Below are positions 1 to 64,000 of a stretch of 64,000 bases of DNA, one piece after another. The notes beneath the pieces were generated by a model. It searched no databases, was not told the origin of the DNA, and saw nothing but the letters and a program-made list of their open reading frames with translations. The position numbers and the translations under genes are program-made. The stretch is from Bacteroidaceae bacterium (GTDB lineage: Bacteria > Bacteroidota > Bacteroidia > Bacteroidales > Bacteroidaceae), in contig JAKSIX010000004.1 of assembly GCA_024398595.1 (NCBI GenBank), forward strand, positions 1-64,000, given 5' to 3'. How positions within the stretch are numbered: the first letter of the stretch is position 1; each line of letters starts with the position of its first letter.

Positions 1-425
1 TTAAGGTAATATACAAGAACAACGCAAGAGTAAATATCCATTATTTTGGAAAATTACGAACAAAGGTTAAAAGTATTCCGCAAAAACCATAAATCATCAA
101 TATATCACCACCATAAAAGTACTTATTTATAACACCTATCAACATCAGAAGAAAACATCTCCAGGCAAATTTCATACTCGAATATGATGGCTTTCGCAAT
201 ATTAAATAGAAACTAATGCCAAACAGAACATTGAAAATTAAAGCACATCTGCCACTTACCAAGGCGACTATTGCTTTCATCAAATATATACTGACCACTG
301 AATCATTTATACTATCCGCTAAACTTATTCCGAATCCTTTACCTGTGTGAATCAGTAAAATTCCAAATAATGCAAACGCACGAAGAGCATCTATGGAATG
401 AATCCTTTGAGGTTTACCCCTCCAT
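1..425 (-). pseudogene. DUF418-family membrane protein remnant (broken, runs off the window edge)
   Basis: Read on the minus strand, the frame from 433 down to 44 encodes the typical start of a DUF418 (YeiB-like) membrane protein: an RIHSIDALRAFALFGILLIH-type first helix, then further hydrophobic segments. Two lesions are visible. The only good ATG (423-425) is one base out of frame; removing one base from the four-base run at 417-420 would join it to the reading frame as MEGKPQRIHSID. A TAA at 41-43 interrupts the frame, yet the next 13 codons to the edge remain hydrophobic and membrane-like. The family is thought to be a membrane transporter or acyltransferase-related group with no settled function. 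The gene is probably dead, though the frameshift alone could be a sequencing error. Confidence 0.7.
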
Positions 426-498
426 CGTGCTGTTTATCAACATCTTATTATCAATTTCCATTTCATTTCAAACAATAAGTCGTTCAATTAATTGATAT

Positions 499-1707
499 TT
501 ACATTTTCTGATCAAGATTCTTCCCCTTCTCTTCGTGTTCAAAGTTAGGGATAAACTTCTTTATAGCCTCAACGACTTCAGCCTTGGTGAAATCGTCTTT
601 TGCGAAGAGAGATTCAAGGTCGGTGAAGAAGGTATTGACCTCATCCATATTTCTTCTGCTTGTCTGCTCGACTACACCAAGTGCCGAGAAACGCTCCATA
701 TTGATTTTCTCACCAGGAACATAGAACTCTTCGTAAGCCTTCTCTCCAGTAGTATCGCTCTTGAAATAGACTACTGGATATTCATCTGAATCGTAGCTTA
801 TGGCATTGGCTTTAGCTTTGGCTTCCGCATCATTTGCACATTCAATTTTAGTTAAGCCCTCTGCCTTTACGAAATCATCACAGATGGCAGAGAAGGTAAG
901 CATCTGGTCTTCGCCAAGCTTAGGGAAGAAGACTTCGCCCCCATTCCCGAGAATACAAGCCAACATACATATCTGACCGGATTCTTCTGGGCTGACGAAA
1001 TAACGTTTCACATCTGAAGGGGCAGTCAGCGGCTGCTTCTTTTGGAGTCTGTGAATCCAACCATCTGGAAGAGAACCGTTAGAGAATGCGACATTCGCAA
1101 AACGTGCAGTCGTAACCTTGAAGTATTTATTGTAAGCCATTACAAGGTCTTCCATAATGCGCTTGGAAGCTCCCATGATATTTACAGGGTTGGCTGCCTT
1201 GTCTGTGGACACGCAGAAGAAATGCTTCGGAGGATATACTGTAAGCAAGTCCATCAGTTTCTTTGCCTTGATGTCGTTATTCTCAATAAGAGCCTGTACC
1301 GAGTAGCGGTCTTTTTCTGAACGCACGTGTTTATGAGCCGAGAAATTAGCTACAATATCAAAGCCTTTTTCCTCGCGGAAGATGCGTTCAAAAATAGGGT
1401 CTGCAAAGTTAAGCGTATAACAACGTAACTCATCAGGCACATAGAGGCCTTCGGTAGAACGTACATCACGTACCAGTTCTGCAAGACCGTTCTCGTTGAG
1501 GTCAACTACTACGACTGACTTTGGCTCGAAACGGAGTACGGCCTTGATGAACGACAATCCGATGGAGCCGGCTCCCCCTATCACGCATACTGTCTTGCCC
1601 TTGATTTCTCGGGTAAGCGTTTCACTGTTTGTTTCAATGTCAGCAGCAAACATGCTGACTGGACGCGATGTCACCGAGTCAGCAATGAACTTGTCAAAAT
1701 TGAACAT
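499..1707 (-). CDS. Polysaccharide biosynthesis NDP-sugar 4,6-dehydratase/epimerase (Polysacc_synt_2, CapD-like)
   Basis: A 402-residue cytoplasmic short-chain dehydrogenase/reductase. The Rossmann nucleotide-binding motif GGAGSIG sits at residues 44-50. The catalytic region around residues 167-182 reads STDKAANP followed by MGASK, so Met replaces the usual Tyr of YxxxK, as in the soluble parts of WbpM/CapD-type UDP-GlcNAc 4,6-dehydratases. Unlike WbpM it has no membrane domain, and it carries an extra C-terminal portion of about 120 residues. It likely supplies a deoxy-amino-sugar precursor for the capsule or O-antigen made with the genes upstream of it. A 124-nt gap separates it from the antiterminator gene, and I saw no clear promoter there, so it is probably the last gene of the block. 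Exact substrate unknown. Confidence 0.85.
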   Translation of the reverse strand: MFNFDKFIADSVTSRPVSMFAADIETNSETLTREIKGKTVCVIGGAGSIGLSFIKAVLRFEPKSVVVVDLNENGLAELVRDVRSTEGLYVPDELRCYTLNFADPIFERIFREEKGFDIVANFSAHKHVRSEKDRYSVQALIENNDIKAKKLMDLLTVYPPKHFFCVSTDKAANPVNIMGASKRIMEDLVMAYNKYFKVTTARFANVAFSNGSLPDGWIHRLQKKQPLTAPSDVKRYFVSPEESGQICMLACILGNGGEVFFPKLGEDQMLTFSAICDDFVKAEGLTKIECANDAEAKAKANAISYDSDEYPVVYFKSDTTGEKAYEEFYVPGEKINMERFSALGVVEQTSRRNMDEVNTFFTDLESLFAKDDFTKAEVVEAIKKFIPNFEHEEKGKNLDQKM

Positions 1708-1790
1708 TGTTATATATTGTTCTGTTTATTCCGAACCCTCCCCTCTCTCCGAATTGTAACATTCAGAGATTCAGCATATTACACTTCACA

Positions 1791-1807
1791 CTACAGAGAG
1801 CCTGTAG
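1791..1807. repeat. Short perfect inverted repeat between antiterminator and dehydratase genes
   Basis: Six-base arms CTACAG and CTGTAG with a five-base loop, 25-41 nt past the stop codon of the antiterminator gene. There is no T-run, so it is at best a weak pausing or processing signal. I see nothing else in the 124-nt gap. Confidence 0.35.
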
Positions 1808-1831
1808 GATTTGCCACCCTGTAGCGGACAG

Positions 1832-2746
1832 CTAAGCGAACCGGGTCACCCAGCTGTCGATATATTTGCCGGCAGAGGTACTCCGTCGGGATGCCCTGCG
1901 GCTGTATTTGCTTTCATTCCTGTCCGATTCGTAGCGCGCAATGCAGGCATCGGCTGTCTTGGTGCGTTGCAGCAGCATATTGGCAGCATAACGGCAGGCT
2001 GCCATCTTGGCCTGACTCACGTATGTCAGATTGTGCAGCTCGCTGTAACGGAACAGGAAAGCCTCCAGCTGTTCACACTGCTCACCGGTAATTGAGCCCT
2101 CCTCCCGCTTGGTCTGCAAAGCCTTCTCCAAAACTTTCTCAAAGGCCTGCAGGTTTCTGCAGAAACGGTTGGAGTCACGCGATACGGACAACACCTGAAG
2201 CGACCTGTCCGGAATACTGATGGTCTTTGCGCCCATTCCTTCCGACAGTTCCACATACACCTGACCTCCGCTACGGCCCTGGCTGCTCAGCAGTATGCCT
2301 TCCACCCCACGGAACGGCCCCTCAGTGACTCGAACCGTATCGCCCTTTTCAAGCAAAGCGTACTCAGGCATACAGAACTGCACAGTCTCTTCATATCCCT
2401 GTACCAAAAGCATAAACCTGTGCATCTGTGCAGTCGGCACTGTCATCCAATGGCTGTACCCATACCCATCGGATGTATTACGGAGGCAGACAGGACGGAC
2501 ATTATAAAGTTCCGCCATACTGCCTACCTGTTCCGATGTAGCAAGTACAAACAGGTAGTCCAGAATCTTGGGTTTCTGCACAACAGTCTTCCGTCCTCCA
2601 ACGGAAACCGTCCGGGTATATGTAGGCAGATATACCTGCATACCGGCATTGACAAACCTGTCACTGCTGCCGACTGTCAGATACGGTATGCGATATACGT
2701 ACCACTCGCGACCCTCCTCTGCATACATTCCACACTCTATACCCAT
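1832..2746 (-). CDS. UpxY/NusG-family antiterminator with a long C-terminal extension
   Basis: 304 residues. The N-terminal part (residues 14-115, with REWYVYRIPY and later YLFVLAT) is an NGN domain, and a KOW motif (EKGDTVRVTEGPFRGVEG) lies at 133-150. This is the layout of UpxY proteins, which in Bacteroides let RNA polymerase read through long capsule operons. Typical UpxY proteins are about 170-180 residues; here about 110 more follow the KOW domain, predicted helical and ending basic and Ser/Arg-rich. The start overlaps the stop of the phosphatase gene as TAATG, implying translational coupling. It sits late in the operon, not at its 5' end as is usual for UpxY, and no UpxZ partner is present in the window. 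Confidence 0.85.
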   Translation of the reverse strand: MGIECGMYAEEGREWYVYRIPYLTVGSSDRFVNAGMQVYLPTYTRTVSVGGRKTVVQKPKILDYLFVLATSEQVGSMAELYNVRPVCLRNTSDGYGYSHWMTVPTAQMHRFMLLVQGYEETVQFCMPEYALLEKGDTVRVTEGPFRGVEGILLSSQGRSGGQVYVELSEGMGAKTISIPDRSLQVLSVSRDSNRFCRNLQAFEKVLEKALQTKREEGSITGEQCEQLEAFLFRYSELHNLTYVSQAKMAACRYAANMLLQRTKTADACIARYESDRNESKYSRRASRRSTSAGKYIDSWVTRFA

Positions 2747-3432
2747 TATATCAGTCCTGCTTTACCCAAGTTCCACCTCTGAAGAAGTCCGGGCTTGAAT
2801 GTCAGTATCCTTTCCAACTGTGACAACGAATGCAGGTCTGTAGCTATGAAACTGTACATTCCGTGTGTAAGCAGGTGGTTGAGTATCCTGACCGACTCCC
2901 GTCCGTAGACTCCGGTCAGTGACATCCTGTTCATCTGCAACCGGCATCCCATATTAATTATCTGGTCAAAGTCTGATATGCACTCAGCCATATAAAGATA
3001 CCGCTCCGGATGTGCCAGAATCGGTTTCAGACCGGCCATATTGAGTTCGAACAGCGCCTGTTCCAGATTTTTGCTGCGGTAATAGTATGACATTTCTATC
3101 AGTATGGAACCGTCCGGATAAGTCAGCAGCTCATCGGCCCGCGATGACACCCGTTCCTCAAATCCGTTCACTACCATGTACTCCGCAGCAAGAGTGGTGG
3201 TAACATCCAGACTCTCCGGTATCTGCTGACGGAACGCATCATACACTTCACGGTGATGCTCCTCCCTGACATCGGGATAGACATCGGGGTTCAGATGCGG
3301 AGTGAATACAAAATCCCTGCACCCGGCCTCTGCCATACGCTCTATTGCCTTAAGCGAATCGTCGGCACACTGGAATCCGTCATCTGCGCCAGGCAGCAAA
3401 TGACTGTGTATATCCTTATCTGACAGTTTCAT
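2746..3432 (-). CDS. CpsB/CapC-type (YwqE-like) PHP-domain tyrosine phosphatase
   Basis: 228-residue PHP-superfamily phosphatase. Metal-binding motifs are visible: DIHSHLLPGADDG at residues 8-20, FTPHLNPD near 43, HPERY near 140 and DLHS near 200. CpsB enzymes are Mn-dependent and remove phosphate from the C-terminal tyrosines of the capsule autokinase. The gene overlaps the autokinase stop codon by 4 nt (ATGA), so kinase and phosphatase are made together. Length matches the family (about 240-255) with a slightly short C-terminus. Confidence 0.9.
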   Translation of the reverse strand: MKLSDKDIHSHLLPGADDGFQCADDSLKAIERMAEAGCRDFVFTPHLNPDVYPDVREEHHREVYDAFRQQIPESLDVTTTLAAEYMVVNGFEERVSSRADELLTYPDGSILIEMSYYYRSKNLEQALFELNMAGLKPILAHPERYLYMAECISDFDQIINMGCRLQMNRMSLTGVYGRESVRILNHLLTHGMYSFIATDLHSLSQLERILTFKPGLLQRWNLGKAGLI

Positions 3433-6047
3433 CGTGCATCTGAATGTGCGGATCCGTTACTTTCACCGCTGTTCCCCCTTTTATTTATCCGGATTTTCGG
3501 CAGATTAAGCAGTTTCTGACTGAGATTCTGTTCCGGATTTTCGTCACCCCCACCATATCCGTAACCATAACCGTAACCATAACCGTAACCATGTCCGTAG
3601 CCATAGCCTCTTCCATAACCGTAGCCATAACCATAACCGTAGCCATAACCATAACCGTAGCCATAACCGTAACGGTATTTCAATGCCGAGCCATCCAGAT
3701 CATTGAGCACCAGACTGACATGCTTCATAGGCTTTGTAGTACTGTGTATCGCCTCCTCTATGTCATTCAGCATAGCCAAAGGAGTTTTGTTGGCACGTAT
3801 GGTATAGAGGGTTGCATCAGCATATCCGTTGATAATGAATGAATCAGACACTGGCATATATGGAGCCGAGTCAATGATTATATAGTCGTACTTGTCACGG
3901 AAATGACTGATGATGTCCGCCGCACGGCCCTGTGACAGAAGCTCTGTCGGATTGGGAGGCACAGGGCCGGAGAATATTATATCTAAATGATGGCTCTCCT
4001 GGGTATGACAAACCATCTGGTCCATATTGCCACACTTGCCTATCAGATAGCCTACCACAGTATTGTTCCTGTCCACATTCTCTGAACCGAATACCCTTCC
4101 CAATCTCGGCTTGCGTATATCCAGGCCTATCAGCAGCACCTTCTTGCCCGTATGTGCTATGGACAAGGCCAGATTGGATGCCACAAATGTCTTGCCCTCA
4201 CCCGGTATTGACGATGTGACCTGTATGACCTTGACCCCCGGAAGGTACTGCATATTCGTCCTGAGGTTACGGAAAGACTCCGACACAGCATCACGGCTGT
4301 TGTGCCTGATAAGCGCATTGCCCTCTTCCGGAGCCCGTGGAAGTACCGCAAGCACGCTGGCATCAGTGATATGGTCTGTGACATCCTTCTTGGTCTCCAC
4401 CGTTGTGCGCAGCTTCATACGTCCCCATACCACAACTATAGGAATACAGAAGCCTATAACCAATGCCAGCAGATATGCCAGTTTCGGCTTGGGACTGATT
4501 GGAGCAGTACTTCCGTTCGCAGGCTCTATCAGCCGGAAATTGTCCATCTTCGAATACATCTGTATCTGCGATTCCTCACGCTTCTGCTGCAGTAGCAGAT
4601 AAAGCGGCTCGATAACCTCCAGGCGACGGTTCAGCTGCTGCAGTTCAAACTGCTGCTCCGGAATATTGGCCAGCTGTCTCTTGCCTATTCTCATAGTCCT
4701 GTCCAGTTCCTTCTGACGTATGTTGTACATCTTGACCAGATTGGCAATGGATATCTCAATGCTGTGCTTCTGGTCGGCAAGCTGTTGGTTCAGGCTGAGT
4801 ACCCGTGGATTGGATTCACTGGAGTTCGCCACCATGCGGTTACGTTCACTGACCATCGTGTTGTAACTGGCAATAATGCTGTTCAGCCCGACATCCGATA
4901 CTCCGATATTTGCCGGAATGACGCTGTATGTGTCCGGAGCATCGGCGTTCATATACTCAGATACCATGTCAAGCAGCTGCAGCTGAAGGTTAACCTCGTC
5001 CAGCTGAACCTGATTCTGACGGTCCGACTCAATGGATACTTGGGATTGTGAGGCCAGATCAACTACTATGTTCGATGTCTGATAGCTCTTGTAGTCGTTC
5101 TCTGCATCGGCCAGATCCCGTGCTATACTGAGCAGACGCTGGTCAATGAACTCAATGGTATTGAAGATAGTGGTATTGCCGTATGCACGCGCCTCATCAT
5201 TGACCTTCACTACAAGAGTGTTCAGTATATCGCTGGCACGATTGGCACTCACATCGTTCATGGTAATTATGACCACATCACTCGTACGTGTCTCCAAGGG
5301 GGATTGGATATCTACTTTAAGGGCACTTGCAAAATCCTTTGCAGCTTCATACGATGTATTCCAGGTACAGATATACCTGTCACGCTTTATGATTCCGGCA
5401 GCATCCTCCATACATACCGCAAACGTGCATCCCGGCAGAGTCACAACCTCTCCATACTCGTATTCCGTTTTCTCCAATTCCTGCTGACAGCCGTCCAAAG
5501 TCAATGACCTGACGGAGTATTTCTGTGCTTTCCTATCCCTGAATTCCAACTGGAACGAACTGGGCTGCATCCCGGCAGGATAAAGTGAATCAACACACAT
5601 TACAAGTGAGAACGGACTGTTCCCATAATATTCGCTCCGTTTTTTTGCAAAGAGTCTGCGTCCTATCCTGAGCCGGTCTCCTATCGGCATTGAATAGTGA
5701 TAGTAGCGGGTATTCAGTTCAAGTTCATCTACTACTTTCTGCATCATAGAGGTGCTCTTGAGTATGAACATCTCATTGTCTATTCTCTTACGGGTACCGC
5801 CACCTGTCAGTTCGGCCAAGTTGCTCAATTCGCCTCCTGTCGAGCTGTCATTGTTCAGCATCACGCATATGGAACGCTGATAAACCGGGTTCTGCATGCG
5901 CAGGTAGCAGAATGCCACTGTCAATGCCACCAGAACCGACGCGGCAATCCAGAGGCGCAGACGCCATACAAGATCCAGAACTTCGCGTAAAGTCAATACT
6001 TTTTCGTCCTGCTGGAAAAGGTTTTCACTATTTACATCGTCATTCAT
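3429..6047 (-). CDS. Wzc-like polysaccharide co-polymerase / BY-kinase tyrosine autokinase
   Basis: 872 residues, inner membrane. N-terminal Wzz domain with a transmembrane helix at about 32-50, a long periplasmic coiled-coil region, a GNVR-like stretch at about 455-485 and a second helix at about 522-541. The cytoplasmic BY-kinase domain has Walker A SIPGEGKT (613-620), Walker A' LLIGLDIRKP (about 638-647) and Walker B DYIIIDSAP (about 721-729). It would drive chain-length control and export by cycles of tyrosine phosphorylation, countered by the adjacent phosphatase. The usual C-terminal tyrosine cluster is replaced by an extreme Tyr-Gly array at 793-832 (18 YG pairs, one HG, one RG), followed by about 40 charged residues. 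The Wza-like gene ends 6 nt upstream. Confidence 0.93.
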   Translation of the reverse strand: MNDDVNSENLFQQDEKVLTLREVLDLVWRLRLWIAASVLVALTVAFCYLRMQNPVYQRSICVMLNNDSSTGGELSNLAELTGGGTRKRIDNEMFILKSTSMMQKVVDELELNTRYYHYSMPIGDRLRIGRRLFAKKRSEYYGNSPFSLVMCVDSLYPAGMQPSSFQLEFRDRKAQKYSVRSLTLDGCQQELEKTEYEYGEVVTLPGCTFAVCMEDAAGIIKRDRYICTWNTSYEAAKDFASALKVDIQSPLETRTSDVVIITMNDVSANRASDILNTLVVKVNDEARAYGNTTIFNTIEFIDQRLLSIARDLADAENDYKSYQTSNIVVDLASQSQVSIESDRQNQVQLDEVNLQLQLLDMVSEYMNADAPDTYSVIPANIGVSDVGLNSIIASYNTMVSERNRMVANSSESNPRVLSLNQQLADQKHSIEISIANLVKMYNIRQKELDRTMRIGKRQLANIPEQQFELQQLNRRLEVIEPLYLLLQQKREESQIQMYSKMDNFRLIEPANGSTAPISPKPKLAYLLALVIGFCIPIVVVWGRMKLRTTVETKKDVTDHITDASVLAVLPRAPEEGNALIRHNSRDAVSESFRNLRTNMQYLPGVKVIQVTSSIPGEGKTFVASNLALSIAHTGKKVLLIGLDIRKPRLGRVFGSENVDRNNTVVGYLIGKCGNMDQMVCHTQESHHLDIIFSGPVPPNPTELLSQGRAADIISHFRDKYDYIIIDSAPYMPVSDSFIINGYADATLYTIRANKTPLAMLNDIEEAIHSTTKPMKHVSLVLNDLDGSALKYRYGYGYGYGYGYGYGYGYGYGRGYGYGHGYGYGYGYGYGYGGGDENPEQNLSQKLLNLPKIRINKRGNSGESNGSAHSDAR
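3552..3671 (-). repeat. Hexanucleotide array encoding the Tyr-Gly tail of the Wzc-like kinase
   Basis: 120 bp made of 20 six-base units, 18 of them TAY-GGN (Tyr-Gly), one AGA-GGC and one CAT-GGT. At 3612-3665 a higher-order 18-bp unit (TATGGCTACGGTTATGGT on the minus strand) is repeated three times, with one mismatch in the last copy. Because units are multiples of three, slippage would change tail length without breaking the frame. Confidence 0.95.
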
Positions 6048-6053
6048 AACATT

Positions 6054-6842
6054 TTATTTACTGGCAGTGATAATCATTGAAATAACCGCAAGGGTTGTGG
6101 TAATTGACGACAGGACAACACCCCATATACCGGTAGCTGTAGTGGCAGTCTTTACCCTGGTCGGACTCGGCTGGACCACGATGACATCGTTCTGCTGCAG
6201 ATAGAAATACGGCGAATCCAGCAGATGACTGTCCTTCAGATCAACCTTATGGTGAGTCTGCACGCCATCAACCTCGCGGAGCAGCAGTATGTCCTTACGC
6301 TCGGCTGTCAGGTCAAGGTCACCGGCCCTGCCGAGAGCCTGCAGAATGCTGATTTTCTCGGAGTCGAAGGTAAATGTTCCAGGATTCCTCACTTCACCCA
6401 GTACGGTAATCTTGTAATTTCTGAACGAAATATAGACAATCGGATTCTGCACGTCCTTGCCTATCTCGTCCGTCAGATAATCAACAAGCTCACTGCGTGT
6501 CATACCCTCCACGTGAATCTTACCGAGTATAGGGAATTCAATGTCACCGTTCACATCCACCAGATATGACAAAGTAGATTGTTCCGGATCGGTACCGGTT
6601 CCGCCTGCAACCATCTCGGTAAGCGTCAGGTTATAAGGGGCGGTAACAGTCTTGTCCGGTCCGCTCACTACAATTGTCAGACGGTCGTCCTTCTTGATTA
6701 CAGCCTCATACTCGGAGGTCAGTTTGCTGAGTTTGACATCGTCAATGTCCTGAAAATAGACAATATCCTTGTACGATGTACAACTGCTCAGCATCACTGC
6801 TGCAGCAATGATGGCGACAGCACCAATTCCCGTTTTATTCAT
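6054..6842 (-). CDS. Wza-like polysaccharide export outer-membrane lipoprotein
   Basis: 262 residues. Signal peptide with lipobox LSSC, lipidated Cys at residue 21, followed by a poly-export domain (about 40-130) and an SLBB domain starting ITVLGEVRNPGTF. A hydrophobic C-terminal segment fits the outer-membrane helix or anchor of Wza-type proteins. It should form the outer-membrane pore working with the Wzc-like kinase encoded 6 nt downstream. First gene after a good promoter (6886-6893). Bacteroidales Wza homologues are usually this short compared with E. coli Wza. Confidence 0.92.
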   Translation of the reverse strand: MNKTGIGAVAIIAAAVMLSSCTSYKDIVYFQDIDDVKLSKLTSEYEAVIKKDDRLTIVVSGPDKTVTAPYNLTLTEMVAGGTGTDPEQSTLSYLVDVNGDIEFPILGKIHVEGMTRSELVDYLTDEIGKDVQNPIVYISFRNYKITVLGEVRNPGTFTFDSEKISILQALGRAGDLDLTAERKDILLLREVDGVQTHHKVDLKDSHLLDSPYFYLQQNDVIVVQPSPTRVKTATTATGIWGVVLSSITTTLAVISMIITASK

Positions 6843-6885
6843 ATCGCTTTGTTTTTATTCATATGCCTGAATCTATTATCGCGCG

Positions 6886-6893
6886 CAAAAATA
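6886..6893 (-). promoter_or_regulatory. -7 promoter box for the capsule export operon
   Basis: TATTTTTG on the minus strand, matching the Bacteroides -7 consensus TAnnTTTG, 44 nt upstream of the wza-like start codon. Confidence 0.65.
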
Positions 6894-6955
6894 ATAAAAA
6901 AAACGGACTCATCACTGAATCCGCCACAAAGCAGAGGACATAATCTGTTTTTCAG

Positions 6956-7016
6956 TAAGAACCTGTTTTGAAATGGTTGACGAAAATTATTACAGGTTAT
7001 TTTCCAGCAGATTTTC
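6956..7016 (+). repeat. Dispersed 61-nt intergenic element, copy A
   Basis: 59 of 61 bases match the copy at 38864-38924. Begins TAAGAACCTGTTTTGAAATG and ends CCAGCAGATTTTC. The arms AACCTGT (6960-6966) and ACAGGTT (6992-6998) can pair. Just beyond it in this copy, CAGCAGATTTTCTGCTG (7006-7022) forms a 7-bp hairpin. It lies in the 250-nt gap between rfbC and the wza-like gene, reading against both. The rest of the gap (7023-7092) shows only a weak GGAGC/GCTCC hairpin. Confidence 0.8.
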
Positions 7017-7092
7017 TGCTGATTTGAGGGAGCAATGTGGCTCCATTGTAACCGGAAAGACTTTATAAAAGATTAATTGGAATAAACAGCTT

Positions 7093-7659
7093 CTAAAGTT
7101 TGTCCCTGATACTGAAGTCTGACGTATCCTTGAGACAGGCATGGCGCAGGTCTTTCCCGCTCAAAATGGCCATATCCACAGACACCTGCCAGTCAATGCC
7201 GAGATCAGGGTCTGTCGGATTTATGCCGGCTTCGGATTCCGGATGGTAGAACTCGTCGCACTTGTATTGGAAAACCGCAGTTTCGGAGATAACCGAAAAC
7301 CCGTGTGCGAACCCCTTCGGGATGAAAAGTTGCCGGTGATTGCTTTCTGAAAGCAGGACAGATACGTGCCTTCCATACGTAGGACTGCCACGCCTGATAT
7401 CAACGGCAACATCTATAACCTCGCCTTTGACACAACGTACAATCTTACTCTGCGTGTAAGGAATTTTCTGATAATGAAGTCCCCTTATCACACCATACGA
7501 AGACATTGATTCATTGTCCTGGACGAAACTTATTTCCAGTCCCGTCTTCCTGGCGAACTCCTCCGCATTGAAACTCTCGAAAAAATAACCGCGCCCATCC
7601 TTGAACACCTTCGGTTCAATGATGAGCACATCAGGGATTTCGGTCTTTACTACTTCCAT
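7093..7659 (-). CDS. rfbC: dTDP-4-dehydrorhamnose 3,5-epimerase
   Basis: 188 residues from the ATG at 7657-7659, the usual length of RmlC enzymes. It converts dTDP-4-keto-6-deoxyglucose to dTDP-4-keto-rhamnose in dTDP-L-rhamnose synthesis. Family motifs visible: VFKDGRGYFFESFN near the N-terminus, the catalytic-His region VIRGLHYQ, KGEVIDVAVDIR and FIPKGFAHGFSV. An in-frame extension upstream of this start would read straight through the tRNA-Gln gene and is not real. The other rhamnose genes (rfbA, B, D) are not next to it in this window. It probably shares the tRNA promoter at 7770-7777. Confidence 0.95.
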   Translation of the reverse strand: MEVVKTEIPDVLIIEPKVFKDGRGYFFESFNAEEFARKTGLEISFVQDNESMSSYGVIRGLHYQKIPYTQSKIVRCVKGEVIDVAVDIRRGSPTYGRHVSVLLSESNHRQLFIPKGFAHGFSVISETAVFQYKCDEFYHPESEAGINPTDPDLGIDWQVSVDMAILSGKDLRHACLKDTSDFSIRDKL

Positions 7660-7674
7660 TTGGACACCTTGTGG

Positions 7675-7745
7675 CTGGGCTACCCGGACTCGAACCAGGA
7701 AAGGCAGGACCAGAATCTGCAGTGTTACCATTACACCATAGCCCA
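7675..7745 (-). tRNA. tRNA-Gln (anticodon CTG)
   Basis: 71 nt folding as a cloverleaf: acceptor TGGGCTA/TAGCCCA, D stem GTGT/ACAC, anticodon loop TTCTGGT giving CTG, T stem CCTGG/CCGGG with loop TTCGAGT, discriminator G. The anticodon stem GCAGA/CCTGC has an A-C mismatch at the pair closing the loop. Lies 15 nt before rfbC, on the same strand. Confidence 0.93.
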
Positions 7746-7769
7746 ATTGTCTCGCTCCTGAAAGCGGTG

Positions 7770-7777
7770 CAAAGATA
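7770..7777 (-). promoter_or_regulatory. -7 promoter box for tRNA-Gln (and probably rfbC)
   Basis: TATCTTTG on the minus strand, 24 nt before the first base of the tRNA. Confidence 0.7.
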
Positions 7778-7860
7778 CATCTTTTTTTGAATGGTATCAC
7801 ACTATCTTGATTTTTTTTATTCTTTAACGGCACATCACCCCTATATGACGGAAAATAGCC

Positions 7861-7868
7861 TATATTTG
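7861..7868 (+). promoter_or_regulatory. -7 promoter box for rsfS-ftsH-cdsA
   Basis: TATATTTG, 26 nt before the chosen rsfS start codon. Confidence 0.65.
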
Positions 7869-7894
7869 TAACAGATTACAGACAGATATTGCCA

Positions 7895-8254
7895 ATGGAC
7901 GAAACTGAAAGACTGCTAGAGAGTATCGTGAGCGGAATCAGGGAGAAGAAAGGCTCCGCCATAACCACCGTGGATCTCAGTACGATAGACGACACCGTGT
8001 GCCGCTATTTCGTAATCAGCCAGGCAGACACTGCGAACCGGCTGCTGGCCATAACCGATTCCATACGCGAGACGGTACGTCTTGAAACCGGTCTGAAGCC
8101 TGCCATGGTGGATGGAGAGAAATTCGCCCACTGGATTGCTATGGACTACGGAGACATTATGGTGCATCTGTTCATGCCGGAGCTGCGCAGGTACTATGAT
8201 CTGGAGCATCTGTGGGAAGATGCCACTGTAAGGAATCTTCCGGATGAAAACTGA
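7895..8254 (+). CDS. rsfS: Ribosome silencing factor RsfS
   Basis: 119 residues from the ATG at 7895; a TTG two codons upstream is an alternative. RsfS (Iojap/DUF143 family) binds ribosomal protein uL14 and blocks subunit joining when nutrients are short. Family signatures: KKGSAITTVDLSTID, YFVISQADT, GDIMVHLF and RRYYDLEHLW. Followed after 14 nt by ftsH, the usual Bacteroidales order. Confidence 0.93.
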   Translation: MDETERLLESIVSGIREKKGSAITTVDLSTIDDTVCRYFVISQADTANRLLAITDSIRETVRLETGLKPAMVDGEKFAHWIAMDYGDIMVHLFMPELRRYYDLEHLWEDATVRNLPDEN

Positions 8255-8268
8255 TTGATTGATTTATT

Positions 8269-10251
8269 ATGGACAAAAAGAACAGTAACCCCAAGGGCGG
8301 TGACAGGAAGCCCGGATTCAGCCTCAGCTGGATTTACATACTGATATTCATCGCTTTCGGCTACATAATGCTGAAGAACGACGGTTCGGGGCTTACCGGC
8401 AAGGCCGGATATACGGAATTCAAGGAGTATGTGCGCAAGGGCTATGCCCGCAATATAGTAGTCTATACGAATTCCTCCACACTGGAACTTTATCTGCTTC
8501 CGGACTCGGCATATCACGTGTTCGGCGACACAGGGAAGGATGCCAAGGCACGCAACCCTATGCTTGAGGTGGGAATAGGCTCAATGGAGAGCCTGCAGAG
8601 TTATTTGGACGAGGCTGAATCGGAAGGATGGTTCACCGGACACATTGAGTACAGGGAGAAGGACCGCGTATTCTCACAGTTCCTGTGGAGTGTACTTCCA
8701 TTCATACTGCTCATTGTATTCTGGATAGTGATGATGCGCAGGATGGGGGGCGGTGCAGGAGGTCCCGGAGGCGGAGTCTTCAGCGTCGGCAAGTCCAAGG
8801 CCCGCGTATATGAGAAGGGAGAAGGCGAGCGTATCACTTTCAAGGACGTGGCAGGCCAGTCTGAAGCCAAGGAAGAGGTTCAGGAGATTGTGGATTTCCT
8901 GAAGAAGCCCAAAAAATATACCGATTTGGGTGGCAAGATACCGAAAGGGGCTCTGCTGGTCGGTCCTCCGGGAACAGGCAAGACTCTGCTGGCCAAAGCC
9001 GTGGCCGGCGAAGCTGATGTACCATTCTTCTCGCTGTCCGGCTCGGACTTTGTAGAGATGTTCGTGGGTGTTGGCGCATCACGCGTGCGCGACCTTTTCC
9101 GCCAGGCCAAGGAGAAGTCTCCATGTATAATATTCATTGATGAGATTGACGCTGTGGGTCGTGCCCGTGGCAAGAATCCTGCAATGGGAGGAAACGACGA
9201 GCGGGAGAACACACTGAACCAACTGCTCACGGAGATGGATGGTTTCGGAACCAACAGCGGTGTGATAATACTGGCCGCCACAAACCGGGTGGATATACTT
9301 GACAAGGCACTGCTGCGTGCCGGACGTTTTGACCGGCAGATTTATCTGGACCTTCCGGATCTGAACGAGCGCAAGGAAGTGTTCGGGGTTCATCTGCGCG
9401 GGCTGAAGCTGAACAAGAATGTGGATGTAGACCTGCTGGCACGCCAGACACCGGGATTCTCGGGAGCGGACATTGCCAATGTCTGCAACGAAGCTGCACT
9501 TATTGCGGCACGCCACAACAAGAAATCGGTTGACAAGGATGATTTTCTGGCAGCAGTTGACCGCATAGTGGGAGGTTTGGAAAAGAAAACCAAGGTTCTT
9601 ACAGCCGAAGAGAAGAAAACCATAGCCCTGCACGAGGCGGGTCACGCTACATTGTCGTGGTTTCTCGAACACGCCAATCCATTGATAAAGGTCACCATCG
9701 TACCGCGTGGCAGAGCTCTGGGAGCGGCCTGGTATCTGCCGGAAGAACGTCAGATTACCACCAAGGAACAGATGCTGGACGAAATGTGCGCCACTCTTGG
9801 CGGACGTGCAGCCGAAGAACTGTTCACCGGTCACATCTCTACAGGTGCCATGAACGATCTGGAGCGCGTGACCAAACAGGCATACGGTATGATAGCATAC
9901 GCCGGAATGAGTGACCGGCTGGCAAACCTGTGCTACTACAGCAGCACAGACGAGTATGCCTTCCAGAAACCCTACAGCGAAAAGACTGCCGAACTTATAG
10001 ATCAGGAAGCCAAGGCCCTGATTGACAGCCAGTACAAGCGTGGCAAGGAAATTCTGACCGAGCACGCGGAAGGCCATCACGAATTGGCGGATCTGCTGAT
10101 AGAACGCGAAGTGATATTCGCCGAGGACGTGGAACGCATATTCGGCAAACGTCCGTGGGCATCGCGCAGCGAAGAAATTCTCTCTACAGACACGTCTGGA
10201 CAGCCGGAGTCGGCAGAAAGTGACAATACCAATACTACGCTGTCAGTATGA
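8269..10251 (+). CDS. ftsH: ATP-dependent zinc metalloprotease FtsH
   Basis: 660 residues, membrane-bound AAA+ protease that degrades unassembled membrane proteins and regulatory substrates. Two N-terminal transmembrane segments (about 18-36 and 140-160) flank a periplasmic region. AAA module: Walker A GPPGTGKT at 232-239, Walker [12 protein letters not shown], and the second region of homology ending [15 protein letters not shown]. Zinc site HEAGH at 455-459 with the downstream Asp in the GAMNDLE region. Its last codons overlap cdsA by 4 nt (ATGA). Confidence 0.98.
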
Positions 10252-11111
10252 ATTTCCTGAAAAGACTGCTTACAGGTCTGGGCGTAGTTGCTCTGATTTC
10301 GGTCTGCCTGCTGTCCGGCCGGTTTTGGACATCGTGCCTCTGTTTCTGTATGGTTGTCGCCTGCGTCCTGGAGTTTCTGACAATAATGAACAAGGGCAAG
10401 GGACTGCACTCCAATATTATCAGGACACTCGTTGCAGCACTGATGCTGTTTCTGGCAATAACGTATAACCTGACAGGCAACAGTCTGCCTTCTTCCGGTC
10501 TGTACATGGCATTATTCCTGTTCGTGCTGCTGTTGCTTCCGGCAGGCACACTTTTCAGCAAAAGCGGTACAGCCGTTCTGGACATTGCCGTGAGTATGAT
10601 GGCATTGGTCTATATAGCATTGCCGCTATCGACGATACAGGTCATCGGCCGTATAGGAGGAGAACTCTGCGGGACCGCGTTCAACGGTTTGCTGCCACTG
10701 ACAATATTCATATTCATCTGGTGCAACGACGTCGGGGCCTATTGCGTGGGCTGCACCATAGGAAAGCACCGGCTGTTTCCCAGAATATCTCCCAAAAAGT
10801 CGTGGGAGGGTTCCATCGGAGGTGCGGTTCTGACGGTAGCAGTATCCGTGGCATTGCCCCTGACTATGCCGGACCGCTTCGGCTTCATCAATATATGGAT
10901 ATGGATAACGACCGCCTTACTGACTGTTGTAGCAGGTACATTCGGCGACCTGACAGAGTCAATGATAAAGCGTGAACTCGGGATAAAGGATTCGGGAAAT
11001 GCGCTCCCCGGACACGGGGGCTTTCTGGACCGTTTTGACAGCACACTGTTTGCCTTCCCGGCTGTGACTGGCTTGCTTTACGCTATTCAGTACTACCCCT
11101 TAGCAGGCTGA
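10248..11111 (+). CDS. cdsA: Phosphatidate cytidylyltransferase
   Basis: 287-residue polytopic membrane enzyme making CDP-diacylglycerol from CTP and phosphatidic acid, the precursor for the Psd/PssA pathway encoded at 36514-37892. The family signature is intact near the C-terminus: SMIKRELGIKD, then PGHGGFLDRFD. Translationally coupled to ftsH. Its 3' end overlaps the oppositely oriented lpxB by 29 nt. Confidence 0.95.
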   Translation: MNFLKRLLTGLGVVALISVCLLSGRFWTSCLCFCMVVACVLEFLTIMNKGKGLHSNIIRTLVAALMLFLAITYNLTGNSLPSSGLYMALFLFVLLLLPAGTLFSKSGTAVLDIAVSMMALVYIALPLSTIQVIGRIGGELCGTAFNGLLPLTIFIFIWCNDVGAYCVGCTIGKHRLFPRISPKKSWEGSIGGAVLTVAVSVALPLTMPDRFGFINIWIWITTALLTVVAGTFGDLTESMIKRELGIKDSGNALPGHGGFLDRFDSTLFAFPAVTGLLYAIQYYPLAG

Positions 11112-12216
11112 CAATCCGACAAGCGGTTTTCTCGGATGCTCCGGCAGGACCGAGCTTCCTTATGACATCATCATATCCGTCCAGTTGCGCCTGACGTTCC
11201 GGCGTATCCCCCAGTAACGGCAGCAGATGAGCCCTCACATTGCCGCTGTTCATATCAGCCCCCAACAGTTCCGGCACCACTTCGCGTCCGGCCACCAGAT
11301 TGACCAACGATACATACTTTGTCTTGAGTACAAAGAAGCGGAACAGTCGCGCCATCTTATCTGCCGGCAGTCTGTAGCATACCACCTGAGGTATCCGCAG
11401 AATCGATGTCTCCAGCGTAGCTGTTCCCGACGTGACAAGCGCTGCACGCGCTCCATCCAGTACGGCATAAGTCCTGCCACGCACCACACGCACGTTGCTT
11501 CCATTCAGGAATCCGTCATAGAAACTGTCATCAATGCCCGGTGCGGCGGCAAGTACAAATTCATATCCCTCCATCCCGCGTACAGCGGCAAGCATTTGCG
11601 GAAGATTGCGTGCTATCTCCTGCCTGCGGCTTCCGGCAAGTATAGCTATGACTGGCATCTTTTCTGCATTTTCCCGGCATACTCCGGTATTTTCCACCTC
11701 TCTGCGATAGTTCTCAATGGCATCCACGCACGGGTTTCCCACATAATCCACCTTGTATCCGCGCCGGCCGAAATACTCAGTCTCAAACGGCAGGATGGAA
11801 AACAGTCTTGTCACATCGCGCCGGATATTCCTGATACGGTAGCCCTTCCATGCCCACAGTTTCGGCGAGATATAGTAGCAGACCGGCACCTGCATATTCT
11901 GTCTGACCTTACGTGCAATGGAAAGATTGAAACCGGGATAGTCTATAAGTATTACGGTATCCGGCTGCCACTTCCTGATATCCTGACAACAGAGACTGCG
12001 GTTGCGCAGTATGATTCCCAAATGTGTAAGCACCGGCCAGAAGCCCATATATGCCAGTTCCCTGTAATGCCTCACACAGATACCGCCCACAGACTTCATC
12101 ATATCTCCGCCAAAAAAGCGGAATTCCGCATCCCGGTCATAGCCGGCTATGGCACGCATCAGATTTGAACCGTGCAGATCGCCGGATGCCTCGCCTGCTA
12201 TCAGGTAATATTTCAT
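11083..12216 (-). CDS. lpxB: Lipid-A-disaccharide synthase
   Basis: 377 residues from the ATG at 12214-12216 (MKYYLIAGEASGDLHG). LpxB joins UDP-2,3-diacylglucosamine and lipid X to form the lipid A disaccharide at the inner membrane. Motifs: GEASGDLHGSNL at the N-terminus, FFGGDMM, YYISPKLWAWK and the C-terminal LVTSGTATLET. A start ten codons further upstream is excluded because it would lie upstream of the promoter box at 12244-12251. Confidence 0.95.
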   Translation of the reverse strand: MKYYLIAGEASGDLHGSNLMRAIAGYDRDAEFRFFGGDMMKSVGGICVRHYRELAYMGFWPVLTHLGIILRNRSLCCQDIRKWQPDTVILIDYPGFNLSIARKVRQNMQVPVCYYISPKLWAWKGYRIRNIRRDVTRLFSILPFETEYFGRRGYKVDYVGNPCVDAIENYRREVENTGVCRENAEKMPVIAILAGSRRQEIARNLPQMLAAVRGMEGYEFVLAAAPGIDDSFYDGFLNGSNVRVVRGRTYAVLDGARAALVTSGTATLETSILRIPQVVCYRLPADKMARLFRFFVLKTKYVSLVNLVAGREVVPELLGADMNSGNVRAHLLPLLGDTPERQAQLDGYDDVIRKLGPAGASEKTACRIVSLLRGSTE

Positions 12217-12243
12217 TGCCCAAGTATATCTGAATTTCTCCGG

Positions 12244-12251
12244 CAAAAATA
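12244..12251 (-). promoter_or_regulatory. -7 promoter box for lpxB
   Basis: TATTTTTG on the minus strand, 27 nt upstream of the lpxB ATG; diverges from the parA promoter 23 nt away. Confidence 0.65.
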
Positions 12252-12274
12252 CTCAAAATAGTGAGATAGTTTGT

Positions 12275-12282
12275 TATCTTTG
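12275..12282 (+). promoter_or_regulatory. -7 promoter box for parA
   Basis: TATCTTTG, giving a leader of about 60 nt before the parA ATG. The leader contains the 17-nt start of the dispersed element (12314-12330). Confidence 0.7.
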
Positions 12283-12313
12283 CGTTTTGTAAGTAAGCAT
12301 AAAAATAAGTTGG

Positions 12314-12330
12314 TAAGAATCTGTTTTGAA
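12314..12330 (+). repeat. 17-nt partial copy of the dispersed intergenic element, in the parA leader
   Basis: TAAGAATCTGTTTTGAA is identical to the first 17 nt of the copy at 38864. The match ends abruptly; the pairing arm found in the two full copies is absent. Confidence 0.55.
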
Positions 12331-12348
12331 GATTACCAAGTAAGCGCA

Positions 12349-13128
12349 ATGGGAAAAATCATAGCTCTCGCAAATCAGAAAGGCGGTGTCGGCAAGACGA
12401 CATCGGCTATCAATCTGGCCGCATCACTCGCCACACTTGAGAAATCGGTACTGGTGGTGGATGCCGATCCTCAGGCAAATGCGTCTTCAGGATTAGGAAT
12501 AGACATCCGAAATGTGCAGAACTCCGTTTACGAGTGTCTGGTCAACGATATTGACCCGCAAAAGGCAATGGTGCAGACAAAGCTAGACAGGCTTAATGTG
12601 ATTCCGTCGCACATAGATCTGGTAGGAGCAGAACTGGAACTTATGAATGTGCAGAACCGCGAAACCGTGATGAAGCGTCTGCTGGCCCGGGTGAAGAACA
12701 GTTTTGACTATATTCTCATTGACTGCTCGCCATCGCTCGGACTGCTCACGGTCAATTCACTGACCGCTGCGGATTCAGTAATCATACCTGTGCAGTGCGA
12801 GTATTTTGCCCTTGAAGGCATAAGCAAACTGCTGAATACCATCAGGATAATAAAGACGAAACTCAACCCATCGCTCGAGATAGAAGGTTTCCTGCTTACG
12901 ATGTACGACTCCAGGCTGCGTCTGAGCAACCAGATTACCGACGAAGTACGGCAACATTTCGGTGATTTGGTATTCAGCACTATGATAACGCGCAATATAC
13001 GTCTCAGCGAGGCTCAGAGCTACGGTTTGCCCTGCATACTTTACGATGCGGCATCGAAGGGTACCGCCAATTATCTGGAGCTGGCAGAAGAAATAATTAA
13101 AAAGAACAAATGCAATGGCACCAAATAG
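12349..13128 (+). CDS. parA: Chromosome partitioning ATPase ParA (Soj)
   Basis: 259 residues from the ATG at 12349 (MGKIIALANQKGGVGKTT). Deviant Walker A KGGVGKTT is at residues 11-18; VVDADPQANASSGLG and YILIDCSPSLG follow. As a Soj-type ATPase it should move or load the ParB-origin complex. It overlaps parB by 14 nt. The in-frame codons upstream overlap the promoter and are not translated. Confidence 0.96.
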   Translation: MGKIIALANQKGGVGKTTSAINLAASLATLEKSVLVVDADPQANASSGLGIDIRNVQNSVYECLVNDIDPQKAMVQTKLDRLNVIPSHIDLVGAELELMNVQNRETVMKRLLARVKNSFDYILIDCSPSLGLLTVNSLTAADSVIIPVQCEYFALEGISKLLNTIRIIKTKLNPSLEIEGFLLTMYDSRLRLSNQITDEVRQHFGDLVFSTMITRNIRLSEAQSYGLPCILYDAASKGTANYLELAEEIIKKNKCNGTK

Positions 13129-13975
13129 AAAAGCGGCCTTAGGTCGTGGGCTGGATGCCCTGATATCCACTGAGTTCGTGAAGACAGGCGGTTCGTCAAC
13201 CATAAATGAGATACCGTTGTCACAGATTAAGGCAAACCCTGACCAGCCACGCCGCGATTTTGACGAAGAGAAGCTGCAGGAACTTGCCGAGTCCATCAGA
13301 CAGATTGGCATAATACAGCCCATAACATTGCGCAGCACCGGTCTGGACGAATACCAGATAATTGCAGGCGAACGCCGTTTCCGGGCTGCAGGAAAGGCCG
13401 GGCTCAAGACAATCCCTGCATACATCCGCAATGCAAGCAACGATGAGGTCATGCAGATGGCACTGATTGAGAACATTCAGCGTGAGGATTTGAATGCCAT
13501 TGACATAGCCGTGTCGCTGAACAGTCTGCTTGAGACCTGCGATATGACTCAGGAACAGCTGAGCGGCAAAGTTGGCAAGAACAGAGCCACGATATCGAAC
13601 TACATACGTCTGCTCCGCCTTCCGGCAGAGGTCCAGATGGCATTGAAGGACAAAACCATTGATATGGGACACGCCCGCGCACTCCTGGCTGTGGAAGACC
13701 CCGTACGCCAGTTGGACCTGTTCCATCAGATGGTTGCCAAAGGATGGTCTGTACGGGCCGTTGAGGAACACGCCAGAAAGGCAGCCGTCCAGCCTGAGCC
13801 AAGACAGACTTCCAAAGTGGCGGATATGGAGCCGTTGGCAGACAATCTTTCGGCATTCTTCGGCACCAAAGTACGCCTGACCTGTACGGCAAAAGGCAAT
13901 GGGAACATAAACATTCCGTTTAAGAATCGGTCCGGACTGATAGAGATACTGAAAAGACTTGACCTGCAGAAATAG
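13115..13975 (+). CDS. parB: Chromosome partitioning protein ParB (Spo0J)
   Basis: 286 residues. The N-terminus MAPNRKAALGRGLDALIS is typical. ParB CTPase motifs include NPDQPRRDFDEE and GERRFRAA; a helix-turn-helix follows (LSGKVGKNRATISNYIRLLRLP), and a short C-terminal dimerisation domain (FKNRSGLIEILKRLD). It binds parS and spreads as a CTP-dependent clamp. I did not find a convincing parS site (TGTTTCACGTGAAACA-like) in the window. Confidence 0.95.
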   Translation: MAPNRKAALGRGLDALISTEFVKTGGSSTINEIPLSQIKANPDQPRRDFDEEKLQELAESIRQIGIIQPITLRSTGLDEYQIIAGERRFRAAGKAGLKTIPAYIRNASNDEVMQMALIENIQREDLNAIDIAVSLNSLLETCDMTQEQLSGKVGKNRATISNYIRLLRLPAEVQMALKDKTIDMGHARALLAVEDPVRQLDLFHQMVAKGWSVRAVEEHARKAAVQPEPRQTSKVADMEPLADNLSAFFGTKVRLTCTAKGNGNINIPFKNRSGLIEILKRLDLQK

Positions 13976-14735
13976 ACATTCCACATTATTGCTTGCCCTG
14001 TTGACAGCATTGCTGTCTTTCGGAGTATGTCCGGCACAGACAGATACAGTCAGTATCAGCGGATTGCTGCCACCGTCACTGTTGGAGCCCGATTCGGTCG
14101 TAATGTTTGCAGATTCACTTACTGCAGATATCAGAGGTCTGATTACTCCGGCAGTGCCTGAGATTGAGGAAGAAAAGGTTGATATGCGCAAGCTCACAGT
14201 AAAGCAGCGTGACAGTCTTATAATGGCCAGGACAGAAATACGTCACAGTTCCGACTGGACTCCGGTGCCGCGCAGGGCTGTCCTGCTGTCAATGATAATA
14301 CCGGGCGGAGGGCAGATTTACAACAGGAAATTCTGGAAGCTGCCTGTTTTTTACGGAGGATATCTGGGATGCATCTATGCCCTGACGTGGAACAATCAGA
14401 CATATCAGGATTATATGCAGGCATATCTTGACATTATGGACGATGACCCCGAGACAAAAAGCTATGTGGATTTCCTCCCGTCATATTACGATGTCGAGTC
14501 CAACAGGGAATGGCTGTCCAATGTACTGAAGAACAGGAAGGACATCTATCGCCGTTACCGGGATATCAGCATTTTCTGCTTTGCAGGAGTCTATCTGCTT
14601 TCCATCATAGATGCATATGTGGATGCCGAACTGTCCCACTTCGATGTGTCCAGAGACCTTAGCCTGCACGTCAACCCGGGCTTGCTCGATACCAGGACCG
14701 CAAGCCTCGGCATTAATTTCTCACTTACATTCTGA
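13959..14735 (+). CDS. DUF5683 membrane protein
   Basis: 258 residues starting at a TTG inside the parB 3' end (17-nt overlap); no in-frame ATG precedes the signal peptide. A signal peptide (LLLALLTALLSFGVCPAQ) is followed by a low-complexity linker and a core with RRAVLLSMIIPGGGQIYNRK, which is the DUF5683 signature, plus hydrophobic segments at about 130 and 200. Conserved after parAB and before a lytic transglycosylase gene in Bacteroidales. Function unknown; the GxGQxYN motif recalls small membrane proteins of the TM2/P13 type. Confidence 0.8.
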   Translation: MTCRNRHSTLLLALLTALLSFGVCPAQTDTVSISGLLPPSLLEPDSVVMFADSLTADIRGLITPAVPEIEEEKVDMRKLTVKQRDSLIMARTEIRHSSDWTPVPRRAVLLSMIIPGGGQIYNRKFWKLPVFYGGYLGCIYALTWNNQTYQDYMQAYLDIMDDDPETKSYVDFLPSYYDVESNREWLSNVLKNRKDIYRRYRDISIFCFAGVYLLSIIDAYVDAELSHFDVSRDLSLHVNPGLLDTRTASLGINFSLTF

Positions 14736-14747
14736 CATATTGTTACA

Positions 14748-16007
14748 ATGCGATTAAGAACTATTCTGACAACACTGACTTTTGTCTTATCTATCGGTCC
14801 ACTGTGCACTGTGGGCGCAAATACAGTTACACAACAGAATACCGATGCAACCTGTGCGGACAGCATTGCACTGGAAAATCTGCTTCCGCAGCTGGACAGT
14901 CTGCTTGGAATATGGTATGCCTCACACTATCTTTCCCTGAACGACGGCTGCGTGACATCGCCTGTCAATCCTTCGTTCAGCGACTCGGTATATCTGCGCA
15001 GGATGCAAAGCCTGCCCACAGTAATAGATATGCCGTACAACGGCGAGGTCCGCGCAATGATTGACCAATACACCGTGCGCAATAGAAATTCCACCGCAAT
15101 GATTCTGGGGCTGTTCCCTCTGTACGAGGACATTTTCGTGGAAGCGCTGGCAAGATACGGATTGCCGATAGAATTGAAATACCTTCCGATAATCGAGTCA
15201 GCACTGAGACCGAAAGCCTACTCGCGTGCAGGTGCTGCCGGAATGTGGCAGTTCATTTACAGCACCGGTCGGAAATACGGACTGTACGTAAACAGTCTTA
15301 TTGATGACAGATACGATGTACGCTTAGCCAGCGATGCAGCGGCAAGACATCTGAAGGAATTGTATGGCATATTTCAGGATTGGGATTTGGCAATATCGGC
15401 ATACAACTGCGGTTCCGGGAATGTGACCAAGGCCATCAAGCGCAGCGGCAGCACAGACTTCTGGGAAATGTACCCATATCTGCCGCGCGAGACACGCGGA
15501 TACCTGCCTGCCTTCATAGCCGTCAACTACGTGATGAACTTCTACCGCGAACACGAAATATACCCTGCCGCAGCATCAATATCGCCCGCCACCGATACAC
15601 TGCACATTAACAGGAATCTGCATCTGAAACAGATATCGGAACTCTGCAATGTACCTATGGATGAACTCAAGGCATATAACCCGCAATATACGGGCGAAGT
15701 GATACCGGGTGCATACCGGACCTGCGTTCTGACGCTACCAACCAGCTATATCCTGCCACTGATTGAAGCCGGAGACTCACTCTATACTTATCGTCAGGAT
15801 GAACTCTTCCCCAAAAGCAGGACTGCCTACATTGACGATGAGATGATGAACCGCCGGACGTATATCGAGCATAAGATAAAGAACGGGGAAACATTGTCAT
15901 CGATTGCCGTCAAATACCACACGACCGTAAAGAACATCAAGTCGTGGAACAATATGACCAGCGACAGGATACGCGCAGGGAAAACCTTGCGGATTTACAA
16001 CAGATAG
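14748..16007 (+). CDS. MltD-like membrane-bound lytic murein transglycosylase with LysM
   Basis: 419 residues, secreted. Signal peptide at 1-25. The SLT domain starts near residue 138: the catalytic Glu is in the IIESALRPKAYSRAGAAG stretch, followed by MWQFI and AISAYNCGSGNV. A C-terminal LysM (GETLSSIAVKYHTTVKNIKS) binds peptidoglycan. The enzyme cleaves glycan strands to form 1,6-anhydro-muropeptides. It lies between DUF5683 and the stringent-response gene, as in other Bacteroidales. Confidence 0.9.
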   Translation: MRLRTILTTLTFVLSIGPLCTVGANTVTQQNTDATCADSIALENLLPQLDSLLGIWYASHYLSLNDGCVTSPVNPSFSDSVYLRRMQSLPTVIDMPYNGEVRAMIDQYTVRNRNSTAMILGLFPLYEDIFVEALARYGLPIELKYLPIIESALRPKAYSRAGAAGMWQFIYSTGRKYGLYVNSLIDDRYDVRLASDAAARHLKELYGIFQDWDLAISAYNCGSGNVTKAIKRSGSTDFWEMYPYLPRETRGYLPAFIAVNYVMNFYREHEIYPAAASISPATDTLHINRNLHLKQISELCNVPMDELKAYNPQYTGEVIPGAYRTCVLTLPTSYILPLIEAGDSLYTYRQDELFPKSRTAYIDDEMMNRRTYIEHKIKNGETLSSIAVKYHTTVKNIKSWNNMTSDRIRAGKTLRIYNR

Positions 16008-16015
16008 TTTTCAGG

Positions 16016-17806
16016 ATGATGTCAGACCAGAGACTGTTTTCACCCGATGAGGAACGGAGCATTGATGAGGCTTTCAACTTATTGATGGAAAGTTATCTGC
16101 ATTCAAAGCACCGTAAGAAGACCGCCATCATCACAAAAGCCTTTGAATTCGCCCGGCAGGCCCATAACGGAGTCAGACGCCATTCCGGAGAACCCTACAT
16201 ACTGCATCCCCTAGCGGTGGCACAGATTGTCGCTTCGGAGATAGGCCTGGGTTCCACATCAATATGCTCAGCACTTCTGCACGATGTCATAGAAGATACC
16301 GACTATACAATTGATGATATAAGGAACGTATTTGGGGAAAAAATAGCACAGATTGTTGCCGGACTGACCAAAATAGCGGGAGGACGCTTCGGAGACAAGG
16401 CCTCTGAGCAGGCAGACAACTTCCGGAAGCTTCTGCTGACAATGTCCGATGATATCAGGGTGATTATCATAAAGATAGCCGACCGTCTGCACAATATGCG
16501 CACACTGGAGTATCAAACTCAGGCCAAACAGCACAAGATTTCAGATGAGACGCTGTACATATACGCCCCGCTTGCACACCGTATAGGACTCAACAGGATA
16601 AAGACAGAACTGGAGGATTTGAGTTTCAGATTCGAACATCCCAATGAATATGCCGACATCCGGCACAAGCTTGACCGGACCAAGTCGGACCGTAAAGCGG
16701 CTTTCAACGAGTTTGTCACTCCTATAAGGGCACGTCTTGACGCGATGGGATTGAAATACGAGATTCTGAGCCGCATCAAGTCACCGTATTCAATATGGCG
16801 CAAAATGCAGGCCAAGCAGGTCGTCTTCAATGAAGTATATGATGTATTGGCTGTCAGGATAATATTTGAGCCCAGCTCGCAGGAAGCCGAATTCAGCGAG
16901 TGTTTCAACATATATCTGGCCCTGACCCAAATATACAAATCGCACCCTGACCGCTTGCGCGATTGGATTACACGCCCTAAGAGCAACGGTTACCAGGCCC
17001 TTCACGTAACGCTGATGGGCAGTCGCGGGGAATGGGTTGAGGTTCAGATAAGAAGCACCCGTATGGACGACATCGCAGAACGTGGCATCGCCGCACACTG
17101 GAAATACAAGGAAGGGGCCAAGCCCGGCTCACTTGAGGTTGACGATGCCGAACTCAACCGGTGGATAGGCACCATCCGCGAAATACTGGAGAATCCGCTG
17201 CCTGATTCGATGGATTTTCTGGATACCATAAAAATGAACCTCTACTCCACGGAGATTTTTCTGTTCACGCCAAAGGGAGAACTCCGCACAATGCCTCATG
17301 GCAGCACGGTTCTTGACTTTGCCTTCTCTATACACACTGATATGGGCACACACTGTATCGGTGCGAAAGTGAACCACAAACTGGAGTCAATAGGGTATCA
17401 GCTACAAAGCGGTGACCAGATTGAGATTCTGACATCAAAAAGCCAGAAGATAAGTGAGGAATGGATGAATTACGCCACTACAGCCACGGCCCGCTCCAAA
17501 CTGAGAAACCTGCTCCGCAAGAAAAGTCTCGAGGAACAGCCACCTGTAGTGAATGAAGAGAAGAAAAACGTCATTCTGACATTATCCCTGAAGGATATCA
17601 GCGACTGGGGGATTATAGACCGGATTAACGGCACAGCCACTGTCCGTCACCATGCTGCAATACGGAGAATAGCTCTGGAATCCAATGAAAACGGAATATG
17701 CGGCACAGTTCTGATAATGTCAACAAATCAAAATGACATATCCAAAATCAAAAAGGAGCTGAACAGGATTCCCGGCATCACAGCGGTTGTCCGCAAGGAG
17801 GAGTAG
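16016..17806 (+). CDS. Bifunctional (p)ppGpp synthetase/hydrolase (RSH)
   Basis: About 596 residues from the first ATG (16016) after the transglycosylase stop. An HD hydrolase domain (HPLAVAQIVA, then ALLHDVIEDT), a synthetase domain (SPYSIWRKM, RPKSNGYQALH, EVQIRS, AAHWKYKEG) and a TGS domain (LFTPKGELRTMPHGSTVLDF) are present. It then ends with only about 75 residues after a basic linker, which may be a reduced ACT domain. Canonical Rel/SpoT proteins are 700-750 residues, so the regulatory C-terminus is short. Its 3' end overlaps the convergent merR-type gene by 29 nt. Confidence 0.92.
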   Translation: MMSDQRLFSPDEERSIDEAFNLLMESYLHSKHRKKTAIITKAFEFARQAHNGVRRHSGEPYILHPLAVAQIVASEIGLGSTSICSALLHDVIEDTDYTIDDIRNVFGEKIAQIVAGLTKIAGGRFGDKASEQADNFRKLLLTMSDDIRVIIIKIADRLHNMRTLEYQTQAKQHKISDETLYIYAPLAHRIGLNRIKTELEDLSFRFEHPNEYADIRHKLDRTKSDRKAAFNEFVTPIRARLDAMGLKYEILSRIKSPYSIWRKMQAKQVVFNEVYDVLAVRIIFEPSSQEAEFSECFNIYLALTQIYKSHPDRLRDWITRPKSNGYQALHVTLMGSRGEWVEVQIRSTRMDDIAERGIAAHWKYKEGAKPGSLEVDDAELNRWIGTIREILENPLPDSMDFLDTIKMNLYSTEIFLFTPKGELRTMPHGSTVLDFAFSIHTDMGTHCIGAKVNHKLESIGYQLQSGDQIEILTSKSQKISEEWMNYATTATARSKLRNLLRKKSLEEQPPVVNEEKKNVILTLSLKDISDWGIIDRINGTATVRHHAAIRRIALESNENGICGTVLIMSTNQNDISKIKKELNRIPGITAVVRKEE

Positions 17807-18143
17807 TATCAAGTTCCACCAGCACCGCGAGAAGTTCCTTACGTACATTCTCTAAACGCGTCACTATATCGTGCGTATCGGCTGCCTGCTTCGGATTTTC
17901 ACGCATACGCTGATGCGCACCCTTAATGGTCAGATGATTGTCGTGTACCAGAAAACTGACAAACTTGATCTGGTTGATGTCCGCTTCACTGTACTGACGA
18001 ATCCCGGTAGCTGTCTTCTTGGGCGATATTTCCTTGAATTCCTTCTCCCAATAACGGAGTGTCGACTCCGGGATATTCAAGAGTTCGGACACTTCCCTGA
18101 TGGAATAATAGCGTTTCAAATTCTTATCTGTCTTGAGAGGCAT
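17778..18143 (-). CDS. MerR-family transcriptional regulator
   Basis: 121 residues. Winged helix-turn-helix at 9-75 with YYSIREVSELLNIPESTLRY and WEKEFKEISPKK, the MerR DNA-binding signature; the C-terminal part is a short helix. No metal-binding cysteines, so it resembles the stand-alone MerR proteins common in Bacteroidales whose ligand is unknown. It follows the M23 peptidase gene by 23 nt and is likely cotranscribed with it. Confidence 0.9.
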   Translation of the reverse strand: MPLKTDKNLKRYYSIREVSELLNIPESTLRYWEKEFKEISPKKTATGIRQYSEADINQIKFVSFLVHDNHLTIKGAHQRMRENPKQAADTHDIVTRLENVRKELLAVLVELDTTPPCGQPL

Positions 18144-18166
18144 ACTGTCTGCTGTTTAGGATGTAC

Positions 18167-19135
18167 TTAATCATATACACGCCCCTGATTCTCCGACACC
18201 TGTATCATCTCGTCATATTCCTCGGCATTCAGGTCCATGAAGTAATAGTTGACAGGGTTGGTCGCATTGCCGTTAACCAGCACCTCGTAGTGCAGATGCG
18301 GACCGGTGCTCTTGCCTGTTGACCCTACTTTGCCAATAACCTCACCCCTTGAAACTGTCTGATGCAGTTTCACGTCCACCTTGCTCAGATGCGCATAACG
18401 CGTCACATAGCCATAGCCGTGGTCAATCTCTATGCAGTTTCCATAACCTGTCTTCCACTTTGCATATATAACCTTGCCGTTTCCGGTAGCATATACCTGT
18501 GTGCCTGTCGGACAGGTGAAGTCCATCCCTGCATGAAACTTGCGCACGTGATATATAGGATCGATACGATACCCGTAACCCGATGCAGTCCATTTCAAAT
18601 CTTTGTTGGATACCGGCTGTATGGACGGCACGCAGTCAATGCGTTTTTCATTGTCGCGGTACAATTGCGTAAGCTCATCGAACGATTTTGACTGTATGTA
18701 CAGTTTCTTTTCCAGCAAATCCACTCTCTGCGATACGCTTACGGCCAATTCGGAATTCGACATACCCATCAGATCGGCATACCTGTTCGTGCCATTATAC
18801 CCGGACTGTCTGATATGCTCCGATACAGGATCCGTCTCCAGAAGTGCCCTGTACAGGTTATCATCGCGCTGCTCTATGGAATGCAGCACAGCCAGAGCCT
18901 CATCTACCTTATGTGACATTAACTGATAGTGGGACAGCATACGTGAGTTCTCCTCATAAAGGCTGTCCCTGGTGGGAATAGGTATCAGTACGTAGAACAC
19001 GGCAAATACAAACGCCCCACCCAAAATACAGCCGAATGTCCGCCTGACATACGTGCCTATCCTTTGGCGCAGTGTCGGATAGATTCGTTTGAACACCCGC
19101 CGGGACATATCATACTCGTAATATACCTTTTTCAC
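18167..19135 (-). CDS. M23-family (LytM) peptidoglycan endopeptidase
   Basis: 322 residues. One N-terminal transmembrane helix (about 32-52), a periplasmic helical region, then an M23 domain with [12 protein letters not shown] (zinc His and Asp) and [14 protein letters not shown] (catalytic and zinc His). It would cleave peptide cross-links during growth. It has its own promoter at 19170-19177, diverging from alaS. Confidence 0.93.
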
Positions 19136-19169
19136 CTCCTTTTATGCTCTTTGATTATGGTATTCAGGG

Positions 19170-19177
19170 CAAAAGTA
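19170..19177 (-). promoter_or_regulatory. -7 promoter box for the M23 peptidase gene
   Basis: TACTTTTG on the minus strand, 34 nt from the start codon. Only 12 bp separate it from the divergent alaS box. Confidence 0.55.
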
Positions 19178-19189
19178 ACAAATTCTAAG

Positions 19190-19197
19190 TATCTTTG
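19190..19197 (+). promoter_or_regulatory. -7 promoter box for alaS
   Basis: TATCTTTG, 37 nt before the chosen alaS start. The two divergent promoters are so close that polymerases probably compete. Confidence 0.7.
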
Positions 19198-19234
19198 CAA
19201 CCTTAAAAACGGACAAAACAGGAATATGTACAAT

Positions 19235-21841
19235 ATGATGACAGCAAAAGAGATCAGAGAGTCCTTCAAGAAGTTCTTCGAGACCAAAGGACACCAGATT
19301 GTCCCATCCGCACCGATGGTGGTTAAGGATGACCCCACACTTATGTTCACGAATGCCGGTATGAACCAGTTCAAGGACATCATTCTGGGCAATCACCCTG
19401 CCAAAAGCAAACGTGTGGCGGACTCACAGAAATGTCTGCGCGTAAGCGGCAAGCACAATGATTTGGAGGAGGTAGGTCACGACACCTATCATCACACAAT
19501 GTTCGAGATGCTCGGCAACTGGTCATTCGGCGATTACTTCAAGAAAGAGGCCATTGACTGGGCCTGGGAGTATCTGGTGGATGTGCTGAAGCTGGATCCG
19601 AAGAATCTCTACGCCACTGTGTTTGAAGGCTCGCCCGAAGAAGGCATCGGCCGTGACGATGAAGCCGCATCGTATTGGGAAAGGCATCTGCCAAAGGATC
19701 ATATCATCAACGGCAACAAGCACGACAACTTCTGGGAGATGGGCGACACCGGCCCTTGCGGACCCTGCTCCGAGATTCACGTGGATTCACGCTCCGAAGC
19801 GGAGAAGGCACAGGTTCCCGGCCGTGAACTGGTGAACAGGGATCATCCGCAAGTCATCGAGATATGGAACCTCGTGTTCATGCAGTACAACCGCAAGGCC
19901 GACCATAGCCTTGAGCCTCTTCCGGCCAAGGTCATTGACACCGGTATGGGATTCGAGCGTCTGGTACGCACGCTGCAGGGCAAGACATCAAATTACGATA
20001 CCGACGTGTTCCAGCCGATAATCGCCACTATAGGTATGCTTACCGGTCACGAGTATGGCAAGGATGAACAGACCGACATCGCCATGCGCGTTGTGGCCGA
20101 CCATATACGTACCATAGCATTCTCCATAACCGACGGACAGCTGCCGTCAAACGCCAAGGCTGGCTATGTGATACGCCGTATCCTGCGCCGCGCGGTACGC
20201 TACTCTTACACATTCCTCGGACAGAAGGAGGCTTTCCTGTACAAGTTGCTGCCCGTGCTGATTGAAAATATGGGTGAGGCTTATCCGGAACTGAGCGCAC
20301 AGAAGACCCTTATAGAAAAGGTAATCGTAGAGGAAGAAGAGTCGTTCCTGCGTACCCTGGACACCGGCATCAGGATGCTGGACAAGGTAATGGCCGACAC
20401 GAAGGCCGCTTCTGCTACGGTGATAAGCGGTGTGAGCGCATTCACACTGTACGATACTTACGGATTCCCGCTTGACCTGACAGAACTGATTCTGCGCGAG
20501 AACGGTATGACGGTCAATACCGATGAATTCAATGCGGAGATGGCCAAGCAGAAAGCCCGTGCCCGCAATGCCGCAGCCGTGGAGAACGGCGACTGGGTAG
20601 TGCTGAAGGAAGGCGAAACAGAATTCGTAGGCTATGACTTCACTGAATACGAGACCTCCATACTGCGTTACCGCACGGTAAGCCAGAAGAAAGAGACTTT
20701 CTATCAGATAGTGCTTGACAAGACACCGTTTTATGCCGAGATGGGTGGCCAGACAGGCGACACCGGCGTAATAGTAAGCGAATTCGAGACAATTGGGATT
20801 ACTGATACAAAGAAAGAGAACGGACTGCCTGTCCATATAGCGAAGAAACTGCCTGAGCATCCTGATGCTCCTATGATGGCTTGTGTCGATACCGAACGCC
20901 GCCGTGCATCGGAGGCCAACCATACTGCGACCCACCTGCTTGACGAGGCTCTGCGCGAAGTGCTGGGACCGCACGTTGAGCAGAAGGGCTCACTGGTCAC
21001 ACCAGACGGCCTGCGCTTTGACTTCTCACACTTCCAGAAGGTGACTGACCAGGAAATACGTCAGGTGGAGCGTATGGTCAATGAGAAGATTCGTCAGGAC
21101 CTTCCGCTGGTAGAGCATCGCAACACTCCAATTGAAGAAGCCAGGAAGCTCGGCGCGATAGCCCTGTTCGGTGAGAAATACGGTGACGAGGTTCGCGTAG
21201 TCCAGTTCGGCCAGTCCATTGAATTCTGCGGTGGCGTACACGCCGCATCCACCGGCAGGATAGGAATGTTCAAGATTCTCGGTGAGAGTTCCATTGCCGC
21301 AGGTGTCAGACGTATTGAAGCCATCACAGGACAGGCTGTAGAGGAAATGCTCTACGGAATGCAGGATACCATCAGCAATCTCAAGACGATGCTGCCTGGT
21401 CAGAGCATTGAGGGTTCAGTACGGAAACTGATAGACGACAATGCAGGCCTGAAGAAACAGCTTGACGGTTTTATGAAAGAAAAGACCGCAGCAATGAAGA
21501 ATGAGCTGCTTGCCGGTAAGCGCGACATCAACGGAATCCAGGTGATAAGTGCCCGTATCGAGGCCGATGCCAATGTGGCACGCGACCTTGCGTTCATGCT
21601 GCGCAGTGAAATCACTTCCAACCTGATAATAGTAATAGGCAGTGTCAGCGAGGGCAAGCCTATGCTTACGGTAAGCGTGAGCGATGACCTGACATCACGT
21701 TTCAATGCAGGCAGGATGGTACGTGATGCTGCCCGTGAGATTCAGGGCGGAGGCGGTGGACAGGCCCATTTCGCCACAGCAGGCGGACGCAACGCCGATG
21801 GCATCGGCAAGGCCATAGAGAGCATCCTGGCCACTCTGTAA
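19235..21841 (+). CDS. alaS: Alanine--tRNA ligase
   Basis: 868 residues from the ATG at 19235 ([11 protein letters not shown]), matching known AlaS N-termini; an ATG at 19226 three codons earlier is possible. Class II aminoacylation domain ([20 protein letters not shown]), editing domain with the zinc motif [11 protein letters not shown] and the distal [13 protein letters not shown], and a C-terminal DHHA1 region ending in [16 protein letters not shown]. Charges tRNA-Ala and deacylates Ser/Gly-tRNA-Ala. Confidence 0.98.
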
Positions 21842-21848
21842 AGCCCGG

Positions 21849-23264
21849 TTATTCCGGCCAGTTGACGAGATACACCGTGCCTGTGGCACGTGTGAATGCA
21901 GTATAGAGCCAGCGGTAGTAATCGCCGTCCCGGGTGTCGTCCGGTATATACCCTTGGTCTATGAACACATTTGCCCATTGGCCGCCCTGCGCCTTGTGGC
22001 AGGTTACGGCGTATGCGTATTTCACTTGAAATGCATTGTAGTACGGATCCTCACGCATTTTCCGGAGACGCTCACGCTTGTCGGATATGTAGGTGTAATC
22101 CTCCATCACATTCTTGAAAAGCATATCGTACTGCTCCCTTGTAAGCGCAGGCGATTCCGAATGAAGAGTGTCCAGTAATACGGTTACCTCCATCTCGCAG
22201 TCATCGTAATCGGGAAAGCGCAGCACCACGTCGGCGAAACGGAAACCGTACAGCTCACGTACGTGTCTGACACGCAGCACCTCTGCCATATCACCGTTGG
22301 CTATGAACTGTGGAATGCTGTCCATAGGCTCGTGCGCAGACATAGCCTCTTCCGCCATTCGGTCTGTCCAGTAATAATTATTCTTTACAATCATCAGACG
22401 GTCACTGCGGCACAGTTCATCTTCACGGTCCAAGATTGTGGAACGGATACCTTTATTATATATTATCGCATGCTTGTTTGAACGGCACAATACTATTGTA
22501 TCGCCTATCCCTTCGCTACTATAGCAGTCCGACAGCAGGCCCACCAATTCATCACCGCGAATTTTCCTGACATCAGCAAAGTTCTCCGTCAATGGTTTGA
22601 ATACGCCTTTCGCACTTCCTTTCCTGATCTGTGACAGCGCATTGCGCAGCAACGTGGCATTGTACAGGACTCCAGAACCGTTACTCTGCCGGACCACCTC
22701 CCTGATGACACAGCCAGTCACCGTCAGCCCGTAAGAACGCAGAAGCTCATGATTCAGCGCAGGACTCACGCTCTCCCCCACCGGCGGCAGCTGCGCCGTA
22801 TCCCCGGACAACAGCATTGAGCAGCCTTGGCCGGAATATACATAACTGACCAGATCATCTAACAGTTCATTTGATATCATAGAGGCCTCATCTACGATGA
22901 ACAGCGTGTCCTCGTACATATTACGGTCTAGCGAGAACACATCCCTGTCAAGTGAACGCTGCCTGTATATACGTCTGTGAACCGTATATGCCGGAGTACC
23001 GGAATAGAGCGAGAATACTTTGGCGGCACGTCCTGTAGGAGCCAGCAGGACTACACGCCTGTGCAGGGCACGCATAGTTCTGACAAGTGCGCTCACCAGC
23101 GATGTCTTGCCCGTACCGGCATATCCGCAAAGCACATACACCCTGCGCAAGTCAGGACTTTCCAGAAATCCGGCAATCCCGGACACGGCATCCCGCTGCC
23201 CTGCGGTAAGTTCAAAATGACATCCTGCAGCTATCTCTTTTCCCAAAAATTCCACTTCATCCAT
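21849..23264 (-). CDS. RecD-like AAA-family helicase
   Basis: 471 residues. Walker A CGYAGTGKTSLV near residue 48, a Walker B-type segment TLFIVDEASM, the motif LLSGDTAQLPPVG and a C-terminal UvrD_C_2 motif (AYAVTCHKAQGGQW). This is the superfamily 1B RecD/Pif1-like layout, without the long N-terminal region of RecD2 (about 720 residues), and it is commonly annotated as ATP-dependent RecD-like DNA helicase in Bacteroidales. It ends 7 nt from the convergent alaS stop. No TAnnTTTG box was seen upstream. Confidence 0.88.
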   Translation of the reverse strand: MDEVEFLGKEIAAGCHFELTAGQRDAVSGIAGFLESPDLRRVYVLCGYAGTGKTSLVSALVRTMRALHRRVVLLAPTGRAAKVFSLYSGTPAYTVHRRIYRQRSLDRDVFSLDRNMYEDTLFIVDEASMISNELLDDLVSYVYSGQGCSMLLSGDTAQLPPVGESVSPALNHELLRSYGLTVTGCVIREVVRQSNGSGVLYNATLLRNALSQIRKGSAKGVFKPLTENFADVRKIRGDELVGLLSDCYSSEGIGDTIVLCRSNKHAIIYNKGIRSTILDREDELCRSDRLMIVKNNYYWTDRMAEEAMSAHEPMDSIPQFIANGDMAEVLRVRHVRELYGFRFADVVLRFPDYDDCEMEVTVLLDTLHSESPALTREQYDMLFKNVMEDYTYISDKRERLRKMREDPYYNAFQVKYAYAVTCHKAQGGQWANVFIDQGYIPDDTRDGDYYRWLYTAFTRATGTVYLVNWPE

Positions 23265-23314
23265 CTGAAAGACAATTTTTTTCAGATTAAAGCCGTTAAT
23301 ATGGATATTTATTC

Positions 23315-23322
23315 TATTTTTG
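23315..23322 (+). promoter_or_regulatory. -7 promoter box for the 23354-25193 operon
   Basis: TATTTTTG, 31 nt upstream of the start codon at 23354. Confidence 0.65.
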
Positions 23323-23353
23323 CGGGACGAAAATAATACAAAAACATATTTAT

Positions 23354-24091
23354 ATGAAAAAGTTCATCAATATTGCTCTTGGTCTGTGCATAATCGGCCT
23401 CGCATATATCTTCTACGGAAGCATTATGGCCCCGATTAATTTCGACAAGGAGAAAACCATTAGAGATGAGGCTGTAAAGAACCGCCTTATCGACATCCGT
23501 ACAGCTCAGGTCGAGTTTCACAATCAGAACGACGGACGCTATACCGCCAGTCTGGACACTCTGATTGATTTCGTCAAGTACGGCAAACTTCCGACAATCG
23601 CAAAAGTCGGCGAACTTACTGACCAGCAGCTCGACAACGGCTGGACCGAGTCAAAGGTTCTTGCACTGTACAAAGATGCCAAGAATGCGAAGAACAGGAA
23701 AATTCAGGACGAGAAGTGGAAAGAGGCCATCGACAATGGTTTTGTCACCAGGAATGAAGATGGCACCATCAATTATATTTTCAGCCGCGACACCGTATGG
23801 GAGGACATCATCGGATCACTTTTCCCGGTAGGATTCAATGCAGATTCTATGCGTTATGTTCCGTTCGGCAACGGCGCTGAATTTGAAATGGCAATCGGTT
23901 GCGACACCACCAAATCAGGTTCGTTCATGCACCTGTTCGAGGCAAGGACTTTGTTCGAGACCTATTATGGCGGTCTTGACGAGCAGGAAGTCTATAACAT
24001 CATAGACGAGAGGGAGCAGCTTGGCCGCTATCCCGGCATGAAGGTAGGCGATGCCGTAAGCGGTAACAACAACGCCGGTAACTGGGAGTAA
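23354..24091 (+). CDS. Conserved Bacteroidales membrane-anchored protein of unknown function
   Basis: 245 residues. A single N-terminal hydrophobic segment (about 5-24) that looks like a signal anchor, followed by a soluble domain. The region just after the helix (VKNRLIDIRTAQVEFHNQN, then DGRYTASLDTLIDFV) recalls the N-terminal helix and first turn of type II pseudopilins, which supports a pilin-like fold but is only an impression. First gene of an operon with DUF3822 (TAATG overlap) and rsmD. I do not recognise a named function. Confidence 0.75.
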   Translation: MKKFINIALGLCIIGLAYIFYGSIMAPINFDKEKTIRDEAVKNRLIDIRTAQVEFHNQNDGRYTASLDTLIDFVKYGKLPTIAKVGELTDQQLDNGWTESKVLALYKDAKNAKNRKIQDEKWKEAIDNGFVTRNEDGTINYIFSRDTVWEDIIGSLFPVGFNADSMRYVPFGNGAEFEMAIGCDTTKSGSFMHLFEARTLFETYYGGLDEQEVYNIIDEREQLGRYPGMKVGDAVSGNNNAGNWE

Positions 24092-24675
24092 TGTCCGCAA
24101 GCGCAAATACGAAGTCCATCTGCAACCACGCAGATGGATTTTCTTTTGTAGATAATGACGGATACAAGTACATTTCCGTAAAGGGGCTTTGCACGGCCAT
24201 ACCGGACACAGGCGTTGGCCGGGAAGCCTCAGACATATTTTTCAGTACAATATATCCGAACAATGGCGGAATGGCCATATTGTCCGATACCATATCCGAA
24301 CTGAACGTCAGAATTCTTTATGGCATTGACTGTAAGGTTCTGGAATCCATCAGAGAACAGTATCCGGATATTCCGATACGGTGCAACGTCACTGACATAA
24401 TTATGGATATCAGGCAATCCGACAAAGATGCGATAGCTGCTGTCCCTAATGGGGAGAACGCGGATATTATAGCAGTACAGGATGGCAGGCTGATGCTTCT
24501 CAAGCAGGTACCGGCAGACACCTACAGACTGCTGTACAACATCACGAAAATCTGGAAGGAATTCGGATTCAATACCGGGAAGGCCAGGATAAGACTGTAC
24601 GGACTTCAGGAGAATACAGGTCTGGTATCCGGATTGGTACAAATGACGGGAGAAGATACATTATGCGTGTTATAA
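24091..24675 (+). CDS. DUF3822 family protein
   Basis: 194 residues, soluble. The start codon overlaps the previous stop. The layout (two similar halves, SKSICNHADGFSFVDN near the start and IAVQDGRLMLLKQ in the middle) resembles DUF3822, an ASKHA-like fold conserved before rsmD in Bacteroidetes. No catalytic motif is evident. Overlaps rsmD by 13 nt, implying coupled translation. Confidence 0.75.
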   Translation: MSASANTKSICNHADGFSFVDNDGYKYISVKGLCTAIPDTGVGREASDIFFSTIYPNNGGMAILSDTISELNVRILYGIDCKVLESIREQYPDIPIRCNVTDIIMDIRQSDKDAIAAVPNGENADIIAVQDGRLMLLKQVPADTYRLLYNITKIWKEFGFNTGKARIRLYGLQENTGLVSGLVQMTGEDTLCVL

Positions 24676-25193
24676 GCGGAATCTACAGGCATCGCAGGTT
24701 TGACGTGCCCAATACATTCAAGGCAAGGCCCACCACGGATTTTGCCAAAGAGAATCTGTTCAATATACTGGCCAACAGGATTGACTTTGAAGAGGCCACG
24801 GCACTGGACCTGTTCTCCGGCACAGGCAGCATAAGCATTGAGCTGCTGTCAAGAGGATGCCAGCGTGTAGTATCAGTGGAGAAGGAACCGGAACACTATG
24901 CGTTCATCAGCAAGGTGATGGAAACGGTCAGGACAGACAAAAGCCTTATTGTAAAAGGTGACGTATTCAAATATCTGGAGCGATGTCAGGAACAGTTCGA
25001 TTTCATATTCGCAGATCCGCCATACCAGCTTGAGGAACTGCCATTGCTGCCGGAGATTGTTCTCAGGCGCAACATACTTAAAGCCGACGGCATGTTCGTA
25101 CTGGAACACGGTTCAAAGCACGATTTCAAGGATAATCCGAGATTTGTGAAAATGCGCGAATACGGAAGCGTACACTTCTCGTTCTTTGTCTGA
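24663..25193 (+). CDS. rsmD: 16S rRNA (guanine(966)-N2)-methyltransferase RsmD
   Basis: 176 residues. RPTTDFAKENLFNIL near the N-terminus, the SAM motif ALDLFSGTGSISIELLSRG, and the catalytic NPPY-type motif as FADPPYQLEEL. Methylates G966 of 16S rRNA in small-subunit assembly. It ends one base before the convergent gene at 25195. Confidence 0.95.
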   Translation: MRVISGIYRHRRFDVPNTFKARPTTDFAKENLFNILANRIDFEEATALDLFSGTGSISIELLSRGCQRVVSVEKEPEHYAFISKVMETVRTDKSLIVKGDVFKYLERCQEQFDFIFADPPYQLEELPLLPEIVLRRNILKADGMFVLEHGSKHDFKDNPRFVKMREYGSVHFSFFV

Positions 25194-25194
25194 C

Positions 25195-25584
25195 CTACCC
25201 TATTCCGTCACGGCAGAAATCAAACATATCGTATATCAGCTGACGCTCCACCCACGTATCGTGCAGTGCGCCGGACACATCAGGTATATGAATACATACG
25301 CCAACGGCATCTGAGCTGCCTGCCAGCAGGGAATACAGCAGGTCATAGTCCCGGCAATCCAAGTCAATTACGCCGTGCGCCTCTCTGACAGCGTACTGTT
25401 CCTCGCGCATCTGCTGCACAGGATAGTCATTGAGACAGACCGCTATGTACAATTCCCCGGCATATCCCCACGCTATGACATCAGACCTGCCAACATCCAA
25501 ACCCTTTTGACCGTACATACGCATCAGCGCACTGGCCAGCTCGCCACCGCTTCCGGGTATCGTATACTCTCTGTCAATTTTCAT
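25195..25584 (-). CDS. Hypothetical protein
   Basis: 129 residues, soluble, no signal peptide or membrane segment. It starts MKIDREYTIPGSGGELASAL and contains acidic and aromatic residues throughout; I recognise no motif. The frame is supported by its own promoter (TAAGTTTG, 25608-25615) 23 nt upstream and by the one-base tail-to-tail arrangement with rsmD. Function unknown. Confidence 0.65.
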   Translation of the reverse strand: MKIDREYTIPGSGGELASALMRMYGQKGLDVGRSDVIAWGYAGELYIAVCLNDYPVQQMREEQYAVREAHGVIDLDCRDYDLLYSLLAGSSDAVGVCIHIPDVSGALHDTWVERQLIYDMFDFCRDGIG

Positions 25585-25607
25585 CCGACAAGACCTGACT
25601 TTGCCGA

Positions 25608-25615
25608 CAAACTTA
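25608..25615 (-). promoter_or_regulatory. -7 promoter box for the hypothetical gene at 25195-25584
   Basis: TAAGTTTG on the minus strand, 23 nt upstream of the ATG. It sits in the 371-nt gene-poor stretch 25585-25955, which also holds tRNA-Pro with promoter and terminator, the palindromic repeat and the promoter of the next gene. Confidence 0.55.
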
Positions 25616-25657
25616 CAAAAAAACGCTTTTTTTTAATGCCAAATCATAAAAAACCGA

Positions 25658-25665
25658 TACCTTTG
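25658..25665 (+). promoter_or_regulatory. -7 promoter box for tRNA-Pro
   Basis: TACCTTTG, 29 nt before the tRNA. Confidence 0.65.
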
Positions 25666-25694
25666 TACCGCTTCAACACAAGTGAGCAGAGGAG

Positions 25695-25770
25695 CGGGGT
25701 GTAGCTCAGCCCGGTTTAGAGTACGCGTCTGGGGGGCGTGTGGTCGCTGGTTCGAATCCAGTCACCCCGA
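25695..25770 (+). tRNA. tRNA-Pro (anticodon GGG)
   Basis: 76 nt cloverleaf: acceptor CGGGGTG/CACCCCG, D arm starting GCTCAGCCC, anticodon stem CGCGT/GCGTG (two G-T pairs) around loop CTGGGGG, so the anticodon is GGG; T loop TTCGAAT; discriminator A. Confidence 0.95.
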
Positions 25771-25776
25771 CTGAAA

Positions 25777-25830
25777 GGAAAAAGGCGTTAGAGATAGTGC
25801 TGATAGTTCTAACGGCCTTTTTCCTGTTTT
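25777..25830 (+). terminator. Rho-independent terminator after tRNA-Pro
   Basis: Arms GGAAAAAGGCGTTAGA (25777-25792) and TCTAACGGCCTTTTTCC (25808-25824) pair fully except for one bulged base, around a 15-nt loop, and are followed by GTTTTT. Confidence 0.85.
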
Positions 25831-25847
25831 TATTAGGTCATCTTCTC

Positions 25848-25910
25848 CAGACTTTTCGCCTTGACAACCCCTGAAAAGCAGTAATCTGGGACATGCGAAA
25901 CTTGAATAAT
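25848..25910. repeat. Palindromic intergenic repeat, copy 1
   Basis: Shares TTTCGCCTTGACA, the CCCCTGA core and the right arm GCGAAACTTGAA with the copy at 38955-39025. The left arm here (ACTTTTCGC) is degenerate. The CTTG of the right arm sits 21 nt before the -7 box at 25926 and may serve as the -33 element. Confidence 0.75.
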
Positions 25911-25925
25911 TCAGGATAAAAGTCT

Positions 25926-25933
25926 TATCTTTG
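25926..25933 (+). promoter_or_regulatory. -7 promoter box for the DUF1573 gene
   Basis: TATCTTTG, 22 nt before the ATG at 25956; a TTG -33-like element ends 21 nt upstream. Confidence 0.7.
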
Positions 25934-25955
25934 CGCAAACTCAAATTCAAATACC

Positions 25956-26873
25956 ATGGGAAAGACCAGATTCGCATATCCGGCAATAGCCGTATTGCTT
26001 GTTGTTCTGATGTATCCGGTTATCTGCCGGAATTCCGGGAAAAAATATGAATCCGATTTGTCGTCCGTAATAGGGTACCGGATGATGTTGCCGCCGGGAA
26101 TGGAGCGTGACAGGTCACACAGTGCGACACTTGTCATATATTACGACACTGTCACCTGCATCAGTTGTATGATGAACAGGCTCGGTGAATGGAACGAGCT
26201 TTTCTCCGAACTGAAGGACAGCTACGGCTGCACGCCACTGTTCATATTCGAGCCGGCAATAGAGGACTCGACAGAATACCGCCGGAAATTGGATTACGCA
26301 GAATTGACGTACCCGGTATTCTCGGACTTTCACCGAATATTCCGCAAATCCAACCCGTACATTGCAGACAACAGCAACCTCAAAGCCTTTCTGCTTGACA
26401 GACAGCATAGAGTCGTATTCGCAGGCAATCCACTTCACAATATGGTCCTGTGGGAGGTATTGCAGATGTATATCACAGCCCTGTTGGAAAATGACGGTAC
26501 GTTGCCTGAAAGATTTCCGGAAAAAGTACACGATTACATCGCCACACGCACCAGACCGCAAAGCGGACTTCTGTTTGACACATTTCAGACAGATGTAGGG
26601 AATGTAGGGAACGGCAGTACACAGACCGTATCATTCACTGCTCTCAACACCACGGAAAACACCGTTTGTATTGCAGGCATACTGACAGACTGCGACTGCG
26701 TACAGGCCACTGCATCCGCGTATTCCATAGCACCGGGCAGGACATGCATCATAACAGTATCGTTCGCGCCCGAAAACACAGGTCATTTTGAGCACCACGT
26801 GTTCATACAGACAGAAGATTGCAGCGACGAGACCCATCTTGTCATCACAGGCAACTCCATTTCATTTGGATAA
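25956..26873 (+). CDS. DUF1573 protein with an N-terminal thioredoxin-like region
   Basis: 305 residues. An N-terminal signal anchor (about 6-26) is followed by a thioredoxin-like region: LVIYYDTVTCISCMMNRL has a CxxC motif near residues 69-72, and LDRQHRVVFAGNP fits the later strand. Residues about 205-300 form a DUF1573 domain (VSFTALNTTENTVCI, CDCVQATASAYSIAPG, VSFAPENTGHFEH), an immunoglobulin-like fold common in secreted Bacteroidales proteins. Probably periplasmic or surface-exposed. It precedes the PorW/PorX genes; a role in redox or surface assembly is inference only. Confidence 0.8.
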   Translation: MGKTRFAYPAIAVLLVVLMYPVICRNSGKKYESDLSSVIGYRMMLPPGMERDRSHSATLVIYYDTVTCISCMMNRLGEWNELFSELKDSYGCTPLFIFEPAIEDSTEYRRKLDYAELTYPVFSDFHRIFRKSNPYIADNSNLKAFLLDRQHRVVFAGNPLHNMVLWEVLQMYITALLENDGTLPERFPEKVHDYIATRTRPQSGLLFDTFQTDVGNVGNGSTQTVSFTALNTTENTVCIAGILTDCDCVQATASAYSIAPGRTCIITVSFAPENTGHFEHHVFIQTEDCSDETHLVITGNSISFG

Positions 26874-26888
26874 GGTTTATCATTTACT

Positions 26889-26896
26889 TATCTTCG
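26889..26896 (+). promoter_or_regulatory. Possible -7 box for the 26916-32026 operon
   Basis: TATCTTCG, one base off the consensus, 19 nt before the next start codon. Confidence 0.4.
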
Positions 26897-26915
26897 CAGT
26901 GCCTAAATCATTATT

Positions 26916-27296
26916 ATGGATAGCGTTTACATTGTATGCGCCGCTGTTCTTGGCATATTGGCTGTATCCATGAGCCTATTGTACAGGAAAAAGGGAGCCG
27001 CCGCAAACGTACCCGATACAGGGACAGAGTGCTGCGGCAAACACGCTGTATGCGAGAAAAAGAGACTCGCAGACGCTGCAGTGAAGGCTGTGGTGTATTT
27101 TGACGATGAGGAACTGGACCGTTTCGCAGGGCGTTCCTCGGACAGCTATTCCGATGAGGAGATTGAGGAGTTCAGATATGTCCTGTATACAATGAATCAG
27201 GATGAGACAATGGAATGGCTTGAGAGCCTGCACACACGCTCCATTGAGCTGCCTGACCAGCTGAAGGACGAAACCTATATGATGATAGGAGAATGA
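26916..27296 (+). CDS. Small single-pass membrane protein with a Cys/His cluster
   Basis: 126 residues. One N-terminal transmembrane helix (about 4-22) followed by a cytoplasmic-type tail with the cluster ECCGKHAVCEK at about 38-48, which could bind a metal or be redox active, and an acidic helical C-terminus (VYFDDEELDRFAGR onwards). Its stop overlaps the PorW-like start by 4 nt (ATGA), so the products are made together. I do not know a characterised homologue. Confidence 0.75.
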   Translation: MDSVYIVCAAVLGILAVSMSLLYRKKGAAANVPDTGTECCGKHAVCEKKRLADAAVKAVVYFDDEELDRFAGRSSDSYSDEEIEEFRYVLYTMNQDETMEWLESLHTRSIELPDQLKDETYMMIGE

Positions 27297-30064
27297 GAAT
27301 GCATATCCCACATATTATCCTATTGGTGTCCGTGATTGTCCTGACAGGATGCTCCACACAGAAAAATACAGCTATGACCCGGTTCTACCACGCCACGGTA
27401 GCACGGTATAATGTCTATTTCAACGGCAGGCAGGCATACCTGAGCGGATGCGAGGAACAGGAGAAGGCTGTCAATGACAATTATCTGGAGATAATCAACC
27501 TGTTCCCGATAAGCGATGAGAAAGCACAAAGCACTGGCAAAAGCAGTTTTGACAGAGCCATTGAGAAGTCCCGGAAATGCGTCACACTACACTCCATAAA
27601 AAAAAGGCCAGTCAAAAAAAGCGGCAATCAGGGAAGGCACAGGAACGACAGATGGAAAGAACAGAAGGAATTCAATCCTTTCCTGTGGCATGCCTGGATG
27701 CTTATGGCTGATGCACAGATGCATGAGGGCGAATTTCTGGAAGCCGCAAGCACATATTCATACATAAGCCGTCTTTACAGCAATGAGCCGGCAATAGTAT
27801 TTGAGGCCAATATGAAAATGGCACAATGCTATTCAGAGCTTGGCTGGATGTACGAGGCCGATGAACTTTTCTCAAGGATTGCCGCTGACTCCATACCTGT
27901 AAGTCTGGCCGACGACTATTACGCGATAAGGGCATCGCACCTCCTCAAGCAGAAACGGTATGCGGAATCGCTTCCGCTCATAAGCCAATCCATCAGAGGC
28001 CGCAAACTGAGCAAACTGCAGAAAATACGCGAGAACTACCTGATGGCCCAGCTTTACCGGGAGACCGGGGATTTGCCGTCGGCATACACATATTTCCAGA
28101 AGGTCATAAGAATGAATCCGCCATACCGTATTGAGTTCAACGCCCGCATACAGCAGACCGAGACGATGACATCATTCAGTTCTGATGCGATTGAGAAGAA
28201 ACTGAAAAGGATGGCCAAAGATCCGAATAACAGGCAATATCTGGATCAGGTCTATTACGCCATAGGAAATGTCTATCTGGCACGCAATGACACCGCCACT
28301 GCGATGTCAATGTATGAAATCGGGTTGGATGAAGGAAAGGGAAGAACGGCAGAACGTGGAATCCTTCTCCTGAATATGGCTACGATATATTGGAATCAGG
28401 CCGACTACGTCAATGCGCAGCGCTGCTACTCCGAGGCCGTCGGCATCATTGACAAATCGCATCCGCGATACAGCGAGGTGATGCTCCGTTCCTCTGTCCT
28501 GGAGAAACTTGTGGAATACAAGACCGGTATAGAACTTCAGGACAGCCTGCAGCTGCTGTCAACATTGCCGGAGAATGAACTGCTTGATGCCATAGACCGT
28601 GCAATTCAAAAATACGAAAAGGAGGAGCAGGAAAATGCCGAGAAATTACAGCGTATAGCCAAGGAGGCTCTTGATGAGGAAGCACGCTCATCAATGTCGG
28701 TCGTAGCAAGTGACAATTCGTGGTATTTCTATAACCCGGCACTCATAAAGGAAGGTTCCGCAAAATTTACCGCCACTTGGGGAAGACGGAAGCTTGAAGA
28801 CAACTGGCGGAGACAGGACAAGAGCGCGTCATTGGATTACGCCACCGGCTCCACAGATAACTGGAGCAATAATGGGCAAGCGGCAGACATTGATGAAAAC
28901 AGCGGTGAAATGGAGGAAACCCCTCAAGATACGATATCAAACGATCCGCATACACGCGAGTATTATATGCGTATGATTCCCTTCACACAGGAGCAGAAAA
29001 CCGAATCGGACAACATTCTGTCAGAATCGCTGTTCAAGATAGGCGTGATTTACAAGGACGAGCTTACGGAATATACGTTGGCGGAAAGTTGTCTGACCCG
29101 TTCGGCAAATGAATATCCATCGTTTGAATATGCAGACGATGCACTATACAATCTCTACCTGATGTATTCACTGTGGGGACGCAGCGACGATGCCCGGACG
29201 GCTAAAGAGTCTCTGCTTGAAAAATACCCTGACAGCCGGTATGCGGTCAGCCTGTCCAATCCCTACTATGAGGAAGACATACTGTATGGGAAGCACCGCG
29301 AGGACTCGCTCTATCAGGTTGCATACGGCCACTATGCCAATGGAAATACAGGTGCATTGCTTGAATGCTGCAGAAAATCCGCCGAGAGGTATCCTGACGG
29401 ACAGCTGCGACCCAAGTTCATGTTCCTTGAAGCATCGGCCAAACTTTCCGCGAATGATACGGAAGGTTTTCTGAGTGTACTCAGGCAAATCGTTGGGACA
29501 TACCCTTCGGACGACCTCAGCAATCTGGCAAAACTGATAACGGACAATGCCCGATCCGGTAAGCTCCTGCGGTCTGCTTCTTTCAGTTCAATATGGGATT
29601 TCCGTAACGGTCTGGATAATATGGACTCCGTCCAAGTGGCTGACCGGCCGGAATTCAGTTCGGAGCGTATGCAGGATTACGTGATTGTAATGGCGTATCC
29701 TACCGGCTCATTGAGCGAAAACCAGCTCCTGTTTGAGACTGCACGCTACAATTTCACAAGATATATGATAAGGAACTTTGATATGGAATTCCGCCACGAG
29801 GGAGAAATCAGTATGCTTGTCATCGGAGACTTCCTGAATTTCGATGAAGCCTACCTTTATCGCAAGAGATTGTACGATGAAAACGGCATTTCCGGAAAAC
29901 TGGACGGAATCACCGCACTTGTCATCACTCCGCAGAATCTTGAAATCCTGCTCAAGTACTACAGTTTCAACGAATATATTGATTTTTACAACGGTCATTT
30001 CCTCAATATCCCCGATTTTGACATTGACGGACTGACCATAGACGAGGAAATTCCCAATGAATAA
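27293..30064 (+). CDS. PorW/SprE-like tetratricopeptide lipoprotein
   Basis: 923 residues. Lipobox LTGCSTQ at about 16-22 predicts an outer-membrane lipoprotein. Many TPR helices follow (for example the EAASTYSYISRLYSNEP stretch, then DLPSAYTYFQKVIRMNPP), with an acidic Gln/Asp-rich linker around 520-560. Size, lipobox and TPR pattern fit SprE of Flavobacterium and PorW of Porphyromonas, lipoproteins that connect PorX-PorY signalling with the type IX secretion motor. The next gene is a PorX homologue, overlapping by 8 nt. Whether it serves type IX secretion here is unproven. Confidence 0.8.
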   Translation: MRMHIPHIILLVSVIVLTGCSTQKNTAMTRFYHATVARYNVYFNGRQAYLSGCEEQEKAVNDNYLEIINLFPISDEKAQSTGKSSFDRAIEKSRKCVTLHSIKKRPVKKSGNQGRHRNDRWKEQKEFNPFLWHAWMLMADAQMHEGEFLEAASTYSYISRLYSNEPAIVFEANMKMAQCYSELGWMYEADELFSRIAADSIPVSLADDYYAIRASHLLKQKRYAESLPLISQSIRGRKLSKLQKIRENYLMAQLYRETGDLPSAYTYFQKVIRMNPPYRIEFNARIQQTETMTSFSSDAIEKKLKRMAKDPNNRQYLDQVYYAIGNVYLARNDTATAMSMYEIGLDEGKGRTAERGILLLNMATIYWNQADYVNAQRCYSEAVGIIDKSHPRYSEVMLRSSVLEKLVEYKTGIELQDSLQLLSTLPENELLDAIDRAIQKYEKEEQENAEKLQRIAKEALDEEARSSMSVVASDNSWYFYNPALIKEGSAKFTATWGRRKLEDNWRRQDKSASLDYATGSTDNWSNNGQAADIDENSGEMEETPQDTISNDPHTREYYMRMIPFTQEQKTESDNILSESLFKIGVIYKDELTEYTLAESCLTRSANEYPSFEYADDALYNLYLMYSLWGRSDDARTAKESLLEKYPDSRYAVSLSNPYYEEDILYGKHREDSLYQVAYGHYANGNTGALLECCRKSAERYPDGQLRPKFMFLEASAKLSANDTEGFLSVLRQIVGTYPSDDLSNLAKLITDNARSGKLLRSASFSSIWDFRNGLDNMDSVQVADRPEFSSERMQDYVIVMAYPTGSLSENQLLFETARYNFTRYMIRNFDMEFRHEGEISMLVIGDFLNFDEAYLYRKRLYDENGISGKLDGITALVITPQNLEILLKYYSFNEYIDFYNGHFLNIPDFDIDGLTIDEEIPNE

Positions 30065-31616
30065 TAACGGCAGACTTTTATGGGTTGACGACGAGATTGA
30101 CATGCTGCGGGCGCACATCATCTTTCTTGAAGACAAGGGCTATCAGGTAGAGACCGCCACAAATGGAAGTGATGCGGTTGCACTGTGCAGGAAGAACAAT
30201 TATGACCTTGTGCTGCTTGACGAGAACATGTTCGGTCTGACCGGGCTTGAGACACTGTCACTCATAAAGGAGATTCGCCCCAATTTGCCCGTTGTAATGG
30301 TGACGAAGAGTGAGGAAGAGGACATAATGGAACAGGCCATAGGTTCCAAGATTGCCGATTATCTTATCAAGCCGGTACATCCCAACCAGATACTGCTCAC
30401 GCTGAAGAAGAATATTCATCTGCAGGATATAGTGACCGCGCATACCAACATGGAATATCAGCAGAATTTCGGCAGGATTAATATGCAGATAAATGACTCG
30501 CTCACGTCCGCAGACTGGATTGAAGTATATAAGCAGCTGGTCTATTGGGAACTGGAGCTGCAGGAAGCCGACAGCACTATGCACGATATGCTGAAAATGC
30601 AGAAAACCGAGGCCAACAATGCGTTCGCCAAATTCATACGGAAGAATTACCTCAAATGGATGAAAGAGCCGGACGAGGCACCTTTGCTGAGTACAGACAT
30701 ATTCAAGCACTCGGTTTTCCCGGCTCTGGATGCAGACGAAAAGCCTTTCCTGATTGTGATAGACAATCTGCGTTACGACCAGTGGAAAATACTGGGCAGC
30801 GAATTGGCAGACTTGTTCACGTTCGTGGAGGAACTGTATTACAGCATACTGCCTACAGCCACACAATACTCCCGCAATGCGATTTTCTCCGGACTGATGC
30901 CAAGCAATATATGCAGACTCTTCCCGAACCTGTGGGTAGATGAGGACTCGGAGGAAGGCAAGAATCTGAATGAAGCGCCGCTCATACAGACCCATCTTGA
31001 CAGATACCGCAGGAAAGAGAAATTCTCATATTACAAACTGAACGATTCACAAGCCGCCGACAAGCTTCTGGCGCAATTCAACAACATCCTGCATAATGAG
31101 CTTAACGTCATTGTAATCAATTTCATCGACATACTGTCACATTCCAAGACCGATTCAAAGACCATGCGGGAGCTGGTAAGTGACGAATCCGCCTATCGCA
31201 GTCTCATACAGACCTGGTTCAGGCATTCGTCAATAAAAGACCTGTTCAAGGCCATCGCATCCACAGGCAGGAAAGTCATAATAACCACTGACCACGGCAG
31301 CATAAGAGTGGATCAGCCCGTACGCATCATGGGCGAGCGTAATACAAACACCAATCTGAGATACAAATTGGGGAGAAATCTCGATTACAACGCCAAGGAT
31401 GTATTTGAGATAGCGCGTCCCGACCAAGCCTGCCTGCCTGCACCGAACGTCAGCACTGCCTATATTTTTGCCTTAGGAACGGATTATTTCGTATATCAGA
31501 ACAACTTCAACAGCTTTGCCACCTACTACAAGGACACGTTCCAGCACGGAGGCATATCCATGGAGGAAATGCTTGTTCCACTGATAACTTTATTGCCTAA
31601 ACAGAATACAAGATGA
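30057..31616 (+). CDS. PorX-like response regulator with PglZ/alkaline-phosphatase-superfamily domain
   Basis: 519 residues. Receiver domain at 1-120: [13 protein letters not shown], phosphoacceptor Asp55 in LVLLDENM, then [11 protein letters not shown] and YLIKPVHP. A helical linker leads to a PglZ domain (about 225-500) with [28 protein letters not shown] (Thr269, the likely active-site Thr by comparison with PorX), [11 protein letters not shown] and the terminal [11 protein letters not shown]. In Porphyromonas PorX controls type IX secretion genes and its PglZ domain cleaves oligonucleotides. Overlaps the PorW-like gene and tsaE, so it is in one operon. Confidence 0.9.
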
Positions 31617-32026
31617 CTATAACTGTAAAATCCATCGGAGATATCGATGATGCGGCCAGGGAATTTGCCCGTGGAATGGGAGATAACACAGTCTTCGCGT
31701 TCTATGGTGCAATGGGTGCAGGGAAGACCACCTTCATAAAGGCACTGTGCAGAATACTAGGAGTGGAAGACGAAGTCAACTCTCCCACATTCGCCATAGT
31801 AAACGAATATCGCTCAGCCACTACAGCCGAGCTGATATATCATTTTGACTTCTACCGCATCAAAAAGATTGAAGAAGTCTATGACATGGGGTACGAGGAT
31901 TATTTCTACAGCGGAGCCATCTGCCTGATTGAATGGCCGGAGCTGGCAGAGAGTGTCCTGCCCGAGGACACGGTACGTGTCAGAATAGAAGTAAAGGACG
32001 ATGGCTCAAGAGAGCTAATCTTCTAA
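31613..32026 (+). CDS. tsaE: tRNA threonylcarbamoyladenosine biosynthesis ATPase TsaE
   Basis: 137 residues. Walker [16 protein letters not shown], switch-like [10 protein letters not shown], and [17 protein letters not shown] followed by CLIEWPE, the TsaE signature. It is the ATPase assisting TsaB/TsaD in making t6A37 on ANN-decoding tRNAs. Cotranscribed with the PorX-like gene (4-nt overlap); overlaps the convergent gene at 32015 by 12 nt. Confidence 0.95.
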
Positions 32027-32341
32027 GCCATCCACATAGTCCGCCTCGGCCTCTACTATCAGGAGAACCTCATCCCTGTCGAAATTCCCCATTCCATCGC
32101 GTTTTGCCTCCCTGATGATGTAATCTGCCACAGCCTCATTGTCAATCTCTATAAAGCCGTCTGCATCAGGTTCCTTATCCAGAATTCCACTCGTGGCAAA
32201 ATAATCGTTGATAACATCCAGAATATAATACAGAGTATCATCCGGGAACCTCTCTCTCAATTCCTGCGGAAGTGTGTTCCTGATGTAGCTTACAGTTTTC
32301 TCATCATCAAGATCCTCGTCCCTGAACTCATCGTCCGTCAT
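32015..32341 (-). CDS. Conserved hypothetical acidic protein
   Basis: 108 residues, strongly acidic, no signal or membrane segment. It starts [15 protein letters not shown] and ends [17 protein letters not shown]. Located 11 nt after trxA in the dnaE-trxA transcription unit, an arrangement I recall from other Bacteroidales. No known motif; function unknown. Confidence 0.75.
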
Positions 32342-32352
32342 ATACTCGCGTC

Positions 32353-32661
32353 TTAAAGCATTGCGTTGATTTTCTGCTCATACACAGGCTTTCCGGCTAC
32401 GCCTACCTGTGAATCACACACCTGACCGTTCTTGATGAATACGACTGTAGGCACACTCATTATACCGAATTTCTCGGTCAATTCGGGATTTTCCTCTATA
32501 TCGCACTTCCCTATTATGACCTTACCATCGTACTCGGCTGCCAGTTCTTCAATCACCGGGCCCAGTCTCTTGCACGGACCACACCACGTAGCCCAGAAGT
32601 CAACAACTACAGGCTTGCCACCTGCGATAATCTCTTCCAGATTCTTCTCGTTAATTTCCAT
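32353..32661 (-). CDS. trxA: Thioredoxin
   Basis: 102 residues, the classic single-domain length. Active site WCGPCK at residues 26-31, cis-Pro region SVPTVVFIKNGQ. Cytoplasmic disulfide reductase. Lies 9 nt after dnaE on the same strand. Confidence 0.96.
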   Translation of the reverse strand: MEINEKNLEEIIAGGKPVVVDFWATWCGPCKRLGPVIEELAAEYDGKVIIGKCDIEENPELTEKFGIMSVPTVVFIKNGQVCDSQVGVAGKPVYEQKINAML

Positions 32662-32670
32662 ATTCTCCTA

Positions 32671-35600
32671 TCACTTGTTAATACAATAATCAAGTCCTTC
32701 GGTATCATTTATGAACCTTACAAGCTCACGCGATACCTCTATCCTGCTTCCACGCGACACCAGCTCCACACTATGACCTTTACTGAGGTCACGTATATTG
32801 AATTTCAGCAGCGTATTTCCGGTTTTGTCGAGGAACTGCGACAATTCGTTCACCACCATCCGGTCAATAACGTTCAAATCCGCGTTTATAGTGATACTCT
32901 CCACGATTTTCTCCTTCACATCCGGCAGAAGCTCTATGGATGAAATGGAGAAATCGAATCGTGTCTGATCATATTTGTACGGCTGGCACTTTCCTTTGAT
33001 GAACAGGAAATTGCCCGTCTTCATATAATTGCCCCATTTTATCCAGTCGCCGCCAAACAACGGAATCTCACCTATGCCTGAAAAATCCTCAATCTTCGCT
33101 ATGCAGTATTTTGTATCTTTTTTAGTGACACCTTCCTTCACATCCACCACGATTCCACCGGCAATTATATCACGGCCTGCCAGTGCCGCCTTGTCCTTCA
33201 GTTCCTCCATGCGCGTGTTGCACACGTCCTTTATGACAATGGCATACTCATCCAAAGGATGCGCCGACATATAGATTCCTGTCAGCTCCTTTTCCTTGTC
33301 TAAAAGTGCGAGGGACGACCATGGAACATATTGCGGTATCGCGGGGGACGCTATCTCCAGACCTCCCTCCATCATTCCGAACAGCGAGTTCTGGGACTGG
33401 AGTTTGTCAAACTGGTACTTGTTACCGTACCGCACCAGAACATCGGCAAACACCTCGTCCTTGCCGCACGGAGCGACAAACTGTTCACGATGAATTTCGG
33501 GAAAACTGTCAAATGCTCCCGCCATAGCCAGACACTCTATATTCTTACGGTTGCAGGCAGTCAGATTTACACGTTGCACAAAGTCAAAAATACCGGTGAA
33601 CACGCCGTTTTTCTCTCTTTCCTCAATAATGGCCTGCACCGCATTCGACCCCACACCCTTCACTCCGGCCATACCGAAACGGATATTACCCTTGCTGTTC
33701 GCCGTGAACTTGAAACCGCTCTCGTTCACATCAGGGCCAAGCACCTCAATACCCATCGAACGGCTCTCGTCCATCAGCTTGGTTATCTCAGTCAGATCAC
33801 TCAGGTTGCAGCTGAGTACCGCAGCCATATACTGGGCGGGATAATGCGCCTTCAGATATGCAGTCTGATATGCCACCCACGAATAACAGGTGGCATGAGA
33901 TTTGTTGAATGCGTACGATGCGAATTTTTCCCAATCCTTCCATATCTTTTCCAGTACAGCCGGATTGTGTCCGTTGGCTTTTCCGCCCTCTATGAATTTC
34001 GGTTTGAGATGATCGAGCTTATCCTTCAGCTTCTTACCCATAGCCTTACGGAGAGTATCGCTCTCGCCTCGGGTAAAATTGGCCAGCAGACGGGACAGCA
34101 GCATCACCTGCTCCTGATATACCGTGATTCCGTACGTATCCTTCAGGTACTTCTCCATACACGGAATATCGTACTCTATGGGTTTGCGTCCCAGTTTTCT
34201 ATCGATGAATTCGGGGATATAATCCATCGGACCCGGACGGTACAGGGCATTCATTGCTATCAGATCCTCAAATACGCCCGGCTGCAGCTCACGCAGATAT
34301 TTCTGCATTCCGGGAGACTCAAACTGGAACGTGCCTATGGTCTTGCCTTCGCAGTACAGCTGGAATGTCTTCCCATCGTCTATCGGTATGTTGTCAATAT
34401 CTATCTCCTCACCGGTACTTGCCTTGATATTAGCTACAGCCTCCTTGATTATGGACAGGGTCTTCAGTCCCAGGAAGTCCATCTTGATAAGCCCCGTGTC
34501 CTCTATCACACTGCCTTCGTACTGGGTAACCAGCAGACGCTCTCCGTCCTTGTCTGTGGCAATGCTCACAGGCACCCAGTCGGTAATGTCATCACGGCAT
34601 ATTATAGTGCCGCAGGCGTGTACACCGGTACCGCGTATATTGCCCTCCAGCATCCTGGCATACTTTATCGTATTGCGCAAAGCCGGATCCGACGATGCCT
34701 CCGCCTCCTTCAACTCGGGCACGCACTCTATGGCATTCGTCAGGTTCATCTTCTTATCGTCCGGCAGACGGTCGGGAATAGCCTTGCACAAGGCATTGGA
34801 CACATCAAGAGGGACTTTCAGCACACGCGCGACATCCTTCAGGGACATCTTGGTGGCCATTGTACCGTATGTTATGATATGGGCTACCTTTTCCTGCCCG
34901 TATTTCTGTGTTACCCACTGCAAAACCCTGATCCGGCCGTCATCATCAAAATCCACATCAATATCCGGAAGCGATATGCGGTCAGGGTTCAGGAATCTCT
35001 CAAACAGAAGGTCGTACTTGATAGGGTCAATCTGCGTAATACCCAAGCAATAGGCCACTGCCGAACCTGCTGCCGAACCACGGCCCGGACCTACGGAGAC
35101 ACCGAGCTCATTTCTGGCAGCGTTGATGAAATCCTGCACTATCAGGAAATACCCGGGGAAGCCCATAGTCTTCATCACGTGCAGTTCAAATATGAGCTGT
35201 TCGCGTATCTCATCAGATAGAGGGTCACCATACCTCTTCTTTGCACCGTCGAACGTCAGCTTGGCCAGATAGTCAGCCTCAAACTTTATCCTGTAAAGTT
35301 TATCATAGCCGCCGAGTTTCGCGATTTTCTTCACCGCCTCGGCCTCCTCCATAACCACATTCCCGTGTTCGTCCCTTGTAAACTCGTCAAACAGATCCTG
35401 CCCGGTATATTTCTTACGGTATTCTTCCTCAGTACCGAACTCTTCCGGGATAGCGAAGAACGGCATTATCGGCGGATGGTCAATGGAATACTCTTCCACC
35501 TTATCCAGAATCTCACAGGTATTGGCCAATGCTTCCGGACAGTCGGCAAACACACCGTTCATCTCGGCCTGCGTCTTGAGCCACTCCTGCTTGGTATATC

Positions 35601-36363
35601 GCATCAGCGTAGGATCGTCCGGATCCTTTCCGGTATTGAGACATATCAGAAGTTCGTGGGCATCGGCATTCTCTTCCTCAAGAAAATGGACATCGTTTGT
35701 ACATATAGTCTTGATGCCATATTCAGCACCCAGTTTTATCAGTTCCTCATTGACCTGGCACTGCAGGGGGTAGGTCTCGTGATTTGCCTTCTCCACATCA
35801 GCCTTGTGGCGCTGCATTTCAAGGTAATAATCCTCACCGAACAGATTCCTGTACCATTGGACTGTTTCCCTGGCAAGTTCCGGCTGCCCTCCCAGTATCA
35901 GTCTCGGCACTTCTCCGCCTATGCAGGCCGAGCAGCATATAATGCCCTCGTGATACTTCCCAATGTCATATCTGTCCGTTCTGGGATGGTAATAATAGCC
36001 ATCAGTCCATGCCCGCGACACCAGCTTTATCAGATTATGATAGCCCGTAGCGTTTTTCGCAAGCAGAATAAGATGATAGTTGGCAGTATCCGGCTTGCCT
36101 TCCTTCTGTTCCTTATGACGCGGAGCGACATACACCTCACATCCGAATATCGGCTTGAAATGACGGCCGTCAGCCTTGATTTTATCGTTAACCTTCTTAC
36201 AGTAATTGAAAAACTCCTTTACGCCCATCATATTCCCGTGATCGGTAATGGCCATACCGCGCATACCATCGGCAATGGCCTTATCAACCATCTTTGGAAT
36301 ACTCGTCTGACCGTCAAGCAGCGAATATTGGGTGTGGACGTGCAGATGTACAAAATCCTGCAT
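32671..36363 (-). CDS. dnaE: DNA polymerase III subunit alpha
   Basis: 1230 residues, the replicative polymerase. N-terminal PHP domain (HVHTQYSLLDGQT, ITDHGNMMG), polymerase active-site Asp residues in SLPDIDVDFDDDGR, a GPGRGSAAGS palm motif, the helix-hairpin-helix region around GMAGVKGVGSNA and a C-terminal OB fold (IIAGGIVVDVKEG, later IPLFGGDW). Length matches DnaE1. A promoter at 36417-36424 precedes it, and trxA plus the small acidic gene follow in the same unit. Confidence 0.98.
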   Translation of the reverse strand: MQDFVHLHVHTQYSLLDGQTSIPKMVDKAIADGMRGMAITDHGNMMGVKEFFNYCKKVNDKIKADGRHFKPIFGCEVYVAPRHKEQKEGKPDTANYHLILLAKNATGYHNLIKLVSRAWTDGYYYHPRTDRYDIGKYHEGIICCSACIGGEVPRLILGGQPELARETVQWYRNLFGEDYYLEMQRHKADVEKANHETYPLQCQVNEELIKLGAEYGIKTICTNDVHFLEEENADAHELLICLNTGKDPDDPTLMRYTKQEWLKTQAEMNGVFADCPEALANTCEILDKVEEYSIDHPPIMPFFAIPEEFGTEEEYRKKYTGQDLFDEFTRDEHGNVVMEEAEAVKKIAKLGGYDKLYRIKFEADYLAKLTFDGAKKRYGDPLSDEIREQLIFELHVMKTMGFPGYFLIVQDFINAARNELGVSVGPGRGSAAGSAVAYCLGITQIDPIKYDLLFERFLNPDRISLPDIDVDFDDDGRIRVLQWVTQKYGQEKVAHIITYGTMATKMSLKDVARVLKVPLDVSNALCKAIPDRLPDDKKMNLTNAIECVPELKEAEASSDPALRNTIKYARMLEGNIRGTGVHACGTIICRDDITDWVPVSIATDKDGERLLVTQYEGSVIEDTGLIKMDFLGLKTLSIIKEAVANIKASTGEEIDIDNIPIDDGKTFQLYCEGKTIGTFQFESPGMQKYLRELQPGVFEDLIAMNALYRPGPMDYIPEFIDRKLGRKPIEYDIPCMEKYLKDTYGITVYQEQVMLLSRLLANFTRGESDTLRKAMGKKLKDKLDHLKPKFIEGGKANGHNPAVLEKIWKDWEKFASYAFNKSHATCYSWVAYQTAYLKAHYPAQYMAAVLSCNLSDLTEITKLMDESRSMGIEVLGPDVNESGFKFTANSKGNIRFGMAGVKGVGSNAVQAIIEEREKNGVFTGIFDFVQRVNLTACNRKNIECLAMAGAFDSFPEIHREQFVAPCGKDEVFADVLVRYGNKYQFDKLQSQNSLFGMMEGGLEIASPAIPQYVPWSSLALLDKEKELTGIYMSAHPLDEYAIVIKDVCNTRMEELKDKAALAGRDIIAGGIVVDVKEGVTKKDTKYCIAKIEDFSGIGEIPLFGGDWIKWGNYMKTGNFLFIKGKCQPYKYDQTRFDFSISSIELLPDVKEKIVESITINADLNVIDRMVVNELSQFLDKTGNTLLKFNIRDLSKGHSVELVSRGSRIEVSRELVRFINDTEGLDYCINK

Positions 36364-36416
36364 AGAGCCTGCTGTTGGAAAAACTTCATAAAATTACGTC
36401 CGTTAAGCCAACCCGC

Positions 36417-36424
36417 CAAATATA
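36417..36424 (-). promoter_or_regulatory. -7 promoter box for dnaE-trxA
   Basis: TATATTTG on the minus strand, 53 nt upstream of the dnaE ATG. Confidence 0.6.
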
Positions 36425-36486
36425 ACAACCCGCAATGACAGCAAAAGTTATCAACAAGACAAGCGTTTGCCATCAATAAAAAGTAT

Positions 36487-36494
36487 TATATTTG
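36487..36494 (+). promoter_or_regulatory. -7 promoter box for psd-pssA
   Basis: TATATTTG, 19 nt before the psd ATG at 36514. The very short leader argues against the earlier TTG at 36505 as start. Confidence 0.65.
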
Positions 36495-36513
36495 TACCCT
36501 GAATTTGTACGGA

Positions 36514-37203
36514 ATGGGAACAGGCGGGAAAAAGACAGCTTCAATAAACAGTGAAGGCGTTACCACGCTGTTGCTTACGGTTGCATTTCTTGCAATCATA
36601 AACATCATATTGTTCCTTCCCGGAATATTGGGAATAGGTTCGTGGATATTTCTGCTTTTATCCATAACTCTGGTATGCGTACTCGTCAATTTCTTCAAGA
36701 ATCCGGTACGCCAGTTCCCGAGCGAGGACAAGGATCACGTGGTCGTAAGTTCCGCCGATGGAAAGATTGTGGCCGTAGAGGAGGTCGATGAAGTCGAATA
36801 CTTCCACGACAGGCGCATTCTGGTTTCAACCTTTATGAACATTTTCGATGTCCACGCCAACTGGTATCCTGTAGAGGGCATCGTCCGGAAAGTCTCCCAT
36901 CAGGAAGGTCATTTCCATGCCGCAGACAAGCCGAAGTCCAGTCTTGAGAATGAGCGTTCGCTTATCGTCATTGAGACAAAGGACGGGCAGCAGGTAATGA
37001 TACGTCAGGTTGCCGGACTTATGGCAAGGCGCATTGTCACATATCCGGCAGTCGGTGACCACTGTAGGATTGACCAGCACCTCGGATTCATCAAATTCGG
37101 ATCGAGGGTTGACATATACCTGCCAATCGGGTCTCTGGTCTGCGTAAAAATGAATGAAAGGGTAAAGGCCGATGTAACGATACTCGCCAAATTACCGTCC
37201 TGA
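36514..37203 (+). CDS. psd: Phosphatidylserine decarboxylase proenzyme
   Basis: 229 residues from the ATG at 36514. Short archaeal/Bacteroidota-type Psd: two N-terminal membrane segments, the NIFDVHANWYPVEG motif, and near the C-terminus IKFGSRVDIYLP, where self-cleavage between Gly and Ser creates the pyruvoyl cofactor. Converts phosphatidylserine to phosphatidylethanolamine; the next gene (2 nt away) makes its substrate. Confidence 0.96.
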   Translation: MGTGGKKTASINSEGVTTLLLTVAFLAIINIILFLPGILGIGSWIFLLLSITLVCVLVNFFKNPVRQFPSEDKDHVVVSSADGKIVAVEEVDEVEYFHDRRILVSTFMNIFDVHANWYPVEGIVRKVSHQEGHFHAADKPKSSLENERSLIVIETKDGQQVMIRQVAGLMARRIVTYPAVGDHCRIDQHLGFIKFGSRVDIYLPIGSLVCVKMNERVKADVTILAKLPS

Positions 37204-37205
37204 TT

Positions 37206-37892
37206 ATGCCCGGCAGAATTATCCGAAACATACCGAATCTTATAACCTGCTGCAATCTGCTGTCCGGGTGCGTTGCTGTTGTGGCAACGATGAACGGCAA
37301 TGTGCAGACGGCATTCATATTCATTCTGGCAGGTGCGGCATTTGATTTCTGCGATGGTCTGGCAGCACGTCTGCTACACGCATACTCACCTATGGGCAAG
37401 GAACTCGACTCGCTGGCCGACCTCATAACATTCGGACTGGCACCTGCGCTGATGTGCTTCAAGGCGTTATGCAATATTGAATGGCCCGAAGCAATACGCC
37501 TCATCCCATACGCAGCCTTCATTCTGGCAGCCGCAGCAGCCTTGAGACTTGCCAGATTCAATATCGAAACACATCCTGACACCACATTCTCCGGCCTTGC
37601 AGTACCAGCCAACGCCATCTTCTGGTGCGGACAGATACTGTGGATACAGGGTGCGGCGGAACCGTTTTACGGTTATATCCTTATAGCGGAAGCCGTACTC
37701 TTTTCCCTGCTGATGACAAGCAGGATTCCCATGTTCTCCCTGAAATTCCACAACCTGACGTGGAAAGACAATAGTATAAGGTATATATTTCTCATAGTGA
37801 TGCCGCTCTTCATAATACTGTCCGGCATCAAGGGTGTAGCGTGCATCATACTCTGGTATATCATTCTGTCAGTCCTCACCTGCAGGAAATAA
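37206..37892 (+). CDS. pssA: CDP-diacylglycerol--serine O-phosphatidyltransferase
   Basis: 228-residue polytopic membrane protein. The CDP-alcohol phosphotransferase motif is intact: FCDGLAARLL, then SPMGKELDSLADLITFG (DG, AR, G, D, D pattern). Makes phosphatidylserine from CDP-diacylglycerol, feeding Psd encoded just upstream. Confidence 0.96.
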   Translation: MPGRIIRNIPNLITCCNLLSGCVAVVATMNGNVQTAFIFILAGAAFDFCDGLAARLLHAYSPMGKELDSLADLITFGLAPALMCFKALCNIEWPEAIRLIPYAAFILAAAAALRLARFNIETHPDTTFSGLAVPANAIFWCGQILWIQGAAEPFYGYILIAEAVLFSLLMTSRIPMFSLKFHNLTWKDNSIRYIFLIVMPLFIILSGIKGVACIILWYIILSVLTCRK

Positions 37893-37935
37893 CATGGCAT
37901 GGTTTTTGTACCGTTACCTGAAAAAGTAAATCACT

Positions 37936-38184
37936 ATGCTGATAGCTGTTTTCTCCATATTGTTCCTGATACTGATAATATTATTCTCAGTATTCAGAAC
38001 CCTACTGTACACTATCCTCAACTTCATAGCCGGGGCGATAGACAGTGTGTTCCATAGACACGGCAGCAAATCCGGTGGTGGTGGCGGTCAGACACGGATA
38101 CATACGCCGGCACCGCCAAAGAAACGGATATTCTCCGACAAAGACGGAGAATATGTGGATTACGAGGAAGTACGTGAGGACTGA
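37936..38184 (+). CDS. DUF4834 small membrane protein
   Basis: 82 residues. An N-terminal hydrophobic helix (about 1-38), a Gly-rich linker (SKSGGGGGQTR) and a conserved C-terminal motif (KDGEYVDYEEV). Matches DUF4834, a small Bacteroidetes family of unknown role usually near pssA. Its 3' end overlaps the convergent tadA by 25 nt. Confidence 0.8.
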   Translation: MLIAVFSILFLILIILFSVFRTLLYTILNFIAGAIDSVFHRHGSKSGGGGGQTRIHTPAPPKKRIFSDKDGEYVDYEEVRED

Positions 38185-38612
38185 CGCCTGCCCTTGAAGA
38201 AATCCGTCATAAGCTTTGCGGCCTCATCTGCCAGCAATCCCTTCTGCACTACAGTCTTCGGATGAAGGGCTTTGGGCGCAAATTGCGTATATCCCCTTTT
38301 TTCATCGTCCGCCCCATATACCAGACGGCCGAGCTGTGCCCAACCCAATGCTCCGGCACACATCACGCATGGCTCCACAGTCACGTATAGCGTGCAGTCA
38401 TTCAAGTATTTGCCTCCAAGGAATCCCGATGCGGAAGTGATTGCCTGCATCTCCGCGTGAGCAGTAACGTCATTCAATGTCTCCGTGAGATTGTGAGAAC
38501 GCGCAATCACGCGGTCACTGCACACTACCACAGCACCCACCGGAACCTCCCCTGCATCAAAGGCCATACGGGCTTCCGCCAAAGCCATCCTCATGTAGTA
38601 TGCATCGTCCAT
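38160..38612 (-). CDS. tadA: Nucleoside deaminase, tRNA-specific adenosine deaminase-like
   Basis: 150 residues. Zinc deaminase motifs HAEMQAI and EPCVMCAGALGWA with the catalytic Glu between. TadA converts A34 to inosine in tRNA-Arg(ACG). The start shares one base with the upstream stop (TGATG). Guanine deaminase-like paralogues look similar, so the tRNA specificity is probable but not certain. Confidence 0.88.
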   Translation of the reverse strand: MDDAYYMRMALAEARMAFDAGEVPVGAVVVCSDRVIARSHNLTETLNDVTAHAEMQAITSASGFLGGKYLNDCTLYVTVEPCVMCAGALGWAQLGRLVYGADDEKRGYTQFAPKALHPKTVVQKGLLADEAAKLMTDFFKGRRQSSRTSS

Positions 38613-38815
38613 CAGCGGCGCATTTCCTGCTCATCAAACAACGTCGGGTAATCGTGCCCGAGATTCTGATAGATAAAGCCCATCAGTGTCTCACGTATCC
38701 AACGGCTCTTATTTGAAATCTTGTATTTACGCAGGTAACGCTCCACAAAAGCGCTCTCCTCATCATTGAGCAGACACACCAGACGCTTTTCCCTCCTGTC
38801 AATTCTGTCAGCCAT
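38612..38815 (-). CDS. Small basic protein, ribbon-helix-helix-like, unknown function
   Basis: 67 residues from the ATG at 38815 (MADRIDRREKRL); another in-frame ATG at 38836 is possible, but a TATCTTCG box overlaps those codons (38823-38830). The sequence RLVCLLNDEESAFVERYL, then KISNKSRWIRETLM resembles a MobC/Arc-type ribbon-helix-helix DNA-binding fold; this is an impression from pattern only. Translationally coupled to tadA. Confidence 0.65.
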   Translation of the reverse strand: MADRIDRREKRLVCLLNDEESAFVERYLRKYKISNKSRWIRETLMGFIYQNLGHDYPTLFDEQEMRR

Positions 38816-38843
38816 CGTATGGCGAAGATATGACATTTTTTTT

Positions 38844-38851
38844 TATGTTTG
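38844..38851 (+). promoter_or_regulatory. -7 promoter box for the yraN-birA leader
   Basis: TATGTTTG. Transcription from here would give a leader of about 170 nt before yraN that carries both dispersed repeats. Confidence 0.5.
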
Positions 38852-38863
38852 CAGGAAACTGAA

Positions 38864-38924
38864 TAAGAATCTGTTTTGAAATGGTTGACGAAAATTATTA
38901 TAGGTTATTTTCCAGCAGATTTTC
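38864..38924 (+). repeat. Dispersed 61-nt intergenic element, copy B
   Basis: Differs from copy A (6956-7016) at only two bases. The arms AATCTGT (38868-38874) and ATAGGTT (38900-38906) still pair in RNA because each change turns a C-G or G-C pair into a G-U wobble. Starts 13 nt after the -7 box at 38844. Confidence 0.8.
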
Positions 38925-38954
38925 GAGAGGATGCAGTGGGGTCAGACAAGGATA

Positions 38955-39025
38955 TTATTATTCAAGTTTCGCCTTGACAGCCCCTGACAGATTGTAATTT
39001 GGAACTCAGCGAAACTTGAAATAAC
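38955..39025. repeat. Palindromic intergenic repeat, copy 2
   Basis: Left arm TTCAAGTTTCGC (38961-38972) and right arm GCGAAACTTGAA (39009-39020) are perfect complements, and pairing extends outward to about 20 bp with one bulge. The 36-nt interior shares its core with copy 1 at 25848-25910. The right arm ends 4 nt before the yraN start codon, so a folded leader would cover the ribosome-binding region. Confidence 0.85.
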
Positions 39026-39028
39026 AAT

Positions 39029-39397
39029 ATGGCATTACACAATATTGTCGGAGAAGCCGGCGAGAAAATTGCCGCCGGATATCTGGAAAGACACGGTTAC
39101 ACAATATTGGACCGTAACTGGCGATGCGGACACAACGAGATAGACATTATCGCACGCAATGACAGACAGCTTGTCATAGCAGAGGTGAAGACACGCAGCG
39201 GCACATCGTTCGGCAAGCCGGAGGATGCCGTTACAGACAGCAAGATACGGAATATCGTGCGTACCGCCGATTCATACATAAAGAGGCACTGCATTGACCT
39301 GCCCGTCAGATTCGACATCATAACCGTGATTGATTCTGACGGAGAGAGTCAGATTGAACATATTGAAGATGCATTTTTTCCACCATTATGGCACTGA
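39029..39397 (+). CDS. YraN-family (UPF0102) predicted endonuclease
   Basis: 122 residues. A PD-(D/E)XK-like core: AAGYLERHGYTILDRNWR, then GHNEIDIIARND and VIAEVKTRSGTSFG, the family hallmark. Predicted to act on DNA or RNA; no settled role. Overlaps birA by 10 nt. Leader contains both dispersed repeats. Confidence 0.92.
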   Translation: MALHNIVGEAGEKIAAGYLERHGYTILDRNWRCGHNEIDIIARNDRQLVIAEVKTRSGTSFGKPEDAVTDSKIRNIVRTADSYIKRHCIDLPVRFDIITVIDSDGESQIEHIEDAFFPPLWH

Positions 39398-40152
39398 GCA
39401 CCGGCAAGGAGACCGTTATCTGCCGGCTTGGGGAGACCGGCTCGACAAACACGTGGATTAAAGCCAACTGCAAGCTTCCGGACGGTTGCATCCTGAAAGT
39501 CGCCGTCGCACAGTTCCAGACCGGCGGACGCGGTCAGAAAGGAAACAGCTGGGAGTCGGCGGATGGCCGTAACCTGCTGTTCAGCATATTGTCACAGCCG
39601 GAATTCATTGACGCATCGCACCAGTTCTGCCTTTCCGAAGCCATATCGTGTGCCATCACCGATGCTCTGACAGAGATATTCCCTGAAATAGCCGGGGACA
39701 TCTCGATAAAATGGCCCAACGATATATACTGGAAAGACCGCAAACTGGCAGGTATACTGATTGAAAATACGTTAAGCGGGCACACAATCGCGCAAAGCAT
39801 AATAGGGACAGGTCTGAATGTCAATCAGCAGCACTTTGCGAGTGACGCGCCTAACCCCGTTTCCCTGTATAATATTACGGGACACGTCACTGACACCGAT
39901 GTGATACTCCAGTCCATACTAGGTCATTTTCTGAAATATTACACGGAAATACGCGATGATATGAGCGGAGCACTGCACGGACTTTACATGCAGCGTCTGT
40001 TCAGACGTAAGGGTTTCTATGAATTCCGCGATTCCGCCGGACCTTTCAAGGCCGCAATCCATTCAGTCCAACCGAACGGAATACTGATACTAAAGGATAC
40101 AGACGGCAAAAAACGCGGATATGAGTTCAAGCAAGTAAGCTATATTTTATAA
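39388..40152 (+). CDS. birA: Biotin--[acetyl-CoA-carboxylase] ligase
   Basis: 254 residues, the short form without an N-terminal DNA-binding domain, so it is not a repressor. Motifs: ETGSTNTWIK near the start, FQTGGRGQKGNSWES (biotinyl-AMP binding) and IKWPNDIYWKDRKLAGIL. Attaches biotin to carrier proteins of biotin-dependent carboxylases. Confidence 0.95.
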   Translation: MALSTGKETVICRLGETGSTNTWIKANCKLPDGCILKVAVAQFQTGGRGQKGNSWESADGRNLLFSILSQPEFIDASHQFCLSEAISCAITDALTEIFPEIAGDISIKWPNDIYWKDRKLAGILIENTLSGHTIAQSIIGTGLNVNQQHFASDAPNPVSLYNITGHVTDTDVILQSILGHFLKYYTEIRDDMSGALHGLYMQRLFRRKGFYEFRDSAGPFKAAIHSVQPNGILILKDTDGKKRGYEFKQVSYIL

Positions 40153-40157
40153 TTTTG
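40150..40157 (+). promoter_or_regulatory. -7 promoter box for pyrH
   Basis: TAATTTTG overlapping the birA stop codon, 18 nt before the pyrH ATG. Confidence 0.5.
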
Positions 40158-40175
40158 CGAAAACAACACAAGACT

Positions 40176-40886
40176 ATGGCACGTTTCAAAAGGATTTTAC
40201 TGAAGCTTAGTGGCGAAAGCCTGATGGGAGAGCAGAAATACGGTATCGATGAGAAGAGACTGCAGGAATATGCGGCACAAATCAAGGAGATACACGATAT
40301 GGGCGTACAGATTGGCATAGTCATAGGTGGCGGTAATATATTCCGTGGCCTGAAAGGTACGGGCAAGGGCTTTGACCGTGTGAAAGGCGATCAGATGGGA
40401 ATGCTTGCCACGGTAATCAACGGACTCGGCCTCAGTTCCGCACTTACATCGGCCGGCTGTCCTTCAATAGTCCTGACAGCGATAAGGATGGAGCCTATAG
40501 GTGAGCTCTACAACAAATGGAAAGCCATAGAGGCTATGGAGAACGGCAAAGTGGCAATACTCGTAGGCGGCACCGGCAATCCGTACTTCACAACCGACAC
40601 AGGTTCAAGTCTGCGCGGCATCGAGATTGAGGCTGAGGTTATGCTTAAAGGGACCCGCGTTGACGGTGTCTATACAGCCGATCCCGAGAAAGACCCGACA
40701 GCGGTGAAATTCGATGAGATAAGCTTTGATGAGATATACAACAGAAATCTTAAGGTTATGGATCTGACTGCGACCACTATGTGCAAGGAAAACGGCCTGC
40801 AGATATACGTCTTCAATATGGACGTTCCAGGCAATCTGCGCAAGGTGATTGACGGAGAGCCTATCGGGACTCTGGTCCACAATTGA
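40176..40886 (+). CDS. pyrH: Uridylate kinase
   Basis: 236 residues from the ATG at 40176 (MARFKRILLKLSGESL). Amino acid kinase fold with IGIVIGGGNIFRG, the GTGNPYFTTDTGSSLR loop and DGVYTADPEKDP. Phosphorylates UMP to UDP. The upstream TTG at 40155 overlaps the promoter and is rejected. Ends 13 nt from the convergent gene at 40900. Confidence 0.97.
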   Translation: MARFKRILLKLSGESLMGEQKYGIDEKRLQEYAAQIKEIHDMGVQIGIVIGGGNIFRGLKGTGKGFDRVKGDQMGMLATVINGLGLSSALTSAGCPSIVLTAIRMEPIGELYNKWKAIEAMENGKVAILVGGTGNPYFTTDTGSSLRGIEIEAEVMLKGTRVDGVYTADPEKDPTAVKFDEISFDEIYNRNLKVMDLTATTMCKENGLQIYVFNMDVPGNLRKVIDGEPIGTLVHN

Positions 40887-40899
40887 CACAGAGATTCCT

Positions 40900-41355
40900 C
40901 TACCGGACAATCTTGATTGTCTTACCCTCAAGTTTCAGCAGATAGACACCTTTGCCAAGCGAGTCAAGACTGATGGTTTCAATCTGCGACTCTATTTTCC
41001 TGTCTATTACCTGTGTTCCGCCAAGATTATAGATTACTATACGCTTATCGACGGATTTCGCGACAACTATCATAGCTGACGAGGGCACATAGACTATCCT
41101 GCCATCCATAGCAGACACCCCATCACCTCCTGAGGCAGAATAACTGACCTCGGATATATCCGACACTTTATAGGACTCATCCTTACCGTCAGAATACGAT
41201 GCCACCAGTGTGCTGTCCTTATACGATATGCCAACAAGATTCTCCAACTCCACCTCAACCTTGTTGTCATCGCCATCGCTGACAACAAGTTCCTGCCCCA
41301 TCGCTATGACGGACACCGGCAGGAATATCAAAAACACCCAAATCCTATTGAACAT
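40900..41355 (-). CDS. Small secreted protein ending in a type IX sorting-like tail
   Basis: 151 residues. Signal peptide (IWVFLIFLPVSVIAMG), a middle part of about 60 residues (VEVELENLVGISYKDSTL, then DESYKVSDISEVSYS), and a C-terminal domain of about 60 residues with VIYNLGGTQVIDRKI and GKGVYLLKLEGKTIKIV, the pattern of the Por secretion tail (TIGR04183-like). So it is nearly a bare sorting domain. Last gene of the VTC/DUF4956/DUF2490 operon, 9 nt after DUF2490. It may represent the remaining tail of a larger surface protein. Confidence 0.75.
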   Translation of the reverse strand: MFNRIWVFLIFLPVSVIAMGQELVVSDGDDNKVEVELENLVGISYKDSTLVASYSDGKDESYKVSDISEVSYSASGGDGVSAMDGRIVYVPSSAMIVVAKSVDKRIVIYNLGGTQVIDRKIESQIETISLDSLGKGVYLLKLEGKTIKIVR

Positions 41356-41364
41356 ACCTGTATA

Positions 41365-42207
41365 TCAGAAATCAAAGGCGTAACTCAACCCTACCGCATG
41401 GCCACCCGGCTCATCATCATCAGAACGGTTCTGATACATATAGTATAATTTCAAACCGTGATGTTTGCTGAGTTCGAAATCAAGTCCGAACAAGTATCTT
41501 ACCTTCTCAACAGAGAACCCTTCATTCAGATTGTTGAACAGTTCCACGGACGCATACGGGCCGACTGGAAAATTCCTTATGTCATAGCTCGCCAGCAGAC
41601 GTGAGCGCAACGTATGTCTGCGATTGTTCACAGCCTTCCACTCTTCCTCCACATCTTTCAGTACAATATCTCCCGCACGCTTGTCGTAACGGTATTTGTA
41701 TTCATTCACGCACACGCTGTCATTGCCCGTAAACTGGTAGCGCTCTCTCAGCGAGAACTTGAAACGTCCCACCTTGTACGATGCAGACACAGAGGCAAAG
41801 GCGCGTATCCTGCCGACGGTGTATGCAGTATCCAGATTGTAGGCACGCAGTCTGTGTTCACCGTCCTCCCTCCACACTGAAATCGTATCACCCCTGTACT
41901 TCACCGACTCTGGATAATACACCTTCATATATTTGATACCGGCATCCGCCTTTACATCGAAAGTCTTCTTCTCATTGCGATACAGACGATACGACAATGA
42001 TGCCCCGACAGTCCACCTGTCCGTGCGCTTGAAATCCGACAGCCTGTATTCCCCGTCCACCTCTGCGGAAAGTCCTTTCGCCAGCTTCTTCTCTACGCCG
42101 GCACTGAACCGTGTTCCGAACTCGCTTTCCTGATCCTGCGCAATGCAGTTCAGACAAGATATGAGGCTGAGGACTGCGGCAATTGACAGTATTTTTCTCT
42201 TAGTCAT
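41365..42207 (-). CDS. DUF2490-like outer-membrane beta-barrel protein
   Basis: 280 residues. A signal peptide (about 1-23, ending ISCLNCIAQ) followed by alternating amphipathic strands throughout (for example FGTRFSAGVEKKLAKGLSAE, then YKVGRFKFSLRERYQF) and a terminal aromatic F (GLSYAFDF), typical of outer-membrane barrels. Fits DUF2490. Overlaps DUF4956 by 4 nt. Probably the outer-membrane component of the operon; the transported or bound ligand is unknown. Confidence 0.78.
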   Translation of the reverse strand: MTKRKILSIAAVLSLISCLNCIAQDQESEFGTRFSAGVEKKLAKGLSAEVDGEYRLSDFKRTDRWTVGASLSYRLYRNEKKTFDVKADAGIKYMKVYYPESVKYRGDTISVWREDGEHRLRAYNLDTAYTVGRIRAFASVSASYKVGRFKFSLRERYQFTGNDSVCVNEYKYRYDKRAGDIVLKDVEEEWKAVNNRRHTLRSRLLASYDIRNFPVGPYASVELFNNLNEGFSVEKVRYLFGLDFELSKHHGLKLYYMYQNRSDDDEPGGHAVGLSYAFDF

Positions 42208-42953
42208 AGTCTTTTCCCTTTTGTGATATTCTCTATAGTGCCGAACTCGTCCATTACAGGCTCGTAGTAAATCTTGACAAGCGCGGAGTCCTTGAGAAAA
42301 TCCACATTGCCGACCTCCACTCTTATTATCTTAAGACCCAGACGCTGCTCCAGATCCGCCTTCAGTTCCTCTTCCCTGTCGGGAGCCACCAGCTTGAGAT
42401 TATCATACGTAATAAGCTTTGACGGGACATGCTTCACCCAGAACGTGTTCTCGCATACGGCCAGGGCAATGATGAATATAAGGTTCACCACTATCAGTTC
42501 AAAATAACTTATGCGTGTGGCGAGTCCGTTGATTGCAGCCACGGCGATTATCACGAACAGATAGGTCATCTCACGTATCGGCACCTGTTCGGTACGATAC
42601 TTTATAATGCCGAAAATGGCAAACAAGCCCAATGCGAAACCTACCTTCAGCTTCACACCGCCCATAAGATATATGAGCATAAAGATACTGAGGCCTACCA
42701 ACGTAAAGGTGAAGTAATAGTCGCGCCTCTTTATCTTGGGATAATAGAATGCGTGAACCACCACAGCCACCGTCACCACATTGATCAGCAGCCTTATCAT
42801 AAACTCCCGGAATTCTGTCCACTCCGGCCAGAATGAAGGCAGCACTGTCTCTGCAACAGTTTCTACAGTCTCTTCTATGAGTCCTTCCTCGCCCATAGTT
42901 GAAAGCATTGACCCTACACCTGCCGACAGAAAAGATGAAATGGTATGTATCAT
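42204..42953 (-). CDS. DUF4956 membrane protein
   Basis: 249 residues. Several transmembrane helices between about 50 and 165 (including YYFTFTLVGLSIFMLIYLMG and MTYLFVIIAVAAINGLA), with a conserved loop FGIIKYRTEQVPIREMTYLF that is the DUF4956 hallmark. The C-terminal about 80 residues form a soluble domain. DUF4956 is frequently encoded next to VTC-domain polyphosphate polymerases, as here (4-nt overlap upstream and downstream). No enzymatic role is established. Confidence 0.85.
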   Translation of the reverse strand: MIHTISSFLSAGVGSMLSTMGEEGLIEETVETVAETVLPSFWPEWTEFREFMIRLLINVVTVAVVVHAFYYPKIKRRDYYFTFTLVGLSIFMLIYLMGGVKLKVGFALGLFAIFGIIKYRTEQVPIREMTYLFVIIAVAAINGLATRISYFELIVVNLIFIIALAVCENTFWVKHVPSKLITYDNLKLVAPDREEELKADLEQRLGLKIIRVEVGNVDFLKDSALVKIYYEPVMDEFGTIENITKGKRL

Positions 42954-43720
42954 ATCCTGTTCATTATTTTATTGGCATTTCTCATTCTCATATTGAAACG
43001 GTTGTGTTTCAACCCGTCGTTTGTAAACGCTGAGCCTATACAGTATTTGCTGAAGCCTGAAGGATGTACACGCATATCACGCAGAGTATCACTTATCACG
43101 GACTCGCTTCGGCTGTTCCTCTTCACCTCCACCACGACCAGATTATTCATAGCACGAGTCTGTCCTGTCTCCAGATTATGGAACACCAGCCCCGTGTCTA
43201 TTGTCACCCTCTCTGTCATGGCAGTATCCACCAGGGTTATCCGCTCAAAACCATTCTCCAAAGTCGGATACATTTCCTCTAATGGGACAGGCAGCAACGC
43301 CCTCTCAGCCAAAAAATCCCCGGCACCGTCGGATAGAAGCGAGTCAAGCCCCCCCACCTGCATACGTTTCTTTTTTGTCCGCCCGTGATTGTTCTTGAGC
43401 TTCACCTCAAAGAACGATGGATGGACTGAATCCAAATAGGTTCTTACGCGCACCTTCTGTCTTGTAAGCCTGCCGTTATGATGCGCCATATACATCGTAT
43501 GCCCGGCATCATCCAGATAAACCGTATTATACGCCAGATATTTCATGCCATCCACCACCTGAGCCATATATTTGCCGCAGATACGGGACAGCAGTTCCTC
43601 CAACTGACTGTCCGTGACAAGATACTTCCTGTCCGTCCGGTTCATCAGCCTTACCGCGTCCATTTCGTACAGACCTATCTCTGGGAACGGTTCCAACAGA
43701 CTTTTAACAAACTCTTGCAT
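42950..43720 (-). CDS. VTC-domain polyphosphate polymerase-like protein
   Basis: 256 residues from the ATG at 43720. The triphosphate tunnel motifs are in order: MNRTDRKYLVTDSQLEELL, GRLTRQKVRVRTYLDS, FFEVKLKNNHGRTKKKR, and later NNLVVVEVKRNSRSE, with the basic residues that line the tunnel of yeast Vtc4. Vtc4 makes polyphosphate from ATP; most bacteria use the unrelated Ppk. The first gene of a four-gene operon; the -7 box at 43730-43737 leaves almost no leader. Confidence 0.88.
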   Translation of the reverse strand: MQEFVKSLLEPFPEIGLYEMDAVRLMNRTDRKYLVTDSQLEELLSRICGKYMAQVVDGMKYLAYNTVYLDDAGHTMYMAHHNGRLTRQKVRVRTYLDSVHPSFFEVKLKNNHGRTKKKRMQVGGLDSLLSDGAGDFLAERALLPVPLEEMYPTLENGFERITLVDTAMTERVTIDTGLVFHNLETGQTRAMNNLVVVEVKRNSRSESVISDTLRDMRVHPSGFSKYCIGSAFTNDGLKHNRFNMRMRNANKIMNRI

Positions 43721-43729
43721 ATATTCCGT

Positions 43730-43737
43730 CAAATTTA
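43730..43737 (-). promoter_or_regulatory. -7 promoter box for the VTC operon
   Basis: TAAATTTG on the minus strand, 9 nt upstream of the ATG; implies a nearly leaderless mRNA if used. Excludes the upstream TTG at 43732 as start. Confidence 0.5.
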
Positions 43738-43792
43738 CAAAATACCACCAACATAAATCACATTACGCCAATGGGTTTTTGTAAAAAAAAGA

Positions 43793-43800
43793 TAACTTTG
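43793..43800 (+). promoter_or_regulatory. -7 promoter box for frr
   Basis: TAACTTTG, 23 nt before the frr ATG. Confidence 0.65.
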
Positions 43801-43823
43801 CCCAAACAATAAAAGCAAAGAAT

Positions 43824-44384
43824 ATGTTTGACGTAAACAAATGCCTTGGCGAAGCTGAGGAAATGATGGAGTTCGCCATAATGCACCTTTCCGAGGAATA
43901 TGCGCATATACGTGCCGGCAAGGCCAATATCCGCATTCTCGATGATGTCCGTGTAGATTCATACGGCAGCAGGGTACCGCTCAACAACGTAGCCGCCATG
44001 ACTACTCCCGATGCACGCACCATTGCCATCCGTCCGTGGGACAAGAATATGCTCAAGGCCATAGAGAAGGCTATTATCGATTCGTCTGTAGGAATCATGC
44101 CTACCAATAACGGAGAGATTATACGTCTGGCCATTCCGCCACTTACCGAGGAACGCCGCAAGGAGTTGGTAAAGCAGAGCAGCAAGGAGAATGAGCAGGC
44201 CAAGATTTCCATCCGCAACGCCCGTCGCGACACCATTGACCAGTTGAAGAAGGCCCAGAAGGACGGACTTTCGGAAGATGCCGAAAAGGATGCCGAAGAA
44301 AAGCTTCAGAAACTGCACGACAAGTTCATAAAGAAGGCTGACGAAACCTTCGCCGAGAAGGAGAAGGAGATTATGACAGTATAA
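43824..44384 (+). CDS. frr: Ribosome recycling factor
   Basis: 186 residues, full length. Motifs RAGKANIRILDDVRVDSYGS, TTPDARTIAIRPWDK, and the basic ERRKELVKQSSKENEQ segment. Together with EF-G it splits post-termination ribosomes. Usually downstream of pyrH; here the VTC operon is inserted between them on the other strand. Confidence 0.97.
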   Translation: MFDVNKCLGEAEEMMEFAIMHLSEEYAHIRAGKANIRILDDVRVDSYGSRVPLNNVAAMTTPDARTIAIRPWDKNMLKAIEKAIIDSSVGIMPTNNGEIIRLAIPPLTEERRKELVKQSSKENEQAKISIRNARRDTIDQLKKAQKDGLSEDAEKDAEEKLQKLHDKFIKKADETFAEKEKEIMTV

Positions 44385-44402
44385 TATCTGCCGGACAGTC
44401 CG

Positions 44403-45341
44403 TCAGCGGCTGCTGCGGTACTTGTTTCCGGACTCATCTTCCATCATGCTGAGGTAACTCATATAGCGTGATGGATTTATTTTACCCGCCTCTACGGCCT
44501 CCCTCACGGCGCAGTCCGGCTCGTTTATGTGGGTGCAGTTGCCGTAGCGACAGTCCTTTGAGCAGGCAAATATCTCCGGGAAATAGTGGCTCATCTCTTC
44601 CTGACACATATCGAACGAGCCGAATCCTTTCACCCCGGGGGTGTCAATTATCCAACCGCCCTCCGGCAGTTGGAACATCTCGGAGAAAGTGGTGGTATGC
44701 ATTCCCGTGTCGTGCTTGTCCGATATTCTGCCAGTCTTCAGATTCAAATCAGGCAGCAGGCAATTGATAAGTGTGGTCTTGCCTACCCCTGAATTGCCGG
44801 AGATGAGCGTAACCTTGTCCTTAAGCAATGCACGCAGTGCCGCAATACCCTCATTGCAGTGCAGGCTGTCACACTGTATGCATCTGTACCCTATACCTTC
44901 ATACAGTCCGCACAAAGCGTCGGCTTTGGCCCGCTCCGCGTTGTCATACAGGTCGCTTTTGTTGAACAGTATCGTGACAGGCACCCTGTAAGCCTGTGCT
45001 GTAGCCAGAAATCTGTCGATGAAAACGGTAGATGTCTCAGGGTGGCTTATCGTAACGACAAGCACGCACATATCCAGATTGCAGGCCAGTATGTGCGACT
45101 GCTTGGACAGATTTGAGGAGCGTCTGATTATGTAGTTGCGCCGCTCCCCAATGTCTGTAATATAGGAAGGTTCTCCGCCCGCCGGCTCTGTGATTGTCAC
45201 ATAATCACCGACGGCCACGGGATTGGTACTTTTTATGCCCTTGATACGGAAATTGCCTTTGATACGGCACTCCACAAGCCCTGCATCGTCAGTCCTGACG
45301 ACGCAGCTGCTTCCCGTACACCTTACTACCAGTCCCTTCAA
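44403..45341 (-). CDS. rsgA: Small ribosomal subunit biogenesis GTPase RsgA
   Basis: 312 residues. N-terminal OB fold, circularly permuted GTPase with FNKSDLYDN (G4) before GNSGVGKTTLINCL (G1) and DTPGVKGFGS (G3), and a zinc-binding CSKDCRYGNCTHINEPDC motif near the C-terminus. Checks late 30S assembly. I saw no clear promoter box; the 174-nt gap upstream is filled by an inverted repeat. Confidence 0.95.
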   Translation of the reverse strand: MKGLVVRCTGSSCVVRTDDAGLVECRIKGNFRIKGIKSTNPVAVGDYVTITEPAGGEPSYITDIGERRNYIIRRSSNLSKQSHILACNLDMCVLVVTISHPETSTVFIDRFLATAQAYRVPVTILFNKSDLYDNAERAKADALCGLYEGIGYRCIQCDSLHCNEGIAALRALLKDKVTLISGNSGVGKTTLINCLLPDLNLKTGRISDKHDTGMHTTTFSEMFQLPEGGWIIDTPGVKGFGSFDMCQEEMSHYFPEIFACSKDCRYGNCTHINEPDCAVREAVEAGKINPSRYMSYLSMMEDESGNKYRSSR

Positions 45342-45382
45342 TTTTACAGCTTTATTCCCGCTACGACATTATATTGCTTACA

Positions 45383-45500
45383 GGAATTTACTTATACTCC
45401 CTACAGCAACGCAATGTCTACGCTACCCTATTCGCTTCCCCGGCAAAAGGCTGTTGTATGTCGTAGGGAATATGTGTAAATTCCCGGAGACATACAGCAG
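45383..45500. repeat. Inverted duplication between fumarase and rsgA genes
   Basis: A unit of about 30 bp (GGAATTTAC, then ATACTCCCTAC) at 45383-45412 recurs inverted at 45452-45484 with a few changes. The right half also folds alone: CTGTTGTATGTC (45451-45462) with GACATACAGCAG (45489-45500), one mismatch, and GGGAAT with ATTCCC inside. No T-run. May be a processing or weak termination signal after the fumarase gene, or a small non-autonomous repeat. Confidence 0.65.
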
Positions 45501-45515
45501 ACTTTTGCATACTGT

Positions 45516-47150
45516 TTACTTGCAAACGCAGCGGGGCTGGAGCTGTTTGAAGAAGTCGTTACCCTTGTCATCAACCAGGATGAATGCCGGGAAGTCCTCC
45601 ACCTCAATCTTCCAGATAGCCTCCATGCCGAGCTCCGGATACTCCACACACTCAATAGACTTGATATTGTTCTGGGCAAGGATAGCCGCAGGACCGCCTA
45701 TCGAACCCAGATAGAAGCCACCATGCTTCCGGCAGGCATCCGTCACACACTGTGCGCGGTTACCCTTGGCAAGCATAATCAGCGAGCCGCCGTTGTCCTG
45801 GAACTCATCCACATACGGATCCATACGGCCGGCAGTAGTCGGTCCCATTGAACCGCAGGACATACCCGCAGGAGTCTTTGCAGGACCTGCATAATATATA
45901 GGATGCTCCTTCATATACTGAGGCATACCATCACCGGCATCAAGACGGGCCTTCAGCTTGGCGTGAGCAATGTCACGCCCCACAATGATAGTACCGTTCA
46001 GACTGAGACGCGTACCTATAGGATACTTGGTCAGAATCTTGCAGACATCAGCCATCGGCTGGTTCAGATCAATCTTTACAGCATCACCCTCGCCGGAATT
46101 ACGCAACTCCTCCGGTATCAGCTCGTATGGTTTGTCATCCATCTTCTCAATCCAGATACCGTCCCTGTTAATCTTGCACTTGATGTTGCGGTCGGCCGAG
46201 CAGCTTACACCAAGACCTATAGGACAGCTCGCACCGTGACGCGGCAGGCGCACTACCCGCACATCGTGAGCCATATACTTGCCTCCGAACTGTGCGCCCA
46301 GACCGATGTTCCAGGCCTCCTGCAGAAGCTGGTTTTCCAACTCAATGTCGCGGAATGCCCGTCCCGTCTCATCGCCGGTAGTAGGCAGGCTGTCATAATA
46401 ATGTGTCGATGCCAATTTGACAGTAAGCAGATTCCTCTCTGCACTTGTACCGCCTATCACTATGGCAATATGATAAGGAGGACAAGCCGCTGTACCGAGA
46501 CTCTTCATCTTCTCGACCAGGAACGGGATAAGAGTACCCGGATTCTGGATACGGGCCTTGGTCTCCTGATACAGATACGACTTGTTGGCAGAGCCACCGC
46601 CCTTGGTAACACACAGGAAGCGGTACTCCATACCCTCGGTAGCTTCAATGTCAATCTGAGCCGGCAGGTTGCACTTGGTATTCACCTCGTCGTACATCGT
46701 GAGCGGAGCATTCTGACTGTAGCGCAGATTCTCCTCCGTATAAGTCTTATAGACGCCCTTTGAAAGAGCCTCCTCATCGCAGAAGCCGGTCCAGACCTGC
46801 TGCCCCTTCTCTCCGTGGATGATGGCAGTACCCGTATCCTGACAGAGCGGCAGCTTACCCTTGGCCGCCACCTCAGCATTGCGGAGGAATGTCAGTGCCA
46901 CATACTTGTCGTTCTCACTTGCCTCAGGATCCTTCAGGATTTTGGCCACCTGCTCATTGTGTGAGCGGCGCAGCAGAAAACTGACATCGCGGAATGCAGC
47001 ATTGGCCATAGCCGTCAGACCCTCCTTCTCCACTTTCAGGATAGGCTTGCCTTCAAACTCACTTACACTTACATAGTCCTTTGTAAGCAGATAATACTCA
47101 GTCTCGTCCTTGCCGAGCTGAAACATCGGAGCATACTTGAAATTGTCCAT
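45516..47150 (-). CDS. Class I (iron-sulfur) fumarate hydratase
   Basis: 544 residues, one-chain FumA/FumB type, joining alpha and beta regions. Motifs: [67 protein letters not shown] and [19 protein letters not shown]. Needs a [4Fe-4S] cluster and interconverts fumarate and malate; in Bacteroidales this runs toward fumarate in succinate-forming fermentation. Follows hflX by 25 nt. Confidence 0.95.
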
Positions 47151-47175
47151 ATTCTATTCTGTTATCAAATTATTA

Positions 47176-48435
47176 TTACTCTTCATCACTTATCGGATAC
47201 AGGAAATCGTTGTACGGATACTTCCGGACGTGAAGTTCACGGACACGTGCATAAAGCAGCTCACGCAGAGCCTCGATATTGGTCCGGCGGACAGCCGATA
47301 TGAATATGCAGTCGTCACCCAACTTTGCCATCCACGTACGCATCAGCTCATCGAGCGTTACATTCTCCCTGGTAACCGGAGTCAGGTCATCCGCATCCTT
47401 CTCCACCCAAGTATAGGCATCAATCTTGTTGAATATCACGAACACCGGCTTGCCCGAACAGCCCAGATCGGCCAGCGTCCTGTCCACCACCTTCATCTGA
47501 TCCTCAAAATCCGGATGCGATATATCCACCACGTGCACCAGCAAATCCGCCTCGCGCACCTCATCAAGCGTCGATTTGAACGAATCCACAAGGTCGGTAG
47601 GCAGCTTGCGTATGAATCCCACCGTATCGGACAGGAGGAACGGCAGATTATCCACCACCACCTTGCGCACCGTAGTGTCCAAAGTAGCGAAAAGCTTGTT
47701 CTCCGCAAAGACCTCACTCTTGGAAAGCATGTTCATCAGCGTCGATTTGCCCACATTGGTATAGCCCACCAGCGCCACGCGTATCAGCCGTCCGCGATTC
47801 TTTCGCTGGGTTGATTTCTGACGGTCAATATCCACGAGCTGCTGCTTCAGCCAGCTGATACGCCGTGTAATGATACGGCGGTCCATCTCCAGCTGAGTCT
47901 CACCGGGCCCGCGAAGTCCTACCATACCCTTACCGCCACCTGCGCCCGAACCGCCTCCCTGACGTTCCAAATGAGTCCACATTCTCTGCAGACGGGGCAG
48001 CAGATACTTGTATTGGGCCAGTTCAACCTGAGTCTTGGCATTGGCAGTCTGCGCCCGCATTGCAAAAATATCGAGTATCAGCGACGTACGGTCCAACACC
48101 TTAACCTTCAATGCCTGCTCTATGGCAGATATCTGCTTCGATGACAGTTCATCATCGAATATCGCCATTCCCACAGGCTCGTCTTTGTCCTCCATTTGGG
48201 CAATGTAGGCTCCTATCTCCTCCAACTTGCCCTTGCCCACGTATGTCACAGCGTGAGCCGCGTCAATCTTCTGGGTGAAGCGCCGCAGCACACTCACACC
48301 GGCCGTATCAGCCAGAAACTCCAGCTCATCAAGATACTCCCCGGTCTTGCGCTCGTCCTGATCCGGTGTGACAAGACCCACCAGAACAGCGGTCTCGGGT
48401 CCGGAATTTCGCGTCTCAAGATTAAATTCCTTCAT
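47176..48435 (-). CDS. hflX: GTPase HflX
   Basis: 419 residues. N-terminal HflX domain (ETAVLVGLVTPDQD), the GMVGLRGPGETQLEMDRR linker motif, the G domain with VALVGYTNVGKSTLMNML and DTVGFIRKLPTDLVDSFKST. Ribosome-splitting or rescue GTPase. Overlaps rsmI by 4 nt. Confidence 0.96.
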   Translation of the reverse strand: MKEFNLETRNSGPETAVLVGLVTPDQDERKTGEYLDELEFLADTAGVSVLRRFTQKIDAAHAVTYVGKGKLEEIGAYIAQMEDKDEPVGMAIFDDELSSKQISAIEQALKVKVLDRTSLILDIFAMRAQTANAKTQVELAQYKYLLPRLQRMWTHLERQGGGSGAGGGKGMVGLRGPGETQLEMDRRIITRRISWLKQQLVDIDRQKSTQRKNRGRLIRVALVGYTNVGKSTLMNMLSKSEVFAENKLFATLDTTVRKVVVDNLPFLLSDTVGFIRKLPTDLVDSFKSTLDEVREADLLVHVVDISHPDFEDQMKVVDRTLADLGCSGKPVFVIFNKIDAYTWVEKDADDLTPVTRENVTLDELMRTWMAKLGDDCIFISAVRRTNIEALRELLYARVRELHVRKYPYNDFLYPISDEE

Positions 48436-49157
48436 TCCTCACTCTCCGTATCAGTATCGGAATCTGTCGCGAACCCTCCGCAGCCGGCCACGACAATGAC
48501 AATTTCCCCTTTCGGCTCGTGCGCCGCATAATATCCGTACAATTCCTGCAGAGTACCTCTGCGGCATTCCTCGTGTACCTTTGATATCTCCCGGCTCACG
48601 GAAGCCTGTCTGTCAGCTCCGAAAACCTGCACAAACTGTCCCAAAGTCTTGACTGTACGGTACGGCGATTCATAGAATATCATGGTACGCCGTTCACTGC
48701 GCAATAATTCCAGCTTGGTGGCACGCCCTTTCTTCTGGGGCAGGAAGCCCTCAAAGCAGAAGCGGTCGCAAGGCAGACCCGAACATACCAGCGCCGGTAC
48801 GAATGCCGTGGCACCGGGCAGGCACTCGCATACTATGCCACGTCCTGCGCACTCACGTACCAGCATAAAGCCGGGATCGGAAATGCCGGGAGTGCCCGCA
48901 TCCGTTATCAGCGCGATATTGCTGCCAGCCTCAATGCGGTCTGCAACCCCGCTCACAGTCCCGTGTTCGTTGAATTTGTGATGTGACTGCATAGGCCGGT
49001 TTATCTCATAGTGCTTCAGCAGGATACCGCTTGTCCTGGTATCCTCGGCAAGTATCAGATCCACCTCCTTCAGAATGCGCAACGCCCTGAGTGTAATATC
49101 CTCCATATTACCCACAGGAGTCGGGACAAGATATAATTTTCCGGCAGCCATTATCAT
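48432..49157 (-). CDS. rsmI: 16S rRNA (cytidine(1402)-2'-O)-methyltransferase RsmI
   Basis: 241 residues from 49157, or 239 from the ATG at 49151 (MAAGKLYLVPTPVGN), which looks equally good. Tetrapyrrole-methylase fold: LVPTPVGNMEDITLRALR, LITDAGTPGISDPGF, IFYESPYRTVKTL and the REISKVHEE motif. First gene of a unit with hflX and fumarase behind the promoter at 49174-49181. Confidence 0.95.
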   Translation of the reverse strand: MIMAAGKLYLVPTPVGNMEDITLRALRILKEVDLILAEDTRTSGILLKHYEINRPMQSHHKFNEHGTVSGVADRIEAGSNIALITDAGTPGISDPGFMLVRECAGRGIVCECLPGATAFVPALVCSGLPCDRFCFEGFLPQKKGRATKLELLRSERRTMIFYESPYRTVKTLGQFVQVFGADRQASVSREISKVHEECRRGTLQELYGYYAAHEPKGEIVIVVAGCGGFATDSDTDTESEE

Positions 49158-49173
49158 TAACCGTTGTAGAACA

Positions 49174-49181
49174 CAAAAATA
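49174..49181 (-). promoter_or_regulatory. -7 promoter box for rsmI-hflX-fumarase
   Basis: TATTTTTG on the minus strand, 16-22 nt upstream of the two candidate rsmI starts. Confidence 0.6.
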
Positions 49182-49256
49182 GCTCTAAGCACCAACAAAA
49201 TCAACTGTTCGGCTAAGTAATCTTCAAAAAAAGTTGCCTGATAATTTAAAAGCACA

Positions 49257-49264
49257 TATCTTTG
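49257..49264 (+). promoter_or_regulatory. -7 promoter box for tRNA-Lys
   Basis: TATCTTTG, 27 nt before the tRNA; a TTG-containing -33-like region lies about 20 nt upstream. Confidence 0.7.
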
Positions 49265-49291
49265 CACCCGCCTAACGGCAACACTCAGGGA

Positions 49292-49364
49292 GTTCCGCTA
49301 GCTCAGCAGGTAGAGCACATCCCTTTTAAGGATGGGGTCTCGGGTTCGAACCCCGAGCGGAACA
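49292..49364 (+). tRNA. tRNA-Lys (anticodon TTT)
   Basis: 73 nt, perfect cloverleaf: acceptor GTTCCGC/GCGGAAC, anticodon stem CATCC/GGATG around CTTTTAA, T stem TCGGG/CCCGA with TTCGAAC, discriminator A. Confidence 0.97.
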
Positions 49365-49380
49365 CGAAAACAAATCGGAG

Positions 49381-49411
49381 AGCCTTCCCGGTAATATCGG
49401 GAGGGCTTTTC
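49381..49411 (+). terminator. Rho-independent terminator after tRNA-Lys
   Basis: AGCCTTCCCG pairs with CGGGAGGGCT (one T-G pair) around a GTAATAT loop, followed by TTT. Confidence 0.75.
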
Positions 49412-49457
49412 TGTCAAATTAGTTGAAGTGAAGTTACAGAATCCGGCTACATTTAGC

Positions 49458-49465
49458 TAACTTTG
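49458..49465 (+). promoter_or_regulatory. -7 promoter box for holB-PSP1
   Basis: TAACTTTG, 27 nt before the ATG at 49493. Confidence 0.65.
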
Positions 49466-49492
49466 TAAGTTAAACAGCAACTTGCGCCTGCC

Positions 49493-50530
49493 ATGCATTT
49501 CAGGGACATTGTCGGTAACGGGGATATAATCAGACAGCTCAGGTCGTACGCCGACCGGGAGGCCGTACCGCACGCACTGCTTTTTGCCGGCCCCGCAGGG
49601 ACCTGCAAGCTGCATACGGCACTGGCATTCGCCAGTTACCTGCTGTGCAGAACACCCGGGGGAGGCGATTCCTGCGGACATTGCCCCGGCTGCGTCAAGA
49701 CAGCGAAACTCATCCATCCCGATATGCATTTCGTATTCCCGGTAATCAACAAAAGCAAGTCTTCCACGCGCAAGACCATAAGCGATGATGAGATAGAGAA
49801 CTGGAGGAAATTCCTGCTTACGGAAAGCAACCCCACCTACGACAAATGGCTCAGCGTCCTCGATGCAGGCAATCAGCAGGCACTGATTTATACCGAGGAG
49901 AGCGACTCCATAACACACAAGCTTCAGCTCACTTCCAATCAGGGAGGATACAAGACCATCATCATCTGGATGCCTGAGAAGATGCACGAGAACTGCGCCA
50001 ACAAACTGCTCAAGATTCTTGAAGAACCGCCCGCAGGTACAGTATTCATACTCGTGTCAGACGACCCGGAACATATTATCGGAACAATAACGAGCCGGAC
50101 ACAGCGCATAGACTTTTCCGACATCCCGGAAGATGTCACTGCCGAAAACATAGAGCGCGACAGCAGTGAATTTTTAGAAATCTTCATACAGATGATGCGT
50201 ATGGCATACGCCCGCAAGCTGAAAGAGATGAAACTGCTGAGCGAGGATATAGCCGCACGCGGGCGCGAGTGGCAGAAGGATTTCCTCCGGTATTGCCAGC
50301 GTATGGTGCGCGAGAACTTCATAAACAACCTGCATCAGCCGCAGCTCACCCGTATGACCGGCAGCGAACAGGAATTCTCATCGCGCTTCTCTCCGTTCGT
50401 GAACGAGCGCAACATTGCAGGCATTACAGCTGAGATACAGGAATGTCAGAAACATATAGAACAGAACGTCAACGCCAAGATGGTTTTCTTCGACTTCGTT
50501 CTGAAACTTATAATGCTTTTAAAACAATAG
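49493..50530 (+). CDS. holB: DNA polymerase III subunit delta'
   Basis: 345 residues. AAA+ clamp-loader fold with a degenerate P-loop (FAGPAGTCKLHTALAF, Gly-to-Cys at a key position), consistent with delta' not using ATP, and a zinc module CGHCPGCVKTAKLIHPD. The sensor region reads NKLLKILEEPPAGTVFILVS, then TITSRTQRIDF. Followed 3 nt later by the PSP1 gene. Confidence 0.93.
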   Translation: MHFRDIVGNGDIIRQLRSYADREAVPHALLFAGPAGTCKLHTALAFASYLLCRTPGGGDSCGHCPGCVKTAKLIHPDMHFVFPVINKSKSSTRKTISDDEIENWRKFLLTESNPTYDKWLSVLDAGNQQALIYTEESDSITHKLQLTSNQGGYKTIIIWMPEKMHENCANKLLKILEEPPAGTVFILVSDDPEHIIGTITSRTQRIDFSDIPEDVTAENIERDSSEFLEIFIQMMRMAYARKLKEMKLLSEDIAARGREWQKDFLRYCQRMVRENFINNLHQPQLTRMTGSEQEFSSRFSPFVNERNIAGITAEIQECQKHIEQNVNAKMVFFDFVLKLIMLLKQ

Positions 50531-50533
50531 ACT

Positions 50534-51841
50534 ATGAGCGATGATTATATACTCTCCACGGGAAGTGGTGGAATCAGCAGTAAAGGATGCAGCAGGCACG
50601 TGGGTCAGCTCAACTCCTTCAATTATCTGGAAGGCATACCCGGCTCCGAAAATGATACGGACATGGTAGAGGTGCAGTTCAAGAACACCCGGAAAGGATT
50701 CTACCTCAATGCCAATAAACTTCCCCTTGAGAAAGGTGATGTAGTGGCTGTCGAAGCCTCTCCCGGACACGACATCGGCACTGTGACACTTACCGGACGG
50801 CTGGTATTGCTCCAGATGCAGAAAGCACGCCTTAAACCCGATGCGGAAATCAGGCGCATATACAGAAAGGCACGCGAAATTGACATTGAAAAATACAATG
50901 AGGCCAAAGCATTGGAACACGATACTATGATACGCTCCCGTCAGATTGCCAAAGATCTCGGACTGGAAATGAAGATTGGCGATGTAGAATATCAGGGTGA
51001 CGGCTGCAAGGCCATATTCTACTACATAGCTGACGGTCGCGTTGATTTCAGACAGCTGATAAAAGTCCTGGCAGACGCATTCCACGTACGTATCGAAATG
51101 AAGCAGATAGGTGCGCGTCAGGAGGCAGGACGCATAGGAGGCATAGGACCCTGCGGACGCGAACTGTGCTGTTCCACCTGGATGAGCAGTTTCATATCCG
51201 TCTCGACAGGTGCCGCACGCTTTCAGGACTTGTCAATGAATCCGCAGAAACTGGCCGGACAGTGTGCCAAGCTCAAGTGCTGTCTGAACTACGAGGTTGA
51301 CTCGTACGTTGAAGCTCAGAAGCACTTCCCGTCACACGACATAGAACTTCTCACACAGGACAACACCTATTATTTCTTCAAAGCCGACATACTTGCCCGA
51401 CAGATATCCTACTCCACCGACAAGGTTTTCGCCGCGAATCTGATAACCATATCGGCAGACCGTGCTATGGAGATAATAGCCCTGAACCGCAAGGGAGTCA
51501 AACCGAAATGTCTGAGCGAGGACGGTGCAGAACTGGAAGCACAGCCACGTGTAGATATACTTGACGAGAACGGTCTTACCCGCTTTGACCACAAAAAGAA
51601 GAAAAAGAAGAACAGAAACCGTCCGGGCGGACAGTCAGAACCGCGAAGTCCTCTCAGCGTCAATGCGCAGGAAGATAAACAGCAGGATGGTAAAACTCCA
51701 GAGCGAAGAGCCTCCGTAACTGAAGAAAGGCAGAGGAATACCAATCACAGGAGTAATGCCAAGCACCATTCCAACGTTAATAAAGACGTGAAAAAGGAAA
51801 ATACAGCCGACAGAGTACCCGAAAGCCCTGCCAAAGACTGA
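50534..51841 (+). CDS. PSP1-domain protein, RicT (YaaT)-like
   Basis: 435 residues. The PSP1 core (about 40-290) carries GGIGPCGRELCCSTWMSSF and LAGQCAKLKCCLNYE, the cysteines that bind an iron-sulfur cluster in RicT, a partner in RNA processing. A Lys-rich stretch (about 350-357) is followed by a charged, low-complexity tail. Residues from about 368 to the end are encoded antisense to the last 68 codons of rodA (207-bp overlap), so the tail composition is dictated partly by rodA. In other Bacteroidota a gldH lipoprotein gene often follows; it is absent here. Confidence 0.88.
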   Translation: MSDDYILSTGSGGISSKGCSRHVGQLNSFNYLEGIPGSENDTDMVEVQFKNTRKGFYLNANKLPLEKGDVVAVEASPGHDIGTVTLTGRLVLLQMQKARLKPDAEIRRIYRKAREIDIEKYNEAKALEHDTMIRSRQIAKDLGLEMKIGDVEYQGDGCKAIFYYIADGRVDFRQLIKVLADAFHVRIEMKQIGARQEAGRIGGIGPCGRELCCSTWMSSFISVSTGAARFQDLSMNPQKLAGQCAKLKCCLNYEVDSYVEAQKHFPSHDIELLTQDNTYYFFKADILARQISYSTDKVFAANLITISADRAMEIIALNRKGVKPKCLSEDGAELEAQPRVDILDENGLTRFDHKKKKKKNRNRPGGQSEPRSPLSVNAQEDKQQDGKTPERRASVTEERQRNTNHRSNAKHHSNVNKDVKKENTADRVPESPAKD

Positions 51842-53098
51842 CGCCTGACGTTCAGCCAGCACGAACAGCCGCAATATGAATGCCGCGTACAGTACCAGTA
51901 CTGCCACGGAACCGACAAATCCCTGTTCCTCCCCTATGGTACAGAAAATGAAATCCGTATCCTGTTCAGGTACGTATTTCAACTTCGTCTGTGTACCCTT
52001 CAGAAAGCCTTTACCTGTAAATCCGCCCGACCCTATCGCAATCTTCGACTGATTCACATTATATCCGGCACCGAACGGATCCTCCTCCACACCGAGAAAA
52101 ATATTTATTCTGGATTTCTGGTGTGGCTGCAACACATCGTTCAGTACGAAATTGCAGGAGAAAAGGTAGATTGTGGAAAGCACCGTAAACGCAGCCACCA
52201 CCAGACACGGCCTGATCATATTTTTCATAGCCTGCAACACCAGATACCCGGCTATCACAACAATTGAAACAACCTGAAGCCATATCAGATTGAACGGATA
52301 TACCAGAAAGCATACCGTAAGTCCTAAAAGAGATACCGCAAAACCCATCAGAAGAGTAATGCCGGCCAGATTACTGTTCTCCACATATATCAGCAGCATC
52401 AGCGATGTCAGTACCTGTATCAGCAGCAATATCGTAAAAGGCCCGACATTGAACGGCATAGTTCCTACCGGCACATTCCAGAACTTTATTCCTATGACAA
52501 AGAAAAGTACCGCGCAGAACGCATAGAACAATGGCAGACCGTGAATCCCCTCACGGAACATTACAAGGAAAAACGCCACATAGACAAGAGCCGAGCCTGT
52601 TTCATGCTGTGCCACTATAAGTGCCATAGGCAACAGGAACAGAAGAACACCACGCGCAACACTCCACAAATCCTGAGGATTGAAGGAATAATTGTCCATA
52701 TAGCGCGCCAGTGCCAATGCAGTCGCGAACTTGGCAAACTCCGCAGGCTGTATGCTTAGCGAACCTATATCTATCCACGAATGGGAGCCATTGTGATCCT
52801 TGGCGATAAAGATGGTCAACAGCAGCAAAACCATCATCAGCACATACGCGACATACGAATACGTGTGAATGAATTTCTGATTGACAGTCATCAGGACAAC
52901 CGCTATGACAACAGCACACATTATCCACATAAGCTGCTTCACCGACCGGGACATGAAACCGACCGGACCGGAATCATCAAAGCCATACCCGGCACAGTAT
53001 ATACTCAGCCAGCCACACAGCACCAGCAGCAGGTACAGTCCCACTGTCATCCAGTCAATCTGAGATATCAGGCTATCTTTCTTCATCTCCGTAATCAA
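51635..53098 (-). CDS. rodA: Rod-shape peptidoglycan glycosyltransferase RodA
   Basis: 487 residues, SEDS family, about ten transmembrane helices. Signatures: AEFAKFATALALARYM, IAIGSGGFTGKGFLKGTQT, FIFCTIGEEQGF and the C-terminal PVIGIPLPFFSYGGSS. Polymerises glycan strands with the transpeptidase MrdA, whose gene overlaps it by 26 nt. An internal ATG four codons in is an alternative start. Its conserved C-terminal 68 codons lie antisense to the PSP1 gene tail. Confidence 0.96.
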   Translation of the reverse strand: MITEMKKDSLISQIDWMTVGLYLLLVLCGWLSIYCAGYGFDDSGPVGFMSRSVKQLMWIMCAVVIAVVLMTVNQKFIHTYSYVAYVLMMVLLLLTIFIAKDHNGSHSWIDIGSLSIQPAEFAKFATALALARYMDNYSFNPQDLWSVARGVLLFLLPMALIVAQHETGSALVYVAFFLVMFREGIHGLPLFYAFCAVLFFVIGIKFWNVPVGTMPFNVGPFTILLLIQVLTSLMLLIYVENSNLAGITLLMGFAVSLLGLTVCFLVYPFNLIWLQVVSIVVIAGYLVLQAMKNMIRPCLVVAAFTVLSTIYLFSCNFVLNDVLQPHQKSRINIFLGVEEDPFGAGYNVNQSKIAIGSGGFTGKGFLKGTQTKLKYVPEQDTDFIFCTIGEEQGFVGSVAVLVLYAAFILRLFVLAERQASVFGRAFGYSVGCIFLFHVFINVGMVLGITPVIGIPLPFFSYGGSSLWSFTILLFIFLRIDAERTSRF

Positions 53099-54917
53099 TG
53101 ACCCTGCGCTCCATCTTATCCGCTTTCACAAGACTCGTCTCCGAAAGACCGCCGTTAATGTACTGCTCCATCATCAGCGCACCTATCGGCGCACCATACT
53201 CAGCGCCGAATCCTCCATTCTCCACATATACGGCAATCGCTATCAGCGGTTTTTCCATAGGTGCGAAGCCCATGAACACAGAATGGTCCTTACCCTTATT
53301 CTCGGCAGTTCCTGTCTTGCCGCAGACCGCATAGTCCGGACTCGCGGCAGATATGCAGGTCCCGTCCAGCACGGACTGCCTCATACCTTTCACCACCTGA
53401 GCGTAATACACCCTGTCAATATTGACATTATGCCTGACAGTATATACGGAATCCAAACTGTGCCCTTCTATACCTTTTACTATATGTGGCGTATAGAAAT
53501 AACCCCTGTTGGCGATTGTCGCACCCAAGTTTGCCATCTGCAGCGGTGTCAGTGTAACCTCACCCTGCCCTATGGAGTTGCTTATTATTGTCAGAGCATC
53601 CCAGTGCCTGCTGTACATCCTGTCATAGTAGTCGGCATTCGGTATCATTCCGCGTTTCTCTCCCGGCATATCCACACCCAGAGCATAGCCGAAGCCCATT
53701 TCCACCATATAGTCCTTCCATACGGTCAAAGCCTGCTGCACCGATTTATACTTATCCGAGCCTATCAGACGATAGAATGCCCAGCCGAAATAACCGTTGC
53801 ACGATGTCGCGATAGCCTGATACAGATTCAGCGGAGAAGAATGTGTGTGACATCTCATTCTCAGATTATTCTTTTCAAACCCCTCAGTGCACGGCAGCAT
53901 CGTCCTGTCATTGATAACACCCTCCTGCAATTCAGTCAGAGCCTGCGCTGTCTTGAATATTGAGCCTGGAGGATATGTCCCGGTTATCGCACGGTTCAGG
54001 AGAGGTTTCGACCACGCGGATGACAGTTCACTGTAATTCTCGCCCCTGTGCCTTCCCACAAGCAGGGAAGGATCGTACGATGGAGAAGACACCATACAGA
54101 GGATCTCACCCGTAGCCGGCTCTATCGCCACAATACTGCCTATTTTATTCTGCATCAACCTCTCTCCGAGCATCTGAAGCTCTATGTCAACCGACAGTGT
54201 GATATTGCTCCCGGCTTCTGCCCTGGTATCCGCAGCACCACCCAGATAATGTCCCTGCATACGTCCCACAGCATCCTTGAGCAATATCTCCTCACCCTTG
54301 ACACCACGCAGATAACTCTCATACTGCCTTTCCACTCCCTGCTTTCCGATGTAATCCCCCACCGAATAATAGCGGTCACGCTCCAAATCACTTCTGGACA
54401 CCTCACCCATATCGCCGAGCAGATGTGCCCCTGCCTTGTAAAGATACCGCCTGAATCTGCTGCTCTGAATGGAGAAACCATTGCAGCGGCACAGATTCTC
54501 ACTCAGTTCAGAAGCCTCCTGCAATGTAAGCTGGCTCATGAAAACCTGCTCCGTATAGCTGGAATACCCCGGATTACGGCGTCTGTCTTTTATGGCCGCC
54601 ATTCTCTCAGAAAAGAATTCCGGAGTAATACCCATAAGGGAGCAGAAATACAGGGTATCCAGATTACTGACCTCACGCATCACCACCGTTACATCAAATG
54701 ACGGCTGGTTATCCACCACGATACGCCCCGTGCGGTCCAGAATAATGCCCCTCTCAGGCTGTATAATCCTATGATATAACGCGTTGCCGGTTGCCAATGC
54801 GCCGTATTCCTTATTCAGCACCTGCAGAAATAGCAACCGTACCACGTATATCAGCACAACTAAGACGGTCAGTGCGCCGAACAGGAATCTGCGATTGTCA
54901 AAATTGTTGTTGATCAC
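53073..54917 (-). CDS. mrdA: Penicillin-binding protein 2 (elongasome transpeptidase)
   Basis: 614 residues, class B PBP. One N-terminal transmembrane helix (about 12-32), a PBP dimer domain, and the transpeptidase motifs SIFK (in TGTYPPGSIFKTAQAL), SCN (in ATSCNGYF) and KTGTAE. Cross-links side-wall peptidoglycan with RodA and MreBCD. Overlaps mreD by 4 nt and rodA by 26 nt. Confidence 0.96.
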   Translation of the reverse strand: MINNNFDNRRFLFGALTVLVVLIYVVRLLFLQVLNKEYGALATGNALYHRIIQPERGIILDRTGRIVVDNQPSFDVTVVMREVSNLDTLYFCSLMGITPEFFSERMAAIKDRRRNPGYSSYTEQVFMSQLTLQEASELSENLCRCNGFSIQSSRFRRYLYKAGAHLLGDMGEVSRSDLERDRYYSVGDYIGKQGVERQYESYLRGVKGEEILLKDAVGRMQGHYLGGAADTRAEAGSNITLSVDIELQMLGERLMQNKIGSIVAIEPATGEILCMVSSPSYDPSLLVGRHRGENYSELSSAWSKPLLNRAITGTYPPGSIFKTAQALTELQEGVINDRTMLPCTEGFEKNNLRMRCHTHSSPLNLYQAIATSCNGYFGWAFYRLIGSDKYKSVQQALTVWKDYMVEMGFGYALGVDMPGEKRGMIPNADYYDRMYSRHWDALTIISNSIGQGEVTLTPLQMANLGATIANRGYFYTPHIVKGIEGHSLDSVYTVRHNVNIDRVYYAQVVKGMRQSVLDGTCISAASPDYAVCGKTGTAENKGKDHSVFMGFAPMEKPLIAIAVYVENGGFGAEYGAPIGALMMEQYINGGLSETSLVKADKMERRVIDYGDEER

Positions 54918-55432
54918 TTGCGATGCTTACGTTTTTTTCCGCGTAGGAGCAATTCTATGACAAACATAGGAATGAAACTCAGAAGTGAACACAGAATTAC
55001 TTCCTCAAAAAACATAAGCAAACCTGCACCCGCAGATATTGACAGCAGTCCACACGCAAGACTGAACACGAACGAAACTGCAATAAAATACAGGGAGCAC
55101 CGCCCTGCACCCAAAGACACCGCTCCGGGATTCACTCTTATACCGCGCTCAAGCGTAACGAAAAGTCCCAGAATATATGGCTGAAGGTATGCGGTCAATG
55201 TCAATGCGGCAGCCTGCACTCCCGGCGTATTCATAAAGATATCTGCCGTCAGTCCCATAACGAAGCCCCACAGCATCCGTCCGACCGGTTCCACATCCGA
55301 ATCCAGTATAAGAATCAGATAAATATATACGTACGGTGTTGCCAGACCGAACAGAGATATCCGGTTCAGGGCAAACACCTGCAGCAGCAGCAAAGCGATG
55401 CAAATGCCCAAACGCTTCAGAAACTCAGCCAT
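54914..55432 (-). CDS. mreD: Rod shape-determining protein MreD
   Basis: 172 residues, five or six transmembrane segments, with ATPYVYIYLILILDSDVEP near the N-terminus, as in Bacteroidota MreD. Identified by fold pattern and position between mreC (1-nt gap) and mrdA. Inner-membrane adaptor of the elongasome. Confidence 0.9.
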   Translation of the reverse strand: MAEFLKRLGICIALLLLQVFALNRISLFGLATPYVYIYLILILDSDVEPVGRMLWGFVMGLTADIFMNTPGVQAAALTLTAYLQPYILGLFVTLERGIRVNPGAVSLGAGRCSLYFIAVSFVFSLACGLLSISAGAGLLMFFEEVILCSLLSFIPMFVIELLLRGKKRKHRK

Positions 55433-55433
55433 A

Positions 55434-56231
55434 TCAGTTATCGGTTATTTCAGGAATGTCATCAGACAGATTCCCCTTTCCTATATACACATACTCCAGA
55501 TTGCTGAAATCCACAGACAGACCGACAACGACCACAGGCGAACCATCGTCCGATATTTTGACAGATGTCACATACCCTACCGGCAAATCCTTCGGAAAAG
55601 CCCGGGAGTACCCACTGGTCACCACAGTATCACCGACGGAAACGCCGGAGCGTGAGGGCAACTCAGTCAGATAGGCAGTATATATATCACTGCCATCCCA
55701 TCTGAGAAAACCCAGACTTCCACGGCCTTTAATACTGCAGCTTACATTGGAATCCGTGTTGGCCAGAGACATTACAAGCGCATATCTGGCACTCGTCCTG
55801 TACACTATTCCGATGACACCGCGCGAATCATACACTCCCATACCTTCCTGCAACCCGTCATCAGAACCCTTGTCTATCGTGATATAGTTCTGCTTACGGC
55901 TGATGCTGTTATTGATGACCCGGGCCACAAATACGGAATCCCCACCGGAAGGCAGCTTTGACAGGCTTAGGCAATTTCTGAGAATATACACTTCGCCACG
56001 AAGTTCCGCCACTTCGCCCGCAAGCCTCCTGTTCTCATCCTTCAGCCCGACGTATGCGGTAACTGACGAACTGAGCCTGCATACAAAACCGCCCGCACTG
56101 CTTGCCGTAGTGAAAGCCACGTTGTCCCGCAATTCCGCATGGCGGGAAATCAGCACCATACATACCGACTCCAGCAGGACAAGAAAGAGGAAGAACCTGA
56201 TTCTTACAAGGAAATCAAGAAGCGTGCGCAC
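55434..56231 (-). CDS. mreC: Rod shape-determining protein MreC
   Basis: 265 residues. N-terminal membrane helix (about 10-27), a coiled coil around 55-85 (LKDENRRLAGEVAELRGEV), and the MreC beta domain with ITIDKGSDDGLQEGMGVYDS and VVTSGYSRAFPKDLPVG. Periplasmic scaffold linking MreB/MreD with PBP2. Confidence 0.94.
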   Translation of the reverse strand: MRTLLDFLVRIRFFLFLVLLESVCMVLISRHAELRDNVAFTTASSAGGFVCRLSSSVTAYVGLKDENRRLAGEVAELRGEVYILRNCLSLSKLPSGGDSVFVARVINNSISRKQNYITIDKGSDDGLQEGMGVYDSRGVIGIVYRTSARYALVMSLANTDSNVSCSIKGRGSLGFLRWDGSDIYTAYLTELPSRSGVSVGDTVVTSGYSRAFPKDLPVGYVTSVKISDDGSPVVVVGLSVDFSNLEYVYIGKGNLSDDIPEITDN

Positions 56232-56243
56232 GGCAATGTCATA

Positions 56244-57263
56244 TTATCTCATCAGATACGTCAGATGCTCGGCATTCTTGAGAGCTATTCCCGTTCCCTT
56301 CGCCACACTCAGCAACGGTTCATCCGCTACGTGGAACGGAATATTCAGCTTATCCTGAAAACGCTTGGACAGACCTCTCAGCAACGCGCCGCCACCGGCC
56401 AGATAAATGCCATTATGGACAATATCGGCGTACAGTTCAGGTGGCGTCTGCTCCAATGCTGTAAGTATTGCCGACTCAATCTTATTGATGGAACGCTCCA
56501 GACAGTAAGCCACCTCCTGATAGCATACCGGAACCGTCATAGGAAGAGCTGTAATTTTGTTCGGGCCATATACCACGAAATCCTCCGGTATATCCTCCGT
56601 GAGTTCCGTAAGTGCGGAGCCTACATTGACCTTGATGCGCTCTGCCATACGCTCACTTACACGCACATTGTGCTGCTTTCCCATATACTCCATAATATCA
56701 GCAGTGAAATCATCGCCGGCCACACGTATTGAACTGTTCGTCACAATACCGCCAAGAGATATTACGGCAATCTCCGTACTGCCGCCACCTATATCAACCA
56801 CCATATTTCCCTCCGGAGCCTCCACATCGATACCTATACCGATTGCGGCCGCCATAGGTTCGTAAAGCAGATATACATCACGGCCACCCGCATGTTCGGC
56901 AGAATCGCGCACAGCCCTGAGCTCTACCTCGGTACTTCCGGACGGGACACCGATTACCATCTTGAATGACGGAGAGAAAAGCCTGTGCCTCCTGTTAATC
57001 ATATCCACCATTCCGCGAATCATCTGCTCGCAGGCATAGAAGTCTGCAATAACACCGTCACGCAATGGCCTGATAACCCTTATAAGGTCTTCCGCAGCCT
57101 TGTCCTGCATCAGTTTTGCCTTTTTTCCTACGGCCAGCACCTTGTCCGTCTTCTTGTCAAGAGCCACAATGGACGGTTCATCCACAACAATACTGTCCTT
57201 GTACATAATGATGGTATTGGCAGTGCCAAGATCCATCGATAATTCCTGAGTAAAAAGTCCCAC
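56244..57263 (-). CDS. mreB: Rod shape-determining protein MreB
   Basis: 339 residues, actin-like ATPase. MDLGTANTIIMYKDSIVVDE (phosphate 1), MVVDIGGGSTEIAVISLGG (phosphate 2) and LAGGGALLRGL (adenosine motif). Polymerises under the membrane and orients elongation. First of the five morphogenesis genes after purH (27-nt gap). Confidence 0.97.
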   Translation of the reverse strand: MGLFTQELSMDLGTANTIIMYKDSIVVDEPSIVALDKKTDKVLAVGKKAKLMQDKAAEDLIRVIRPLRDGVIADFYACEQMIRGMVDMINRRHRLFSPSFKMVIGVPSGSTEVELRAVRDSAEHAGGRDVYLLYEPMAAAIGIGIDVEAPEGNMVVDIGGGSTEIAVISLGGIVTNSSIRVAGDDFTADIMEYMGKQHNVRVSERMAERIKVNVGSALTELTEDIPEDFVVYGPNKITALPMTVPVCYQEVAYCLERSINKIESAILTALEQTPPELYADIVHNGIYLAGGGALLRGLSKRFQDKLNIPFHVADEPLLSVAKGTGIALKNAEHLTYLMR

Positions 57264-57290
57264 TTTCTATATTATTTTTAATGATTATTG

Positions 57291-58814
57291 TCAATGTTTA
57301 AAGTGCCTGATACCTGTAATAGCCATAGTCATACCATGCTTCTCGCAATAATCAACCGACTGGTCATCGCGTATCGAGCCGCCCGGATGAATGACATTCC
57401 TGACACCCGCCCGGTCAGCCAGCTCCACGCAATCCGGGAACGGGAAGTATGCATCACTTGCCATTGCCGCACCGCTCAAGTCAAAGCCGAACGAATGAGC
57501 CTTATCCACAGCCTGTTTCAGGGCATCAACCCTCGATGTCTGGCCCACGCCGCTTGCAAGCAGCTGCCTGTTCTTTGCAAATACTATCGAATTACTCTTG
57601 CTGTTCTTAACAATCTTATTCGCAAAGAGCATATCCTGAATCTCCTCATCGGAAGGCATACGCGATGTCACCATCCTGAGGTCATCGGGAGTCTCAGTCC
57701 TGGAATCCTTCTCCTGAACCAGAATACCGTTCAACGCTGTACGGAACTGCAGTTCGGGCATAGCCTGAGACTTGCGTGTCAGAATGATACGGTTCTTCTT
57801 CTGGCACAGCACATCAAGAGCCTGCAAGTCATAGTCAGGAGCTATTATCACCTCAAAGAACAGTTCGTTGACAGCCTCGGCCGTTTCCCTGTCAACCGGA
57901 GCATTCGTAATGAGCACACCGCCGAACGCCGATACGGGATCACCTGCCAGAGCAGCCTTCCACGCATCAAGCAACACAGGTCTGGAGGCCAGGCCACAGG
58001 CATTATTGTGCTTCAGTATGGCAAATGTCACCTCGTCGAACTCATCAATGAGATCGACGGCGGCATTGATGTCAAGCAGATTGTTGTAAGATATCTCCTT
58101 ACCGTGAAGCTGATCGAACATAGCATTGAAATCGCCATAGAACAGACCCCTCTGGTGCGGATTCTCACCATAGCGCAGAGGCTTGAACTCATCGGCGGCA
58201 TAGCGGAAATGACCGTCCTCACCGTCTCCGAAATAATTGTAGATGGCACTGTCATAACGCGATGATACCGCGAACGCCTCCTTTGCAAACCAGCGTCTCT
58301 GCTTCAGGGTTGTCTGGGCACCGCCATTGGCCAGAATATCGGCAAGAGGCTGATACTGGGCCTTGCTTGCCACAATCACGACATCGTTGTAGTTCTTGGC
58401 ACCGGCACGTATCAGGGAAATACCGCCTATATCTATCTTTTCAATAATCTCCTGATTCGATGCACCGCCCGCCACAGTATCCTCGAACGGATACAGATCA
58501 ACTATTACCAGGTCAATCTCGGGAATCCCGTAATTGACACACTGCACCATATCATTCTCCTCCTCACGACGGCTCAGTATGCCACCGAACACCTTAGGAT
58601 GAAGCGTCTTTACCCTGCCGCCAAGAATTGACGGATAACCCGTCAGTTCCTCGACTGCCTGACAAGGCACTCCCAAAGACTCAATGAACTTCTGTGTCCC
58701 GCCGGTGGATATAATTTTCACTCCGGCTTTATGCAGCGCCGTAATAATCTCATCCAGCCCATCCTTATGATATACCGAGATAAGAGCCGACGATATCTTC
58801 TTCAAATCCGCCAT
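57291..58814 (-). CDS. purH: Bifunctional AICAR transformylase / IMP cyclohydrolase
   Basis: 507 residues. N-terminal MGS/IMP-cyclohydrolase domain (ISTGGTQKFIESLGVP, DLVIVDLYPFEDTV, EKIDIGGISLIRAGAKN) and AICAR transformylase with RYGENPHQRG, AILKHNNACGLA and DAYFPFPDCVELA. Performs the last two steps of IMP synthesis. It sits directly before mreB, and 9 nt after a sugar transporter gene, apparently in the same transcript. Confidence 0.97.
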   Translation of the reverse strand: MADLKKISSALISVYHKDGLDEIITALHKAGVKIISTGGTQKFIESLGVPCQAVEELTGYPSILGGRVKTLHPKVFGGILSRREEENDMVQCVNYGIPEIDLVIVDLYPFEDTVAGGASNQEIIEKIDIGGISLIRAGAKNYNDVVIVASKAQYQPLADILANGGAQTTLKQRRWFAKEAFAVSSRYDSAIYNYFGDGEDGHFRYAADEFKPLRYGENPHQRGLFYGDFNAMFDQLHGKEISYNNLLDINAAVDLIDEFDEVTFAILKHNNACGLASRPVLLDAWKAALAGDPVSAFGGVLITNAPVDRETAEAVNELFFEVIIAPDYDLQALDVLCQKKNRIILTRKSQAMPELQFRTALNGILVQEKDSRTETPDDLRMVTSRMPSDEEIQDMLFANKIVKNSKSNSIVFAKNRQLLASGVGQTSRVDALKQAVDKAHSFGFDLSGAAMASDAYFPFPDCVELADRAGVRNVIHPGGSIRDDQSVDYCEKHGMTMAITGIRHFKH

Positions 58815-58823
58815 TATAAATAC

Positions 58824-60260
58824 TTATGCGTTCTTTTCCTCAATAGCCTTGTTTATCTCATCCATCTTCTCATCCGAGAGCTCATACTTGCTGATAATCC
58901 AGATTGCCAGCAGAAGCAGTATGGCAGGAATCACACAGACTAACCACAGGATACCCTGCAGGATAGTGCCGTTGCTCATGATAGCCTCCTTGGACATTGT
59001 GGTGGCATCGAAATGCACGAGAGCCAGAACCAGACCCGGAACCACACCTCCAAGAGCCATACCGGCCTTGAAGAAGATACCTGTCAGAGCATTTACGATA
59101 CCTGCAATACGGCGGCCCGATGTATATTCACCGTAAGCCACAACTTCCGGCACAAGAGCCCACATATAGCCGGTAGCCACAATGATGCCGGTGCTCTTCA
59201 CGAACTGCGCGATGCAGAGCAGTACGAAATTGGACTTCAGCGCGGGAATGGACACGAATGTGTACATCATAGCCATACCCACGATAGCCGTACCGAGGAA
59301 CAGATAGAACATTCCCTTCTTGCCTATCCAGCGTTTGATGGCCGGAACCAGCGGCATAAAGATGAATGCAGGTATAGTGCCCAGCCACATGAACGCCGTA
59401 GTCATGAACGGAGTGGCATTCACATTGTAATTCATGAAATATGAGTCAGCGGCATTGCTCACGCTCATCATAGCGAAAGCTGTCACGAAGAAGAACGCCA
59501 GCACGCGGAGAGGCTTGTTGCGGCCGAACTCGGTCCACAGGTCACTCACCTTCACATTGGCAGATTCCTTGGCATCCATCACAACCTTCTCCTTGCACTG
59601 CGAGAAGCAGAATATCAGCAGTACCAGACCGGCCAGCGCGAAAATCGTCATAGTGATGAACCACGCAGGAGCAGCCGATGTGTTATCGGTAATGGCAGTG
59701 CCGTCAGCAGCTTTCGGAGCGAACACCGCAATGACTATAGGAAGCGACTTCACTATCAGGGCACCCAGATTGGCCATAAACATACGTGTGGATGTCAGGA
59801 TGGTAATCTCGTTGGTGTCACGTGTCAGCGATGAGTTCAGAGCTCCGTAAGGTACATTGACCAGAGTGTAGCACATACTCATCAGAACGTAGGTGATGTA
59901 GGCATATACTATCGAGCCGCTGAATCCGTTCCAGAAGCAGAGTATTGCAAGACCTGACAATGGAATACCGCCCAGGATTAGCCAGGAGCGGTACTTACCC
60001 CATTTAGGATTGCCCTTATCAACAAATGTGCCGACCACGGGATCCCAAAGCACATCCACCAGACGCACCACGAGGAACATTGTAGCGGCCACCGATGCAT
60101 TCAGCCCATACACATTGGTATAGAAGAACAGAAGCCATATACTTATAGTCTGATAAATAAGGTTCTGCGCCATATCACCGGAACCGAATCCTATGCGCTG
60201 CAACCAACTGAGTCTGTAAAAGCCCTTCGATTCATTCAGGGCCGCTGTCTGATTAGCCAT
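58824..60260 (-). CDS. GPH-family sugar:cation symporter (MelB-like MFS)
   Basis: 478 residues, twelve transmembrane helices. N-terminal signatures FGSGDMAQNLIYQTI, VVRLVDVLWDPVVGTFVDKG and WGKYRSWLILGG match the glycoside-pentoside-hexuronide family; VPYGALNSSLTRDTNE and a long middle loop follow. Imports an oligosaccharide or uronide with a cation; the substrate cannot be told, since no glycoside hydrolase gene is adjacent. Own promoter at 60290-60297; purH follows after 9 nt. Confidence 0.9.
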   Translation of the reverse strand: MANQTAALNESKGFYRLSWLQRIGFGSGDMAQNLIYQTISIWLLFFYTNVYGLNASVAATMFLVVRLVDVLWDPVVGTFVDKGNPKWGKYRSWLILGGIPLSGLAILCFWNGFSGSIVYAYITYVLMSMCYTLVNVPYGALNSSLTRDTNEITILTSTRMFMANLGALIVKSLPIVIAVFAPKAADGTAITDNTSAAPAWFITMTIFALAGLVLLIFCFSQCKEKVVMDAKESANVKVSDLWTEFGRNKPLRVLAFFFVTAFAMMSVSNAADSYFMNYNVNATPFMTTAFMWLGTIPAFIFMPLVPAIKRWIGKKGMFYLFLGTAIVGMAMMYTFVSIPALKSNFVLLCIAQFVKSTGIIVATGYMWALVPEVVAYGEYTSGRRIAGIVNALTGIFFKAGMALGGVVPGLVLALVHFDATTMSKEAIMSNGTILQGILWLVCVIPAILLLLAIWIISKYELSDEKMDEINKAIEEKNA

Positions 60261-60289
60261 ATATACGAATACTTAAAATTATTAATGTG

Positions 60290-60297
60290 CAAACTTA
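60290..60297 (-). promoter_or_regulatory. -7 promoter box for the transporter-purH-mre unit
   Basis: TAAGTTTG on the minus strand, 29 nt upstream of the transporter ATG. Confidence 0.6.
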
Positions 60298-60320
60298 TAC
60301 AAAATCTCCTTATTATCCCC

Positions 60321-61871
60321 TTATTCCACCAACCAACTATCGATGTTGCGTACAGCGGAAGAATAATTCACTCCGACTTTGACCAAGGTTCTCCCATTGG
60401 TGGCAAAGCGTTCCAAGTAACCTTTTTCATTGATTTGAGCTATCGCCTCCTGTGCTGACCTGTTGAACTTGAATTCAAATATGTAAATATAATCCTTGGT
60501 CTGCACGGTCATATCCATCCGACCCTTGTTGGTATGGCTCTCTATATCAACATAATATCCACAGAGGGAAGTCAGAATGTACATCACGCTCTGGAAGTGG
60601 CGTTCCTGCTCAGGCTGAAGTTCATAAGGACACGCACTCAAAAATGACTGCAGACGTTCCATAAAATCCTCTATATTACCTTCGCGCAGAGAGCGGACAA
60701 AACAACTTATCTCGTAACCGGATCCGACCTCATCAACATTCGTGTAACTGGGTATCAGAAAACGTATGAAGCCCTCCCTTACCTCCTTGTTCGGGAATCC
60801 CAGACGATACAGGCCGAACTCGCTGTCATAACCCTTGATTGTCAGGTAGCCGCTCTGGTATATCACCGGCAACGGGTTGGTCGAAGCTATGTCAATGCTG
60901 TTCAGCACATCGCTCACTACCTGTTCCTTCTCTATTTTCGACAGATTGTACTGATGAAGCTTCAGCAGTTCCGCCAGATACGTGGGTGTGCCTGTCTCAA
61001 ACCAGTACCGATCAATTCTCTGACTTGCGAAAGCATTGAGCAGACTGAACGGATTGTATATTCCGGGAAGATTCTCCTGACAAAAGTGATAGCCGTCATA
61101 GTTCTCTTTGAGTTCCGCGTATGTGTCTTCAACCTTCCTTTCTGATTTTGCGGCCAATTCACTAACCTCATCGTTGAAATTGTCACGCAGCTCTTTTTCT
61201 GTAATACCGCAGATATCATAGTACTGCGGAATCATCGATATGTCACGAAGGTTGTTCAAATCGCTGAACACACTTACCTTGCCGAACTTTGTGACACCTG
61301 CGAGGAATGCAAACCTTATGTACCCGTCCATCGACTTCATAGCGCCATAGAACCCTTTAAGCATTGCCCGGTAGGCATCCTGAAGCTCCGGTTTGCCTAT
61401 GGCCTGTAGCAACGGCTTGTCATATTCATCGACCAGTATCACTACCTGACGGCCGGTCTTCCCGTATGCCAGACGTATGATTTGAGTGAAACGTTCCTCC
61501 AATCCGCGCTCACGATATTCATTTCCGTATCTTGCTTCCCATAACTCAAGATGCTTGTTCAGCTCGGACTCCAGACTGTTTCTGTCCTGATAATTACGGG
61601 TGTTCAAATCTATATACAAGACAGGGTACTCCATCCAGTCGTGTTCCAGATTTGCTATGGCAAGACCGTCAAAAAGATTCCTCTTACCCAGAAAATACGC
61701 CTCAAGTGTACTCAAAAGCAGACTCTTACCGAAACGGCGCGGACGGGACAGAAAGTAATACTTACCCTCTGCCACCAATCTATGGACAATCGCAGTCTTG
61801 TCAACGTATTTGAATCCCTTGTTCCGGAGATCTTCAAAACTCTGTATTCCAATTGGCAACTTCCGTTCCAT
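60321..61871 (-). CDS. AAA-ATPase-like / PD-(D/E)XK nuclease family protein (PF09820 + PF08011 type)
   Basis: 516 residues from the ATG at 61871 (MERKLPIGIQSFEDLRNKG); earlier ATGs at 61877 and 61880 are possible, but the one at 61910 lies upstream of the promoter. The N-terminal AAA-like part has FLSRPRRFGKSLLLSTLEAY (Walker A variant) and VVILVDEYDKPLLQ (Walker B). The C-terminal nuclease-like part has NKGRMDMTVQTKDYIYIFEF and K two residues on, fitting D-x(n)-ExK. These proteins are highly amplified in Bacteroidales, with no firm function; defence or transposition roles have been guessed. Confidence 0.88.
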   Translation of the reverse strand: MERKLPIGIQSFEDLRNKGFKYVDKTAIVHRLVAEGKYYFLSRPRRFGKSLLLSTLEAYFLGKRNLFDGLAIANLEHDWMEYPVLYIDLNTRNYQDRNSLESELNKHLELWEARYGNEYRERGLEERFTQIIRLAYGKTGRQVVILVDEYDKPLLQAIGKPELQDAYRAMLKGFYGAMKSMDGYIRFAFLAGVTKFGKVSVFSDLNNLRDISMIPQYYDICGITEKELRDNFNDEVSELAAKSERKVEDTYAELKENYDGYHFCQENLPGIYNPFSLLNAFASQRIDRYWFETGTPTYLAELLKLHQYNLSKIEKEQVVSDVLNSIDIASTNPLPVIYQSGYLTIKGYDSEFGLYRLGFPNKEVREGFIRFLIPSYTNVDEVGSGYEISCFVRSLREGNIEDFMERLQSFLSACPYELQPEQERHFQSVMYILTSLCGYYVDIESHTNKGRMDMTVQTKDYIYIFEFKFNRSAQEAIAQINEKGYLERFATNGRTLVKVGVNYSSAVRNIDSWLVE

Positions 61872-61889
61872 AAGCATCATTGCACTATG

Positions 61890-61897
61890 CAAAAATA
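61890..61897 (-). promoter_or_regulatory. -7 promoter box for the AAA-ATPase/nuclease gene
   Basis: TATTTTTG on the minus strand, 18 nt upstream of the ATG at 61871; decides against the start at 61910. Confidence 0.6.
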
Positions 61898-61931
61898 ATG
61901 AAAAAAGCATTTTGCCGTAGTGTCAATACAT

Positions 61932-61961
61932 AAAAAACAGGCGGGGAAATTTCCCGCCTGT
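61932..61961 (-). terminator. Rho-independent terminator after the gene at 62005
   Basis: ACAGGCGGG/CCCGCCTGT perfect 9-bp stem at 61937-61961 with a seven-base loop, followed on the minus strand by a run of six T. Confidence 0.9.
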
Positions 61962-62004
61962 CTCTTGGTTATATCAAGCCTCAAGTGAGACTTAATGTCG
62001 TGAT

Positions 62005-64000
62005 TTAGAAGTTCAGTACCTTCTCAGCCTTACCTGTCTTGGCATTGACACGGATACCCATCTCATTTCTGCCAAGAGCGTTGACTCTGACACCGTTCAT
62101 ATTGTAATATACGGCATCCTCAACGGTCTCAATCTCATCGATTGCGGTAATCTTACCCTCAATGTCAGCGATAAGTTTTTCATATTCTTCGCCCGCAACT
62201 GGTGCAGCCTTGTAGTACAGCTTGACCTCAGGCAGATAGAAGCTACGCTCGACAGCTTTGTGTACGTATGCAAAACTGATATTTCCGGCAGCATCCAGCT
62301 TAGTAGTTGCGGATACTGAGTCACCAGGATACGTTTCAGTCTCCACATCCATCACCTGACCGACAAGTACGGTATCAAGGTTAACAAAGATAGTGTCCTT
62401 CAAAGATTTTGAAATATTTTTTGCGTCATCAACTGACGGGAAGAAGAGTGTGTATTCACCTGCAGGTACATCAGTAATAGTCTGCTCTAGAGTGAAGTTG
62501 CACTTCCAGTCGCAGCCAAGCTCGCCGTAGGTTACATCACCCTCCTCAAGGACGAAACCACCTCTTACTTCACCCCAGTCACCTGCACACTCTGTTGACC
62601 ATACACCAAATTCGCCACTATTTCTCTTAGAATAGAGACTATAGCCTGGAAATACAGTTGTATATCTGTCAGTTTCTTTATCGAGACTGTTTATTGTATA
62701 AGCGTATTTGTTTGGACCATTGTCACCAGTATGATATGTAGCGGTATATTGCTTAATCTCCTGATCCAGGATACCGCTCTGATAGAGCTTCGGGTTGGTG
62801 ATGAAACCGCTGGCATCGATACTGTCAACAGTGCGTCCGGCCTGCAGTTCCTTGTATATACCTCTGATGGCACGCAGTTTGAGCTGGGCTACAAGATCTG
62901 CATCATCCTCATCAAGATTCTCCATCTGACTTTCAAAGTCATCATCAGGCATAAAGCCATCATACATATCGGCAATTGCATACAGATTCTTAGCCTGTGC
63001 AATAAGCTCTGATACAGCAAGGAAGTTGTTCATTGAAGAGAGGAGGCTCTTGTAGTAACCCTCAATCTCCTCTGCAGTTGCTGTCTCGAATGATTCAGGC
63101 AGTATGAGGTAAGCCAACTCAAATTCAGCGTACTTATCGGTTCCCAGATATGTTGTAGCGGTATCCAGTACGACTTCCGCCTTTGCTATTGCAGCAGCCA
63201 GCTTGTCAGCCGTTGCCATGGCATTCTTCACCTTGTCAAGCTCATCCTTCAGAGCCTTCTCTGCATCCAGGTACTCCTGCGGAGCCTTGTGTGTCAGGAT
63301 GAACACCTCCGGCTTATACGGAGCAAGGAATGCCTCAAAGTCAGTTATTGTCTTGGTCTTGAGTGTTGCAGCATTGACGAATGCTGTATCAGTTGAGTAA
63401 GCGTCAGCCACTTTCTTGTAGTAAGCACCCTCTGTGGTGTTCGTCTTGTCAATATATTTGGTACCCCAAGTATATTCAATCTCGAGTTCCTCTCCGAACT
63501 GCTCCTCGTATGAGTAGTTGCAGGCTACCTTGCCACCAAGACCTTGCTTGGCCGCGCGCAGGTTGGCGAATGTCAGATTCGCGATTCCGTACTCGGCTGC
63601 AGGAACACTGTTGAATGTGATTTTGACGATAGAGTCATTATCCTCATCAAGTGCAACACTGCTTGCATAAATGATAGGAGCCTGTGACGCATCCTGAACA
63701 CCGGTGATATCCTTGCTCTGGAGACGTACCACAAGCTGTTTGCCATCGTACTCGTCAACAAATATGCTGCGTGTGAACTTGACGGCGAAGGTCTTGTCAG
63801 CCTCAGTGAGGGCAAATGACTTCTCGTCAGGCTCTGCACTTGCCAGTTCAGGAGCTACATCGTCTGCACCCGGAACCATAGCGAAAGCGGACTCACGTAC
63901 CAGCTCACCCTCAAAGTCCTTTACATACTTGCCGGCAGCAACCCAGTCAGCCTCGCTGTAGAAAGGATAGAGCTTTCCGGTGTATTTGATAGCGTATGCC
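62005..64000 (-). CDS. Large secreted protein with C-terminal sorting-like tail (5' part beyond window)
   Basis: At least 665 codons; the frame is open to the window edge with no start, so the visible ATG at 63879 is internal (the codons above it read YPFYSEADWVAAGKYVKDF). The visible part contains a DUF-like beta region (TFAVKFTRSIFVDEYDGKQL), a long helical acidic section at about 200-350, an unusual Trp/Cys segment (FGVWSTECAGDWGEVRGG), and a C-terminus YYNMNGVRVNALGRNEMGIR typical of tails on Bacteroidales secreted proteins. Surface or extracellular location is likely. Function unknown. Followed by a strong terminator. Confidence 0.75.
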   Translation of the reverse strand, partial: AYAIKYTGKLYPFYSEADWVAAGKYVKDFEGELVRESAFAMVPGADDVAPELASAEPDEKSFALTEADKTFAVKFTRSIFVDEYDGKQLVVRLQSKDITGVQDASQAPIIYASSVALDEDNDSIVKITFNSVPAAEYGIANLTFANLRAAKQGLGGKVACNYSYEEQFGEELEIEYTWGTKYIDKTNTTEGAYYKKVADAYSTDTAFVNAATLKTKTITDFEAFLAPYKPEVFILTHKAPQEYLDAEKALKDELDKVKNAMATADKLAAAIAKAEVVLDTATTYLGTDKYAEFELAYLILPESFETATAEEIEGYYKSLLSSMNNFLAVSELIAQAKNLYAIADMYDGFMPDDDFESQMENLDEDDADLVAQLKLRAIRGIYKELQAGRTVDSIDASGFITNPKLYQSGILDQEIKQYTATYHTGDNGPNKYAYTINSLDKETDRYTTVFPGYSLYSKRNSGEFGVWSTECAGDWGEVRGGFVLEEGDVTYGELGCDWKCNFTLEQTITDVPAGEYTLFFPSVDDAKNISKSLKDTIFVNLDTVLVGQVMDVETETYPGDSVSATTKLDAAGNISFAYVHKAVERSFYLPEVKLYYKAAPVAGEEYEKLIADIEGKITAIDEIETVEDAVYYNMNGVRVNALGRNEMGIRVNAKTGKAEKVLNF

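Follow-up and report, generated by a model that had tools for sequence, protein, structure and literature searches.

The closest known systems to the operon described here are the VTC complex of yeast, gene groups beside the Pel operons of Gram-positive bacteria, a gene pair of Bacteroides thetaiotaomicron, and the polyphosphate kinases PPK1 and PPK2. In the yeast complex, the polymer is made and at the same time led through a basic channel in the membrane (PMC9911596). In streptococci and clostridia, genes encoding CotH, a polyphosphate polymerase and a DUF4956 protein adjoin the Pel operon (PMC7112168), and the pairing of VTC with DUF4956 is already visible in that study as well as in annotated genomes. 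The B. thetaiotaomicron genes BT3498-BT3499 displayed lower expression under iron depletion, which was not significant (p 0.175, PMC10434189); for this reason, iron regulation of the operon was dropped as a candidate. In a literature search with most subscription journals outside its reach, we found neither a measured activity of any VTC protein from bacteria nor a description of the form occurring in Bacteroidales, with an outer-membrane barrel, a type IX secretion system (T9SS) protein, PF14262 and genomes without PPK, and we make no claim of a first description.

The locus was analysed within a window of 64,000 nucleotides from a Bacteroidaceae genome (Table 1). The earlier note had described four nearly fused genes, and this layout was confirmed at the coordinates given: the order is VTC, DUF4956, DUF2490 and tail protein, VTC/DUF4956 and DUF4956/DUF2490 each overlap by 4 nt, a gap of 9 nt separates DUF2490 from the tail gene, and all four reading frames are intact. 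The matches of VTC, DUF4956 and DUF2490 all lie above the curated Pfam cut-offs. The true start of VTC is probably the in-frame ATG at 43720 (256 aa) and not the listed TTG at 43732, since several relatives start there. The genes neighbouring the operon are rsgA, frr, pyrH and a biotin/lipoate ligase-family gene; pyrH is convergent at a distance of 13 nt and frr divergent at 91 nt, both on the strand opposite to the operon. The operon promoter is presumed to lie in the divergent intergenic region; promoter and terminator scans, whose models do not cover Bacteroidetes promoters, yielded nothing usable. With regard to the proposed insertion between pyrH and frr, the flanking genes had been named correctly, but the location is old and shared. 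The operon has frr on its upstream side in 17 of 106 Bacteroidales loci and pyrH on its downstream side in 17, with both flanks present in 6, indicating that the site is common to several genera; occurrence of the operon at the same place in other genera rules out a strain-specific insertion.

Table 1. Features of the VTC-DUF4956 operon and its borders (positions within the window).
Feature	Coordinates	Strand	Basis
VTC-domain protein, Vtc4-like tunnel enzyme, predicted cytosolic	42950..43732	-	PF09359 5.2e-30
DUF4956 membrane protein	42204..42953	-	PF16316 2.5e-54
DUF2490 predicted outer-membrane beta-barrel	41365..42207	-	PF10677 3.3e-22, OMP_b-brl 6e-7
151-aa secreted protein, N-terminal beta module and T9SS type A sorting tail	40900..41355	-	TIGR04183 1.2e-6
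Divergent intergenic region, operon to frr, 91 bp	43733..43823		gene coordinates
Gap from tail gene to convergent pyrH, 13 nt	40887..40899		PF14262 site in relatives

Gene neighbourhoods were compared in 40 same-family loci plus the window and in 80 further loci from a public genome set, all Bacteroidota by their record titles; the loci were found by similarity to the query and not at random, and a few genomes are possibly present in both sets. In the 106 Bacteroidales loci, defined as those with a called DUF4956, VTC was adjacent to DUF4956 in 99 and DUF2490 was a neighbour in 96, while the tail protein followed in 45. At the level of 121 same-family genomes, VTC was detected in 66 and DUF4956 in 65, with one copy each: 65 genomes carried both, one VTC alone, none DUF4956 alone, and 55 neither. 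The pattern persisted with one genome per genus (both in 14, either one alone in none, neither in 16), and in control genomes both families were detected in the same 3 of 14. VTC and DUF2490 therefore co-occur with DUF4956 across many genera and are not adjacent in one strain only. The VTC-DUF4956 pair is the core of an envelope operon that is conserved in Bacteroidales, and the earlier proposal of an operon that spans several compartments and includes a Vtc4-like tunnel enzyme is backed by this conservation and by the residues kept in the enzyme (see below). An apparent VTC-DUF4956 fusion in Bacteroides cellulosilyticus was ruled out, as the joined frame (L084) crosses a stretch of N. In a locus of the Paludibacteraceae (L119:11313-13172), a gene encoding an inner-membrane protein with DUF3413 and Sulfatase domains follows the operon, and similar-sized genes occur in L122 and L149.

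The AF2 model of the DUF4956 protein (pLDDT 81.8, fair) displays five membrane helices and, C-terminal to them, a small alpha-beta domain, and the protein is accordingly predicted to be a five-TM protein with a ferredoxin-like C-terminal domain. Its charge distribution, by a positive-inside count, places the acidic N-terminus on the outer side of the membrane and the C-terminal domain in the cytosol. Comparison with solved structures gave no significant match, which ruled out an assignment as a Vtc1-like or other known channel, and a profile search of this partner matched DUF4956 only, with no Vtc1-type TM domains. By analogy to the yeast complex, DUF4956 may provide the passage for polyphosphate across the inner membrane. 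The DUF2490 protein ends in a C-terminal Phe and has a signal peptide as called by eye.

The explanation we favour, at a probability of roughly 0.45, is that the product of VTC is polyphosphate or a related phosphate polymer, that DUF4956 carries the chain across the inner membrane and that the outer partners handle the polymer or its cargo. The soluble VTC protein would join gamma-phosphates of ATP into polyphosphate, or into a closely related phosphate polymer, at the cytosolic face. The cytosolic domain of DUF4956 would dock VTC, and the chain would be passed across the inner membrane. At the outer membrane or the cell surface, the DUF2490 barrel and the small T9SS-exported protein would handle the polymer or its cargo, a step normally joined by PF14262 as a polyanion-binding beta-helix that is missing in this strain. 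Polyphosphate synthesis by VTC is plausible; the product, translocation by DUF4956 and every outer-membrane step we infer. Of the suggestion in the earlier note that polyphosphate, or another tunnel-made polymer, is coupled to the envelope, the polyphosphate part is plausible but unproven.

The tail protein scored 28.4 bits against TIGR04183 (T9SS type A; cut-off 23) and 25.3 against PF18962, just below the Pfam cut-off of 27, and a T9SS translocon is encoded in the same genome (SprA_N, 5.7e-200). Homologues occupy the same operon place in many relatives. In two relatives (L058:6332-6760 and L068:6047-6454), a type I dockerin end (PF00404, 8e-11 and 5e-10) replaces the T9SS tail, which would fit an exchangeable attachment module in the small protein at this position. 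A fifth gene in relatives, encoding a PF14262 (Cthe_2159) protein, is located after the tail gene, often with a 4-nt overlap; PF14262 is a beta-helical family of the cell surface with known affinity for acidic sugars; across the 106 loci, PF14262 stands after the operon in 55 and before it in 9. No PF14262 was found in the whole genome under study or in two other genomes of the genus, which still carry VTC and DUF4956, and the 13 nt that separate pyrH from the tail gene hold no remnant of it. Thus, the notion that a gene is missing was correct, but the gene that usually stands there is PF14262 and not CotH. CotH occurs near the pair in only 2 of the 106 loci. The tail protein itself is not a remnant of CotH, as had been suggested, or of PF14262, since tail and PF14262 genes occur side by side elsewhere. 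An N-terminal module common to tail and PF14262 proteins was considered and dropped, as 3 of 77 PF14262 proteins matched at E<0.01. In other Bacteroidales lineages (L126, L132, L123, L137, L149), a secreted RHS-like-repeat protein of ~140 aa overlaps or abuts the start of VTC from upstream, often beside a large PF14262 lipoprotein.

No CotH gene is present in the window operon, and two CotH matches are found elsewhere in the genome. CotH is commoner in genomes with VTC (62/66) than in those without (20/55; tree-aware p 0.005), and a role in trans is therefore possible. In one same-family locus (L069:7054-9665), CotH directly follows DUF4956 with a 4-nt overlap and DUF2490 is not called, an arrangement resembling that of Gram-positive bacteria.

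Outside the Bacteroidales, VTC and DUF4956 are paired in Deinococcus and in three Alphaproteobacteria, Aminobacter, Shinella and Nitratireductor. A plasmid of Deinococcus taeanensis carries CotH-VTC-DUF4956, and one of another Deinococcus carries VTC-DUF4956 close to phosphonate-transport genes. In Aminobacter and Shinella, plasmid-borne DUF4956-VTC is followed by a phytase-like gene, and in Nitratireductor VTC is followed first by an inorganic phosphate transporter gene and then by the phytase-like one. On a Pseudoalteromonas plasmid, DUF4956 is followed after 1 nt by a phosphate-selective porin family gene (PF07396, 2.4e-47). These non-Bacteroidales records support a link to phosphate but are few and anecdotal. 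The Pseudoalteromonas region (L153:5664-7660) holds an apparent VTC C-terminal fragment, DUF4956 and the porin family gene in a row; the short frame before DUF4956 resembles the VTC C-terminus only (F-S-K-Y-C-I-G, by eye), and this VTC may therefore be broken.

We hold one alternative to be doubtful, yet deserving of attention: the operon may be an accessory module for surface polysaccharide or adhesins. In this case VTC-DUF4956 would provide phosphate groups or some other polymer, or would control export, the product would not be polyphosphate, and PF14262 and CotH-type surface proteins would form or bind the matrix. About half of the Bacteroidales loci have PF14262 next to the pair, and the co-occurrence of PF14262 with VTC gave a tree-aware LR of 31 (p 3e-6, estimated by a simple optimiser with a chi-square approximation). 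The founder of the family, Cthe_2159 of C. thermocellum, folds as a beta-helix and binds both cellulose and polygalacturonic acid (PMC6712302), and 4peu/4phb are the only PDB relatives of PF14262 by sequence. The Pel setting of the Gram-positive genes and the higher frequency of CotH in VTC genomes likewise speak for such a module. However, no polysaccharide synthase stands beside the operon in the window, the alphaproteobacterial copies adjoin phosphate genes instead, and the genome under study has the core without PF14262.

The VTC protein matched PF09359 with 105.2 bits (cut-off 23), and its AF2 model reached a pLDDT of 96.2. In a Foldseek search against the PDB, yeast VTC subunits filled the first 13 ranks (E 8e-12 to 7e-9), with tripolyphosphatases and cyclases coming after them; the model adopts the closed beta-tunnel fold and aligns to 3g3q/3g3r with a TM-score of 0.62-0.63. 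Sequence identity to yeast VTC is 14-18%, the comparison with Vtc4 by sequence alone was not significant (hhalign probability 13%), and a sequence search of the PDB found no relative. Since sequence search misses Vtc4, the argument for a relation of the two rests on the fold. A profile search of the 260-aa protein matched VTC only, with no SPX domain. The protein was aligned to Vtc4, using PDB chain letters and bridging sequences from Deinococcus and Alphaproteobacteria, together with 54 homologues. Eleven Vtc4 positions (R196, K200, R264, R266, E279, K281, K294, R361, R373, E426 and K428) are identical in 54/54, so that the basic tunnel residues are kept, as claimed before, along with the metal Glu; changes at R264, R266 and E426 inactivate yeast VTC (PMC9911596). 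A further motif, F-S-K-[YF]-x-x-G, has invariant S228 and K229, matching S457 and the catalytic K458 of Vtc4 by eye, where the automatic alignment differed.

Tunnel enzymes that act as hydrolases bind the second metal through an acidic patch (E2, E4, E90 and E171 of AtTTM3; PMC4641920). The positions of E2, E4 and E171 are R32, D34 and K204 in the VTC protein, two basic and one still acidic, and the hydrolase motif ExExK reads R-x-D-x-K, leaving the acidic patch largely missing. The invariant D34 occupies the position of Vtc4 T198, and the patch is for this reason not fully polymerase-like. As judged from the aligned residues, the tunnel pattern leans towards a polymerase over a hydrolase. We regard it as unlikely that VTC is another tunnel enzyme that makes no polymer, such as a tripolyphosphatase, a nucleotide triphosphatase or a ligand sensor regulating DUF4956. 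The TTM fold is common to tripolyphosphatases, cyclases and thiamine triphosphatases (PMC4641920), and the partly retained acidic patch and the low identity to Vtc4 (15-18%) would fit such a function; on the other side are the first rank of VTC subunits among the fold matches, the Arg and Lys found at the E2 and E171 positions in all aligned sequences, as in Vtc4, and the association of VTC with a membrane partner in almost all genomes. That the operon of this strain is a decaying remainder without working output after the loss of PF14262 from the whole genome is very improbable, given four intact frames with 4-nt overlaps kept, conserved catalytic residues and T9SS tail, and the two same-genus genomes that keep VTC and DUF4956 without PF14262.

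Searches for PPK1, PPK2 and Ppx gave no match in the genome under study (98% complete) or in 12 genomes of the same genus. Within the order, genomes that carry PPK1 carry Ppx as well, and the genus matched neither the kinases nor Ppx-GppA. Among the 121 genomes, VTC and PPK1 occurred together in 5 of the 66 VTC genomes, with VTC only in 61 and PPK1 only in 35. A plain Fisher test for exclusion gave p 3e-11; on a DnaE tree of 61 genomes the dependent model was better at p about 0.025, obtained with the same simple optimiser and chi-square approximation, a weak signal since few PPK1 losses occur on the tree. The data are open to either of two readings: PPK was replaced by VTC, or polyphosphate was abandoned in these lineages and VTC serves another purpose. 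The genus is also without Ppx and therefore may hold no polyphosphate. We consider it quite improbable that the operon forms a full trans-envelope polyphosphate system that displaced PPK in much of the Bacteroidaceae, a large branch of them, and in which VTC synthesises the polymer, DUF4956 is a new type of conduit through the inner membrane, DUF2490 provides the exit at the outer membrane and T9SS/PF14262 proteins the retention at the cell surface.

The operon of this gut-type bacterium is real, conserved and largely unstudied, and its polyphosphate-polymerase-like core is credible. If the favoured explanation of polymerase and conduit is true, bacteria have a second, eukaryote-like route to polyphosphate, in gut bacteria without PPK, and the reading of polyphosphate capacity from genomes needs revision. 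DUF4956, seldom named in the literature searched, would gain a function, and the origin of the eukaryotic VTC complex would become testable.

Compared to the known systems, the operon shares with PPK1 and PPK2 the proposed product, whereas those enzymes are unrelated and both absent from the genome. With BT3498-BT3499 it shares the order DUF4956 then DUF2490; the table of that study names only those two genes (PMC10434189). The Gram-positive pel clusters, with cotH, polyphosphate polymerase, DUF4956 and DUF4832 genes (PMC7112168), likewise have VTC and DUF4956 in one operon, but here no CotH, DUF4832 or pel genes are adjacent, and the partners are instead DUF2490 and a T9SS-tailed protein, joined in relatives by PF14262. 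In contrast to the yeast VTC complex, the operon has separate genes with neither an SPX domain nor a Vtc1-type TM domain, its membrane partner is the unrelated DUF4956, outer-membrane and secreted partners are added, and the second ExExK position is Asp in place of the Thr of Vtc4. The VTC protein has in common with the yeast complex (Vtc4; PDB 3G3Q, 3G3R, 7YTJ, 8I6V) the tunnel fold, the substrate and metal residues at aligned positions and work beside a membrane protein, here with an expected cytosolic placement.
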